Source of the DNA: Georgenia muralis
Lineage (GTDB): Bacteria > Actinomycetota > Actinomycetes > Actinomycetales > Actinomycetaceae
Assembly: GCF_003814705.1 (NCBI RefSeq)
Contig: NZ_RKRA01000001.1
Coordinates: forward strand, 2,728,001 to 2,792,000
Length of the DNA stretch: 64,000 nt
Reading direction: 5' to 3'
This document shows, piece after piece, positions 1 to 64,000 of this stretch; position 1 is the first letter of the stretch, and each line of letters starts with the position of its first letter. Below the pieces are notes generated by a model that saw only the letters and a program-made list of their open reading frames with translations, had not been told where the DNA came from and made no database searches. The translations under genes and the position numbers were made by a program.

Positions 1-439
1 GCTCGCGCATGGTGAGATGGTCGGCGAGCATCTGGGTGGGGTGCCACTCGTCGGTGAGCCCGTTGTAGACGGGCACCCCGGCGAACGCGGCGAGGGTCTC
101 GACGTCGGCCTGGCGGGCGCCGCGGTACTCGATGGCGTCGAACATCCGGCCCAGGACGCGAGCGGTGTCCTTGACGGACTCCTTGTGCCCGACCTGCGAC
201 CCGCTGGGGTCGAGGTAGGTGACGTGGGCGCCCTGGTCGTGGGCGGCGACCTCGAACGCGGCCCGCGTGCGGGTGGAGGTCTTCTCGAAGATCAGCGCGA
301 TGTTCCTCCCGATGAGGCGGCGCTCCTCGGTGCCCGCGCGCTTGGCCGCCTTGAGGTCGGCGGCGAGGTCGAGCAGCGAGCGCCACTCCTCCGTGGTGAG
401 GTCCAGCTCCTTGAGGAAGCTGCGTCCGCGCAGGTTCAC
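1..439 (-). CDS. arcB: Ornithine carbamoyltransferase, N-terminal part (cut by window edge)
   Basis: Transfers carbamoyl between carbamoyl phosphate and ornithine/citrulline in the cytoplasm. About 146 N-terminal residues are present; the rest lies beyond base 1. The protein begins [15 protein letters not shown] and carries the carbamoyl-phosphate motif STRTR in the context [16 protein letters not shown], both typical of the family. The GTG at 439 is chosen because the same frame has a stop just upstream and a GA-rich ribosome site (gagaagggacc) precedes it. It lies 72 bases downstream of arcA on the same strand, so it is most likely the catabolic enzyme of the arginine deiminase pathway, making ATP from citrulline via carbamoyl phosphate. 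An anabolic argF role cannot be excluded, because argH lies 8 kb away. Confidence 0.9.
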
Positions 440-511
440 GCCCGGTCCCTTCTCGTCGTCGGCGTCACGACCGCGCGTGCGCCCTGCCTGCGCGTGCCCG
501 GCCGGCACGCG

Positions 512-1780
512 TCACAGGCCCTCGCGGATCGTAGGACAGCTCATGCAGCGCGGGCCGCCGCGTCCGCGGCCGAGCTCGGAGCCGGGGACCTCGAGGACCT
601 CGATGCCGCTCTCGCGCAGGTAGGAGTTGGACGTGACGTTCCGGTCGTAGGTGACGACGACGCCGGGGGCGAGCGCGAGGGAGTTGCACCCGTCGTCCCA
701 CTGCTCGCGGGCCGCGGCGTGCACGTCCTGCTCCGCGGCGAGGATGCGCAGCCCGGTCACGCCCATGGCGTCGGCGAGCGCGTCGTGCATCCGCTCGGGC
801 TCGTGGTCGGTGATGTTCAGGCCGCCGGGCCCGGGGCCCGGGGTGACGGTGTAGGACGGCAGCATCCCCAGGCCGGCGTACTTGATGAAGCTGCGCTCGT
901 CGACCATGGTCATCACGGTGTCCAGGTGCATGAACGAGCGCGCCCTGGGCAGCTCGACGGCGACGATCCGGTCCGCGACGCCGGCGTCGAACAGGCGGGT
1001 CGCGAGCCGCTCGACGCCCTGGGCCGTGGTGCGCTCGCTCATCCCGACCAGGACGGCGCCGTCGCCGAGGACGAGGACGTCCCCACCCTCGACCGAGGCC
1101 TCGCCGGCGATGCCGGCGGACCAGTGGTGGAACGTCGTCGGCGCGAAACGGGGGTGCCAGCGGTAGATCGCCTCGTAGTTGACCGTCTCGCGCGCCCGGG
1201 CAGCCATCCGCATGGCGTTGACGGCGACGCCGTCGTACACCCAGCACGAGGTGTCACGGGTGAAGAGGTGGTTCGGCAGGGGCGCCAGCACGAGGGAGTC
1301 CGCGCCCGAGCCGTGCAGGACGAGGGAGGACGGCTCGTCGGTGCGCTCGCCCAGCTCGCGCCGGGTCAGGCCACCGACGAGGAGCTCGGCGAGCTCCTCG
1401 TCGCCCATCGCGGCGGCGAGGTCGCGCAGGACCGGGGCGGCGACCGGGCCCTGGACACGGTCGTCGAAGGTCTGCTCGACGATCCACGTGCGGGCCTGCG
1501 GGACAGCCAGGGTCTCGCGCAGGAGGTCGGTGAGCTCGAGGACCTTCACGCCGGCGCCGGCGAGGACCTCGCTGAAGACGTCGTGCTCCTCCTGGGCGCG
1601 GCGGACCCACAGGAGGTCGTCGAAGAGCAGCTCGGCCATGTTCTCCGGGGTCAGGCGCAGCAGCTCGAGCCCGGGCCGGTGGACGATGACCTCCCGCAGG
1701 CGCCCGACCTCGGAGCCGACGAAGGGCGGCTCGGCCGGGAGCGGGCGCGGGTCAGCGGTGGTGGTGTCCGTCGTCGCCAT
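512..1780 (-). CDS. arcA: Arginine deiminase
   Basis: Hydrolyses arginine to citrulline and ammonia, the first step of the arginine deiminase pathway. The 422-residue length is usual for the family. Visible motifs in order are ELLRLTPEN near the N-terminus, the substrate-binding FTRDTSCWVYDG, EGGDVLVLGDG, HLDTVMTMVDE, and the C-terminal MSCPTIRE whose Cys415 is the nucleophile. The ATG at 1780 (MATTDTT) is preceded by GGAGG in the sense direction and is favoured over longer in-frame extensions, which would run into the intergenic hairpin region. The arcB start follows 72 bases downstream. The pathway gives ATP and ammonia under oxygen limitation or acid stress; no regulator is adjacent in this window. 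Confidence 0.96.
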   Translation of the reverse strand: MATTDTTTADPRPLPAEPPFVGSEVGRLREVIVHRPGLELLRLTPENMAELLFDDLLWVRRAQEEHDVFSEVLAGAGVKVLELTDLLRETLAVPQARTWIVEQTFDDRVQGPVAAPVLRDLAAAMGDEELAELLVGGLTRRELGERTDEPSSLVLHGSGADSLVLAPLPNHLFTRDTSCWVYDGVAVNAMRMAARARETVNYEAIYRWHPRFAPTTFHHWSAGIAGEASVEGGDVLVLGDGAVLVGMSERTTAQGVERLATRLFDAGVADRIVAVELPRARSFMHLDTVMTMVDERSFIKYAGLGMLPSYTVTPGPGPGGLNITDHEPERMHDALADAMGVTGLRILAAEQDVHAAAREQWDDGCNSLALAPGVVVTYDRNVTSNSYLRESGIEVLEVPGSELGRGRGGPRCMSCPTIREGL

Positions 1781-1900
1781 CGGGGCCTCCTGGGCTCGGT
1801 GCGGACACCGTCTCACAGGGGAGCGGTGGACCACACGTCCCGCCGCGTCCGGCCGCTCGGTCGCGATGGACGACGGGACCCCCGCGGGCGGACACGGACG

Positions 1901-1930
1901 ACCGGCGGCGGCCATGAGGCCACCGCCGGT
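1901..1930. promoter_or_regulatory. Imperfect inverted repeat upstream of arcA
   Basis: The 13-base arms accggcggcggcc and ggccaccgccggt pair with one mismatch around a short loop. It lies 120 bases upstream of the arcA start, in the 272-base gap between arcA and the oxidase pseudogene. It could be an attenuator or operator for arcA, or a second terminator for the oxidase gene. No clear promoter hexamers were seen. Confidence 0.3.
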
Positions 1931-2006
1931 CGCTTCACGCCGCCGGCAGGTGCGGCGCGGCTGGTGAAGGGGTCTGCGGCGAACGTCTCGCCGTCCTGCC
2001 GGGGTG

Positions 2007-2044
2007 CACCCGGCCCGGTAAACCCTGCGGCACCGGGCCGGGTG
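2007..2044 (-). terminator. Hairpin terminator after the multicopper oxidase gene
   Basis: Perfect 13-base arms (cacccggcccggt and accgggccgggtg) separated by 12 bases start 9 bases after the oxidase stop codon on the minus strand. Position and stem strength suit a transcription terminator, although there is no long U run, as is common in GC-rich actinobacteria. Confidence 0.6.
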
Positions 2045-2052
2045 GATGGGTG

Positions 2053-5000
2053 CTAGGGCAGCGCGAGGGTGTTGGACCAGCCCGACTGGGTCGTGTCACT
2101 GAAGGCGTGGACCCGGTAGAGGTAGGCCACCCCCGACGTGACGGTCTGGGTGAAGGTGCTGATGTTCGCCCCGACCGTGGCGTTCACGACGTTGCTGCCG
2201 TCGCTGTTGGTGCGCTGGATGAGGAACCCGGTCTCGTTGTCCGCGTTGTCGGTCCAGCTGAGGTTCACCGTGGAGGTCTTCTTGTTCTTCACGGTGAGGG
2301 TCCCGGTCAGGTTGGTCGGTGCCGAGACGGGGTCGCCCACGGTCTGTGGGGTGTTCCTGCTGTCGACTGTGATCGTCGGGAAGCCGCCACCCGGCGGGAT
2401 CTCGTTGAACGCCGGGTCGGAGTAGTCCCACGTGTCCCCGACCGTGTTGATCGCGTACACCTGGTACTCGTAGTTGTCCCTGGTGTTGCCGATGGCGTCG
2501 ACGTAAGAGGCGGGTCCGGTGGCCGCACCTGTCTCCGTCTTCGCGGTGGGCAGGGTCGTCAGGTTGACCCGGTCCTCGGTCTGGACCATGGCGACCTCGG
2601 TCCACGGACCGGTGGAGCCCGCAAGTCGGCGCTCGATCACGAAGGCAGTCTCGTTCTTCGACGTGTCGTTCCACGTCACGAGGTACTGCTGGTTCCGGCC
2701 GGAGCCGGACCGCGTGGCAACGATGTCCGTCGGGGCCGACGGGTTCACCGCCACCGCCTGGGTGCGCATCATGTCCATCTCCTCATGGCTGAGGATGTGG
2801 CAGTGGAGCACGTACTCCCACCCGTAGTTGACGTAGTGGTTTCGGACGTCGATCGGCTCGCCGTCGGGGTTGAAGGCCATGAGGGGCAGCCCCATCGCCT
2901 CCTGCTGGGTGGTGTTGGCGATGTAGGCCCCCGCCGGCATCGACGGGTCGAGCAGGCGGACGCTGTTGGGCAGGCCGCCCCACGCCTCGGGGATCGGCGG
3001 GATGATCGGCCGCACCGCGACGATCGTGTCCTCCAGCGGGCTGATGCGGACCGTGTCCTTCCAGCCGAGCTCGGTCGCCTCCGGCTTGCGGACGATGCCG
3101 TCCCAGCCGACGCGGTTGAGCAGCTGGACGTCGTACAGGTGGAAGTGCATGGGGTGGGTGTCCACCCCGTTGTGGGTGAACTTCCAGATCTGGGTGCCGT
3201 CGTCCGCCTGCGCGATCGGTGTGGCCTCCATGCCCGGTGGCAGCTCAATGCCGTCGAGCACCTCTGTGGGTGGCATCGAGAACCCGTACAGGATCATGTT
3301 CTGCAGACCTGCCTGGGCGTTCGGTGTTTCCACGCCCAGGAAGCCGCTCATGCGGCCGTACTCGCTCTCGAACGCCTCACCCATCTCGTCCTGGATCATC
3401 TTGGGCTTGAGGTTGACGGTCAGCCGTTCGTCCAAGGTCGCGTCGGTGCTCGTGACCGACGTGCGGAAGGGTGCACCCGGGGTGTCGTTGACGGTGGTGT
3501 CCTCGACCAGCCGGCCGAAGGTCAGCGAGGTGTCGTAGATCTGCACGGTGCCGTTGCCGGCCCCGTTGGTGGGGAACGAGGTGCCGTAGGCGGTGTTGTA
3601 CTCACCCTGGCCCACGACGATGGGCTTCTGCCCGGACTCGAACACGCCGGACCCGTCGCTCTGGTGCGCGAAGGCTGCCTCCAGTGCCGCCAGGTCGAAA
3701 GGTTCGGCAGCCGGGGCGTCGGCGACCTTGATCTGCATCATGGTGCGCGTGTTGGGTCCGTACCCGGCCAGGGTCGACGGGGCGCCGCCGGAGTCGCGGT
3801 AGTCGCCGTTGCCGGTGTAGTAGTCGTAGCGCGGGTCGCGTGCCGGGAAGGCGGCCGGGGCGTCGTTGTAGACGATGAGCGTCTGGCCCGCGTACTGCGA
3901 CAGGTCGACGACGACGTCGAAGCGTTCGGCCGGGGCGACGAGCAGCGAGTGCTGGTCGACGTTGCCGGCGTTGAACACGGTGGGGTCGTTGACCCATGTG
4001 GTGGGGTGGGCAGGAACGACGGCGGGAGCGGGCAGGAAGCCGCCCTCGTTCCCCATGACGATCCAGTCTGGGCCCTCGGTGCCGGCGGCCGGCGTCGGGA
4101 ACACCGTCGGGTCGTCAAGCGCCGCCGCGACCTCGGTCGGGTTCAGCGCCACCTCGGTGCAGGCGACGCCCGTGGACTCGGCCACCGGCGTGGGGTTGTT
4201 GAGGTCACAGACCGTGCCGTTCGCATCGACGGCCTGGTAGAGCGAGAGGTTCATGAAGCGGTCGTTCGCGGCGTTGAGGATCCGCAGCCGGTAGGGCTTG
4301 GGGTCGAGCGTCACCGTCGGGTACGCCTTGCCGTTGACGACCGGGGTGTCCATGAACGCCTCCATGCCCATGGAGTTGTACGGCGTGCTCGGCATGAGCG
4401 GCGGCTCGCACCACCCGGCCTCGGCGTCGCACAGCGGGTCGTAGTACGGGTTGTCGATCGGTGGGTACTCCACGTTGGTGGTGGGCGGCCAGAACCAGGG
4501 ACCGTAGGCCCAGCGACCGTAGGCGTTGACGCCGGAGGCGTCACCCGGGTTCTGCGCCGGCGAGTACACGTGCGGCAGCCAGAGGTTGCCCTCGCCGCCC
4601 CAGGCCGCCTTGTCCCAGGTCTCGTCCTGGAGGGCGAGCTGGGCATCGTTCGGCACGAAGGTCTTGTCCTGGAAGACGAGCGGAAGAGTGGCGTCGGCCC
4701 CGGGGATCGTCCCGGCGTCGACGAGCGCCTGCTCGGTGTCGTCCGTGATGATGTACGGCGCGGCCTCGCCGGCGTAGACGTTGAGGCGCGTGATGCCCCA
4801 TGAGTGGTCGTGGTAGACATCAGCCGCGCGCTCTGGGCGTTGGTGTAGTAGAAGGTCTGGACGCCGTCGGCCGGGTCATCCACGGCTTCCGGGTTCATGT
4901 CCGGCACGTTCTGCACGCTGACACCTTGGGGGAACGGGGTGTCCTCGGTCGCTGGGGTGATCCACTGGTGCGGCGTTCCGTCGGAGATCCACGGGGTGAT

Positions 5001-6120
5001 GCCGCCGTGGAGGTGGAGGGTGGCCCGGTTGACCGGGTAGCAGGAGCCATCGGCGACCATCGAGGGCTTGGTGGCGGGGTCGTTGCACATGGGGACCTGC
5101 GGGTCCACCGTCTCGGGGTTCGCCTCCATGAGCTCATTGCCGACCGGCGTCATGCCGGATCCCATGACGGTGGTGTCAACGGGCAGGAACAGGTTTCCAC
5201 CGGCGCCCGTGGGCAGCAGGTTGCGGAACTCGACCCGGACGGGCTTGCCCTTCTCGGCCACGATGGCCGGGCCGAGGTAGCTCGGATCTCCCATCGGGGT
5301 GCCGTCGGCGTTCAGCTGCACGTAGCCTCGCAGCTGCGTCTGATTGGCGAGGTCCTTGTGCATCTGCGACGTGTACTCGACGAGCCCGATCCGGTAGAAG
5401 TCCGTTCCGGGATAGCTGGTGGTGTCCGGTGTGGCAACGAGGTCTCTGAGGTCGGGCAGCGGGTCGACGAACTTGCGGAGACCGCCGGTGATCTCGTCCG
5501 GAGCGACGACGTTGGCGCCGAAGGAGTAGGTGCGAGCCTGCCCCAGGTCGGGGTAGTCGGCCGAGCCGAGGGCGACGGTGGTGTCCTGCAGCGGTTGTGT
5601 CGCGGGGTACGCCACGGCGTCCCCGCCGGCCCCGATGTCGAGCGGGACGCCCTGGCCGTAGAAGGCCACGAGGTCGCCCGTCCGGACGGTCAGGTTGGCC
5701 ACAGAGAAGGTGACGCGCTCGCTCGTCCCTGCGGTCGCGAGCGCCGGCACGTCGAGGGCGCCGGAGTCGAAAACCACGGTGTACTCGTTCGCGGCGCCGG
5801 TGGGGCGCAGCAGGTACGCGTGGAAGGTGAGGCCGGCAGAGGGCTGGAAGCTTCCGCCCGCCGTCGCCTGGTTCCAGGTCTCGAACGACGTGAGCATGCC
5901 GGCGGGGAGAGGGGCGTCGTCGAGCACGACGAAGACGCCGGACGCGTTGTCGGTGGCATAGGCCCGGTCCACCAGCGGGTTGCCCACGTAGCTTGTGGCT
6001 CCGGGCGTCGTGGAGACCTCGGGCAGCGGGCTGTTGGCGTAGTTCGGGTGGCTGAAGTACCGCGGCGCTTCGCCGGGAGCTGCGACGGCGGCCGCCATGT
6101 CCACCATGAGCGGGTTGAGG
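2053..6120 (-). pseudogene. Multicopper oxidase, main part (frameshifted, 5' end cut off by ISL3 element)
   Basis: Secreted multicopper oxidase of the CotA/bilirubin-oxidase type. All four copper motifs can be read: HLHGG (near 5000-5020), YHDHSWG (near 4795-4815), HPMHFH (near 3140-3165) and HCHILSHEEMDMM (near 2765-2805). Two fibronectin type III-like modules follow (2053 to about 2750), probably for attachment to polymer or cell surface. The reading frame breaks at 4816-4817: LM is followed by only two bases before the YHDH codons, so one base is missing inside a copper motif. At 6120 the gene stops against the ISL3 element. Joined to the 5' fragment at 7578-7854, with one base restored, it makes a single open frame of about 1445 residues. 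It is therefore a pseudogene unless the frameshift is a sequencing error and the IS excises. Confidence 0.9.
6113..6120. repeat. Left target-site duplication of ISL3 element
   Basis: GGTTGAGG, directly repeated at 7578-7585 on the other side of the element. Eight bases is the usual duplication length for the ISL3 family. Confidence 0.92.
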
Positions 6121-7577
6121 GGCTCTTCGGAGAATCGGTGGGGTGGGGTGACACGCCGACTGGGACGAGTTCCATCTGAATAGGGGTCGAGGTCCTCACG
6201 ATCAGGAGCGACCAAGCAACCTGTTCGAAGAGGACCTCGACGGTGGATCACCCTACGTCGTGCTGCCTTCGCGGCGGCACCTACTGCTCGCGTACTGACA
6301 CCCTGTTCGGCATCGCGGGCGTGCATGTGACAGACGTCCGACGTACCGAGACCGGTCTGGTGCTGACAGTCGAGACACCGCCGCGGGTCGAGGGGTGCCG
6401 ACGGTGCGGTGTGGTCGCGGTCGGGCACGGCCGGCGGGTCCGGGTCCTGCACGACGTCCCCTCCCACGCCGCGCCCGTGACGGTGGTGTGGCGGCGGCGG
6501 ACCTGGGTGTGCCCGGACCCGGGCTGCCCGGCCGGCTCGTTCTCGGAGGACGTCGCCGACCTCGTCATCGGTGGGGCCAAGTTGACCGCCCGGGCGGTGC
6601 GGTGGGCGATCGGACAGCTGCGCCGCGAGCACGCCTCCATCGCCGGCCTGGCCCGCCAGCTCGGCGTCGACTGGCACACCCTGTGGGACACCGTCCGCCC
6701 CGAGCTCGACGCGATGGCGAAGGACGAGTCCCGCTTCGCCGGCGTCAACGCCTTGGGAGTGGACGAGCACGTGTGGCACCACACCCCGCACCGGATCAAG
6801 GACAAGGGCCCCAAAGAGATGACCGGGATGGTCGACCTGACCCGCGACGCCACGGGCCGCACCCGGGCGAAGCTGCTCGACCTGGTGCCAGGCCGGTCGG
6901 GGAAGGTCTACGAGAAGTGGCTCCAGGACCGCGGGCCTACCTTCACCGCCGGGGTCAAGGTCGCGACCCTGGACCCCTTCCGCGGGTACCAGAACGCCAT
7001 CGACGCCGAGCTCGAGGACGCCGCCGCGGTGCTGGACGCCTTCCACGTCACCAAGCTCGGTGTCGACGTCGTGGACGAGGTCCGCCGCCGCGTCCAGCAG
7101 CACACCACCGGCCACCGCGGCCGCCGGGACGACCCGCTGTACAAGGTCCGCAACGTCCTGCGCGCCGGCGCGGACCGGCTCACCAGCCGGCAGTGGGACC
7201 GCCTCGAACGGGACCTACCCGCTGGCGACCCCGACGGTGAGGTCCTCCTGGCCTGGCAGTGCTACCAGCGCCTCCGCTCGGTCTACCACCTTCCCGACCT
7301 CGCGGAGGCGAGGAAGGTCGCCGAGCACATCGTCGCCACCTTCCACACCTGCCCGGTCCCCGAGGTCGCCCGCCTGGGCCGGACCCTGCGCCGGTGGAAG
7401 ACCCAGTTCCTCGGCTACTTCACCACCAACCGCGCCAGCAACGGCGGCACCGAGGCCCTGAACGGGATCATCGAGCTCCACCGCCGCATCGCCCGCGGCT
7501 TCCGCAACAAGGACAACTACCGACTCAGGATGCTCCTCGTCGGAGGCGGCCTCACCCCACCGATTCTCCGATGAGCC
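6121..7577 (+). mobile_element. ISL3-family insertion sequence, complete
   Basis: A 1457-bp element bounded by terminal inverted repeats. The left end reads ggctcttcggagaatcgg, and the right end read from outside differs at only one of those bases (ggctcatcgg...); similarity continues for about 28 bases. An 8-bp duplication of GGTTGAGG flanks it. It carries one intact transposase gene and sits inside the multicopper oxidase gene. Clean ends, an exact duplication and an open transposase frame suggest a recent insertion. Confidence 0.95.
6243..7574 (+). CDS. ISL3-family transposase
   Basis: 443 residues. The N-terminus has the family's cysteine pairs (GCRRCGV near residue 58 and VCPDPGC near residue 95), consistent with a zinc-binding DNA-recognition domain. 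The catalytic region is marked by GVDEHVWHH, TLDPFRGYQNAI and the C-terminal TEALNGIIELHRR, which supply the acidic residues of the DDE fold. The stop codon lies inside the right inverted repeat, as is common in this family. The frame is uninterrupted, so the enzyme is probably active and the only gene of the element. Confidence 0.95.
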   Translation: MDHPTSCCLRGGTYCSRTDTLFGIAGVHVTDVRRTETGLVLTVETPPRVEGCRRCGVVAVGHGRRVRVLHDVPSHAAPVTVVWRRRTWVCPDPGCPAGSFSEDVADLVIGGAKLTARAVRWAIGQLRREHASIAGLARQLGVDWHTLWDTVRPELDAMAKDESRFAGVNALGVDEHVWHHTPHRIKDKGPKEMTGMVDLTRDATGRTRAKLLDLVPGRSGKVYEKWLQDRGPTFTAGVKVATLDPFRGYQNAIDAELEDAAAVLDAFHVTKLGVDVVDEVRRRVQQHTTGHRGRRDDPLYKVRNVLRAGADRLTSRQWDRLERDLPAGDPDGEVLLAWQCYQRLRSVYHLPDLAEARKVAEHIVATFHTCPVPEVARLGRTLRRWKTQFLGYFTTNRASNGGTEALNGIIELHRRIARGFRNKDNYRLRMLLVGGGLTPPILR

Positions 7578-10298
<2,721 letters not shown>

Positions 10299-10426
10299 CG
10301 TCCGCGTCGTCCGACGGCGCGGTGCCCCCGCCCGGCCCGCCCGTGGGCCGGTGCGCGGCCGGGTGGCCGGGCACGGCACACTGGTCCCCGTGCCCGGAGC
10401 CGGGCCGGAAGACGAAAGGCAGGAAC

Positions 10427-11701
10427 GTGACCGACATCCTCGACGAGCTCCAGTGGCGGGGCCTGCTGGCCCAGTCCACCGACATCGCCACCCTCCGGGC
10501 GGCGATGGCCGAGGGTCCGATCACCTACTACTGCGGCTTCGACCCCACGGCGGCGAGCCTGCACCACGGTCACCTCGTCCAGCTCGTCGTCATGCGACAC
10601 CTCCAGCTCGCCGGTCACAACCCGATCGCCCTGGTGGGCGGCGCCACAGGCATGATCGGCGACCCCCGCATGTCGGGCGAGCGCGTCCTCAACGACAAGG
10701 ACACCATCGCCGGCTGGACGGACCGGCTCCGTGGGCAGATCTCGACCTTCCTCGACTTCGACGGTCCCCACGCGGCGCAGATGGTCAACAACCTCGACTG
10801 GACCGGCCGGCTGACGGCCATCGACTTCCTGCGGGACGTCGGCAAGCACTTCCGGCTCGGCACGATGCTCGCCAAGGACACCGTCGCCAGGCGGCTGGCC
10901 AGCGAGGAGGGCATCTCCTTCACGGAGTTCAGCTACCAGATCCTGCAGGGCATGGACTTCCTCGAGCTCTACCGCCGCCACGGCTGCACCCTGCAGACCG
11001 GCGGCAACGACCAGTGGGGCAACCTCCTCGCCGGCGTCGACCTCATCCACAAGGCCGAGGGGGGAAGCGTCCACGTCCTGACCACCCCGCTCATCACGAA
11101 GTCCGACGGCACCAAGTTCGGCAAGTCCGAGGGCGGGGCGATCTGGCTCGACGGGGAGATGTTCAGCCCGTACGCGTTCTACCAGTTCTGGCTCAACACC
11201 GACGACGCCGACGTGGTCCGCTACCTCAAGGTCTTCACGTTCCGGACGCGGGAGCAGATCGAGGAGCTGGCCGAGGCGGTGGCCGCGCGCCCGCAGGCCC
11301 GAGAGGCCCAGCGCATCCTCGCGGAAGACGTCACGACCCTCGTCCACGGCGCCGACGCGACGGACCGGGTCCGCCGAGCGTCCCAGGCGCTCTTCGGGCG
11401 GGACGACCTGCGCGAGCTCGACGCCGTCACGCTCCGCGACGCGGTCGCGGAGCTGCCGACCGGGGAGGCGGTCGTCGGCGAGGCGACCATGGTCGACCTC
11501 CTGCTCGCCACGGGGCTCGAGGGCGGCCGCTCGGCTGCGCGACGGACCATCGCGAGCGGCGGGGCGTACCTGAACAACGAGAAGATCGAGGACGAGGACC
11601 GCGTCCTCGCGACCGGTGACGTCCTCGACGGCGGGTACGTGCTTCTCCGCAAGGGACGGCGCAACCTGGCGGTCGTGGCCGCAGTCGGGTCCGCGGGCTG
11701 A
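10427..11701 (+). CDS. tyrS: Tyrosyl-tRNA synthetase
   Basis: Charges tRNA-Tyr with tyrosine. 424 residues from the GTG at 10427, which follows AGGCAGGA; upstream extensions lack conservation. The class I catalytic motifs are present: the HIGH-type HHGHL near residue 45 and the KMSKS-type KFGKS near residue 228. QTGGNDQWGN binds tyrosine. An S4 RNA-binding domain (SAARRTIASGGAYLNNEKI) occupies about the last 65 residues. It is a single-copy housekeeping gene placed directly before the rRNA operon. Confidence 0.97.
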   Translation: MTDILDELQWRGLLAQSTDIATLRAAMAEGPITYYCGFDPTAASLHHGHLVQLVVMRHLQLAGHNPIALVGGATGMIGDPRMSGERVLNDKDTIAGWTDRLRGQISTFLDFDGPHAAQMVNNLDWTGRLTAIDFLRDVGKHFRLGTMLAKDTVARRLASEEGISFTEFSYQILQGMDFLELYRRHGCTLQTGGNDQWGNLLAGVDLIHKAEGGSVHVLTTPLITKSDGTKFGKSEGGAIWLDGEMFSPYAFYQFWLNTDDADVVRYLKVFTFRTREQIEELAEAVAARPQAREAQRILAEDVTTLVHGADATDRVRRASQALFGRDDLRELDAVTLRDAVAELPTGEAVVGEATMVDLLLATGLEGGRSAARRTIASGGAYLNNEKIEDEDRVLATGDVLDGGYVLLRKGRRNLAVVAAVGSAG

Positions 11702-11809
11702 CCGCGGCGCAGCCGGCGGGCGCTGCCATCCGGACACGGTTCATCCTCCAGGGACGCGCGACGGGTGCGTGCGCCGGCCCGCAGGAAACGTGCCTCGCCC
11801 CCTCCCGCA

Positions 11810-11835
11810 CTCCCCTCAATCGACTGAGAGGGGAG
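11810..11835 (+). terminator. Possible hairpin terminator after tyrS
   Basis: Perfect 8-base arms ctcccctc and gaggggag with a 10-base loop, followed closely by a second perfect hairpin (gcgagg-tct-cctcgc, 11838-11852). They lie 110 bases after the tyrS stop and ahead of the rRNA promoters. No U run follows. The remainder of 11702-11996 shows nothing else recognisable. Confidence 0.4.
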
Positions 11836-11996
11836 CAGCGAGGTCTCCTCGCGCAAGGCGCCGCGCCCAGAGCCTTCTGTGGGTCAGGTCTCAGCCGTCA
11901 GCAGCAGAGGTTCCCCGGTGCCTGCCACGTGCGTCCGTAACAAAACGGCAGGTCAGAGAGTTGCGGAGGCTGCCGTCCGGGGGCAGCTGTACGGAG

Positions 11997-12025
11997 TTGA
12001 CCTGCTCCGTGAGGCGACGTAGTGT
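11997..12025 (+). promoter_or_regulatory. rRNA operon promoter P1
   Basis: TTGACC at 11997-12002 and TAGTGT at 12020-12025 with exactly 17 bases between them. This fits a primary-sigma promoter, about 530 bases before 16S. Confidence 0.7.
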
Positions 12026-12196
12026 TCTTCTTGCTGCGCCGGACGGGGAGCACGGACAAGCGGTTCGAGAGAGCTGCAGGCCGGTCCCGAGGCGCGAGAA
12101 CCTGAGTCGATCGAGCCGGCTAGCTGCCGGTCCTCGGACGACCCAGGTGCCAGCGAGGCGGATCGTCCCGCTCGGTCGCAAGAGATTGCGGCGAGT

Positions 12197-12225
12197 TTGA
12201 CGGGTCAGGCCGAGATGGTTAGGAT
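12197..12225 (+). promoter_or_regulatory. rRNA operon promoter P2
   Basis: TTGACG at 12197-12202 and TAGGAT at 12220-12225 with exactly 17 bases between them; start of transcription expected near 12232. It is 200 bases downstream of P1 and about 320 bases before 16S, the usual tandem arrangement for rRNA operons. Confidence 0.78.
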
Positions 12226-12288
12226 TGAGAGGTTGCCCCAGTTCGGGTCCGGGGGTTGTTTCGGGTCTGGGTGGTGTGTGTCTGTTTC

Positions 12289-12320
12289 TTGAGAACTCAA
12301 CAGTGTGCCAAGTTTTTGAT
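12289..12320 (+). promoter_or_regulatory. rRNA leader antitermination motif
   Basis: The leader holds ttgagaactcaacagtg followed by gccaagttttt. The same pair of elements recurs in the 16S-23S spacer (14331-14386). The duplication in both leader and spacer matches the boxB/boxA-type Nus antitermination sites of actinobacterial rRNA operons. The GT-rich stretch from here to 16S probably forms one arm of the pre-16S processing stem. Confidence 0.5.
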
Positions 12321-12553
12321 GCCATTTGATTCTGGGTGTCGTGGCTGGTCTTCCTGCCTTTCGTGGGTGGGGGGGTTGGTTGTGGTGTCTGGGGTCTTTG
12401 TTTTGTTTTGGTTATCGCGCCTGGTCCTGGCCTCCGGTTGGGTCTGGGTGTGTGTAGTCATGGGTTTGCTCTTGGCCTGCTTTGGTGGGTTGGGGGTGTG
12501 CTCTTCGTATGGTTTGTCGGCCGCGCTTTTGGGTGTGGTTTGGCGAGTGTTTT

Positions 12554-17486
<4,933 letters not shown>

Positions 17487-17626
17487 CAACACAAAGCATC
17501 AAACAGCTGCTTGCGTCCACTGTACGGTTCCCGGGTAACGCACCCCGGCACCCCACCCACCACACCCCCACACGGGGGCCAGCTGGTGGTCACGGGGTGA
17601 CGGAACGGTTGCGACAACTCGACAGA

Positions 17627-17745
17627 GTTACGGCGGTCATAGCGAGGGGGAAACGCCCGGTCCCATTCCGAACCCGGAAGCTAAGCCCCTCAGCGCCGAT
17701 GGTACTGCACGGGAGACTGTGTGGGAGAGTAGGACACCGCCGAAC
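17627..17745 (+). rRNA. rrf: 5S ribosomal RNA
   Basis: About 119 bases. The terminal helix pairs gttacggcgg with ccgccgaac, and the interior carries cccattccgaacccggaagctaag in two conserved blocks. It follows 23S after 140 bases. Confidence 0.95.
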
Positions 17746-17752
17746 ACCCATT

Positions 17753-17789
17753 CCAAGGAGGCCGCAACTTTATGTTGCGGCCTCCTTGG
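17753..17789 (+). terminator. rRNA operon terminator
   Basis: Perfect 16-base arms (ccaaggaggccgcaac and its complement) around a five-base loop, eight bases after 5S and followed by cgttta. This is the strongest hairpin in the window and ends the rRNA transcript. Confidence 0.9.
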
Positions 17790-17830
17790 CGTTTATGCAG
17801 GACAACGGCACATCAGGAATAGAGGCAATC

Positions 17831-20071
17831 ATGGCGACCGAGGACAACGAGCGCGATAAGGGTTCGTCGCCGCGGCGCGGTGGCGGTAAGCGGCCGTATT
17901 CGGGTGCCAGCCGTTCGGACGGTGCGGGTGGAAATGACGCCGGCCGTAGCTCCGGCAGGGGAGAAGGACCCAGCACCGGATCGTCCCGTGAGGGCGGGTA
18001 CCAGGGGCGCCGCGAAGGCTCCGGTCCCCGTGAGGGTGGGTACCAGGACCGTCGCGAGGGCGGCTACCGCAGTTCTGCTCCCCGCGAGGGTGGGTACCAG
18101 GGGCGCCGTGAGGGTGCCGGTTCGCGTGAGGGCGGTTACCAGGGGCGCCGTGAGGGTGCCGGCCCGCGTGAGGGCGGTTACCAGGGTCGCCGTGAGGGTG
18201 CCGGCCCGCGTGAGGGCGGTTACCAGGGTCGCAGTGAGGGCTCCGGCCCGCGTGAGGGTGGTTACCAGGGTCGCCGTGAGGGCTCGGGCCCGCGCGAGGG
18301 TGGTTACCAGGGTCGCCGTGAGGGCTCCGGTCCCCGTGAGGGTGGGTACCAGGACCGTCGCGAGGGCGGCTACCGCAGTTCTGCTCCCCGCGAGGGTGGG
18401 TACCAGGGTCGCCGTGAGGGCTCCGGTCCCCGTGAGGGTGGGTACCAGGACCGTCGCGAGGGCGGCTACCGCAGTTCTGCTCCCCGCGAGGGTGGGTACC
18501 AGGGTCGCCGTGAGGGCTCGGGCCCGCGCGAGGGTGGATACCAGGGGCGCCGTGAGGGCTCCGGTCCCCGTGAGGGTGGGTACCAGGACCGTCGTGAGGG
18601 CGGCTACCGCAGTTCTGCTCCCCGCGAGGGTGGGTACCAGGGTCGCCGTGAGGGCTCGGGCCCGCGCGAGGGCGGTTACCAGGACCGTCGTGAGGGCGGC
18701 TACCGCAGTTCTGCTCCCCGCGAGGGTGGGTACCAGGGTCGCCGTGAGGGCTCGGGCCCGCGCGAGGGTGGATACCAGGACCGTCGTGAGGGCGGCTACC
18801 GCGGCTCTGCTCCCCGCGAGGGTGGATACCAGGACCGTCGCGAGGGCGGCTACCGCAGTTCTGCTCCCCGCGAGGGTAGCTACCAGGGGCGCCGTGAGGG
18901 TGCCGGTTCGCGCGAGGGTGGATACCAGGGCCGCCGTGAGGGTGCCGGTCCCCGCGAGGGTGGATACCAGGGCCGCCGCGAGAGCGGTGACCGAGGACGC
19001 CCGGCAGGAGACCGAGCCGACGGCCGTCCGTTCCGGGACGGTCCTCAGGACTCAGCGCGTCGCGACCCGCGGCCGGACCGACCTGCGGAGCCGCACATCC
19101 CGGACGACGTCATTCCGCAGATGATGGACCGCACGGCGCGCACGCGCCTGCGAACTCTCGGCAAGACCAATGCCGAGCTCGTCGCGAGGCACCTCGTCAT
19201 GGCGGGTCGTCTCCTCGACACCGATCCGGAGACCGCGTACGAGCACGCCCAGGCGGCGGCTCGCCGCGCCGGACGCGTTGACATCGTGCGGGAAGGCGTG
19301 GCGGTGACCGCTTATGCCACTGCCCGTTACGCGGAGGCTTTGAGGGAGCTTCGGACCGTGCGAAGGCTTTCCGGTATCGACGCTCATCGGCCGATGGAAG
19401 CCGACTGCGAGCGAGGGCTCGGGCGACCGGAGCGGGCGCTGGCCATCGTCGCGGAGACGGATGTCAGCAAGCTCACCGAGGACGACCGTGTCGAGCTGGC
19501 GATCGTGGCGAGCGGCGCACGCGCTGACCTCGGCGAGCACGAAGCGGCACTCATGGTGCTCGAGTCGGCGCTTGTCGAGCGTGTGGCGGACCCTGCCCTC
19601 CGGAGTCGTCTCGCGCTCGTGCGGGCGGAGCGCCTCGACGAGCTCGGCCGAATGGAGGAGGCGCAGGTTCTGCGTGCCGAGGTCGGTCCGGAGCCGATCG
19701 AGGAGGAAGAGATCGTGGTCCACGACCTCGCGGACTCCGATGAGGACGAGACGCACGCTGACGACGAGGACGGCGAGACTGCCGGCTCGGAGCCGGAGCT
19801 GGAGCCCGAGTCGGCTGCGGAGCCCGAGCCGGAGCCGGAGCCGGAGCCGGAGTCGGAGCCGGAGTCGGAGCCGGAGCCGGAGCCGGAGGTGGAGCCGGAG
19901 CCGGAGTCGGAGTCGGAGTCGGAGCCGGAGGTGGAGCCTGAGCCCGAGTCGGATGCGGCGCCGGACTCCGAGCTGGAGCCGGCTGTCGCCCAGGGCGACG
20001 ACACGACCGAGGACTTCGAGCAGGGGGCGCTCGATCTCGGGACCGGGATCGACGAGGAGGAGCGCCGATGA
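17831..20071 (+). CDS. Arg/Gly-repeat protein with TPR-like core and acidic tail
   Basis: 746 residues, start [11 protein letters not shown] at 17831 after GAGG; any earlier start would overlap 5S rRNA. Three parts are visible. Residues about 53-390 are 22 tandem units of the type [14 protein letters not shown] or [18 protein letters not shown], a disordered RGG/RGY-like region of the kind that binds RNA. Residues about 420-620 are a helical region with TPR-like repeats ([27 protein letters not shown]), recognisable as a core conserved in actinobacteria. The tail is acidic, with Glu-Pro/Glu-Ser dipeptides. The function is unknown; the combination of basic repeats, helical scaffold and acidic tail suggests an RNA- or ribosome-associated protein. 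The next gene overlaps by ATGA. Confidence 0.85.
17987..18995 (+). repeat. Tandem coding repeat, 42- and 54-base units
   Basis: About 1 kb made of 22 units: roughly fifteen 14-residue units ([11 protein letters not shown] plus SGP, AGP or AGS) and seven 18-residue units ([18 protein letters not shown] or close variants), often alternating. Near-identical DNA between units points to recent expansion by slippage or unequal recombination, so copy number probably varies between strains and may be misassembled. Confidence 0.95.
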
Positions 20072-21141
20072 CCGAGTCCACGGGGCTGCTCGCGAGCACG
20101 CGCGCTCTTGCCGAGGAGTACGACCTCGCCCTCATGGACCTCGACGGCGTCTGCTACCGGGGGGCCGAGCCGGTCGAGCACGCGGACGAGGGGGTGGCGT
20201 CCGCACGGGACCTCGGCATGCGGATGCTCTTCGTCACCAACAATGCCAACCGGCCGCCCCAGACGGTCGCCGACCAGCTCAGCTCCCTCGGGATCCCCAC
20301 CGAGCCCGAGGAGGTCATGACGTCCTCACAGGCGGCAGCGGCCGTCCTGGCGCAGGACCTCCCGGCGGGCGCGCTCGTACTCGCCGTCGGCGGGGCGGGG
20401 CTGCGCTCCGCCCTCCTCGAGGCGGGACTCCGGGTGACGGACACCGCAGCGGACGACCCCGTCGCCGTCGCGCAGGGGTTCGCGCCCGAGGTCGGGTGGG
20501 CAGAGCTGACCGAGGCGGCCTATGCCATCGCGGCCGGTGCGCGCTACGTCGCCACCAACCTCGACTCCACCCTGCCCACGGAGCGGGGTTTCGCCGTGGG
20601 CAACGGCTCCCTCGTCGCAGCGGTCGTCAACGCGACCGGGGTGACGCCGCTGTCCGCCGGCAAGCCGGAAGCCGAGATCTTCCACCAGGCCGTGGCGCGC
20701 GCGGGTGGGACCCGCCCGCTCGCCGTCGGCGACCGGCTCAACACCGACCTGGCCGGGGCTCGCGCGGCGGGCATCCCCGGGCTCCACGTCCTGACGGGGG
20801 TGAGCGACGCCCGTTCGGTGGTCCTCGCCGAGCCCCACGAGCGGCCGAGCTTCCTCGCCGTCGACCTTCGCGGCCTCGCCGAGCCCCACCCAGCACCCCA
20901 CCGCGACCCCCAGGGGTGGTGGCGGTGCGGCGCGGCGGCGGCCCGGGTCGCCGGCTCCGAGCCGCACCTCGAGCTGCGGGTGGGCGACCGGACGCTGGAC
21001 CTGGACTCCGACGCCGAGCCGGTGACGGTCTCCCTCGACGCCTGGCGCTGCCTCACCGCGGCAGCTTGGGACGCTGCGGACGGCGGCACGGTACTCACAC
21101 CGGAGCGGGTGCCCGTGCTGGAGGTCGTCTCGCCGCGATAG
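20068..21141 (+). CDS. HAD-superfamily class IIA hydrolase
   Basis: Probable cytoplasmic sugar- or nucleotide-phosphate phosphatase related to NagD/PGP. 357 residues. HAD motif I is [12 protein letters not shown] with the nucleophile Asp, motif II is [11 protein letters not shown], the class IIA substrate region includes [17 protein letters not shown], and motif III/IV is GKPEAEIF followed by [20 protein letters not shown]-terminal extension of about 90 residues ([16 protein letters not shown]...) is not part of the HAD fold. The ATG overlaps the stop of the repeat protein, and the small gene at 21180 follows. Confidence 0.9.
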
Positions 21142-21179
21142 CCTGACCGGTGCCTGAAGGACCCGGAGAGGAGACGACG

Positions 21180-21341
21180 ATGGACGTGACCCCCGCCGAC
21201 CTCCCCGCGGCCCGTCCGGTGGCCGCCGACCCCCTCGAGAGGCTGAGCGAGATCGACGAGCTCCCCCTCGCGGACCAGGTCGCCGTCTTCGACGCCATCC
21301 ACTCGCACCTCTCGGCGCGGCTGAGAAGCGCCGAGAGCTGA
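21180..21341 (+). CDS. Small conserved actinobacterial protein, unknown function
   Basis: 53 residues starting MDVTPADLP after GGAGAGGAG; a GTG at 21150 is possible but lies farther from any ribosome site. The C-terminal half (LERLSEIDELPLADQVAVFDAIHSHLSARL) looks like a short helical hairpin and resembles small proteins found beside tlyA in many actinobacteria. It ends one base before the tlyA start, so the two are probably translated together. No function can be assigned. Confidence 0.75.
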   Translation: MDVTPADLPAARPVAADPLERLSEIDELPLADQVAVFDAIHSHLSARLRSAES

Positions 21342-21342
21342 C

Positions 21343-22293
21343 GTGGCGCGCCGCGTACGCATCGACGCCGAGCTGGTCCGACGAGGTCTGGCCCGATCGC
21401 GCCAGCACGCCGCCGAGCTCCTCGCGGCCGGTCACGTCCGGCTCGACCGCGAGGTCGTCACCAAGCCCGCCCGGCAGGTCGATCCGGCCCAGGCCCTGCT
21501 CGTCGACGTGCCGGACGCCCAGGACTACGTCTCACGCGGTGCCCACAAGCTGGCCGGGGCCCTCGACGCGCTCGGGGCCGACGCGCCGGTCGTCGACGGT
21601 CGCCGGTGCCTCGATGCCGGGGCCTCCACCGGCGGGTTCACCGACGTGCTGCTGCGCCGCGGCGCCGCCCACGTCGTCGCCGTCGATGTCGGCTACGGCC
21701 AGCTCGCGTGGTCGCTGCAGACCGACGAGCGGGTGAGCGTGCTGGACCGCACCAACGTGCGGACCCTCACGCCGGAGGCGGTCGCGCCGGCGCCGCAGCT
21801 CGTCGTGGGCGACATGTCGTTCATCTCTCTCACCCTCGTCCTGCCTGCCCTGGCGGGGGCGGCCGCCCCGGACGCGGACTTCCTCCTCATGGTCAAGCCG
21901 CAGTTCGAGGTGGGCAAGGACCGGCTCGGCTCGGGCGGGGTGGTGCGCGACCCCGCCCTGCACGTGGAGTCGGTCCTCACCGTCGCGGCCGCCGCGGCCG
22001 AGGTCGGCCTCGACACGTGGGCCGTGGTCCCCAGCCCGCTGCCCGGTCCGTCCGGCAACGTCGAGTACTTTCTGGCGATGCGCCGCGACCACCCCCGGGC
22101 CCTGAGCGGACAGGCCCTGGCCGACGCCGCAGCCGAGGCGGTCCGCACCGGGCCGGCCGGGGCCGGCGGGACACCCGGAGCCGACCGGACCACGCCGCCC
22201 GGAGCCGACCGGACCACGCCGCCCGCTGCCGGCGGGACCACGCCGCCCGCTGAACCGCTCGACCCCCCCACCCCCGAGCAGGAGAGCCCATGA
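21343..22293 (+). CDS. tlyA: TlyA-family rRNA 2'-O-methyltransferase
   Basis: Methylates ribose of cytidines in 16S and 23S rRNA, a modification needed for capreomycin sensitivity. 316 residues from GTG. The N-terminus is an S4 RNA-binding domain (RVRIDAELVRRGLARSRQHAAELLAAGHV). It is followed by a Rossmann methyltransferase fold with SAM motif CLDAGASTGGFTDVLL, then VVAVDVGYGQLAW and the catalytic region MVKPQFEVGK. The last 45 residues are a repetitive Gly/Ala/Asp/Pro tail not typical of the family. It overlaps nadK by four bases. TlyA was once called haemolysin, but the methyltransferase role is the established one. Confidence 0.95.
   Translation: MARRVRIDAELVRRGLARSRQHAAELLAAGHVRLDREVVTKPARQVDPAQALLVDVPDAQDYVSRGAHKLAGALDALGADAPVVDGRRCLDAGASTGGFTDVLLRRGAAHVVAVDVGYGQLAWSLQTDERVSVLDRTNVRTLTPEAVAPAPQLVVGDMSFISLTLVLPALAGAAAPDADFLLMVKPQFEVGKDRLGSGGVVRDPALHVESVLTVAAAAAEVGLDTWAVVPSPLPGPSGNVEYFLAMRRDHPRALSGQALADAAAEAVRTGPAGAGGTPGADRTTPPGADRTTPPAAGGTTPPAEPLDPPTPEQESP
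22174..22250 (+). repeat. Short tandem repeat in the tlyA 3' end
   Basis: A 24-base unit (cccggagccgaccggaccac plus gccg) occurs twice exactly and then in diverged form, coding for GADRTTPP-like repeats in the disordered TlyA tail. Confidence 0.8.
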
Positions 22294-23129
22294 GCCGCCG
22301 CATCCTCGTCGTGTGCCACGAGGGGCGCCACGACGCCGTCCGCGCGGCGGACCGCGTCAGCGACGACCTGCGCGAGCACGGGATCGAGACCGTCCGCAAC
22401 GGCAGCGCCGAGGGGGTCGAGCTCGTCGTCGTCCTGGGCGGCGACGGCACGATCCTGCGGGCGGCCGAGGAAGCACGCAACCACGACGTCCCTGTCCTCG
22501 GGGTCAACCTGGGCCACGTGGGGTTCCTCGCCGAGGCCGAGCCCGAGGCGCTGCCCGAGGTGGTGGCGCGCATCGTCGCGCGCGACTACTCGGTCGAGGA
22601 GCGGATGACGCTCGACGTCCAGGTCACGACCCCGGACGGGCGGGTCCAGCGCAGCTGGGCGGTCAACGAGGCCGCGGTGGAGAAGGGGGAGCGGGCCCGC
22701 ATGGTCGTCGCCACGATCGGGGTGGACGGCCGGGGGCTGTCCTCCTTCGGCTGCGACGCCATCATCCTGGCCACCCCCACCGGCTCGACCGCCTACGCCT
22801 TCTCGGGCGGGGGACCGGTGGTCTGGCCCGACGTCGAGGCGCTGCTGCTGGTCCCCATCGCCGCCCACGCGCTGTTCACCCGCCCCATGGTCGTGGGACC
22901 GAGCTCGGTCCTCGAGGTCGAGATCCTCCCCTACGAGGAGACCCACGCCGTGGTGTGGTGCGACGGCCGGCGTCTCCTCGACGCCCCCTCGGGCTCGCGC
23001 ATCGAGGTGCGCCGCGGCGAGCGTCCCGTCCGCCTCGCGCGCCTGACCGAGGCACCGTTCTCGGGCCGGCTCGTCGCCAAGTTCAACCTGCCGGTCAAGG
23101 GGTGGCGCAACCTGCGGGAGGTGCCGTGA
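22290..23129 (+). CDS. nadK: NAD kinase
   Basis: Phosphorylates NAD to NADP using ATP or polyphosphate. 279 residues. The family motifs are present: GGDGTILRAAE near residue 50, the NLGHVGFLAEAEP substrate segment, and SFGCDAIILATPTGSTAYAFSGGGPVV, which binds NAD. It sits between tlyA and recN, the common order tlyA-nadK-recN in actinobacteria, with four-base overlaps on both sides, indicating one transcript. Confidence 0.96.
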   Translation: MSRRILVVCHEGRHDAVRAADRVSDDLREHGIETVRNGSAEGVELVVVLGGDGTILRAAEEARNHDVPVLGVNLGHVGFLAEAEPEALPEVVARIVARDYSVEERMTLDVQVTTPDGRVQRSWAVNEAAVEKGERARMVVATIGVDGRGLSSFGCDAIILATPTGSTAYAFSGGGPVVWPDVEALLLVPIAAHALFTRPMVVGPSSVLEVEILPYEETHAVVWCDGRRLLDAPSGSRIEVRRGERPVRLARLTEAPFSGRLVAKFNLPVKGWRNLREVP

Positions 23130-24847
23130 TCGAGCAGGTCCGCATCGAGAACCTCGGGGTGATCGCCTCCGCGGAGCTCGACCTCGCCCCGACCTTCACC
23201 GTCATCACCGGGGAGACCGGGGCGGGCAAGACCATGGTCCTCACCAGCCTGGACCTGCTGCTCGGCGGCCGCGCCGACCCCGCCCTCGTGCGCACCGGCA
23301 CCGACCGCGCCGTCGTCGAGGGCACCTTCACCGTCGCCCCCGACGGCGTGGCCGCCGGCCGGGCGGAGGAGGCAGGCGCCGAGCTCGACGACGGCGCCCT
23401 CATCGTCGCCCGTACCGTGCCGGCGGGCGGGAGGTCCCGGGCCCACCTCGGCGGCCGGACCGTGCCCCAGGGCGTCCTGGCCGAGATCGGCGAGCAGCTC
23501 GTCACCGTCCACGGGCAGTCGCAGCAGCTGCGCCTGCGCGCCCCGGCGCAGCAGCGTGCCGCGCTCGACGCGTTCGGCGGCGCGGACCACGCGGCCCTCC
23601 TCGACACCTTCCGCCGGGCCTGGGCCGACCTCGTCGCGGTCCGCGCCGAGCTCGCCGAGTGGGAGCGCTCGGCCGGCGCCCGCGCCGAGGAGATCGCGCG
23701 CCTGCGGGCCGGGCTCGACCAGGTCGACGCCCTCGCCCCCCTGCCGGGCGAGGACGTCGCGCTGCGCGAGGAGGCCCAGCGGCTCGGCCACGTCGAGGAG
23801 CTGCGCACCGCGACCGGACGCGCCCACCAGGCGCTCACCGGGGCCGACGACAGTGCCCCGGGCGGGGTCGACGCCGCCGCCCTGCTGGAGGAGGCCCGGC
23901 GCAGCCTCGAGCACGGCGCCGCGGACGACCCGGCCCTGGGCGACTGGGCCGCCCGCCTGGCCGAGGCCGCCTACCTCGTCTCCGACGTCGCCACCGAGCT
24001 CGCGTCCTACCTCACGTCCCTCGACGCCGACCCCGCCCGGCTCGCCGTCGTCCACGAGCGGCGCGCCGCCCTGGCCGAGGCGACCCGGCTGCACGGTCCC
24101 GACGTCGACGCGCTCCTGGCCTGGGCGGACCAGGCCCGTGAGCGGCTCGCCTACCTCGACGGCCCCGAGGACACCGGGGAGCGGCTGCGCGAGCGCCTCG
24201 CGGCGGCGGAGCGCGCCACCGGGGCGGCGTCGGCCGCGCTGACCGACTCCCGGCGCGCCGTGGCGAAGCACCTCGCCCGGTCGGTCGACGCCGAGCTGGC
24301 GGGCCTGGCGATGAAGGGCGCCCACCTCACCGCGCGCCTCAGCGCGCTGCCCGAGCCCGGTCCGCACGGCGGCGAGGACGTCGAGCTGCTGCTCGCCGCC
24401 CACCCCGGCGCCCCCGCGCGCCCCCTGGGGCAGGGTGCCTCCGGCGGTGAGCTCTCCCGCGTCATGCTGGCCATCGAGGTGGCGCTGGCCACCGCCGCGC
24501 CCGCCGAGGAGGCCACCGACCCGAGGACCTTCGTCTTCGACGAGGTCGACGCCGGGGTGGGTGGCCGGGCCGCCGTCGAGGTCGGCCGGCGGCTGGCCCT
24601 GCTGGCCCGCAGCTCCCAGGTGGTGGTCGTCACCCACCTGGCGCAGGTGGCCGCGTTCGCCGACCGCCACCTCGTGGTGAGCAAGGACACAGAAGGCGGC
24701 GCCGTGGTGACCGCCACCGACGTCAGCAGCGTCGAAGGCCCCGACCGGGTGCGGGAGCTGGCCCGGATGCTCTCGGGTCAGGAGGACTCCGAGACCGCCC
24801 TGCGGCACGCCGCTGAGCTCCTGGAGCGGGCGACCGTGGCACCATGA
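23126..24847 (+). CDS. recN: DNA repair protein RecN
   Basis: SMC-like ATPase acting in recombinational repair of double-strand breaks. 573 residues from the GTG that overlaps the nadK stop. Walker A is GETGAGKT (residues about 30-37), the ABC signature is GASGGELSRVMLAIEVAL, and Walker B with the D-loop is FVFDEVDAGVGGRAA near residue 468, followed by VVVVTHLAQVAAFADRHL. The middle is a long Ala/Glu/Arg-rich helical region expected to form the antiparallel coiled coil. It is separated from steA by four bases. Confidence 0.96.
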   Translation: MIEQVRIENLGVIASAELDLAPTFTVITGETGAGKTMVLTSLDLLLGGRADPALVRTGTDRAVVEGTFTVAPDGVAAGRAEEAGAELDDGALIVARTVPAGGRSRAHLGGRTVPQGVLAEIGEQLVTVHGQSQQLRLRAPAQQRAALDAFGGADHAALLDTFRRAWADLVAVRAELAEWERSAGARAEEIARLRAGLDQVDALAPLPGEDVALREEAQRLGHVEELRTATGRAHQALTGADDSAPGGVDAAALLEEARRSLEHGAADDPALGDWAARLAEAAYLVSDVATELASYLTSLDADPARLAVVHERRAALAEATRLHGPDVDALLAWADQARERLAYLDGPEDTGERLRERLAAAERATGAASAALTDSRRAVAKHLARSVDAELAGLAMKGAHLTARLSALPEPGPHGGEDVELLLAAHPGAPARPLGQGASGGELSRVMLAIEVALATAAPAEEATDPRTFVFDEVDAGVGGRAAVEVGRRLALLARSSQVVVVTHLAQVAAFADRHLVVSKDTEGGAVVTATDVSSVEGPDRVRELARMLSGQEDSETALRHAAELLERATVAP

Positions 24848-24851
24848 GCCG

Positions 24852-26054
24852 GTGAGTCCACACTTCCGACGTCGCCGCCAGCAGGCCGACACCGGCCCTG
24901 GCACGACCGGGCCGGCGCGCGTGGACGCCCGCACGAAGAACCTCACCAAGCGTCTGCGTCCGGGCGAGATCGCCGTCATCGACCACGAGGACCTCGACCG
25001 GGTCTCGGCCGAGGCGCTCGTCGCGTGCCGGCCGGCCGCCGTGCTCAACGCCGCCCGCTCGACCTCCGGCCGCTACCCCAACCTCGGTCCGGGCATCCTC
25101 GTCGAGGCGGGCATCCCGCTGGTCGACGACCTGGGCTCGGCGGTCATGGCGGTCAAGGAGGGTCAGGTCCTCACCGTCGACGGCGACGAGGTCCGCGCCG
25201 GCGACGTCCTCGTCGCCGAGGGCACGGCCCAGGACGCCGACACGGTCGAGGCCGCCCAGGCCCAGGCCCGCGAGGGGCTGTCGGTCCAGCTCGAGGCGTT
25301 CGCGACCAACACCATGGACTACGTCCGCAAGGAGCGCGACCTGCTCCTGGACGGGGTGGGCGTGCCGGTCGTGCGCACCCGGTTCGAGGGACGGCACGTC
25401 CTCATCGTCGTGCGGGGCTACCACTACAAGGAAGACCTGGCGATGCTGCGGCCCTACATCCGCGAGTACCGCCCCCTCCTCATCGGGGTCGACGGCGGCG
25501 CGGACGCGCTCATCGAGGCCGGCCACTCCCCGGACATGATCGTCGGCGACATGGACTCCGTCTCCGACAAGGCCCTGCGGTCCGGCGCCGAGATCGTCAT
25601 CCACGCCTACCGGGACGGCCGGGCCCCGGGGCAGCGACGCGTCGAGGACCTCGGTGTCGAGCATGTCGTGTTCCCCGCGACCGGCACGAGCGAGGACATC
25701 GCCATGCTGCTCGCGGACGACTCCGGCGCCGAGCTCATCGTCGCCGTCGGCACCCACGACACCCTCATCGAGTTCCTCGACAAGGGTCGCTCCGGCATGG
25801 CCTCGACCTTCCTCACCCGGCTGCGCGTGGGCAGCAAGCTCATCGACGCCAAGGGGGTCTCGCAGCTGTACCGGACGCGGATCTCCTCCTGGCAGCTGGT
25901 GCTGCTGGCCGTGGTCGGCCTGCTCGCCCTGTTCGTCGCCCTCGCCGCCACCAACGTCGGCCAGACCATCTTCGGGCTGTCCGGGGCGTGGTTCGACGAC
26001 CTGGTGAACTTCTTCCGGTCGCTCGTGGGCATCGCTCCGGAACCGACCACCTGA
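24852..26054 (+). CDS. steA: SteA-like cytokinesis protein
   Basis: Homologue of Corynebacterium SteA/Mycobacterium Rv1697, a cell-division and envelope factor that works with SteB. 400 residues from GTG. The N-terminal part has RTKNLTKRLRPGEIAVIDHEDLDRVSAEALV. The middle carries a thiamine-pyrophosphokinase-like nucleotide fold with VDGGADALIEAGHSPDMIVGDMDSVSD. Near the C-terminus there is one transmembrane segment (WQLVLLAVVGLLALFVALAATNV), which would place the protein on the inner face of the membrane. steB follows after 20 bases, and the pair is conserved. Confidence 0.88.
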   Translation: MSPHFRRRRQQADTGPGTTGPARVDARTKNLTKRLRPGEIAVIDHEDLDRVSAEALVACRPAAVLNAARSTSGRYPNLGPGILVEAGIPLVDDLGSAVMAVKEGQVLTVDGDEVRAGDVLVAEGTAQDADTVEAAQAQAREGLSVQLEAFATNTMDYVRKERDLLLDGVGVPVVRTRFEGRHVLIVVRGYHYKEDLAMLRPYIREYRPLLIGVDGGADALIEAGHSPDMIVGDMDSVSDKALRSGAEIVIHAYRDGRAPGQRRVEDLGVEHVVFPATGTSEDIAMLLADDSGAELIVAVGTHDTLIEFLDKGRSGMASTFLTRLRVGSKLIDAKGVSQLYRTRISSWQLVLLAVVGLLALFVALAATNVGQTIFGLSGAWFDDLVNFFRSLVGIAPEPTT

Positions 26055-26074
26055 CCCGCTGGAGACACGCTTCG

Positions 26075-27187
26075 ATGATCGACTTCCGCTACCACATCGT
26101 CTCCCTCATCGCGGTGTTCCTGGCCCTCTCGGTCGGCATCGTCCTGGGTGCGGGTCCGCTGCGCGACTCCATCGGCGACACCCTCACGGGCCAGGTCCAG
26201 GACCTGCGCGAGGACCGCGACCAGCTGCGCGTCTCGCTGGAGACCGCCGAGCGGGACGTCACGGAGCGGACGACCTACCTCGAGGAGTCCGCGCCGGTCC
26301 TGCTCGAGAACACCCTCACCGACCGCCGGGTCACGGTGGTGACGCTGCCCGGGACCGTCACCGAGGACGTCGAGGAGCTTCGTGACCGTCTCGCGCGGGC
26401 CGGGGCCGAGGTGGTCGGCGAGGTCGCCGTCACCGAGGCGTGGACCGACGCCGACACGCTCTCCTTCCGCCAGACCTTCGCCGGTCAGCTGCTGGGCTAC
26501 ATGGACGACGCCCCGGCCGAGGACGCCGGTGCCGAGGCCATCTTCGGCGCCGCCCTCGCCCAGGCGCTGACCGGGACGGGCGAGGAGCTCTCCGAGGACG
26601 CCGCCACCCTGGTCGACCTCCTCACCTCCGCCGAGGCGCCGCTCATCACCCTCACCGAGGAGCCCGCCGTGCCCGCCCACGCCACCGTGCTGGTCGGCCC
26701 CCGGCCCGCCGAGCTGCCCACGGAGGAGGAGGACCCCGAGGAGGTCGAGGCCGCCGCCGAGACCCTGGCCGGGCACGTGCGCCTGGCCGAGGCCCTCGCG
26801 CAGGCCGCTCCGTCGGTCACCGTGGGTGCCGCCGTCTCGGACCGCGACCTCGTGACCGCCGTGCGCGACGACGAGGCGGCTGCGGGTGCCGCGACCACCG
26901 TCGACTCCGTCGGCGAGGTCACCGCCGCCATCTCCGCGCCCCTGGCGCTCGCCGTGTCGATCTCCGGCGCGGTCGACGCCTACGGGTTCGGGCTCGGGGC
27001 CGAGGTTCCCGTCCCGCCGCGGGTCGAGCTGCCCCTCCTCGCCCCGGACGTCACCCCTGCCGAGCCGTCGCAGGACGGCACCGCCGGGGTGGAGGAGACC
27101 ACCGCCGGGCAGGAGACCACCGCCGGGGAGGAGACCTCCGCCCCCGCGGAGGACGCCACGGCCGACGGGGAGGACGGGGCGGCGTGA
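26075..27187 (+). CDS. steB: SteB/MctB-family envelope protein
   Basis: 370 residues, partner of SteA; the mycobacterial homologue Rv1698 (MctB) is linked to copper export. The N-terminus is MIDFRYHIVSLIAVFLALSVGIVLGAG, one membrane anchor followed by a coiled-coil-like stretch (LREDRDQLRVSLETAERDVTER). The body is an alanine/glutamate-rich extracellular domain, and the last 45 residues are a low-complexity Thr/Glu/Ala tail. The start at 26075 follows GGAGA at a suitable distance. It overlaps the next gene by GTGA. Confidence 0.85.
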   Translation: MIDFRYHIVSLIAVFLALSVGIVLGAGPLRDSIGDTLTGQVQDLREDRDQLRVSLETAERDVTERTTYLEESAPVLLENTLTDRRVTVVTLPGTVTEDVEELRDRLARAGAEVVGEVAVTEAWTDADTLSFRQTFAGQLLGYMDDAPAEDAGAEAIFGAALAQALTGTGEELSEDAATLVDLLTSAEAPLITLTEEPAVPAHATVLVGPRPAELPTEEEDPEEVEAAAETLAGHVRLAEALAQAAPSVTVGAAVSDRDLVTAVRDDEAAAGAATTVDSVGEVTAAISAPLALAVSISGAVDAYGFGLGAEVPVPPRVELPLLAPDVTPAEPSQDGTAGVEETTAGQETTAGEETSAPAEDATADGEDGAA

Positions 27188-28053
27188 GCCTGGCCCGGGA
27201 CGTGCTCGCCCCCGCCCTGCTCGGGGCCGGCGCGACCGCGGCGGCGGCCACGGTCCTGCGGTCCCGCCCACCCGGCGGGCCGGGGCGGTGGGAGCGGCGC
27301 AACTTCGCCGGCCGGGACGTGAGCCTTCTCGGCGGGGCCGCCGTCGGGGCCGGGGCGGTGGCAGCACCGCTCGCCGCTGCCCTGGTCACGCGCGAGCCCG
27401 CGGTCGCCCGGACCCTCGCCGCCGCCGCGCTCGCGGCCGGTGCCGGGGCGGGCATGGGCCTGGTCGACGACCTCGGCGAGGGCCCCGCGGACGCGGCCCG
27501 GGCCAAGGGGCTGCGGGGGCACCTCGGGGCGCTCGCCCGCGGGCAGGTCACCACCGGGTCCCTGAAGATCGCCGGCATCGGCGCCGGGGCGCTCCTCGCC
27601 GCCGCCCTGGTCACGCCCGGGCGCGGGACGAGCCGGCTCACCGGGACCCTCGCCGGCGCCGCCCTCGTCGCGGGGACGGCGAACCTGCACAACCTCTTCG
27701 ACCTGCGTCCGGGCCGGTCGCTCAAGGTCGCCGCCGCCCTGGCCGCGCCGATGCTCCTCGCCGCCGCCCCCACCGCGGCGATCGGGGCCTGCACCCTCGG
27801 CGTCGTCGGCGCCGCCCTGCCGGCCGACCTGGCCGAGCGCACCATGCTCGGCGACACCGGTGCGAACGCCGTCGGCGCGCTCGTCGGCACCGCCCTGGCC
27901 GCGCACCCCTCCCGGGTCCTGCGCGGGAGCGCCCTGGTCGCGGTCGTGGCGCTGACGCTGGCGAGCGAGCGGGTCAGCTTCTCCGCGGTCATCGACTCCA
28001 CGCCGGCGCTGCACCGGCTGGACGACCTGGGCCGCCGCGCCCCGCAGCGGTGA
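27184..28053 (+). CDS. MraY/WecA-like membrane glycosyl-phosphotransferase family protein
   Basis: 289 residues, hydrophobic throughout, with about eight or nine predicted membrane segments. Family landmarks are the paired aspartates in GMGLVDDLGEGPADAARAKG, the NLHNLFDLRPGRSLK segment in the place of the usual N-x-x-N-x-x-DGLDG motif, and LGDTGANAVGALVG near the C-terminus. Enzymes of this family transfer a sugar phosphate to undecaprenyl phosphate. The catalytic segment is altered compared with MraY or WecA, so substrate and activity are uncertain. The context, between steB and murJ with overlaps on both sides, points to cell-envelope synthesis. Confidence 0.7.
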   Translation: MSLARDVLAPALLGAGATAAAATVLRSRPPGGPGRWERRNFAGRDVSLLGGAAVGAGAVAAPLAAALVTREPAVARTLAAAALAAGAGAGMGLVDDLGEGPADAARAKGLRGHLGALARGQVTTGSLKIAGIGAGALLAAALVTPGRGTSRLTGTLAGAALVAGTANLHNLFDLRPGRSLKVAAALAAPMLLAAAPTAAIGACTLGVVGAALPADLAERTMLGDTGANAVGALVGTALAAHPSRVLRGSALVAVVALTLASERVSFSAVIDSTPALHRLDDLGRRAPQR

Positions 28054-29651
28054 GACGCCTCCTCGGCGGCGCCCTCGGCGCGGCCGGCCTCATCTCGCTC
28101 ATCACGCTCCTCTCCCGCGGGGTGGGCTTCGTCCGGTGGCTCGTGCAGTCCTGGACCCTAGGCTCCTCCGCCACCTCCCAGGCCTACGAGACCGCCAACA
28201 CCGTCCCGAACGTCCTGTTCGAGGTCGCCGCGGGCGGCGCACTCGCCGGGGCCGTCGTGCCGCTGCTCGCCGTCCCGCTCGCCCGGCACCTGCGCGACGA
28301 CGTCGACCGCACCGCCTCGGCCCTGCTGACGTGGACCCTCGTGGTGCTCGTGCCGCTCGCGGGCGTGCTGGCGGCGCTCGCCGGGCCGATCGCCGGCCTC
28401 TTCGACGCCGGCGACGCGGAGATCACGAGACTCACCGCCACGATGCTGCGGATCTTCGCGCTCCAGGTCCCGCTGTACGGCGTCGGCGTCATCCTCTCCG
28501 GGGTCCTGCAGGCCCAGAAGCGGTTCTTCTGGCCGGCGTTCGCGCCCCTGCTCTCCTCCCTCGTCGTCATCGGTGCGTACCTGGCGTTCGGGGCGCTCGC
28601 CCAGGGCGCGCAGGACCGGCCCGCCGACCTGCCCGGGGCGGCCGTCGCGTGGCTCGCCTGGGGCACCACGGCCGGCGTGGCCGCCATGAGCATGTCCCAG
28701 CTCGTCCCCGTCGTCCGCTCGGGGGTGCGGCTGCGCCCGCGCACCGGCTTCCCCCCCGGGGTGGCGCGGCGGGCCCTGACCCTGGCCGGGGCGGGGCTGG
28801 GGGCGCTCCTGGCCCAGCAGGTCAGTGTCGTCGTGGTCCTCTACCTCGCCACCACCGCGGGGGAGACGGGCACGATCACGGTCTACCGCTACGCCCAGGC
28901 CGTGTACTTCCTGCCCTACGCCGTCCTCGCGGTGCCGCTGGCCACAGCCGTCTTCCCGCGCCTGTCCGAGCGCGCCGGCACGGGGGACCGGACCGGTTTC
29001 GCGGCGCTGGCCGCCGGCTCCACCCGGCTGGTGCTCGCTGGCGGGCTGGTCGGGCTCGCGGTGCTCGTCGCCGTCGCGCCGGCCGCGACCGCCGTGTTCT
29101 CCGCCGCGGACGACATGCCCGGGATGACCGCGGCCATCACCTGGTTCGCTCCGGGCGTCGTGGGCTACGCCCTCGTCTTCCACCTCTCCCGGGCGCTGTA
29201 CGCCCTCGACCGCGCCCGCGCCGCCGTCGTCGCCACGGCCGCGGGCTGGGCGGCCGTGTCGCTGGCGTCCTGGGCGGGGGTGCGCCTGCTCGTACCCGAC
29301 GGCGGCGACGGGCCGGCCACCCTCACGGTCCTGGCGGCCGCGTCGTCCCTCGGGATGACCCTCGCCGGGGTCCTGCTCCTCCTGGCGCTGCGGAGCGCCG
29401 GCGGCGCGGGCGCGCTGGCAGGCACGGTGCGCACGGTCGTCGTCGCGGGCGTCGGGGCGGCTGCGGGGGCGGCCGGGGGACGACTCGTCGTCGACGCCCT
29501 GCTCACCGGCGACGGCGGACCGCTCGCCGGTGCCGGCGCCGCCGTCGTCGGCGCCGTGGTGGCGACGGCCGTGACCGCCGTCGCCGTCCTGGCCGGGGAC
29601 CGCGGCACCGTGCGCGGGGCGGGCCTGGGCCGGTCCGGCGGCGCGGCGTAG
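28050..29651 (+). CDS. murJ: MurJ-type lipid II flippase (MOP superfamily)
   Basis: Predicted to move lipid-linked peptidoglycan precursor across the membrane. 533 residues from the GTG overlapping the previous stop, with about 14 membrane segments. The N-terminal GLISLITLLSRGVGFVRWLVQSWTLG, the ETANTVPNVLFEVAAGGAL segment and VYRYAQAVYFLPYAVLAVPLATAVFPRLSE are family hallmarks. Mycobacterial MurJ is longer and carries a kinase-like domain, which this protein lacks. It is part of the steA-steB-MraY-like-murJ-glycosyltransferase run. Confidence 0.88.
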   Translation: MRRLLGGALGAAGLISLITLLSRGVGFVRWLVQSWTLGSSATSQAYETANTVPNVLFEVAAGGALAGAVVPLLAVPLARHLRDDVDRTASALLTWTLVVLVPLAGVLAALAGPIAGLFDAGDAEITRLTATMLRIFALQVPLYGVGVILSGVLQAQKRFFWPAFAPLLSSLVVIGAYLAFGALAQGAQDRPADLPGAAVAWLAWGTTAGVAAMSMSQLVPVVRSGVRLRPRTGFPPGVARRALTLAGAGLGALLAQQVSVVVVLYLATTAGETGTITVYRYAQAVYFLPYAVLAVPLATAVFPRLSERAGTGDRTGFAALAAGSTRLVLAGGLVGLAVLVAVAPAATAVFSAADDMPGMTAAITWFAPGVVGYALVFHLSRALYALDRARAAVVATAAGWAAVSLASWAGVRLLVPDGGDGPATLTVLAAASSLGMTLAGVLLLLALRSAGGAGALAGTVRTVVVAGVGAAAGAAGGRLVVDALLTGDGGPLAGAGAAVVGAVVATAVTAVAVLAGDRGTVRGAGLGRSGGAA

Positions 29652-29695
29652 CCCCCGCTGGGATACTGGCGCGGACCGGACACGAGGGGGAGACC

Positions 29696-33367
<3,672 letters not shown>

Positions 33368-33419
33368 TGAGCGCCACCGAGGCCGCACCGCCGCGGCGCG
33401 GCGAGACCGAGGAGGAACT

Positions 33420-33764
33420 GTGAGAGTCGCACTGCCCGTCACCGGCACCGGACACCTCGACCCGCGGTGGGGCCGGGCCCACCTCATCGCCGTCGCCACC
33501 GTCGCCGGCGGCGCGGTCACCGACTGGCACGAGCACGAGGTCTCCTGGGACCACCTGCACGACGAGGGCGGCGAGGGTGCGCACCACGCGCGGGTGGCCC
33601 GGTTCCTCCGCGAGCAGCAGGTGGAGGCCGTCGTCGCGAACCACATGGGGCCGGGCATGACCCGCATGCTCACGACCATGGGCCTACCGACGGTCCTGGG
33701 AGCCGAGGGGGACGCCCGGATCGCCCTCGAGGCCGCGCTGGCGGAGCTCGGCGCCTCGGCCTGA
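33420..33764 (+). CDS. NifX/NifB-fold (Nitro_FeMo-Co) family protein
   Basis: 114 residues from GTG after GAGGAGGAAC. The sequence RVALPVTGTGHLDPRWGRAHLIAVATV, the DWHEHEVSWDHLHDEG segment and VVANHMGPGMTRMLTTMGLPTVLG match the small RNase H-like domain that binds iron-molybdenum cofactor precursors in nitrogen fixers. No nif genes are nearby, so nitrogenase work is unlikely. Members in non-diazotrophs are of unknown function, possibly metal or Fe-S related. It lies two steps downstream of pyrG. Confidence 0.8.
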   Translation: MRVALPVTGTGHLDPRWGRAHLIAVATVAGGAVTDWHEHEVSWDHLHDEGGEGAHHARVARFLREQQVEAVVANHMGPGMTRMLTTMGLPTVLGAEGDARIALEAALAELGASA

Positions 33765-33906
33765 GAACGGCCGGTCTCCCGGCGGGACCCGCGTCGTCAC
33801 CGGCGTCGGGGGTCACGTACGCCCACGTGGGCCCCGTCACCGCCCTAGGCTCGTGCCACGGCGCGCTCGGGTCACTCCCGAGGCGCGACCGGGACGGGAA
33901 GGGCCG

Positions 33907-34451
33907 ATGAGGGCGTCGCTGCGCACGGTCACGGTGGTCTCGGCCGCCGCACGGGTGGTGCTCGCCGGCGGCCTGGCGTTCGCCGACGTTCTCGACGCCC
34001 CGGCCCGGTGGTCACCGGCGCTGCTGTCCCGACCGGCCCGGCGCCAACCCACAACGAGCCCGCCGCCGAGGTCCCGGGCAGCACCGAGGACGTGCCGTCG
34101 GGCCGCTCCGCTGTGGAGCTACCGACCGGCGACCCGGATCCGCGACCGTCCGAGGTCCCGGTCCGCCGGGGGAACGCCCCCGACGAACGCGGCGGCGACG
34201 CCCCGGGCCCCCGAGGCGAGGACCGCACGGAGCACCCCTGACGAGCGGCCCCCGCCATCGCGAACGCGTACCTGCGCGCGAGCGCCGCGCCGGAGGTCGT
34301 CGAGGCGTGCCGGGCGGCGAACGGCACGAACAGATCCCTCGCGAGCTGGCGAGGGCGACTGGTCTCGGCCGTCGCCCACGAGTTCCGCGGCCGCACGTTC
34401 GGGCCGGACGAGGAGCACGTCGTCACCGACGTCGTCCGCAGCCGCTGCTGA
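33907..34451 (+). pseudogene. Degraded secreted-protein gene
   Basis: The ATG at 33907 follows GGGAAGGG and opens a plausible signal peptide (MRASLRTVTVVSAAARVVLAGGLAFA). After about residue 33 protein-like sequence continues in another frame (VTGAAVPTGPAPTHNEPAAEVP..., Pro/Glu-rich linker). It reaches an in-frame TGA at 34239 and resumes in the same frame as AIANAYLRASAAPEVVEACRAANG...VVTDVVRSRC to a stop at 34449-34451. One frameshift and one stop thus separate a signal peptide, linker and a globular end. Alternatively the 33907 frame is read through in its own, low-complexity frame. The function is unknown. Confidence 0.4.
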
Positions 34452-34456
34452 GCGGC
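34441..34456. terminator. Small hairpin between convergent genes
   Basis: gccgct-gctg-agcggc, a perfect 6-base stem placed between the end of the degraded gene and the end of ctaA. It may serve as a two-way terminator. Confidence 0.3.
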
Positions 34457-34470
34457 GGCCTGCCCACTGC

Positions 34471-35448
34471 TCAGCGCACGGCGGCCGGGACGGCCTCGCG
34501 GGAGTACATCGCCGAGCAGAGCGACGTCGTGGCCACGACCACCAGTGCCGCGCCGAGCATGTGCAGGCCGACGAGCACCTCGGGCAGGCCGGTGAAGTGC
34601 TGGACGTAGCCGATGACGCCCTCCGCGGCGACGGTGGCGAGCAGCCACGTCCAGGCGCGGCGCGCCGGGCCGAGCTCGGGCCGGTCACCCGCACGGTTCA
34701 GCAGGACGCCGCCACCTACCGCGACCCCGACGAACAGCCACACCATCCCGGAGTGGAGCCGGGTGACGAGGTAGGGGTCCAGCGCGAGCCGGGACGGCTC
34801 GTCGGCGTCCCCCGAGTGCGGGCCGGCACCGGTGACGACGGTGCCGAGGCTGACGACGGCGGCGGCGAGCACTGCCAGGGCCAGGGGCCACAACCGCAGC
34901 GCCGGCGGGGCGAGGGCCACGGCGGGCGCGTCGGCCGAGCGCAGCCGCACGAGCAGGTAGGTCGACAGCGCCACGAGGGCCAGCGAGATGAGCATGTGCG
35001 AGCCGACGACGGCCGGGTGCAGGTCCACCCACACGGTGATCCCGCCGACGACCGCCTGCAGGGCGATCCCGGCCAGCGGCCACCACGCGAGGCGGCGCAC
35101 CGCCGGCCGCGAGGCCGTGGGCTCGCGGCGGTACACCGCCCACAGCAGCGCCACGGCGATGACCGAGAGCACGCCGGTGAGCGTGCGGTTGCCGAACTCG
35201 ATGTAGGGGTGGATCGAGGTCGCCTCGTGGAAGACGGGGGTGAACGACCCTGGCTCGCACAGGGGCCACTGCGAGCAGCCCAGGCCGGAGCCGGTCAGCC
35301 GGACCGCGCCGCCGGTGACGATGATCCCCACCTGGGCGAGGAGGTTGGCCACCGCCAGCCCCCAGGTGAGGCGGTCCACCCGCGCGTCGCGGGCGTCGCG
35401 CCCGGGCCGGGGGGAGGTGCGGCGGGTGGCGTCGGTCGCGGAGCTCAC
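34471..35448 (-). CDS. ctaA: Heme A synthase
   Basis: Converts heme O to heme A for cytochrome aa3 oxidase; integral membrane protein. 325 residues from GTG with eight membrane segments. Landmarks are GGAVRLTGSGLGCSQWPLCEPG, with the extracellular cysteine pair, the FGNRTLTGVLSVIA and HMLISLALVALSTYLL segments, and the heme-ligand histidines in TRLHSGMVW and GLHMLGAALVV. It stands next to the ABC exporter genes on the same strand, as in many actinobacteria where ctaA lies near ctaB and the suf operon. Confidence 0.93.
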   Translation of the reverse strand: MSSATDATRRTSPRPGRDARDARVDRLTWGLAVANLLAQVGIIVTGGAVRLTGSGLGCSQWPLCEPGSFTPVFHEATSIHPYIEFGNRTLTGVLSVIAVALLWAVYRREPTASRPAVRRLAWWPLAGIALQAVVGGITVWVDLHPAVVGSHMLISLALVALSTYLLVRLRSADAPAVALAPPALRLWPLALAVLAAAVVSLGTVVTGAGPHSGDADEPSRLALDPYLVTRLHSGMVWLFVGVAVGGGVLLNRAGDRPELGPARRAWTWLLATVAAEGVIGYVQHFTGLPEVLVGLHMLGAALVVVATTSLCSAMYSREAVPAAVR

Positions 35449-35473
35449 GGCACCAGGGTACGGCGGCGCCGGG

Positions 35474-36280
35474 TCAGTCCCACCGGAACCACCGCGCCGC
35501 CAGCGTGCCCCCGACGACCGCCCAGAGGCCGAGCACGGCCACGGCACCGAGGTCGAGCGTGCCGGCGGTGGCAAGGGTGCGCAGCCCCTCACCGAGCGCA
35601 CCGGAGGGCAGCACGGCGACGACGGCGGGCAGCGGCCCGGGCAGCGCGCCGAGCGGGGTGAGCAGCCCCCCGCCGGCCGCCATGAGCACCCACAGGAGGT
35701 TGGCGACGGCGAGTACCGCCTCGGGCCGCAGCGTCCCGCCGACGAGCATCGCCAGCGCCACGAACGCGGCCGACCCGAGCGCGAGCAGCAGCGCCGTCCC
35801 GGCGACCGCACCCGGGTCGAGGCCCGGGCGCCAGCCCAGCACGACCGCGGTGAGCGCGAGGACGAGGACCTGCACCGCCAGGACGGCCAGCACCGCGCCG
35901 AGCTTGCCCGCCAGCAGCCCGCGCGGACCGAGCGGGGTGGTGGCCAGCATCCGCATGACGCCCCACCGCCGGTCGAAGGCCACCGCGATCGCCTGGGAGG
36001 TGAACGCCGTGGAGGCCACGGCCAGGGCGAGCGCACCGGCGAGGGCGGCCGGGTGCCGGGTCTCGCCCGGCAGGGCCACGACCTCGGTACCGACGAGCAG
36101 GACGAGGGCGATGACGGGCATGACGAAGGTGAGCAGGAGCTGCTCGCCGTTGCGCAGCACGGCCGCGGTCTCGAACCGCATCTGGGCGAGGGCGCGTCGG
36201 GCGGCGAGCCGGCGCCCGGAGCCTCCATGGCGCGAGCGCCGGTTCGTGGGCTCCCGCACGGGCGCGCTCGGGGTGCTCAT
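35474..36280 (-). CDS. ABC-2 type transporter permease
   Basis: 268 residues with six predicted membrane segments, of the ABC-2 exporter type (QMRFETAAVLRNGEQLLLTFVMPVIALVLL, AIAVAFDRRWGVMRMLATTPLG). It is translated from an ATG that overlaps the stop of the ATPase gene, so the two form one transporter. This pair lies between ctaA and the SUF operon in many actinobacteria; the substrate is unknown. Confidence 0.88.
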   Translation of the reverse strand: MSTPSAPVREPTNRRSRHGGSGRRLAARRALAQMRFETAAVLRNGEQLLLTFVMPVIALVLLVGTEVVALPGETRHPAALAGALALAVASTAFTSQAIAVAFDRRWGVMRMLATTPLGPRGLLAGKLGAVLAVLAVQVLVLALTAVVLGWRPGLDPGAVAGTALLLALGSAAFVALAMLVGGTLRPEAVLAVANLLWVLMAAGGGLLTPLGALPGPLPAVVAVLPSGALGEGLRTLATAGTLDLGAVAVLGLWAVVGGTLAARWFRWD

Positions 36281-37365
36281 CGGTCCTCCTCCCGCAGCCG
36301 GCGACCGGTCAGGTCGAGGAAGGTGTCCTCGAGGGTGCGCCGGTGCACCGTGACCCCGGCGGCGCCCAGGCCGGCCGCGACCAGCGCCGCCGTGACGGCG
36401 GAGAGGGCGCCCGCGTCCAGCGGCCCAGCGACGGACACCCGGACCAGGCCCGCAGCGACGGCCACCTCCACCCCCGGAAGGGCCTCCAGCGCGCCGCGCA
36501 CGTCCTCGGGCGCCGTGCCCGGCGGCGGGCTCACCACCACCTGGGAGCCGCCGGTCAGCTCGGCCGGCGTGCCCTCGGCGATGACGCGCCCGTCGTCGAT
36601 GACGACGACGTGGTCGGCCAGCTCCTCGGCCTCGGTCATGAGGTGGGTGGTCAGGACGATCGAGGTGCCGGCGGCGCGGAGCTCGCGCAGCAGGTCCCAC
36701 ACGGCCAGTCGTGACTGGGGGTCCAGGCCGGCGGACGGCTCGTCGAGGAAGACCAGCTCGGGCCGTCCCGCCACGGCGACGGCGAGGGCGAGGCGCTGGC
36801 GCTGACCACCGGACAGACGCCGCACGGGGGTCCCGCGGACGTCGGTCAGGCCGAGCCGGGCGAGCAGGCCGCCGGTGTCGACCGGGTCGGTGTGGAGGGC
36901 TGCGACGTGGTCCAGGACCGCGCCGGCGCGCGGGGCCATCGGCAGGCCGCCGTCCTGGAGCATGACGCCCACCCGCTCGCGCAGCCGGGCGGCCGCCCCG
37001 GGCGCGGCCCGGTCGAGCCCCAGGACCTCCACGGTGCCGCCGTCGGGACGGCGCAGCCCCTCGCAGCACTCCACCGTGGTGGTCTTGCCCGCACCGTTGG
37101 GGCCCAGGACGGCGGTGATGCGCCCGGCGGCGGCGGTGAGGTCGAGGTCGCGCACGACCTCGCGCGGGCCGTACGCCTTGCGCAGGCCACGCACCCGCAG
37201 GGCGGCGGCGGGCGGGGCGGGGGAGCCCACGCCCGCCGGTGGGCCGCTCGGGCCCGCCAGTGGACCGCTCGTGCGCACCGGGGCGGGCGCGCCCGCCGGG
37301 GCGGGTGTGGGCGTGTCCTGGGCGGGCCTGAGGACGTCGCCGGCGGCAGGGTCGAGGGCGGGCAC
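36277..37365 (-). CDS. ABC transporter ATP-binding protein
   Basis: Energises the ABC-2 permease. 362 residues from the GTG at 37365. Walker A is [10 protein letters not shown], the signature is [14 protein letters not shown], Walker B is [13 protein letters not shown], and the switch His is in [11 protein letters not shown]. An ATG at 37443 would add 26 residues but would overlap the suf promoter, so the shorter start is preferred. A TACTCT hexamer just before this GTG suggests a leaderless message. The first 70 residues are Pro/Ala/Gly-rich and not part of the ABC fold. A C-terminal domain of about 80 residues follows the nucleotide domain. Confidence 0.88.
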
Positions 37366-37429
37366 GGGCCCAGAGTAGGCGGGGGCGCGGCCGGTGACGG
37401 ACCGCACGGCCGGGTGAGGTTCCCCTTGC

Positions 37430-37458
37430 TTGCCTCGATCCATTTAAGGCACGACAAT
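37430..37458 (+). promoter_or_regulatory. Promoter of the sufR-suf operon
   Basis: TTGCCT at 37430-37435 and GACAAT at 37453-37458 with exactly 17 bases between, about 75 bases before the sufR ATG. SufR is known to repress its own operon, so its operator is expected here; the AT-richer segment catttaaggcacgacaatg covers the -10. Confidence 0.6.
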
Positions 37459-37531
37459 GTTTCCTATTGCGTGTCGTCGCCGGCGACCGCACGTCGAAGC
37501 ACCGCACGCCCACGAGGGGAGGTCCGCGCCC

Positions 37532-38302
37532 ATGAGCGTCCCGGAGTCACGTCCCGTCGCGCCGCACGACGGCGAGGCCTCCACCCGCGAGCGGGTGCTC
37601 GAGCTCGTCGTCGAGCAGGGCCCCGTCAGCGCCGCCACCCTCGCCCGGGTGCTGCACCTGACGCCCGCGGCGGTCCGCCGCCACATCACCCACCTCGAGG
37701 ACCACGGCCAGGTCGTCGTCCACGACCCCGCCGGGCTCGGTGCCCGCGGCCGGGGCCGGCCCGCGCGTCACTACGTGGCCACCGACGCCGGACGGGCGGT
37801 CCTGTCCGACGCGTACTCCGACCTCGCCACCCACGCCCTGGCGTTCCTCCGCCAGGTGGCCGGCGCCGACGCCGTCGAGGCGTTCGCCGCCTCGCGGGTG
37901 AGCGAGCTCGAGAAGCGCTACGCCTCGATCCTCGAGTCCGCCGGCCCCGCCCCCGCCGAGCGGGTCCACGCCCTGGCCGAAGCCCTGACCTCCGACGGCT
38001 ACGCCGCCACCACCCGCACCGCAGGCACCGCCGGGCTCGCCCTGCAGCTGTGCCAGGGCCACTGCCCGGTGCAGGACGTCGCCGAGGAGTTCCCCCAGCT
38101 GTGCGAGGCCGAGACCCAGGCCTTCTCGCGCCTGCTGGGCGTGCACGTCCAGCGCCTGGCCACCCTCGCGGGCGGCGGGCACGTCTGCACCACACACGTC
38201 CCTCTGACCGCCGTCCGGCCGCGCACCACGCGGGTGGGCGGCGCGCAGGAGGCAGCCCGGACCACCACGCCGCCGACCGGCGACGTCACGGAAGGAATCT
38301 GA
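37532..38302 (+). CDS. sufR: SufR, iron-sulfur sensing repressor of the suf operon
   Basis: 256 residues, ATG at 37532 after GAGGGGAGG. The N-terminal winged helix-turn-helix ([43 protein letters not shown]) binds DNA. The C-terminal part carries cysteines expected to hold an Fe-S cluster: CQGHC, a third Cys in FPQLCEAE and another in GGHVCTTH. In cyanobacteria and mycobacteria the cluster-loaded form represses suf, and cluster loss under iron or oxidative stress releases it. It overlaps sufB by ATGA, so it is the first gene of the operon. Confidence 0.93.
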
Positions 38303-39747
38303 TGACCAGTCCCACCCAGCAGGAGGTCACGGCCGCGCCGATGACCCAGGACGAGACGATCGCCTCCATCGGCAACTACAAGTTCGGCTGGCACGACGCC
38401 GACGAGGCCGGCATGAACGCGCGTCGCGGCGTCGACGCCGACGTCGTGCGGAACATCTCCGCCCTGAAGGACGAGCCGGAGTGGATGACCAAGCGCCGGC
38501 TCAAGGCGCTGAGCCTCTTCGACAAGAAGCCCATGCCCAGCTGGGGCGCCGACCTCTCCGGCATCGACTTCGACAACATCAAGTACTTCGTGCGGTCCAC
38601 CGAGAAGCAGGCCACCAGCTGGGAGGACCTGCCCGAGGACATCAAGAACACCTACGACCGGCTCGGCATCCCCGAGGCGGAGAAGCAGCGCCTCGTCGCC
38701 GGCGTCGCCGCGCAGTACGAGTCCGAGGTGGTCTACCACCAGATCCGTGAGGACCTCGAGGCCAAGGGCGTGCTCTTCCTCGACACCGACACCGGCCTGC
38801 GCGAGCACCCGGAGATCTTCGAGGAGTACTTCGGCTCGGTCATCCCCGCCGGGGACAACAAGTTCGCCTCGCTCAACACCGCGGTGTGGTCCGGCGGCTC
38901 GTTCGTCTACGTCCCCAAGGGCGTGCACGTCGAGATCCCGCTGCAGGCCTACTTCCGCATCAACACCGAGAACATGGGCCAGTTCGAGCGGACGCTCATC
39001 ATCGCCGACGAGGGCTCCTACGTGCACTACGTCGAGGGCTGCACCGCGCCGATCTACGACTCGGACTCCCTGCACTCCGCCGTCGTGGAGATCATCGTCA
39101 AGAAGGACGCCCGGGTGCGGTACACGACCATTCAGAACTGGTCGACCAACGTGTACAACCTCGTCACCAAGCGCGCCACGGTCGAGGCCGGCGGCACCAT
39201 GGAGTGGATCGACGGCAACATCGGCTCCAAGGTCACCATGAAGTACCCGGCCGTCTACCTCATGGGCGAGCACGCCCGCGGGGAGACCCTGTCCATCGCC
39301 TTCGCCGGCGAGGGCCAGCACCAGGACACCGGGTCCAAGATGGTCCACCTGGCGCCGAACACCTCGTCCTCGATCGTGTCGAAGTCGGTGGCCCGCAGCG
39401 GCGGCCGCGCGTCCTACCGGGGCCTCGTCCAGGTCCTCGAGGGCGCCACGCATAGCAAGTCCAACGTGCTGTGCGACGCCCTGCTCGTGGACCAGATCTC
39501 CCGCTCGGACACCTACCCCTACGTCGACGTGCGCGTCGACGACGTCGAGATGGGCCACGAGGCCACCGTCTCGAAGGTGAGCGAGGACCAGCTGTTCTAC
39601 CTCATGTCCCGGGGCATGCCCGAGTCCGAGGCCATGGCGATGATCGTGCGCGGGTTCGTCGAGCCGATCGCCCGCGAGCTCCCCATGGAGTACGCCCTCG
39701 AGCTCAACCGCCTCATCGAGCTGCAGATGGAAGGGGCCGTCGGCTGA
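38302..39747 (+). CDS. sufB: Fe-S cluster assembly scaffold SufB
   Basis: Scaffold subunit of the SufBC2D complex, where clusters are built. 481 residues. The beta-helix core with [27 protein letters not shown] and the conserved [20 protein letters not shown] Cys are present, and the C-terminal [26 protein letters not shown] is typical of both SufB and SufD. It overlaps sufR and sufD by ATGA/TGATG junctions. Confidence 0.97.
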
Positions 39748-40955
39748 TGACCGCGACCACCGAGAACCTGACCACCGACCACTCCCGGGCCGTCGCCGAC
39801 GGCGCGCACAGCCACGGCCGCGGCGGCACCCCCGAGGCCTCCCGCGCGGACCGGAAGAGCTCCTTCGCGCTCGCCGACTTCGTCGTGCCCACCGGGCGCG
39901 AGGAGGACTGGCGCTTCAGCCCGGTCGACCGTCTCCAGCGGCTCTTCGCCGGCGCCCTCACCGGCGCCGGGCCGGTGGTCACCGCGGAGAAGGACACCGC
40001 CGTGACCGTCGAGCGCGTGGGGCGCGACGACGCCCGCCTGGGCGTGACCGGCGCCCCCGGCGACCGGGTGGCGGCCGCCGCGTGGGAGTCCTTCGGCGAG
40101 GCCACCGTCGTCACGGTCCCGCGCGGGCACGTCGATGGCCGGCACACCTACCTCGCGGTCAACGGCGACAGCGCCGACCCGGCCGCCGAGCACCTGCTCG
40201 TCGTCGCCGAGGAGCTCTCCGAGTCCCTCGTGGTCCTGGACCACTCCGGCACCGCCGAGCTCGCCCAGACCGTCGAGGTCGACGTCCGCGACGGCGCCCA
40301 CCTCACCCTGGTCTCCATCCAGGACTGGGAGGAGGGCGCGGTGCACCTGGCCGCGCACCGGATCCGCATGGGCCGCGACGCGCACCTCCGGCACATCGTC
40401 GTCACCCTCGGCGGCGACGTCGTCCGGGTCACCACCGACGCGGCGTTCACCGCGCCCGGGGCGGACGTGGAGCTGCTCGGGCTGTACTTCACCGACGCCG
40501 GCCAGCACCAGGAGCACCGGCTCTTCGTCGACCACGCGGTCCCGAGCTGCAAGTCCCGCGCCACCTACAAGGGCGCCCTGCAGGGTGACGGCGCGCACTC
40601 GGTGTGGGTGGGCGACGTCCTCATCCGCAAGGAGGCCGAGGGCACCGACACCTACGAGCTCAACCGCAACCTCGTGCTGACCGAGGGCGCACGGGCGGAC
40701 TCCGTGCCGAACCTGGAGATCGAGACCGGCGAGATCGAGGGGGCCGGGCACGCCAGCGCCACGGGCCGCTTCGACGACGAGCAGCTGTTCTACCTGCGCT
40801 CGCGCGGCATCCCCGAGGCCGACGCCCGCCGCCTCGTGGTGCGCGGCTTCTTCGCCGAGCTCATCAACCAGATCGGCGTCCCGCTCGTCCAGGAGCGCCT
40901 CATGGCGGCCATCGAGGCCGAGCTCGACAAGACCATGGAGGCCGCCGCCCGATGA
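39747..40955 (+). CDS. sufD: Fe-S cluster assembly protein SufD
   Basis: Partner of SufB in the scaffold. 402 residues. It shares with SufB the C-terminal pattern DEQLFYLRSRGIPEADARRLVVRGFFAE, and has PTGREEDWRFSPVDRLQRLF near the N-terminus and HRLFVDHAVPSCKSRATYKGAL with the conserved His and Cys. The first 35 residues are variable, with a His/Gly-rich stretch (GAHSHGRGG). It is coupled to sufB and to the Rieske gene. Confidence 0.96.
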   Translation: MTATTENLTTDHSRAVADGAHSHGRGGTPEASRADRKSSFALADFVVPTGREEDWRFSPVDRLQRLFAGALTGAGPVVTAEKDTAVTVERVGRDDARLGVTGAPGDRVAAAAWESFGEATVVTVPRGHVDGRHTYLAVNGDSADPAAEHLLVVAEELSESLVVLDHSGTAELAQTVEVDVRDGAHLTLVSIQDWEEGAVHLAAHRIRMGRDAHLRHIVVTLGGDVVRVTTDAAFTAPGADVELLGLYFTDAGQHQEHRLFVDHAVPSCKSRATYKGALQGDGAHSVWVGDVLIRKEAEGTDTYELNRNLVLTEGARADSVPNLEIETGEIEGAGHASATGRFDDEQLFYLRSRGIPEADARRLVVRGFFAELINQIGVPLVQERLMAAIEAELDKTMEAAAR

Positions 40956-41302
40956 GCGCCCAGCACGCCTGCGACACCGGCGACCTCGAGCCCGGCGAGG
41001 CCATGCGCCTCGACCTCGAGGACGCCGACGGAAGGCCCCTTCCCGTCGCGCTCGTGCGCGACGAGGACGGCGACTTCCACGCCATCTCCGACATCTGCTC
41101 CCACGGGCAGGTGAGCCTCTCGGACGGCGAAGTCGAGGGCTGCGCGATCGAGTGCTGGCTGCACGGGTCGACCTTCGACCTGCGCACCGGCCGACCCCTG
41201 AGCCTGCCGGCCACCCAGCCGGTGCCCGTCTACCCCGTGACCCTGGACGGCCCGCGTGTGCTGGTCGACGTCGACGCCCCCGTCGACGTCCCCGCCCGCT
41301 GA
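40952..41302 (+). CDS. Rieske-type ferredoxin of the suf operon
   Basis: 116 residues. The [2Fe-2S] ligands are in ICSHGQ and ECWLHG (Cys-X-His and Cys-X2-His), with spacing as in non-heme oxygenase ferredoxins. It is placed between sufD and sufC, as in many actinobacteria, overlapping sufD by ATGA. It may deliver electrons during cluster assembly; this role is inferred from context. Confidence 0.9.
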   Translation: MSAQHACDTGDLEPGEAMRLDLEDADGRPLPVALVRDEDGDFHAISDICSHGQVSLSDGEVEGCAIECWLHGSTFDLRTGRPLSLPATQPVPVYPVTLDGPRVLVDVDAPVDVPAR

Positions 41303-41329
41303 CCGCCTCGAAGAGAAGAGAAGAGACGC

Positions 41330-43907
<2,578 letters not shown>

Positions 43908-43911
<4 letters not shown>

Positions 43912-44255
43912 CCGAGACCACGAACCCCACGGCGGCCGGCCCGTCGCCCACCACCGCCGCCGACGTCGAGGAGGCTCTGCGCGACGTCATCGACCCCGAG
44001 CTCGGGATCAACGTCGTCGACCTCGGCCTCGTCTACGGCGTCACCGTGGACCAGAACAACGAGGCGATCATCGACATGACGCTGACCTCGGCCGCGTGCC
44101 CGCTGACCGACGTCATCGAGGACCAGGCCGCCGTGGCCCTCGAGGGCCTCGTCACCGGCCAGCGGATCAACTGGGTGTGGATGCCGCCGTGGGGCCCGGA
44201 GAAGATCACGCCCATCGGCCGTGAGCAGCTGCGGGCGCTCGGCTTCAACGTCTGA
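43908..44255 (+). CDS. sufT: SufT/DUF59 metal-sulfur cluster assembly factor
   Basis: 115 residues, last gene of the suf operon. The DUF59 (MIP18) core reads VEEALRDVIDPELGINVVDLGLVYGV, followed by MTLTSAACPLTDVIEDQ with the conserved Cys. It assists maturation of Fe-S proteins. The ATG follows AAGGAGGACTC, a strong ribosome site inside the end of sufU. Confidence 0.93.
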
Positions 44256-44274
44256 GATTTTTAGACGGTGTCCC

Positions 44275-44292
44275 GCTGATCGCCTGATCAGC
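44275..44292 (+). terminator. Hairpin after the suf operon
   Basis: gctgatc-gcct-gatcagc, a perfect 7-base stem 20 bases after the sufT stop. It probably marks the end of the suf transcript and lies at the edge of the accessory region. Confidence 0.45.
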
Positions 44293-44370
44293 GAAGATGC
44301 TGCCTGACCTGCGACGATACCCTTTTCCGTCGGGGACCCAGGTGGACTGAAAGGCCCTGTCAGGGCACTT

Positions 44371-44460
44371 CATTCCCCCACAGTTCCCCCACAGATCTCG
44401 GTCCGTTTGCGCAGGCCGGAGCCCAGATCGTCGGCGCTGTCGGGTGTGCGATTCCCCCAC
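44371..44460. repeat. Direct repeats before the integrase gene (possible attachment-site arms)
   Basis: ttcccccac occurs at about 44373, 44384 and 44452, twice within 20 bases, in the gap between sufT and the integrase. Repeats of this sort beside an integrase gene can be arm-type binding sites of an attachment site. The core was not found, because no second copy of the junction is visible in the window. Confidence 0.3.
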
Positions 44461-44504
44461 CAGAGGAGGTCCCGGCGGGACACCTGATGGGTGGAGGCAC
44501 ACCC

Positions 44505-45824
44505 ATGACCGAGAAGCACGGACGAAAGCGGACCTTCGGCGAGCTCGAGCGGCGCAAGAGCCGGCAGGCTGGCGCGGTCACCGGCTGGCGTGCCCGCTAC
44601 ACCGGGCCCGACCTGATGCGCCACTCGCGCAACTTCGGCGACAAGATGGCCGCCGAGGCCTGGCTCAACGCCGAGCGGCTCCTGATCGACCGCGACCTGT
44701 GGACCCCACCGCGCGACCGTGAGCGCCGCGCCCGGCTGGCTGCCCAGCGCGGGATCACGTTCGCCGAGTGGGCGGAACGATCCATCGCCGGCAAGCAGCT
44801 CCGCCCCTCGACCCGCTATCGGTACGAGCAGACACTGCGCAAACGCGTGCTGCCCGATCTCGGCGACATCCCGCTGCGGGACCTGTCGCGGTTGGACGTC
44901 ACCAACTGGTACACGAAGATGCGGGCTCAGTTGGCCGCCGAGGCGAGGGCCGCACAGCGCAAGGGCGAAGGCCGTGGGGCGGCGTTCTCCGCCTACCAGG
45001 TGCTGTCCTCGGTGCTGAACGACGCCGTCGACCACGAGCTCCTTGAAACTTCGCCGGCCCGCGTCAAGGGGGCACTGCGGTACGACGCCGTCCACGAACC
45101 CGTGGTGCTGACACCGGAGCAGATGTGGACGTTGCACGAGCTGATGCCGGACTACCTAGCAGCACTGGTGCCGTTGGCGGCGACGACCGGGCTGCGTCAC
45201 GGTGAGCTGCGGGCACTGCGGCGCCGGCACCTGGACCTGCGCGACCCGGCACGCGCCGTCGTGCAGGTGCGGGGGACCGCGGCCAACAACAGGGTCCGTG
45301 GCAGGTTCAACGAGATCGGAGAACCCAAGACGAAGGCATCCCGGCGGGACGTAGCCATCCCGTCGTTCGTCGTGCCGATCCTGCAGGCTCACCTCGAGAA
45401 TCACGCACAGCCCGGTGACGACGGCTTCGTCTTCGTCGGACGGAAAGGCGCCGTGCTGCACGCGTCCGTCGTCGAGTCGAACTGGCAGACCGTGCGCAAG
45501 CAGGTGGGATTGGACGACCTGCACATCCACGACCTGCGGCACACGGCGCTGACATGGGCCGCGCGTTCGGGTGCGACGTTGGCTGAGCTGATGGCGATCG
45601 CGGGCCACAAGAACCCCACCATCGCGCTGCGCTATCAGCACATCGGCGACGAGGAACGTCGCCACGCCATCGCCGAGAAGGTGGGGGCGGCCTTCACCGA
45701 CGAGCTCGCCCAGCGGCGTGCTCGGCGTGTGACGGGCGTGGAAGGGGTTGCGCGGTCGGTGGGCTCAGGCGGACAGGGAGGGCCCCAAGGGGCAGGGGCG
45801 CACACCTCCGATGTGACGGACTGA
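44505..45824 (+). CDS. Tyrosine site-specific recombinase (integrase)
   Basis: 439 residues from ATG 44505, preceded by GGAGG; an ATG 18 bases earlier is less well placed. The N-terminal AP2-like/arm-binding region (GAVTGWRARYTGPDLMRHSRNFGDK) is followed by a SAM-like core-binding domain (ITFAEWAERSIAG...YRYEQTLRKRVLPDLG). The catalytic residues are Arg in TTGLRHGELRAL (near 230), HDLRHT (near 342), GHKN (near 367) and Tyr in ALRYQHI (near 377). This is the typical integrase of actinobacterial integrative elements and pSAM2-like plasmids. The last 45 residues are a Gly-rich tail. Confidence 0.93.
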   Translation: MTEKHGRKRTFGELERRKSRQAGAVTGWRARYTGPDLMRHSRNFGDKMAAEAWLNAERLLIDRDLWTPPRDRERRARLAAQRGITFAEWAERSIAGKQLRPSTRYRYEQTLRKRVLPDLGDIPLRDLSRLDVTNWYTKMRAQLAAEARAAQRKGEGRGAAFSAYQVLSSVLNDAVDHELLETSPARVKGALRYDAVHEPVVLTPEQMWTLHELMPDYLAALVPLAATTGLRHGELRALRRRHLDLRDPARAVVQVRGTAANNRVRGRFNEIGEPKTKASRRDVAIPSFVVPILQAHLENHAQPGDDGFVFVGRKGAVLHASVVESNWQTVRKQVGLDDLHIHDLRHTALTWAARSGATLAELMAIAGHKNPTIALRYQHIGDEERRHAIAEKVGAAFTDELAQRRARRVTGVEGVARSVGSGGQGGPQGAGAHTSDVTD

Positions 45825-45857
45825 CAATGCGGTCCACACACCACCAGGAGGCACCAG

Positions 45858-46070
45858 ATGGGCACGAATCGTCCGGCGACCACGCGGGTGCCGAGCGGCA
45901 AGCTCGTCGCACTCGCCGACGCCGCTGCAGAGTTCAGCGTCTGTACCAAGACAATCCGGCGACGCATCGCCGACGGCACGGTCACCGGATACAAGGTCGG
46001 CCGCGTCATCCGGGTCGACCTCGAGGAGCTCCGCCGGGCGCTCGTCATCAAGATCCCGACGGCGCGGTGA
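45858..46070 (+). CDS. Excisionase-like helix-turn-helix protein
   Basis: 70 residues starting after a strong GGAGG. The MerR/Xis-type winged helix is LVALADAAAEFSVCTKTIRRRIADGTVTGYKVGRVIRVDLEELRRAL, the domain used by small excisionases. Placed 33 bases after the integrase and on the same strand, it probably directs integrase toward excision. Confidence 0.82.
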   Translation: MGTNRPATTRVPSGKLVALADAAAEFSVCTKTIRRRIADGTVTGYKVGRVIRVDLEELRRALVIKIPTAR

Positions 46071-46193
46071 AAGCCGCGCCCGGCGTCTCGTCCTTCAAGG
46101 TCACGAGGCAGCACCCGCCCCGGTGACCGCCGAGATCATCGAGTCACTCGCTCCTCGTGACAGCGGCAACGACGAGAGGTGAACGCCGGACGT

Positions 46194-46398
46194 GGTGGTG
46201 AGGAGTCCTCACCACCGTTCTCTTCCCCCGAGGTGCCGTCTCCACTGAAGCGCACTTGGCGGGGGTGGTGGCCGCGTTCGCGGTGGTGACGAGTCGTCAC
46301 CACCGTTCTCTTCCCCCGAGGTCGGCGTCTCCACCAAAGCGGGTCGCCTGCCCGGCGGACGGCTGTGCGTCCGCGGTCGTGATGACTCATCACCACCG
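46194..46398. repeat. Three spaced palindromes with compensating changes
   Basis: Three copies of a 23-25 base dyad centred at 46205, 46293 and 46386. The arms are ggtggtgagga/tcctcaccacc, cggtggtgacga/tcgtcaccaccg and cggtcgtgatga/tcatcaccaccg. The base that differs between left arms (G, C, T) is matched by the complementary base in the right arm. A conserved downstream block (caccaccgttctcttccccc, changed slightly in copy three) follows each. The spacing is 88 and 93 bases. The region has no gene; a protein-binding or hairpin role in the mobile element is inferred. Confidence 0.8.
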
Positions 46399-46511
46399 TC
46401 TGTTCCCCCGCGGTGGCCGGCGTCGGCGTGCATCGCGTTGCTGGTGTCCGGCTCGCGTGTGCGATCTCGGGTTGCATGGGACTTACTCTCGCGTGGGTGC
46501 GTTGCCGAGAA

Positions 46512-46602
46512 CGTACGGGGTGGCTGACCCCGTACGCACCCCGTACGCACCCCGTACGCACCATGACGGCGCATATCGGCCCAGGTCAGGGTGCGTACGG
46601 GG
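46512..46602. repeat. 11-bp iterons with flanking inverted copies
   Basis: accccgtacgc is repeated three times head to tail without gaps at 46527-46559. Inverted copies matching 10 of 11 bases lie on each side (46512-46521 and 46593-46602). It lies 315 bases before the relaxase start. The arrangement resembles a transfer origin or replication iteron cluster. The remaining stretch to 46916 shows no clear gene. Confidence 0.75.
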
Positions 46603-46916
46603 AGAAGGTCGGCGTGTGTTGGTGACCGGACTGAAGTTCCCTCCTCTCCGCCTTCTTGCGGTAGCTCGTCGACCAGCGCGCCCATGCCGGCAAACGGCGC
46701 CCGAGAAGGCCTGTTCGACTACCAGGTGTGCCGCCCACGCCAGAGGCCAAGCCACCGTGTCTGCCGGACGTCCGGCGCCGACCGGAGACGCGGTGGCGGA
46801 GCCGACCCCTGCGTGGACGGCTCGCCTGCGTCTTCGGCCACTCGGTCGGCGTGGTTCGAGACGGCCTCGTGGTTGTGGTCTTCACACCTCTGGCACCCGA
46901 GGCGCACCTGGTGGGT

Positions 46917-49900
46917 GTGACGGTCTCGATGAGGGTGGTCTCGGCGGGCAAGGGGTACGGGTACCTGCTCCGGTCGGTCGTGCGGGGCGACGGGGACGCC
47001 GCCCGGGCGACCGCGCTCACGCGGTACTTCGCCGAGGCCGGCACCCCGCCGGGGGTGTGGCTGGGAAAGGGCGTCGCGTACTTCGGAACCGGCGAGCTGC
47101 GCCCGGGCATGACGGTGACACCCGAGCAGCTGCAGACGCTGCTGGGCCGCGGCAACGACCCCGTCACCGGGGAGAGCCTCGGCCTGCCGTTTCGGGAGTA
47201 CCCGTCCGTGGCGGAGCGCACGGCGGCGCTGACCGCGCGGGTGGACCGGTTCCTGCCGGCGGGGGAGTTCGAAGCCGAGGTGACTCGGATCCAGGCCGAG
47301 CAGGCCGTCCGCGGGTCGCAGACCGCAACCGCCGGCTTCGACCTGACGTTCTCCGTCCCGAAGTCGGTGTCCGTGCTGTGGGGCCTGGCGGACGCGAACA
47401 CCCAGGAGCTGATCGTCGCGGCGCACCATGTCGCCGTGACCGAGGTGCTCGACCTGTTCGAGCGGGAGGTCGCCGCGACCCGCACCGGCCACGCCGGGAT
47501 CGCGCAGGTGCCGGTCGTCGGGGTCGCCGCGGCGGCGTACGACCACTGGGACTCGCGCGCGAACGACCCGCAGCTCCACACGCACGTGGTGGTGTCGAAC
47601 AAGGTCATGGCCGCCCATGACGGGCGGTGGCGGACCCTGGACTCCCGGGCCGTCCACCACGCAATCGTCGCGTTGTCTGAGCACTACAACGCCGTACTGG
47701 CCGACCGGCTCACCGGCACGTTCGGGCTGTCCTGGGAGCGGCGCGAACGCGGTGAGGACCGCACCGGCCAGTGGGAGATCCGCGGCGTCAGTGAAGCCCT
47801 GATCGGTGAGTTCTCCAGCCGGGCCCGGGCGATCGACGTCGCCACCGACGCGAAGATCACCGCCTACGTGGCCGAGCACGGCCACCGCCCCACCGGGCGG
47901 CGGATCGTCCAGCTGCGTGCGGAGGCCACCCTGGACACCCGCCCCGAGAAGACCATCCGCGCCCTGTCTGAGCTGACTGCCGAGTGGCGGACACGCGCGC
48001 AGCAGATCCTCCGGGGTGACCCGACCGAGTGGACACGCACTCTCACCACCCGAGAGCCGGCGCGGGCGCTCACCTTGGAGTCGGTGCCGATGTTCCTGAT
48101 CGACCAGGCCGCCGCCGACGTCGTGGACGCCGTGTCGGACCGACGGTCGACCTGGCGGCACTGGAACCTGTGGGCCGAGGCGTCGCGCCGCACCATGGGC
48201 TGGCGCTTCGCCACCGCCGCGGACCGCGAACAGGCGGTCGCGCTCATCACCGACGCCGCCACCCGGCGGTCGGTGGTCTTGACGCCCGCCGAGGTCGCCA
48301 CCACCCCGACCGGGATGCGGGGCGGCGACGGCACCAGCACCCTGCGGCCCCGGCACTCCATGTACTACTCGAGCGAGCGGCTGCTCGCCGCGGAGGACCG
48401 GCTGCTCACCCTGGCCGAGGACCGCACCTCGTCCCTTGTCGTCGCTGGCCACGTCGTCGAGACCGTGACTGGCGGCCGGGGTGGCGGTGCGGTGGTCGAC
48501 GGCGAGCAGGCCGCCGCGCTCGCCCGTGTCCTGTCCTCGGGGCGGCGGCTGGACGTGCTGGTCGGTCCGGCCGGGGCCGGGAAGTCCACCGCGATGGCCG
48601 CCCTGGCCGGTGCCTGGACCGCGGCGCACGGGCCCGGGTCCGTGGTCGGGATGGCGCCGTCGGCCGCCGCCGCGCAGGTGCTCGCCCAGGACATCGGCCT
48701 CGGGTGCGACAACACCGCCAAGTGGGTCCACGACCACGCCCGCGGCAGGGCGGACTTCCGCCCACGCCAGCTCGTCATCCTCGACGAGGCCACCCTCGCC
48801 TCCACCCGCACCGTGGAGACCATCGCCACCCGCGCAGGAGAGGTCGGGGCGAAGGTCGTGCTCGTCGGCGATCCGGCCCAGCTCCAGTCCGTCGACGCCG
48901 GCGGAGCATTCAACATGCTCGTCCAGGCCCGCGACGGCGACCTGGCACAGCTGGTGGAGGTGCGGCGCTTCGTCCACGAGTGGGAGAAGCACGCCTCCCT
49001 CGCCCTGCGTGACGGCGACCCGACCGCGATCGACGCGTACGCCGCCCACCGCCGCATCCTCGAGGGCACCACCGAGGCCATGGTCGACGCCGCCTACCAG
49101 GCGTGGCAGCACGAGCTGCAGACGGGGATGTCGTCCATCCTGGTGACCGAGGCTGCGGAGTCCGTGCGGCAGCTTAACGAGCGGGCCCGCGCCGAACGCA
49201 TCCAGGCGGGCGTCACGTCCACGCTGCGCGAGGTCGGGCTGCGGGAGGAGGCTCGCGCGTCGGTGGGTGATGTGGTCATCACGCGCCGCAACGACCGGCG
49301 CCTGCGCACCAGCGAAGGCACCTGGGTCCGCAACGGCGACCGCTGGACCGTCACCCACGTCGGCCGCGACGGGACGCTCGACGTCCACCGAGCCGCCGAC
49401 CTTGCTGGCGCGAGCGTGAGGCTGCCGGCCGGGTACGTCGCCAGGCACGTCGACCTCGGCTACGCCGTCACCGCCCACCGCGCCCAGGGCCTGACCGTCG
49501 ACACCGCGCACGTGGTCGTCTCTCCGTCGACCACCCGCGAGAACCTGTACGTGTCGATGACCCGCGGCCGCCACGCCAACACCGCCTACGTCGCCCTCGA
49601 CCAGCCCGATCCCCTCCACGCCACCCCGGCCGAGACCGGCACTTCCGCCCGCACGGTGCTGTTCGGGGTGCTCAACCACTCCGGGCTCGAGCTCTCCGCC
49701 CACCAGACCACCACCGCCGAACAGGAACGCTGGACCGGCATCGCCCAGCTCGCCGCCGAGTACGAGACCATCGCCACCACCACCCAGCAGGACCGCTGGA
49801 CCCGGCTCGTCACCGACACTCTCACCGGCGCGGGCGGGCTCACGACGGCCGAAGCCGCCCAGGCCACTGAGTCTGAGGCCTTCACCGTCCTCACCGCCGA

Positions 49901-50507
49901 GCTGCGCCGCGCCGAGGCCAACCACCACGACGTCGACACCCTCCTGCCGCGCCTCGTCGCCCAGCGCACCCTGCTCGACGCCGACGACATCGCCGCCGTC
50001 CTCACCGCCCGCCTCGCCCGAGCCACGGCGCGGCCCGCTCCCGGGACGACCCCAGATCTCGTCGCCGGCATCTTCCCCGCCGCGTCCGGGCCGATGCCCG
50101 CCGACTTCGCCCGCGCCCTGGCCGAACGCCGCCAGCTCATCGAGACCCGCGCTCAAACCCTCGCCGAAGCCGCGGTTCGCGACCGGGCAGCCTGGGTGTC
50201 CCGCATCGGAGGGAGGCCGCACAGTGCCGGCGACCGGGAACGGTGGCTGGCCGAGCTGGCCGTCATCGCCGCCTACCGCGACCGGTACGCCATCACCAGC
50301 CCCGCACCGCTCGGCGCCTCCACCCAGACCCTCGCCCAGGGACGCGACCGGCACCGAGCCGCCCAAGCCCTTCACCGCGCCCATATCGGCTCTTCGGGGG
50401 ATTGTCCGAACAACGGTGTAAGTGGCTCGACACGCCGACCGGCTGGTTGGCGAGGAGGGGTCAGTGATGACCGAAACACTGGCGGGCGTGAGCCCATCGA
50501 GTACTGA
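46917..50507 (+). CDS. MobF-family relaxase-helicase (TraA/TrwC-like), C-terminus altered
   Basis: Nicks and unwinds DNA for conjugative transfer. 1196 residues from the GTG at 46917 (VTVSMRVVSAGKGYGYLL, the usual N-terminus). The relaxase domain has the metal-binding HTHVVVSN near residue 221 and FDLTFSVPKSVSVLWGLA. The helicase domain has Walker A VGPAGAGKST near residue 551, Walker B LVILDEATLAS, VLVGDPAQLQSVDAGGAF, AVTAHRAQGLTVD and ENLYVSMTRGRHAN. The last 38 residues or so (after HRAHIG) are read from an IS256-type element, so the natural C-terminus is lost, but both enzyme domains are whole. The repeats at 46194-46602 may be its origin of transfer. Confidence 0.9.
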   Translation: MTVSMRVVSAGKGYGYLLRSVVRGDGDAARATALTRYFAEAGTPPGVWLGKGVAYFGTGELRPGMTVTPEQLQTLLGRGNDPVTGESLGLPFREYPSVAERTAALTARVDRFLPAGEFEAEVTRIQAEQAVRGSQTATAGFDLTFSVPKSVSVLWGLADANTQELIVAAHHVAVTEVLDLFEREVAATRTGHAGIAQVPVVGVAAAAYDHWDSRANDPQLHTHVVVSNKVMAAHDGRWRTLDSRAVHHAIVALSEHYNAVLADRLTGTFGLSWERRERGEDRTGQWEIRGVSEALIGEFSSRARAIDVATDAKITAYVAEHGHRPTGRRIVQLRAEATLDTRPEKTIRALSELTAEWRTRAQQILRGDPTEWTRTLTTREPARALTLESVPMFLIDQAAADVVDAVSDRRSTWRHWNLWAEASRRTMGWRFATAADREQAVALITDAATRRSVVLTPAEVATTPTGMRGGDGTSTLRPRHSMYYSSERLLAAEDRLLTLAEDRTSSLVVAGHVVETVTGGRGGGAVVDGEQAAALARVLSSGRRLDVLVGPAGAGKSTAMAALAGAWTAAHGPGSVVGMAPSAAAAQVLAQDIGLGCDNTAKWVHDHARGRADFRPRQLVILDEATLASTRTVETIATRAGEVGAKVVLVGDPAQLQSVDAGGAFNMLVQARDGDLAQLVEVRRFVHEWEKHASLALRDGDPTAIDAYAAHRRILEGTTEAMVDAAYQAWQHELQTGMSSILVTEAAESVRQLNERARAERIQAGVTSTLREVGLREEARASVGDVVITRRNDRRLRTSEGTWVRNGDRWTVTHVGRDGTLDVHRAADLAGASVRLPAGYVARHVDLGYAVTAHRAQGLTVDTAHVVVSPSTTRENLYVSMTRGRHANTAYVALDQPDPLHATPAETGTSARTVLFGVLNHSGLELSAHQTTTAEQERWTGIAQLAAEYETIATTTQQDRWTRLVTDTLTGAGGLTTAEAAQATESEAFTVLTAELRRAEANHHDVDTLLPRLVAQRTLLDADDIAAVLTARLARATARPAPGTTPDLVAGIFPAASGPMPADFARALAERRQLIETRAQTLAEAAVRDRAAWVSRIGGRPHSAGDRERWLAELAVIAAYRDRYAITSPAPLGASTQTLAQGRDRHRAAQALHRAHIGSSGDCPNNGVSGSTRRPAGWRGGVSDDRNTGGREPIEY

Positions 50508-51888
50508 GGAGCTGCTCGAGCAGCCCTCGCTCGCGGAGGCGGCCGTGGCCGGCGCCGCGGGCAGCGAAGATGTCGACGGTCCTGGTGAACTGGCAGAGCC
50601 CTCGACGGAAGAACTCGGTATTGCCCGAGAGCTGGTTCGTTCAGCTCGGGCGCGTGGGGTCGCGATGACCGGGCCGGGCGGGATGCTCAAGGCGTTGACC
50701 AAGATGGTGATTGAGACCGCCCTGGGCGAAGAGCTGACCGATCACCTCGGCTATGAGAAGCACGAGCCGACCGGCCGCGGGAGTGGCAACTCCCGCAACG
50801 GGGACCGGGTCAACACGGTGCTGACCGACAACGTCGGACTGGTGCAGATCGAGGTTCCTCGGGACCGCGACGGCACCTTCGACCCCGTCATCGTCAAGAA
50901 GCGCCAATGGCGTCTCGGTGGGGTCGACACGATCGTGCTGTCGTTGGTCGCCAAGGGGTTGACCACCGGCGAGGTCTCAGCGCACTTAGAGGAGATCTAC
51001 GGCGCCTCGCTGAGCAAGGACACGATCAGTCGGATCACCGACCGGGTGCTGACCGAGATGACCGACTGGGCGGCGCGGCCGCTGGAGAAGGTCTACGCCG
51101 CGGTGTTCATCGACGCCATCTACGTCAAGGTCCGCGACGGCCAGGTCGCCAACCGGCCCTTCTACGCGGCCATCGGCGTCGACCTGGCCGGCCACAAGGA
51201 CGTCCTCGGAATCTGGGCCGGCGCCGGTGGCGGGGAGTCGGCGAAGTTCTGGCTGCAGGTCCTCTCGGAGCCGAAGAACCGGGGCGTCGAGGATGTGTTC
51301 TTCGTCGTCTGCGACCGTCTCAAGGGGCTGCCGGACTCGGTCGGTGCGGTGGTTCCCCAGGCGGTGGTGCAGACCTGCATCATCCACCTGATCCGCAACA
51401 CCTTCCGAAATGCCTCGAAGAAGTACTGGGGCCAGATCGCTACCGACCTCAAGCCGATCTACCGAGCCCCCTCACGGGAGGCCGGGTGGGCGGCGTTTGA
51501 GAAGTTCGAGCAGAAGTGGGACAAGCCCTACCCAGCGATCGGGCAGCTGTGGCGCAGACGCCTGGGAGCAGTTCGTGCCGTTCTTGGACTGCGACGCCGA
51601 GATCCGCACCGTGCTGTGCTCGACGAACGCGATCGAGTCGTGTCGCTGAACGCCCGCTACCGGCGCGCGGTCACCGTCCGGGGCCACCTCCCGACCGAGC
51701 AGGCGGCGATGAAGTGTCTCTACCTGGTGACTAGGTCACTGGACCCCAAAGGAACCGGGCAGACACGATGGACCGTGCGCTGGAAGCCAGCGCTCAACGC
51801 ATTCGCGATCACCTTCGGCGATCGGATGCCTAAGGGCAGAGAACCACTGATGAGGACCGCTGCATACACCGTTAGTCGGACAGACCCC
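50396..51888 (+). mobile_element. IS256-family insertion sequence, decayed
   Basis: About 1490 bp. The left end (ggggattgtccgaacaacgg...) and the right end read inward (ggggtctgtccgactaacgg...) match over about 24 bases, ending in the shared aacggtgta. No target duplication was found (left flank gctcttcg, right flank gcgagcgg), suggesting a deletion or rearrangement after insertion. It cuts off the relaxase gene. Its transposase gene is damaged. Confidence 0.8.
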
Positions 51889-51921
51889 GCGAGCGGCACC
51901 ACGTCGTGTCGCAGCACGTAG
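50467..51921 (+). pseudogene. IS256-family transposase with paired frameshifts
   Basis: The frame is open for 484 residues from MTETLAGV, and the N-terminal two thirds (KMVIETALGEELTDHLGYEKHE, FIDAIYVKVRDG with the first catalytic Asp, HLIRNTFRN) are normal. One extra base near 51552 and five extra bases near 51650 shift about 32 codons into the wrong frame (RRRLGAVRAVLGLRRRD...). The correct sequence ADAWEQFVPFLD...STNAIES, including the catalytic Glu, is readable in the other frame. The two changes add to six bases, so the frame recovers at LNARYRRAV. The C-terminus also runs past the element end. The enzyme is almost certainly inactive. Confidence 0.88.
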
Positions 51922-51944
51922 GTGCTGGCGGAGGGGCGACGTGG

Positions 51945-53096
51945 TCATCGTCGCTCGCCCGAGTGCGGGCCGCTGCGTCCCGACGGTGGGGGCGGGCTGG
52001 CGAGGGCCGTCTCGACGGCCGCTTTGAGGAGGCGCTCGAGCGGCCCGCGCCCCAGAAAGTGCCGCCACGACCACGCGCCGGTCAGGGCGGTCACGATGAA
52101 CCAGACCAAGACCGCGTTCGACTGAGGGTTCCAGACCACGTCGTTGCCGAGCAGGAAGATGGCGACGACCTGCAGGGAGTACACGGTCAGCGGCATGGCT
52201 CCCGTGGCTGCTACCGGGGCGAGACCGCTGGCCAGGGCCCGACCGTACCTAGCCGTCGGCCGGGTCAGCAGCAGGCAAAGACCGATGACCGCGAGGGAGG
52301 TGCCGCCGTTTCCGATCACCTCAAGGGTGGAGTTGTCGTGCGCCGCGGCACTGACCAGACGCCGCGTCAGGGGCGCGGCATCGGGCTCGAGGGAGTCCTG
52401 CGCGAGGCGCGAGGTGCCCCATCCAAGGCATGCGAGGGCGATGCCGGCACCCACCAGGACCGTTTGGGTCCGGACCCGGGACAGGTCGCTGCGGCCCACA
52501 GCCATGCCGGGGAGGACGTAGGCCAGGAAGACGAGCGCGGGGTAGGGGCCGGTGACGAGTTCGTCCATCGGCAGCCGGACCGGGTCGGACAGGCCGATCA
52601 GGCGCGCGAGCACACTCGGCAGGCCGTCAGCGGTCGGGGTGGTCAGAGCAAAGATCACCGTCGGGGAGATCACCGCGGCGGCGACGGCGCCCACCACCAG
52701 CCACCGACGACGCAGACGTAAGAAGGGGATAGCGAGGGCGAACAGCACCGCGTACGCCGGCAGGATGACCAGCACCGGGGTGCCCAGGGCGACGAGCAAG
52801 ACGCCGATGAGAAGAAGAACTCCCGCGCGGACAAGCGCTGCGAGCCGCGCCCGGATCAGCCCCACCCCCGAGGGAAGGACCTGGCGGCCGCTGGTCAGTG
52901 CGAGGGAGACGCCGGCGAGCAACGCGAAGAGCGCGGAGGAGCGCCCGTCCGCGATGACGAACCACTCCGGGTCGTGCCGACCGCCTGGCCCCTCGTCACC
53001 AAGGTGGGCGACGAACATGCCCAGGACCGCCAGACCGCGCGCCAGGTCGATGCCCACCAGGCGCGGCGGGAGAGCTCCGCCGGCCGGACGGCTCAC
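51945..53096 (-). CDS. DUF418/heparan-acetyltransferase-like membrane protein
   Basis: 383 residues from GTG with about ten membrane segments. The start PRLVGIDLARGLAVLGMFVAHLG and the following EWFVIADGRSSALFALLAGVSLAL are characteristic of the acyltransferase-like DUF1624/DUF418 group, and MPLTVYSLQVVAIFLLGND is the usual C-terminal signature. Substrate unknown. It has no close operon partner; the neighbour at 53283 is divergent. Confidence 0.82.
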   Translation of the reverse strand: MSRPAGGALPPRLVGIDLARGLAVLGMFVAHLGDEGPGGRHDPEWFVIADGRSSALFALLAGVSLALTSGRQVLPSGVGLIRARLAALVRAGVLLLIGVLLVALGTPVLVILPAYAVLFALAIPFLRLRRRWLVVGAVAAAVISPTVIFALTTPTADGLPSVLARLIGLSDPVRLPMDELVTGPYPALVFLAYVLPGMAVGRSDLSRVRTQTVLVGAGIALACLGWGTSRLAQDSLEPDAAPLTRRLVSAAAHDNSTLEVIGNGGTSLAVIGLCLLLTRPTARYGRALASGLAPVAATGAMPLTVYSLQVVAIFLLGNDVVWNPQSNAVLVWFIVTALTGAWSWRHFLGRGPLERLLKAAVETALASPPPPSGRSGPHSGERR

Positions 53097-53282
53097 CCCT
53101 GCTGCCCCGGTCCACCACGGCTGGCGGGCAGACCATTCGTGACGCGGCCTGAGCCGTCGGGGCTACCCATGGGGTGCGGGGCGGCGTCGAAGTCTTGGCG
53201 CAGGTGCGGTACCCGCTGAGCGACTACCGGCGTCACCATAGAGACAGGAGGAGCCTCGTTCGGATTTGCGGAGGGAGGGGTC

Positions 53283-53735
53283 GTGTCCGGCCGTTGTCCG
53301 GTCCTGTTCGTCGGTGCCCACAACTCTGGCCGTTCCCAGATGGCTGGTGGGTACCTGCGAGCTCTGTGCGGCGGGCGGGTGGACGTGCGCACGGCCGGCG
53401 CTGAGCATGCCGACGAGGTCGACCCCGTGGTGGTGGTGGTCATGGCCGAGGAAGGCATCGACCTCGGCGCCGTGAGGCCGAGCGTCCTTTCCCCTTCCGA
53501 CGTCGTGGCGTCCGACGTCGTGATCACCGTGGGTGGCGCGGACGTCTGCCCCTACTTCCATGGCGTGCGGTATCAGGACTGGGAGTTCGAGGACCCGGCC
53601 GTCAAGGACATGGAGTGCGTGCGGGCCGTACGTCAGGAGATCCGGCTCCGGGTCGAGGGCCTTCTGACTGACCTTCCTGCTGTTGCCCCGCCGGTCCTTC
53701 CGCCAGATGCTGCGACAGCTGGCTCTGCCGGGTGA
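53283..53735 (+). CDS. Low-molecular-weight phosphatase/arsenate reductase homologue lacking catalytic cysteines
   Basis: 150 residues from GTG. The fold is recognisable as thioredoxin- or mycothiol-linked arsenate reductase (ArsC, LMW-PTP type): LFVGAHNSGRSQMAGGYLRAL is the P-loop, and CPYFHGVRYQDWEFEDPAVKD is the Cys-Pro segment. The nucleophile Cys of the usual V-C-V-H-N-x-G-R-S is Gly here (codon ggt, residue 11), and the second conserved Cys (usual MGCGD) is also Gly (VGGAD). Only the Cys of CPYF remains. The rest is intact, so it may be a non-catalytic binding protein or an early pseudogene. It has no arsR or ars pump neighbours. Confidence 0.85.
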   Translation: MSGRCPVLFVGAHNSGRSQMAGGYLRALCGGRVDVRTAGAEHADEVDPVVVVVMAEEGIDLGAVRPSVLSPSDVVASDVVITVGGADVCPYFHGVRYQDWEFEDPAVKDMECVRAVRQEIRLRVEGLLTDLPAVAPPVLPPDAATAGSAG

Positions 53736-53769
53736 CCTCCCCGCGCCGGTACGTCCGCGCACGTCGGGG

Positions 53770-54756
53770 CTATCCGATGCCGCTGTAGGAGTGGAGGCTG
53801 TTGAAGACGAGGTTGACGAGGAAGTAGTTGCCGAGGATGGCGACGAAGCCGGCGATGGAGAGGTAGGCGGCCCGGCGTCCTTCCCAGCCGCGGGTGGCGC
53901 GGGCGTGAAGGTAGGCGGCGTAGATCACCCAGATGACGAAGGACCAGGTCTCCTTGGCGTCCCAGCCCCAGGGGCGGCCCCAGGCGTGCTCGGCCCAGAT
54001 CGCGCCGGCGACGAGGGTGAAGGTCCACATCATGAAGCCGACGGCGTTGAGCCGGAAGGCGAGGCGTTCGAGCTCGTCGGAGGAGGGCACGACGTCGAGC
54101 AGACGCCCCCAGAGACCGCGGGACCTGGTCCGCCCTTCCTCCTGGGCCAGAGTGGCCGTCACCGTCGCACCGTCGGCTTCTGACCCGGGGGAGGTGGGCG
54201 ACTGGGGTGGAGTGGCTGTGCGGGCCCGGCGGAGCTCGGCGCGTTCCTGGACGAGCTGGAGTGTCGAAAGGGTCGCTGCGATGGAGAAGACGCCGACGGC
54301 GAGGGTGGCGATGGAGACGTGGATGACGAGCCAGTAGGTCTGCAGGGCCGGTTGGAGGCCGTCGGCGCGGACGTAGAGGATGGAGACGGCGATACCGAGC
54401 ATGAGGAGCACGGGGCCGAGGACGAAGGTGCCGAGGAAGCGCATGTCCCGGCCGCGTTGCAGCGCTAGGAAGATCACCATCGCGACGAGGGTGAAGAGGA
54501 TGGAGAACTCGTACATGTTGGCCCAGGGCACCCGGGCGGCGGCGATGGCGCGGGTGATGACGCCGAGCAGGTGCAGGGCGAAGCCGAGCCAGGTGGTGGT
54601 CATCGCGATGCCGGCGGCGCGGCGGCGCCGGTCGCGGGGACCGCTCTCGCGCAAGCCGGAGAGGTCGATGGCGAAGGCGATGAAGCCGACGAGGTAGGCG
54701 GCCATCGCTCCGTAGATCAGTACCAGGCTGATCTGGCCCAGGGCGGTCTCGGGCAT
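53770..54756 (-). CDS. ccsB: Cytochrome c biogenesis protein CcsB (ResC)
   Basis: Heme-handling subunit of the system II cytochrome c synthase. 328 residues with about eight membrane segments. The WWD heme-binding motif reads WGRPWGWDAKETW, and flanking histidines are found in LQTYWLVIHVSIA and NSLHSYSG. The ATG at 54756 overlaps the resB stop (ATGA). A 60-residue cytoplasmic or periplasmic insert (TATPPQSPTSPG...) lies mid-protein. It converges on the ArsC-like gene. Confidence 0.95.
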   Translation of the reverse strand: MPETALGQISLVLIYGAMAAYLVGFIAFAIDLSGLRESGPRDRRRRAAGIAMTTTWLGFALHLLGVITRAIAAARVPWANMYEFSILFTLVAMVIFLALQRGRDMRFLGTFVLGPVLLMLGIAVSILYVRADGLQPALQTYWLVIHVSIATLAVGVFSIAATLSTLQLVQERAELRRARTATPPQSPTSPGSEADGATVTATLAQEEGRTRSRGLWGRLLDVVPSSDELERLAFRLNAVGFMMWTFTLVAGAIWAEHAWGRPWGWDAKETWSFVIWVIYAAYLHARATRGWEGRRAAYLSIAGFVAILGNYFLVNLVFNSLHSYSGIG

Positions 54757-56489
54757 CAGTGTCCTTTCCGGGCCGGGCTGTTGCCGGCGGGGTTGGAGGG
54801 AGTGGGTTCGGGTGCCCCGGCCCTGTCCTGCGCTGCCGATGCTGTGCTGGGCGATGGGTCGGCCGGGGTGCCGGCGTGCTGCAGCACCCGGGCGAGGTCG
54901 CGGGCCAGGCCGGGGTCGTCCCCGCGGGCCAGTGCCGCTCCCGAGACCACGGTGCCGCCGTCGGGGGTGTCGGCCAGCTTGACCCACAGGCGTCGGCGCG
55001 GCACGAACAGCGAGGCGAACAGGCCGAGCATGGCTGCGACGGAGGAGCCCAGCAGGTAGGGCAGGGAGGGGTCGTAGCGCAGGTCGAGGCCGACGAAGCG
55101 GGGGAGCGACTCGAACGTCACGGTTCCGAGCCCTTCCGGCAGCTCCACGCTCTCACCGGGGGAGAGGAACAGGGTCACCGGCTGCTGGCCGCCGTCGGCG
55201 GAGCCGGGGGAGCCGTCCTCGGCCTCTTCGTAGACCTGGCGCATGTCGTCGGTGTCGAGGACGTAGACGTTCTGGGGCACGGCCTCGTCCAGGCCGAGGT
55301 CACCGGCCCAGAGGGTGAGCACCAGCAGGGGGGCGTTGGGCTGGGGGTGGGCGGAGTATGCCCCGGAGCCGTCCTCAGCCATCATGGCGGTGGGCAGGAA
55401 GGCCCCGGTGAGCCCGAGCTGCTCGCCGGCGCTGACGTCGGGGACCTTGATGACGCCCCTGGAGGTGTAGACGGAGTCCTGCGGCAGGAACGGGACCGGC
55501 CCGGAGAAGGCCACCTCGTCCGCACCGTCGCGCACGGTGATTTTCGGGGCGAAGCCGTTGCCCATCAGGTACACGTTCGCACCGCCGGCGTTCATGGGGT
55601 CGTTGACCTTGATGACCTCCCGGCGGGTCGTGCCGTCCGGCTCGGTCACGCGGACGGTGGCGGCGAAGTCGCGGGCCAGGGCGTCGACGGTGAACTCCGA
55701 CTGGAACTCCTCCAGGGTGAAGGTGAAGGGCTCGAGGGAGTCGGGGTCGAAGAAGGTGCCCGGGTCGAAGGTGTCGTAGTCGAGGACGGAGTTGGCGAAG
55801 GACTCGCCTTCGACGACGATGAACTGCCCGCGGTAGCTGTAGAGCTGCCCGGCCGCCAGGGAGAGCAGGACGCCGATGAGGGAGAGGTGGAAGACGATAT
55901 TGCCGCTCTCGCGCAGGTACCCCCGCTCGGCGGTGATGCCCTCGGTGGTCACTGCCGCACGGTAGCGACCCTTCAGGGCGGCCAGGATGCTGGCCTGCAC
56001 CATGGGGCGGGGTTCGGTGACCGTGCGCTCCTCCCGCACTGGGAACCGGTGGAAGCTGCGGGGCACACGCGGCGGCTGGGCACGCAGGGCCCGCCAGTGC
56101 ACCCGGATGCGCGGCACGATGCACCCGATCAGCGAGGTGAACAGCAGCAGGTACACCGCGGCGAACCAGGGCGAGTTGTACACGTCGAAGAAGCCGAGCC
56201 GCTCGAGCCAGGGAGCCAGGCGCGGGTAGGTGGTGAAGTACTCGTCCACCCGTGCGGGGTCCTGCGGCTGCTGGGGGAAGAGCGACCCGGGCAGCGCGGT
56301 GACGGCCAGGAGCAGCAGCAGCATGATCGCGACCCGCATGCTGGTCAGCTGACGCCACATCCATCGCAGCCAACCGGCCAGGCCGAGCCGCGCCCCCTCC
56401 GGCGGGGCCGGGGCGCCCTGGGGGTCCTGCTGTCCCTGCCCCTCCTTGGAGCTCAGGTTGGTCGCGTCGACCTCGGTTGTGGTCTTCAT
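54756..56489 (-). CDS. resB: Cytochrome c biogenesis protein ResB
   Basis: Partner of CcsB in system II. 577 residues. Membrane segments include SMRVAIMLLLLLAVTALPGSLFPQ (with the family's LPGSLFPQ), AAVYLLLFTSLIGCIVPRI and NIVFHLSLIGVLLSLAAGQLYSYRG with the conserved His. A large extracytoplasmic domain follows, then a last membrane helix LLGSSVAAMLGLFASLFVPRRRLWVKL. It starts at ATG 56489, five bases after ccdA. Confidence 0.95.
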   Translation of the reverse strand: MKTTTEVDATNLSSKEGQGQQDPQGAPAPPEGARLGLAGWLRWMWRQLTSMRVAIMLLLLLAVTALPGSLFPQQPQDPARVDEYFTTYPRLAPWLERLGFFDVYNSPWFAAVYLLLFTSLIGCIVPRIRVHWRALRAQPPRVPRSFHRFPVREERTVTEPRPMVQASILAALKGRYRAAVTTEGITAERGYLRESGNIVFHLSLIGVLLSLAAGQLYSYRGQFIVVEGESFANSVLDYDTFDPGTFFDPDSLEPFTFTLEEFQSEFTVDALARDFAATVRVTEPDGTTRREVIKVNDPMNAGGANVYLMGNGFAPKITVRDGADEVAFSGPVPFLPQDSVYTSRGVIKVPDVSAGEQLGLTGAFLPTAMMAEDGSGAYSAHPQPNAPLLVLTLWAGDLGLDEAVPQNVYVLDTDDMRQVYEEAEDGSPGSADGGQQPVTLFLSPGESVELPEGLGTVTFESLPRFVGLDLRYDPSLPYLLGSSVAAMLGLFASLFVPRRRLWVKLADTPDGGTVVSGAALARGDDPGLARDLARVLQHAGTPADPSPSTASAAQDRAGAPEPTPSNPAGNSPARKGH

Positions 56490-56494
56490 TCTTC

Positions 56495-57316
56495 TCACAC
56501 CAGCGTCTGGGAGTTGGCGACCAGGCCCTGGAGATATCCCGACAGCAGGCCCCACAGTCCGCTGACCATGGCTATCCCAAGCACGACGAGCAGGGCCCCG
56601 CCGAGGCGCTGGATCGTCAGGCGGTGCCGGCGCAGGAGGGCGAGCACGCGGGTGGAGCGGGAGAGCAGCATGGCCAGGACCACGAAGGGCACGCCCAGCC
56701 CGAGGCTGTAGGCCAGCACCAGGACGGCGCCGCGGGCCGGGTCGGCCTCCCCGAAGGACAGGGTCAGGACAGCGGCCAGGGTGGGGCCCATGCACGGTGC
56801 CCACCCCAGCCCGAACACGACCCCGAGCAGCGGGGCACCCCACACGCCCTGGCGGGGCAGGGTGTGGATGCGGGCCTCGCGCTGCAGCACGGGCAGGCGC
56901 CCCAGGAATGCCATACCCATCACGATCACGAAGACCCCCAGGACCCGGGTGGCGACGTCGAGCCACGGCGCGAGGAGGATGCCGGCCCAGGAGAACACCA
57001 CGCCGAGCAGCACGAACACCGCGGTGAAGCCGGCCACGAAGAGCAGGACCCCGGCCAGCAGCTGGGCGGTGCCGGCGCGTCGGGACGGTCCTCGACGGCC
57101 GGTGACTGTGCTTGCTGGCGATGTCAGAGCGGCGCGGGGACCCGTTGTCGCGCCGGCCATCCCGCCCAGGTAGCCCACGTATCCGGGCAGCAGCGGCAGG
57201 ACGCAGGGGGAGGCGAAGGAGACGACCCCGGCGATGGCCGCGATCGGCAGGGCCGCGAGCATCGGCCCGGTCAGCACTAGGTTCGCGAATGCGTCACCGA
57301 TCTGGTCCAGGCTCAC
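56495..57316 (-). CDS. ccdA: CcdA thiol-disulfide transporter
   Basis: Carries reducing power across the membrane to ResA for reduction of apocytochrome c. 273 residues from GTG with six or seven membrane segments. The redox cysteines are in SFASPCVLPLLPGYVGYL (Cys38) and GWAPCMGPTLAAVL. An inserted Ser/Arg-rich loop (TSPASTVTGRRGPSRRAG) separates the first two helices. It starts one base after the resA stop. Confidence 0.95.
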   Translation of the reverse strand: MSLDQIGDAFANLVLTGPMLAALPIAAIAGVVSFASPCVLPLLPGYVGYLGGMAGATTGPRAALTSPASTVTGRRGPSRRAGTAQLLAGVLLFVAGFTAVFVLLGVVFSWAGILLAPWLDVATRVLGVFVIVMGMAFLGRLPVLQREARIHTLPRQGVWGAPLLGVVFGLGWAPCMGPTLAAVLTLSFGEADPARGAVLVLAYSLGLGVPFVVLAMLLSRSTRVLALLRRHRLTIQRLGGALLVVLGIAMVSGLWGLLSGYLQGLVANSQTLV

Positions 57317-57317
57317 T

Positions 57318-57920
57318 TCAGACCTCCTCTGTCAGGGCGTCGTCGATGAGTCCTCGCAGGATGGTCGGGTCGATCTGGCCCAGGATGCGGGCGGCGACCC
57401 GCCCCTGCCGGTCCAGGACGACGGTGGTGGGCATGGCCTGCAGGGGCACGAGCCCCTCGAAGGCGGCGACCCCGCGGGCGTCCTGGTCGTGCAGGGAGGG
57501 GTAGGGCACCTCGAAGGTGCGCTCGAAGGCCTGAGCGGTGCCGACGTCGTCGCGGGGGTTGATCCCGAGCATCTTCACCCCCTGCGGGGTGTAGTCGGTG
57601 TGGATGGCCTTCAGGTCCGGTGCCTCGGCGCGGCATGGCGGGCAGGCCGCGTACCAGAAGTTGACCACCACGACGTCACCGCGCCAGTCCGCCAGGTCGA
57701 GCCTCTCCCCGGAGTAGGTGGTGCCGACCAGGGAGATGGGGTCGGCGCGCTGGTCCGGGGCCCAGGTGGCGAAGGTGCCGTCCCCGGCCACGTACCCGGC
57801 GTCCGAGGCGGCGGCCGCGGCCGCGGCGGGGGACTGTGTGCCGCTGCCCGGGGCGCAGGATGCGAGCACGAACGCGGCGGCTGCCCCGAGGCCGGCGCTG
57901 ATCACGGCACGGCGACTGAG
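57318..57920 (-). pseudogene. resA: ResA thiol-disulfide lipoprotein, main part (5' end cut off by nested IS elements)
   Basis: Thioredoxin-like protein that reduces apocytochrome c. The redox motif is WYAACPPCRAE (CXXC), followed by GINPRDDVGTAQAF and the cis-Pro region LQAMPTTVVLD. The lipobox LASC follows SRRAVISAGLGAAAAFV, which looks like a twin-arginine-type lipoprotein signal. The natural start lies 3 kb away at 61090, beyond the IS1380 and IS110 elements. A GTG at 57905 could still start a shortened product with part of the signal, so some activity is possible. Confidence 0.85.
57916..57920. repeat. Left target duplication of the IS1380 element
   Basis: CTGAG, repeated at 60993-60997. 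Five bases is within the usual range for the IS1380 family. Confidence 0.85.
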
Positions 57921-57939
57921 CCCTGATCCGTAAGTTCTT

Positions 57940-58090
57940 GGGTGGCCCGGGAGGGCTGGGTGTGGCTGAGCCTTGATCGCCCGTTGATGGCTCCGATGGA
58001 TTGGCCGCCCGGTTCCTCCTGGGGCGCCTTGACTGCTGATTGAGATGCGCGTCCTGGTCGCTGTTTACGGATCTGTCGGCGGGGTGTTCC
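57940..58090 (+). ncRNA. Predicted IS110 bridge RNA
   Basis: In IS110-family elements such as IS621 a bridge RNA from the left end pairs with both target and donor DNA. Here four segments occur in the expected order. 57967-57979 matches the left target side (57917-57929) at 11 of 13 bases. 57994-58002 is complementary to the right target side (59361-59369) at 8 of 9. 58039-58045 equals the right end of the element (59355-59361, ATTGAGA). 58065-58073 is complementary to the left junction (57925-57933) at 9 of 9. The first pair lies inside a stem of 57946-57954 with 58015-58023 (nine pairs, one G-U), and the second inside a stem of 58025-58033 with 58075-58081 (TT bulge). Transcript ends are estimates. 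Confidence 0.75.
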
Positions 58091-58132
58091 TTCGGGCCAT
58101 GGCAATCGCTCGTGTGCTCGAAGGAGGAGTTG

Positions 58133-59347
58133 ATGAAGCAACGGATCGCGCCCGGGTGGGCTGGTGTCGACGTCGGTAAGGGTCATCACTGGATCTGCCT
58201 GATCGACGAGGCCGGCACCACAGTCTGGTCGACGAAGGTGGTCAACGACGAGGCCGCCATCCTCGACGCGATCGCCGGCGTCCTTGGCCACGCCGACGAG
58301 GTCGTCTGGGGAGTAGACGTCACCGGGACCATGTCGGGACTGCTGCTGGCACTGCTGGCAGCCCACGGTCAGCGGGTGAGATACGTCCCCGGCCGCACGG
58401 TGAACCAGATGGCCAGCGCCTACCGCGGTGAGGCCAAGACCGACGCCCGCGATGCCTACGTCATCGCCGAGACCCTGCGACACCGCGGCGATCTACAGGA
58501 CGTCGAGGTCGCCACCGCGCTGGTGACCGAGCTGCGGCTACTGGTGACCCACCGCACCGACCTGGTCGGTGACCGGGTCCGCGTGGTCAACCGGCTCCGC
58601 GACGTGCTCAGCGGCTACTTCCCTGCGCTGGAGCGGTCCTTCGACTACGCCCATAGCCGGGGTGCGTTGGTCCTGCTGACGGGCTACCAGACGCCGCAGG
58701 CGATCCGCCGGACGGGTGAGTCGCGGTTGCGGGCATGGCTGGTCAAGCGGAAGGTGCGCAGCGCCGACCAGATCGCTGCAGCTGCGCTCGGTGCGGCCAA
58801 GGCCCAGCAGACCGTCGTGCCCGGGCAGGATGTGGCGGCCAGCATCGTGGCCGACCTCGCCGCTCAGCTCCTGGCGCTCGGCGCGCGGATCTCCGACCTC
58901 GACGCCCGGATCACCACCACCTTCCGCGCGCACCCCCAGGCCGAGATCATCGAGTCCCTGCCCGGCATGGGACCGATCCTCGGTGCCGAGCTGGTAGCCG
59001 CCGCAGGGGACCTTGCCGCCTATGCGAACGCCGGACGGCTCGCCTCGGCCGCCGGGCTTGTCCCGGTCCCGCGGGACTCTGGCCGGCGCACCGGGAACCT
59101 GCACCGGCCGATGCGCTACTCGCGCAAGCTGCGCAGAGTGTTCTACCTCTCCGCCTCAGCCGCCATGATGCGCGAGGGCCCCAACCGCGACTACTACCTC
59201 AAGAAGCGCGGACAAGGCCACGGGCACGTCCAAGCGCTCATCGCCTTGGCGCGCCGACGCGTCGACGTCCTATGGGCCCTGCTCCGCGACAACCGACCCT
59301 TCGAACTCGCCCCACCCTCGCGAGAACCGATGGCCCAAACGGCTTGA
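58133..59347 (+). CDS. IS110-family recombinase (DEDD transposase)
   Basis: 404 residues from ATG 58133 after AAGGAGGAG. The N-terminal RuvC-like domain has GVDVGKGHHWIC (first Asp), GVDVTGTMSG and EAKTDARDAYVIAE. The C-terminal Transposase_20 domain has IIESLPGMGPILGAEL and LASAAGLVPVPRDSGRR with the catalytic Ser region. The frame is intact, so the element may be active. In IS110 elements this protein is guided by a bridge RNA, a candidate for which lies directly upstream. Confidence 0.95.
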   Translation: MKQRIAPGWAGVDVGKGHHWICLIDEAGTTVWSTKVVNDEAAILDAIAGVLGHADEVVWGVDVTGTMSGLLLALLAAHGQRVRYVPGRTVNQMASAYRGEAKTDARDAYVIAETLRHRGDLQDVEVATALVTELRLLVTHRTDLVGDRVRVVNRLRDVLSGYFPALERSFDYAHSRGALVLLTGYQTPQAIRRTGESRLRAWLVKRKVRSADQIAAAALGAAKAQQTVVPGQDVAASIVADLAAQLLALGARISDLDARITTTFRAHPQAEIIESLPGMGPILGAELVAAAGDLAAYANAGRLASAAGLVPVPRDSGRRTGNLHRPMRYSRKLRRVFYLSASAAMMREGPNRDYYLKKRGQGHGHVQALIALARRRVDVLWALLRDNRPFELAPPSREPMAQTA

Positions 59348-59498
59348 CAAAGTCATTGAGAATCCACCGACGTGGTGGGGTGGTCGCTGATCTGGTGGCG
59401 TGCTCGGGATCGCGGGTCTTTGGGCGTGGTGGGGCTGCCGGTTTGTGCCGGCTCTTCCACGTCGGGTTCCTCGGTTCGTGCCCGTGGGGGCTGGGTGG

Positions 59499-60872
59499 TC
59501 AGGTCGCGGTGGCCGGTGGTGGTCCGGTGGCGGCGGTGTGGAGCGCGGTCCAGGCCTGTGCCCAGGCCCAGTGGGCGGGCAGGTGCAGGATGAGCCGGCG
59601 GCCGGTGGAGGCGATCCGGGCGGGGACGTTGACGATCCGGCGGCGCAGGGTGGCCCACCGGGCCGTGGCCATGTTCGCGGCGACGGCGGCGGCTCGGGCG
59701 ATGTTGAACGCGATCGTCGCCATCGCCACCCACGCCGCGTTCGCCGCGTACTTCCCCGACGGCAGGTGCGCCAGGGGCCCGTCCTTGAGCTCGGCGATGA
59801 CCTGCTCGATGACCGCGTGCCCGCGGTGGCGCTGGTCGGCCTGAATGGTGTCCAGGTCGGAGTTGGTGATGAACGCGTGGTGGCGGTAGGTCGCGAACAG
59901 CTCGCCCTGCTCGCTGCCGTCACTGGCCAGGGGCTGGAGCCGTCGGACGCGGCGCACGATCAGCCGGCAGGTCACGCGCTCGGCCTTGCGGCGACGGGTG
60001 AACGCGACGAAGGGGACCTCGGCGACCTCGGCGTCGGAGACCCACCGCTGCTCGGCCTCATCCCAGACCGCATGGGGGTACTTGATCGGGGTCCAGGCGT
60101 CCTCGCCGATGCCCGCGATGGCCGCCTTGGCCTGGGGGTTCATCCGCACCGTCACCGAGAACCACGCCCCGTGGCGCAGGGCGGTGGCGACGAAGGCGTG
60201 GCCGTAGTACGCCGAGTCCGCCCGGCACAGCACCGGTCCGGCCACGCCCGCGGTCCGGGCGGTCCCCAGGGCCTGGGCGAGGAGCTGGCCGGCCCCGGTG
60301 TGCGAGGCGACGTTCCCGCGCCGTAGCCGGGCCCGCACGATCACCGGCGCCGCCACCTCCGTGGAGACGGTGGCGAGCTGGACGTTCAGGCCACGCACCC
60401 CGGAGTAGCCGTACGCCGCGGCCTGCTTGGCGTACCCGTGAACCTCCCGGATCGTGTCATCGACATCGACGAACGCGATGTCCTCCGTGCCAGCGCCGCT
60501 CACCAGGGCGGGAACCTTCCGAGCGAGCCCTGCCAGCAGCGCGCCGCTGATCTTGTCGAGCTGCTGGACGTGACCGTGGGTGAACGAGCGCAGGAACGTG
60601 CCCAGCGTCGAGGGCGCCCGGACCCCGGCGAAGACTCGGCCCATCCCGCCATGACGCAGCAGGTCCAGGTCATCGATGCAGTCCGCACCGGCGAGCATCC
60701 CACCGACCACGCCCGCCGTCTTGACCCCCGCGTTGGGCGAGGGCACCGTCAACCCCTCGAGCAGGCCGTACAAACCCGCGGACTCCGCCAGCCGCAACGC
60801 CGGGACCAGACCCGCCGCCGACACCAGATTGGACTCATCGAAGACCGGTCGAATCGTGTGAGAAGGTTTCAC
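59499..60872 (-). CDS. IS1380-family transposase
   Basis: 457 residues from GTG, full length. DDE-type catalytic residues can be placed in VDVDDTIREVHGY, LCRADSAYYGH and VIEQVIAELKDGPLAHLPSG. The C-terminal NAAWVAMATIAFNIARAAAV helix is typical. The protein is intact, but the element's left repeat is broken by the IS110, so it probably cannot move itself any longer, though it could act on other copies. Confidence 0.95.
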   Translation of the reverse strand: MKPSHTIRPVFDESNLVSAAGLVPALRLAESAGLYGLLEGLTVPSPNAGVKTAGVVGGMLAGADCIDDLDLLRHGGMGRVFAGVRAPSTLGTFLRSFTHGHVQQLDKISGALLAGLARKVPALVSGAGTEDIAFVDVDDTIREVHGYAKQAAAYGYSGVRGLNVQLATVSTEVAAPVIVRARLRRGNVASHTGAGQLLAQALGTARTAGVAGPVLCRADSAYYGHAFVATALRHGAWFSVTVRMNPQAKAAIAGIGEDAWTPIKYPHAVWDEAEQRWVSDAEVAEVPFVAFTRRRKAERVTCRLIVRRVRRLQPLASDGSEQGELFATYRHHAFITNSDLDTIQADQRHRGHAVIEQVIAELKDGPLAHLPSGKYAANAAWVAMATIAFNIARAAAVAANMATARWATLRRRIVNVPARIASTGRRLILHLPAHWAWAQAWTALHTAATGPPPATAT

Positions 60873-60992
60873 TTACGAGGTGTCCCTCCTGGACAGGCTG
60901 ATCGAGACGTCGCAATCCCGATCCTCCCTGCTCAGGAGGGCATTCTCGTTCTACGCCACGCTCACCCACCGACCCACACCGGTGGATCAGGG

Positions 60993-60997
60993 CTGAG
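60993..60997. repeat. Right target duplication of the IS1380 element
   Basis: CTGAG, second copy of the sequence at 57916-57920. Joining the two flanks through one copy restores the resA frame. Confidence 0.85.
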
Positions 60998-61090
60998 GGA
61001 CCGCTGCGGCCGGGCAGTGGCGCTCGAGGTCGTCTCCTCGTCGGTGTCGTGCGTGGCGTTCGTTCGGCTGGGCGCCGGTGGGTGTGTCAT
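60993..61090 (-). pseudogene. resA: resA 5' fragment
   Basis: Starts with an ATG at 61090 that overlaps the copD-ctaG stop (ATGA), and reads MTHPPAPSRTNATHD followed by a Thr/Ser/Ala/Arg-rich stretch up to the CTGAG duplication. Joined across the elements to 57915 it continues ...QRSLSRRAVISAGLG... and makes a 231-residue ResA. The cytoplasmic N-terminus, Arg pair and lipobox of the joined product support this reconstruction. Confidence 0.8.
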
Positions 61091-63414
61091 CTCTCACTCT
61101 CGTGTGGGTGGGTCGGTGGCGGTGTGCCCGCTCGGGGTCGGCGGCGGGCTTGTCCGGCGGGGGAGGGGGTTACTGCACGGTCAACGGTCCGCCGGACGGG
61201 CTGGTTCGGTGACATGCGCGACGGAGGTGTTCGGCGGTCATGTTGGTGGCCCGGGTTGTTGGGGGGATCATCGTGGTCTGCCTCGGGTGCCGGGTGTCCC
61301 GAGCGGGCGGCGAGCATGTCGTTGTAGGCGCGCAGCTCGGCGTCGTCGTCGCGCTCTGCCTTGCGGTCGGAGCGTCTGGCGGCGCGGTCGTCCTCCTTCG
61401 CCCACGCGAGGGCCACGGCGATGGCCAGGGCGAGGGTGGGGATCTCGCCGATGCCCCAGGTGATCGCTCCGCCGGTCTCTTGGTCGGCGAGAAGGTCGCC
61501 GCCCCAGCTCAGGTTCAGCTGGCCGAAGTAGTCGGCCGCCAGGACCGTGGTCTGGGAGATCAGGGAGATGCCGAAGAAGGCGTGGAAGGCCATCGTGGCG
61601 AACAGCAGCAGCAGGCGCAGCGGGTAGGACGGACGCGCGGGGCCGGGGTCGACGCCGATGAGGGCGTTGGCGAAGAGATACCCGGCGGCCGTGAAGTGCA
61701 CGACCATCAGCAGGTGCCCGACGTGGCTGGTCAGGGCGTACTCGAAGAGGGGGGAGTAGTAGAAGACGACCAGCGACCCGGCGAAGTTCACGCCGGCGAT
61801 CACCGGGTGGGAGAAGAATCTGGCCAAGTGGGAGTGCACCACCGCCAGGAGCCACTCCCGAGGCCCGCGGGAGCCGTCCCTGCGGGCCGGAAGGGCCCGC
61901 AGGGCCAGGGTGACGGGGGCGGCGAGCACCAGGAAGATGGGCATGACCATGGCCAGCAGCATGTGCTGGACCATGTGGCCGCTGAACAGCACGCTCCCGT
62001 AGGCCGCGGGTCCGCCGTTGGTGACCCAGAAGAAAAGCAGCAGACCCGCGACCCAGCTGACGGTGCGCGCGGCGGGCCAGGCGTCGCCCCGGCGGGCCAG
62101 GCGTCGCGCCCAGCGTAGATAGACGACCAGACCGGCCAGGGCGGCGAACGCGGTCAGCGGTTCTGGTCGCCACTGCGTGAGGTAGGTCAGCACGGTCGGC
62201 GCCGGTGGCTCTGGGTATCCGGTGAGGACGAAGAGCGCTCCGGCGTTGCTGACCGGTTCCAGGGGGTCCGGTGGCGGTGAGGAGCCCAGGGCCACGGCGA
62301 TGCCCACGACCGCGCCCATGACGAGGACCTCGACCCCGGCCAGACACCAGAACGCCCAGCCCGCCCTTGCGCCGGCCGCGTCGGCGTGGGCGCGGATCGC
62401 TGGGATGGTCGCGGTGCGGTGCACCCAGCCGGCCAGTCCCAGCGCGAGGGTGAGCACCACCTTGATCAGCAGCAGCTGACCGTAGGGGTGGGTGAGTAGG
62501 TCCAGCGGCGTGGTCAGCCGGACCCAGGCGTTCGCGGCGCCGGCCACCGTGGTGATCACGAAGGCCCACAGCGCGACGCGGGAGTACCGCTCCACCACGC
62601 GCGGAAGATCGGCGCCGAGCCTGGGGGCGACGAGACACAACGCGGCCAGGCCTCCGACCCACACGGTGACGCCCCCCAGGTGTAACCACCACGAGGACAC
62701 GGCCAGGTCGTGGGTTGCCGCCCCCGCGGCGTGGCCGGTCTGCGCGACCGGGTACAGCGAGATCAGGGCGAGCACGCCGGCCCACGCGACCGAGGCGTAC
62801 CTCGTGGTGGCGACGGCCAGCATCGGGATCACCGCGACCAGCAGCGTGGCCAAGGCCAGGTAGCGGCCCATCTCGATCTCGGTGACGAAGTGGATGAGCT
62901 GGACGTCGTAGCCCGGTCCGCCGATCGGCGTCCCGAGGACCGCCGCGTGCGTGAGCAGCAGGGCCGCCAGCTGGGCGAGTGCCCACACCACCGCGGCGAT
63001 CACGCCCACCGGTGCGAGGAGACACCATGCGCCGCCGCTGGCCGGCTCCCTGCCAGCTCGGTCCGCTCCGGGGCGAGGCAGCACCAGGGCACATAATGCG
63101 AACGCGCCGATGGTCAGGGTCGATCCGACCCATGTGAGCGCGGTGACGACGGGCAGGCCCCAGCGCACGAGCGGGCCGGGATCGAACAGCTCGGGTGGGC
63201 CCGCGGCACCGGTCAGGGCCAGTCCCGCCACCATGGCGACAAGCACCATGGGCAGCGCGCCTAGGGGGAACCACCACACCCTGTGCAGCGATGGTCGGTG
63301 ATCCTCGGGGGAGGGGGAGAGTGCACCGGGGCGTCGCTGCGTCCGCTCCGGCCTACTTCGGGCACCGTCCGCGCTGTCACTGGGGGACACGGTCGTCCTC
63401 ATCGGATCACTCAC
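61087..63414 (-). CDS. CopD-CtaG fusion membrane protein
   Basis: 775 residues with about 15 membrane segments. The N-terminal half is CopD-like (copper resistance D: WWLHLGGVTVWVGGLAALC and YGQLLLIKVVLTLALGLAGW). The C-terminal half is a caa3-type CtaG domain (SGHMVQHMLLAMVMPIFLVLAAPVTLALR, TSHVGHLLMVVHFTAAGYLFANAL, MAFHAFFGISL), thought to help copper insertion into cytochrome oxidase. The GTG at 63414 is used; an ATG four codons later is possible. The last 80 residues are charged and disordered. It lies between ctaD and resA on the same strand, consistent with oxidase assembly. Confidence 0.9.
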   Translation of the reverse strand: MSDPMRTTVSPSDSADGARSRPERTQRRPGALSPSPEDHRPSLHRVWWFPLGALPMVLVAMVAGLALTGAAGPPELFDPGPLVRWGLPVVTALTWVGSTLTIGAFALCALVLPRPGADRAGREPASGGAWCLLAPVGVIAAVVWALAQLAALLLTHAAVLGTPIGGPGYDVQLIHFVTEIEMGRYLALATLLVAVIPMLAVATTRYASVAWAGVLALISLYPVAQTGHAAGAATHDLAVSSWWLHLGGVTVWVGGLAALCLVAPRLGADLPRVVERYSRVALWAFVITTVAGAANAWVRLTTPLDLLTHPYGQLLLIKVVLTLALGLAGWVHRTATIPAIRAHADAAGARAGWAFWCLAGVEVLVMGAVVGIAVALGSSPPPDPLEPVSNAGALFVLTGYPEPPAPTVLTYLTQWRPEPLTAFAALAGLVVYLRWARRLARRGDAWPAARTVSWVAGLLLFFWVTNGGPAAYGSVLFSGHMVQHMLLAMVMPIFLVLAAPVTLALRALPARRDGSRGPREWLLAVVHSHLARFFSHPVIAGVNFAGSLVVFYYSPLFEYALTSHVGHLLMVVHFTAAGYLFANALIGVDPGPARPSYPLRLLLLFATMAFHAFFGISLISQTTVLAADYFGQLNLSWGGDLLADQETGGAITWGIGEIPTLALAIAVALAWAKEDDRAARRSDRKAERDDDAELRAYNDMLAARSGHPAPEADHDDPPNNPGHQHDRRTPPSRMSPNQPVRRTVDRAVTPSPAGQARRRPRAGTPPPTHPHESER

Positions 63415-63588
63415 GCAGGTGTAGGGGTGGTTCGCTGTGGTCGGCCGCGACCGGGCAGGCCGGGCGACCGCCGTCTCAGGCGATCAGAGAAGCTGGCAGG
63501 AACGCAGCCACCAGGATCGGAGGACCGTCGCCGTGGCCGCGAGCCTGCACCGGTCACCGCCGGCGCTTCGAGCCACCGCGGTGAGCGG

Positions 63589-64000
63589 TCATCGATCATG
63601 GTCAGTCCTGCCGGTGCGCTGGTCGATGAGTCGATCGCGCCCGTGGGTCTCCGGGCCCGCGTACAGCGAGTCCAGGAGATCCCGGTTGCGCTCCGGGGGG
63701 TCCATGGCGGCCACCTCGGGGTGGTGCAGGTCGAACGCGGGGCGCTCGGACCGGATGCGCGGCAGCGAGGTGAAATTGTGCCGCGGGAACGGGGAGGCGG
63801 TGGCCCACTCGAGGGAGTTGCCGAAGCCCCACGGATCGTCGACGAACACGGTGCGCGGGCCGCGCATGGTGACGTAGACGTTCCACAGAAACGGCAGGGT
63901 CGAGACGGCGACGAGCACCGACCCGACGGTGGAGATCTGGTTGTAGAGGGTGAAGCCGTCCTCGGGCATGTAGTTCGGGTACCGGCGGGGCATGCCCTGG
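63589..64000 (-). CDS. ctaD: Cytochrome c oxidase subunit I, C-terminal part (cut by window edge)
   Basis: About 136 C-terminal residues; the rest lies beyond base 64000. The sequence [26 protein letters not shown], with the last helix [21 protein letters not shown], and [16 protein letters not shown] are characteristic of actinobacterial aa3 oxidase subunit I. The heme- and copper-binding histidines lie outside the window. A 174-base gap separates it from copD-ctaG on the same strand. Confidence 0.93.

Follow-up and report, generated by a model that had tools for sequence, protein, structure and literature searches.

A putative bridge RNA in an IS110-group element of Georgenia muralis points at the terminal repeats of IS1380 elements

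The Georgenia muralis genome (4.14 Mb, one contig) carries an IS110-group insertion sequence whose left end appears to encode a bridge RNA with a guide pointing at the ends of another family of insertion sequences, IS1380. Judged from a 64,000-nucleotide stretch of this genome (the window) and from related loci, we put the probability of this reading at roughly 0.93. In the window, the IS110 element splits one IS1380 terminal repeat, with CTGAG-CCCTGATC to the left and CACCG to the right, and an intact repeat stands at the far end of the entered element (Table 1). The genes at 53770-57905, downstream of the IS1380::IS110 pair, are from their ORF translations presumably of the cytochrome c biogenesis/thioredoxin kind.

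The recombinase belongs to the IS110 group by its two domains (PF01548, E 6.6e-49; PF02371, E 8.4e-19). Its KTDARD motif and DSG serine align with ISCro4, which together with IS621 is its solved relative by sequence. The left non-coding end is long (204 bases, starting at 57929 and running up to the start codon at 58133) and the right one short: with 15 bases from the stop codon to the core, it lacks the long right non-coding region in which elements of the IS1111 group hold their guide RNA. The CT core of IS621 and its close orthologues is likewise not found, the window core being TC, and we class the element within the IS110 group but not as an IS621 orthologue.

Table 1. Features of the IS110 element and of the IS1380 element it has entered, in window coordinates
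Feature	Position	Strand	Remark
IS1380 5-bp target duplication CTGAG	57916..57920	+	repeated at the far IS1380 end, 60993-60997
Left target GCCCTGA and core TC	57920..57928	+	begins with one base of the CTNAG duplication and continues into the outer end of an IS1380 terminal repeat
IS110 element, including both TC core copies	57927..59364	+	1438 bp; identical in six genome copies
Right donor CGTAA, left tip of the IS110 element	57929..57933	+	pairs with the right donor guide
-10-like TAAGTT of a predicted circle-junction promoter	57931..57936	+	promoter-like geometry in relatives
Predicted bridge RNA region, target loop then donor loop	57937..58090	+	ends approximate; from fold and alignment
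Left target guide (LTG) GCCTTGATC, including core	57970..57978	+	9/9 paired, counting one U.G wobble
Right target guide (RTG) CGATG	57994..57998	+	one mismatch to right target CACCG
Core-pairing GA of the target loop	57999..58000	+	from guide-junction register
Target-loop handshake TT	58001..58002	+	pairs with donor AA beside the core
Left donor guide (LDG) TTGAGA	58040..58045	+	from covariation test
Right donor guide (RDG) TTACG	58065..58069	+	from covariation test
Core-pairing GA and donor-loop handshake TC	58070..58073	+	handshake pairs with target GA
IS110 recombinase, 404 aa (DEDD_Tnp_IS110 and Transposase_20)	58133..59347	+	domain match
-35-like TTGACA of a predicted circle-junction promoter	59344..59349	+	overlaps the recombinase stop codon
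Left donor TTGAGAA, right tip of the IS110 element	59356..59362	+	from comparison of relatives
Right target CACCG	59365..59369	+	IS1380 terminal repeat, inner portion
IS1380-type transposase (PF13701) of the entered element	59502..60872	-	domain match
Far, unoccupied IS1380 terminal repeat CTCAGCCCTGATCCACCG, duplication included	60980..60997	-	read from sequence

A sequence-only reading of the window had placed four guide matches in the left end of the element, and all four are present on direct reading. For the left target guide, it had proposed the thirteen bases 57967-57979, and TGAGCCTTGATCG does match 57917-57929 (TGAGCCCTGATCC) at 11 of 13 positions; the extent, however, had to be revised to the nine bases 57970-57978. 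In the left-end alignment, the GGCT (partly also the GA) 5' of 57970 is common to relatives with other targets. The proposed right target guide at 57994-58002 (CGATGGATT) agrees with the reverse complement of 59361-59369 (AATCCACCG) at 8 of 9 positions, the left donor guide at 58039-58045 (ATTGAGA) equals the right end at 59355-59361, and the right donor guide at 58065-58073 (TTACGGATC) is the exact complement of the left junction 57925-57933. The likeness that had been drawn to the strand pattern of the IS621 model also stands, with same-sense left guides, complementary right guides and the target loop preceding the donor loop. The matches of both right guides to the junctions take in the core and the handshake nucleotides, and both 3'-side guides end in nucleotides predicted to pair, as a handshake, with the recombined junctions. 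A perfect right target guide, CGGTG, is found in the relatives L046, L047, L048 and L054, where the window has CGATG with its one mismatch.

Guide-like matches in the right order occurred in none of 5000 dinucleotide shuffles of 57937-58132, at thresholds that were set after the matches had been seen (at most one mismatch each for left target, right junction and left donor; left junction exact). Single matches were common in the same shuffles for the left target (438), right target (453) and left donor guides (788), and the right donor guide was matched twice. Over the window, Rfam at gathering thresholds returned no bridge-RNA family and only three rRNA matches.

The copies of the element in its own genome indicate what it enters. 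A DNA search gave 12 matches, comprising six full copies, one split in two, one truncated and three IS1380-only pieces. Among the eight IS110 copies, the six full ones are identical over 1438 bp; beyond the known copies, a protein search of the genome found only three distant matches (28-31% identity). All eight left junctions read CTNAGCC(CT or TC)GATCC, that is, an IS1380-type repeat with its CTNAG duplication, with CT in five copies and TC in three, and with N being G, C, C, C, C, T, A and G. IS1380 sequence follows on the right side of seven copies, as six bodies and a truncated seventh; the truncated IS110 copy (L083) lacks its right side, so that only its left junction is informative. 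The six bodies fall into three types, 93-100%, 60% and 55% identical to the window transposase, and the one at L078 is interrupted. In L082, the copy that is split, a truncated type-C IS1380 end follows on the right, as seen by eye in the first 200 bases. In all six IS1380::IS110 pairs with both ends present, the CTNAG duplication of 5 bp agrees at the two IS1380 ends, and these six bodies, with the truncated seventh, bear out the suggested rule that IS1380 terminal repeats are the target. Nesting occurs both ways at L082:3362-4996, where an IS110 copy in an IS1380 end is in turn interrupted by an IS1380 element.

Of the 20 genomic occurrences of the pattern AGCCNNGATCCACC, 19 are at IS1380 ends and one is elsewhere (L088); the reversed control pattern has none. 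Counting the occupied ones, 8 of the 27 IS1380 ends of this kind hold an IS110 element. The idea that one IS1380 end only is used was dropped, as both ends are used.

Fifteen foreign loci have the guide type of the window (L045-L058 and L064; L060 is the same element as L045). In all 12 with a readable, undamaged tip (L045, L047-L056 and L064), the left junction is GCCNNGATC, where NN is TC, CT, CG, TG or CA. Homologues with the same guide at unrelated sites had been named as the counterexample to look for; none was found among the copies fetched, and eight own and 12 foreign left junctions conform. IS1380 transposase sequence lies to the right within about 400 bases in nine of the 15 loci (L045, L047, L049-L052, L056-L058), and neither an IS1380 body nor a MITE-like element was found at the right end in four of them (L048, L053, L055 and L064). 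The right target deviates from CACCG in L048, L050, L053 and L056. L051, L052, L054 and L055 have CG, TG or CA at target positions 4-5, which wobble covers incompletely. Window-type IS110 elements also appear to target a short element of some 140 bp, seemingly a MITE, whose ends resemble those of IS1380 (L046:1441-1591, L054:5221-5371). At L055:3804-3990, a loss of 16 bases from the target loop removes the first two positions of the left target guide, and the left junction is still IS1380-like; this element is perhaps defective.

It is unlikely that the copies carry no information on target choice because a single insertion was copied with a loaded IS1380 element moving as a unit. The IS110 element is also found in IS1380 types only 55-60% identical in protein, it occupies the other IS1380 end in L080 and L081 and a truncated type-C end in L082, and window-type IS110 elements sit in IS1380 or MITE-like ends of other genomes. 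On the other side, the IS110 copies are identical and all four loaded type-A IS1380 copies hold IS110 at the same end, that of the transposase 3' terminus, and movement as a unit may explain part of these type-A copies.

As the left and right junctions of the window share ATCC, the window by itself leaves AT, TC and CC possible, and AT or CC, with guide boundaries moved by one base, was first read from the window alone. That reading was dropped after L094, whose junctions share only TC, and L095, whose junctions share AGC, and it is now very improbable. By comparison of these sequences, the core dinucleotide is TC (57927-57928 and 59363-59364). A TC core, or GC in L095 and L104, gave the same best register in all 31 distinct guide-junction pairs, with the poorest fit in L110, although this register is partly built in because the regular expression for the junction was anchored on TC or GC; the guide side was anchored independently. 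An excerpt of the IS621 study (PMC11208158) gives CT as the core, with the second T almost invariant, and the clade of the window therefore differs from IS621 in its core.

Outside the core, the commonest difference between guide and target over 28 distinct pairs was a guide T against a target C, that is U.G, at 14 of 32, in a count for which the alignment was picked to maximise pairing including wobble, which favours this result. The window-type guide has U at positions 4-5 and can pair with both CT and TC repeats through U.G wobble. We infer that the placement of these U residues may have been selected.

The guides were compared with insertion sites across relatives whose left ends could be aligned with that of the window. 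A search of genome contigs gave 15 loci, 12 of which entered the guide tests, the partial L057-L059 being left out. At the level of the order, at least 15 of 396 genomes had a match, including that of the window; they gave 17 foreign loci, of which four were tested (L060-L063), L064 served for junctions only, and L065-L076, partial or 35-51% identical, stayed outside the guide tests. At the level of the class, at least 16 of 394 genomes had a match, again including that of the window, and all 19 further foreign loci were tested. Both searches scored 4 candidates per genome, so that copies may be missed. Matches were present in 46 plasmid records, and ten regions were taken from among the matches listed. 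A family-level search around G121 had a match in 1 of 13 genomes, and viral contigs gave nine pattern matches with no relative among them. Left junction and target loop could both be read in 40 of the resulting 46 loci (45 and the window); L046, L055, L061, L090, L099 and L101 were dropped. The 40 loci collapse to 21 guide strings of 15 bases, which contain 19 different nine-base guides, as those of the window and L054, and of L109 and L111, are alike.

Among relatives of 47-100% identity, guides of every kind match their own DNA more closely than that of the other elements. The left target guide, for which the best offset within the guide string was taken for own and cross pairs alike, pairs at 8.10 of 9 positions with its own target and 6.23 across elements (n = 21), or 7.14 and 4.85 without wobble (n = 21). 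The right donor guide, which was also allowed to slide, scores 4.95 of 5 against 3.80 (n = 21). In fixed register, the right target guide reaches 3.85 of 5 against 1.67 (n = 20, L102 being without a right end), and the left donor guide 5.89 of 6 against 5.33 (n = 18, L100 and L110 having been left out for their irregular right ends). The handshake base immediately 3' of the target-loop core, likewise in fixed register, pairs with donor position 7, the last donor base before the core, in 18 of 20 cases against a cross value of 0.23, with all four bases occurring and with misses in L100 and L110. The covariation of guides and insertion sites that the sequence-only reading had proposed as a check is thus found in five own-versus-cross tests (LTG, RTG, handshake, LDG and RDG), in each of which none of 20,000 permutations, which keep shared descent in, reached the own value. 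In the permutation test of the core, 1062 of 20,000 were as high as observed. The own site was strictly the best for only 10 of 21 left target guides, because many relatives have alike, start-codon-like targets. Left target pairing was poor in L093 (6/9) and in L092, L097, L110, L062 and L063 (7/9), and the donor-loop handshake, judged by eye, fits only part of the relatives.

RNAalifold on 21 left ends gave a target-loop stem of 16 pairs, 10 of which have compensatory changes, and the left end of the window folds with z = -3.0. All four helices together are paired in 98.2% of cells (shuffles, 87.4%), with the structure predicted on the same alignment, which favours pairing. There are 61 double-changed cells (shuffles, 17.5), distributed as 40 in the target-loop stem, 20 in tip-guide pairing and 1 elsewhere. 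The helix that RNAalifold forms separately between the left tip and the right donor guide is guide-DNA pairing, not RNA structure. With the target-loop stem paired in 98.2% of its cells over the 21 left ends, those 40 double changes included, the absence of a conserved fold, which would have counted against a bridge RNA, was not observed. The claim that each guide pair is enclosed by its own stem holds for the target loop, but the donor-loop stem is weaker (-8.5 kcal/mol from RNAalifold of the donor part). Even with this weaker stem, the left end appears to have what defines a bridge RNA, two guide loops that co-vary with target and donor. It is scarcely credible that the recombinase itself recognises the IS1380 repeat and that the likeness of the left end to the target is due to chance or common origin. 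Shuffled left ends do often contain single guide-like matches, but the guides change with the sites across 21 guide strings while the recombinases are still homologous, and the pairing of the target-loop stem is kept through double changes.

A mechanism for guided entry can be proposed on these observations. On excision, the ends of the element would join into a circle, as the family suggests, and the joined tips would form a promoter-like sequence. In the window, joining the ends on paper gives TTGACA-N17-TAAGTT, which is promoter-like by sequence criterion; TTGAnn-N17-TAnnnn is present at the joined ends in 33 of 38 loci, several of which are copies of one element, and was not found in L062, L063, L093, L100 and L110. 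This junction promoter would transcribe the bridge RNA from the long left end, plus the recombinase, which would bind it. The first RNA loop would pair with both strands of the target GCC(N)(N)GA-TC-CACCG and the second with the joined element ends TTGAGAA-TC-CGTAA. Strand exchange would then take place at the common TC core, aided by handshake nucleotides pairing with the new junctions. As this target is the IS1380 terminal repeat plus the last base of the CTNAG duplication, the element would enter IS1380 ends, and the insertion may immobilise the IS1380 element.

Relatives with other guides have other sites. In 13 of the 19 guide strings outside the type of the window, an ATG directed away from the element lies 5-9 bases past the core, and 12 of these 13 open a frame of at least 48 codons; no such ATG is present in the other six (L062, L063, L096, L097, L100 and L102). 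Most relatives therefore aim at gene starts and the lineage of the window at IS1380 ends. An annotated gene start lies 7-8 bases from the core in L109, L111, L114, L116 and L117; in L113, it is 63 bases off, and L110 carries no annotation. The elements at L091, L103, L106, L108 and L109-L118 insert just 5' of an ATG, with guides that spell that junction, probably between the ribosome-binding site and the start codon. IS900 and its relatives reportedly choose translation starts. Excerpts of PMC8141618 give insertion motifs, with sites mostly outside coding sequences. In L062:2700-4110 and in L063 (47-48% identity), the conserved right end lies about 1.4 kb past the first transposase. In L062, a second ORF (3005-4084), IS110-like by eye, stands between this transposase and the right end, and a bridge-RNA element may thus carry two recombinase genes.

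IS4321 and IS5075, of the IS1111 group, reportedly target the terminal inverted repeats of Tn21-family transposons. Compared by title, they share with the window element that a DEDD-family insertion sequence enters the terminal inverted repeats of another transposon, and they differ in their group and in the host transposon. Elements annotated as IS116 family (Streptomyces clavuligerus, L117) and IS2112 family (Rhodococcus, L116) resemble the window element, with 62-63% identical recombinases, the same left-end architecture and the core TC; they differ in their guides and in insertion sites just 5' of an annotated start codon, not at IS1380 ends.

Bridge RNAs of IS110 elements have been published with thousands of examples (PMC11208160; Durrant 2024), and handshake pairing is described for IS621 (PMC11208158; Hiraizumi 2024). 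In the parts of these two papers available to us, IS621 resembles the window element in its long left end, its target loop followed by a donor loop, its handshake nucleotides and its two-domain recombinase. The sequence similarity of the two recombinases is weak (31.9 bits), and IS621 targets REP sequences where the window element targets IS1380 repeats. For ISEc21, also of the IS110 group, excerpts describe an upstream RNA and a target within another insertion sequence, which differs from the present case in being a conserved coding stretch of IS3-family transposase genes and not a terminal repeat; natural redirection is described there in its relative ISMch6 (Siddiquee 2024, PMC11187229). 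The available part of a report on a Kocuria genome (PMC12500396) mentions an IS110 element that has a seekRNA region. No report of IS1380 ends as an IS110 target was found in the titles and abstract beginnings of the open-licence papers listed. The mechanism, the family and the precedent for targeting another transposon's repeats (IS4321/IS5075 in Tn21) are thus known already. What appears to be new, from the sequences compared, is the IS1380 target, the TC/GC core and an independent confirmation, on a small scale, that handshake bases co-vary.

The set offers a natural test of bridge-RNA rules: copies of one identical element stand in two variants of the target, the guides of its relatives are re-aimed, and the handshake base tracks the donor through all four letters. 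The TC/GC core widens a system characterised with CT and bears on the choice of recombinases for genome engineering. As to how the preference arose, we can offer a tentative account that has somewhat less than an even chance of being right: a lineage mostly inserting before start codons would have re-aimed its guide at the repeats of a competing family of insertion sequences, with U residues letting wobble cover more than one IS1380 subfamily. The result would be an RNA-guided brake on IS1380 and a harmless landing site that multiplies itself. The suggested strategy is that a mobile element landing in another mobile element spares the host and may restrain a rival.
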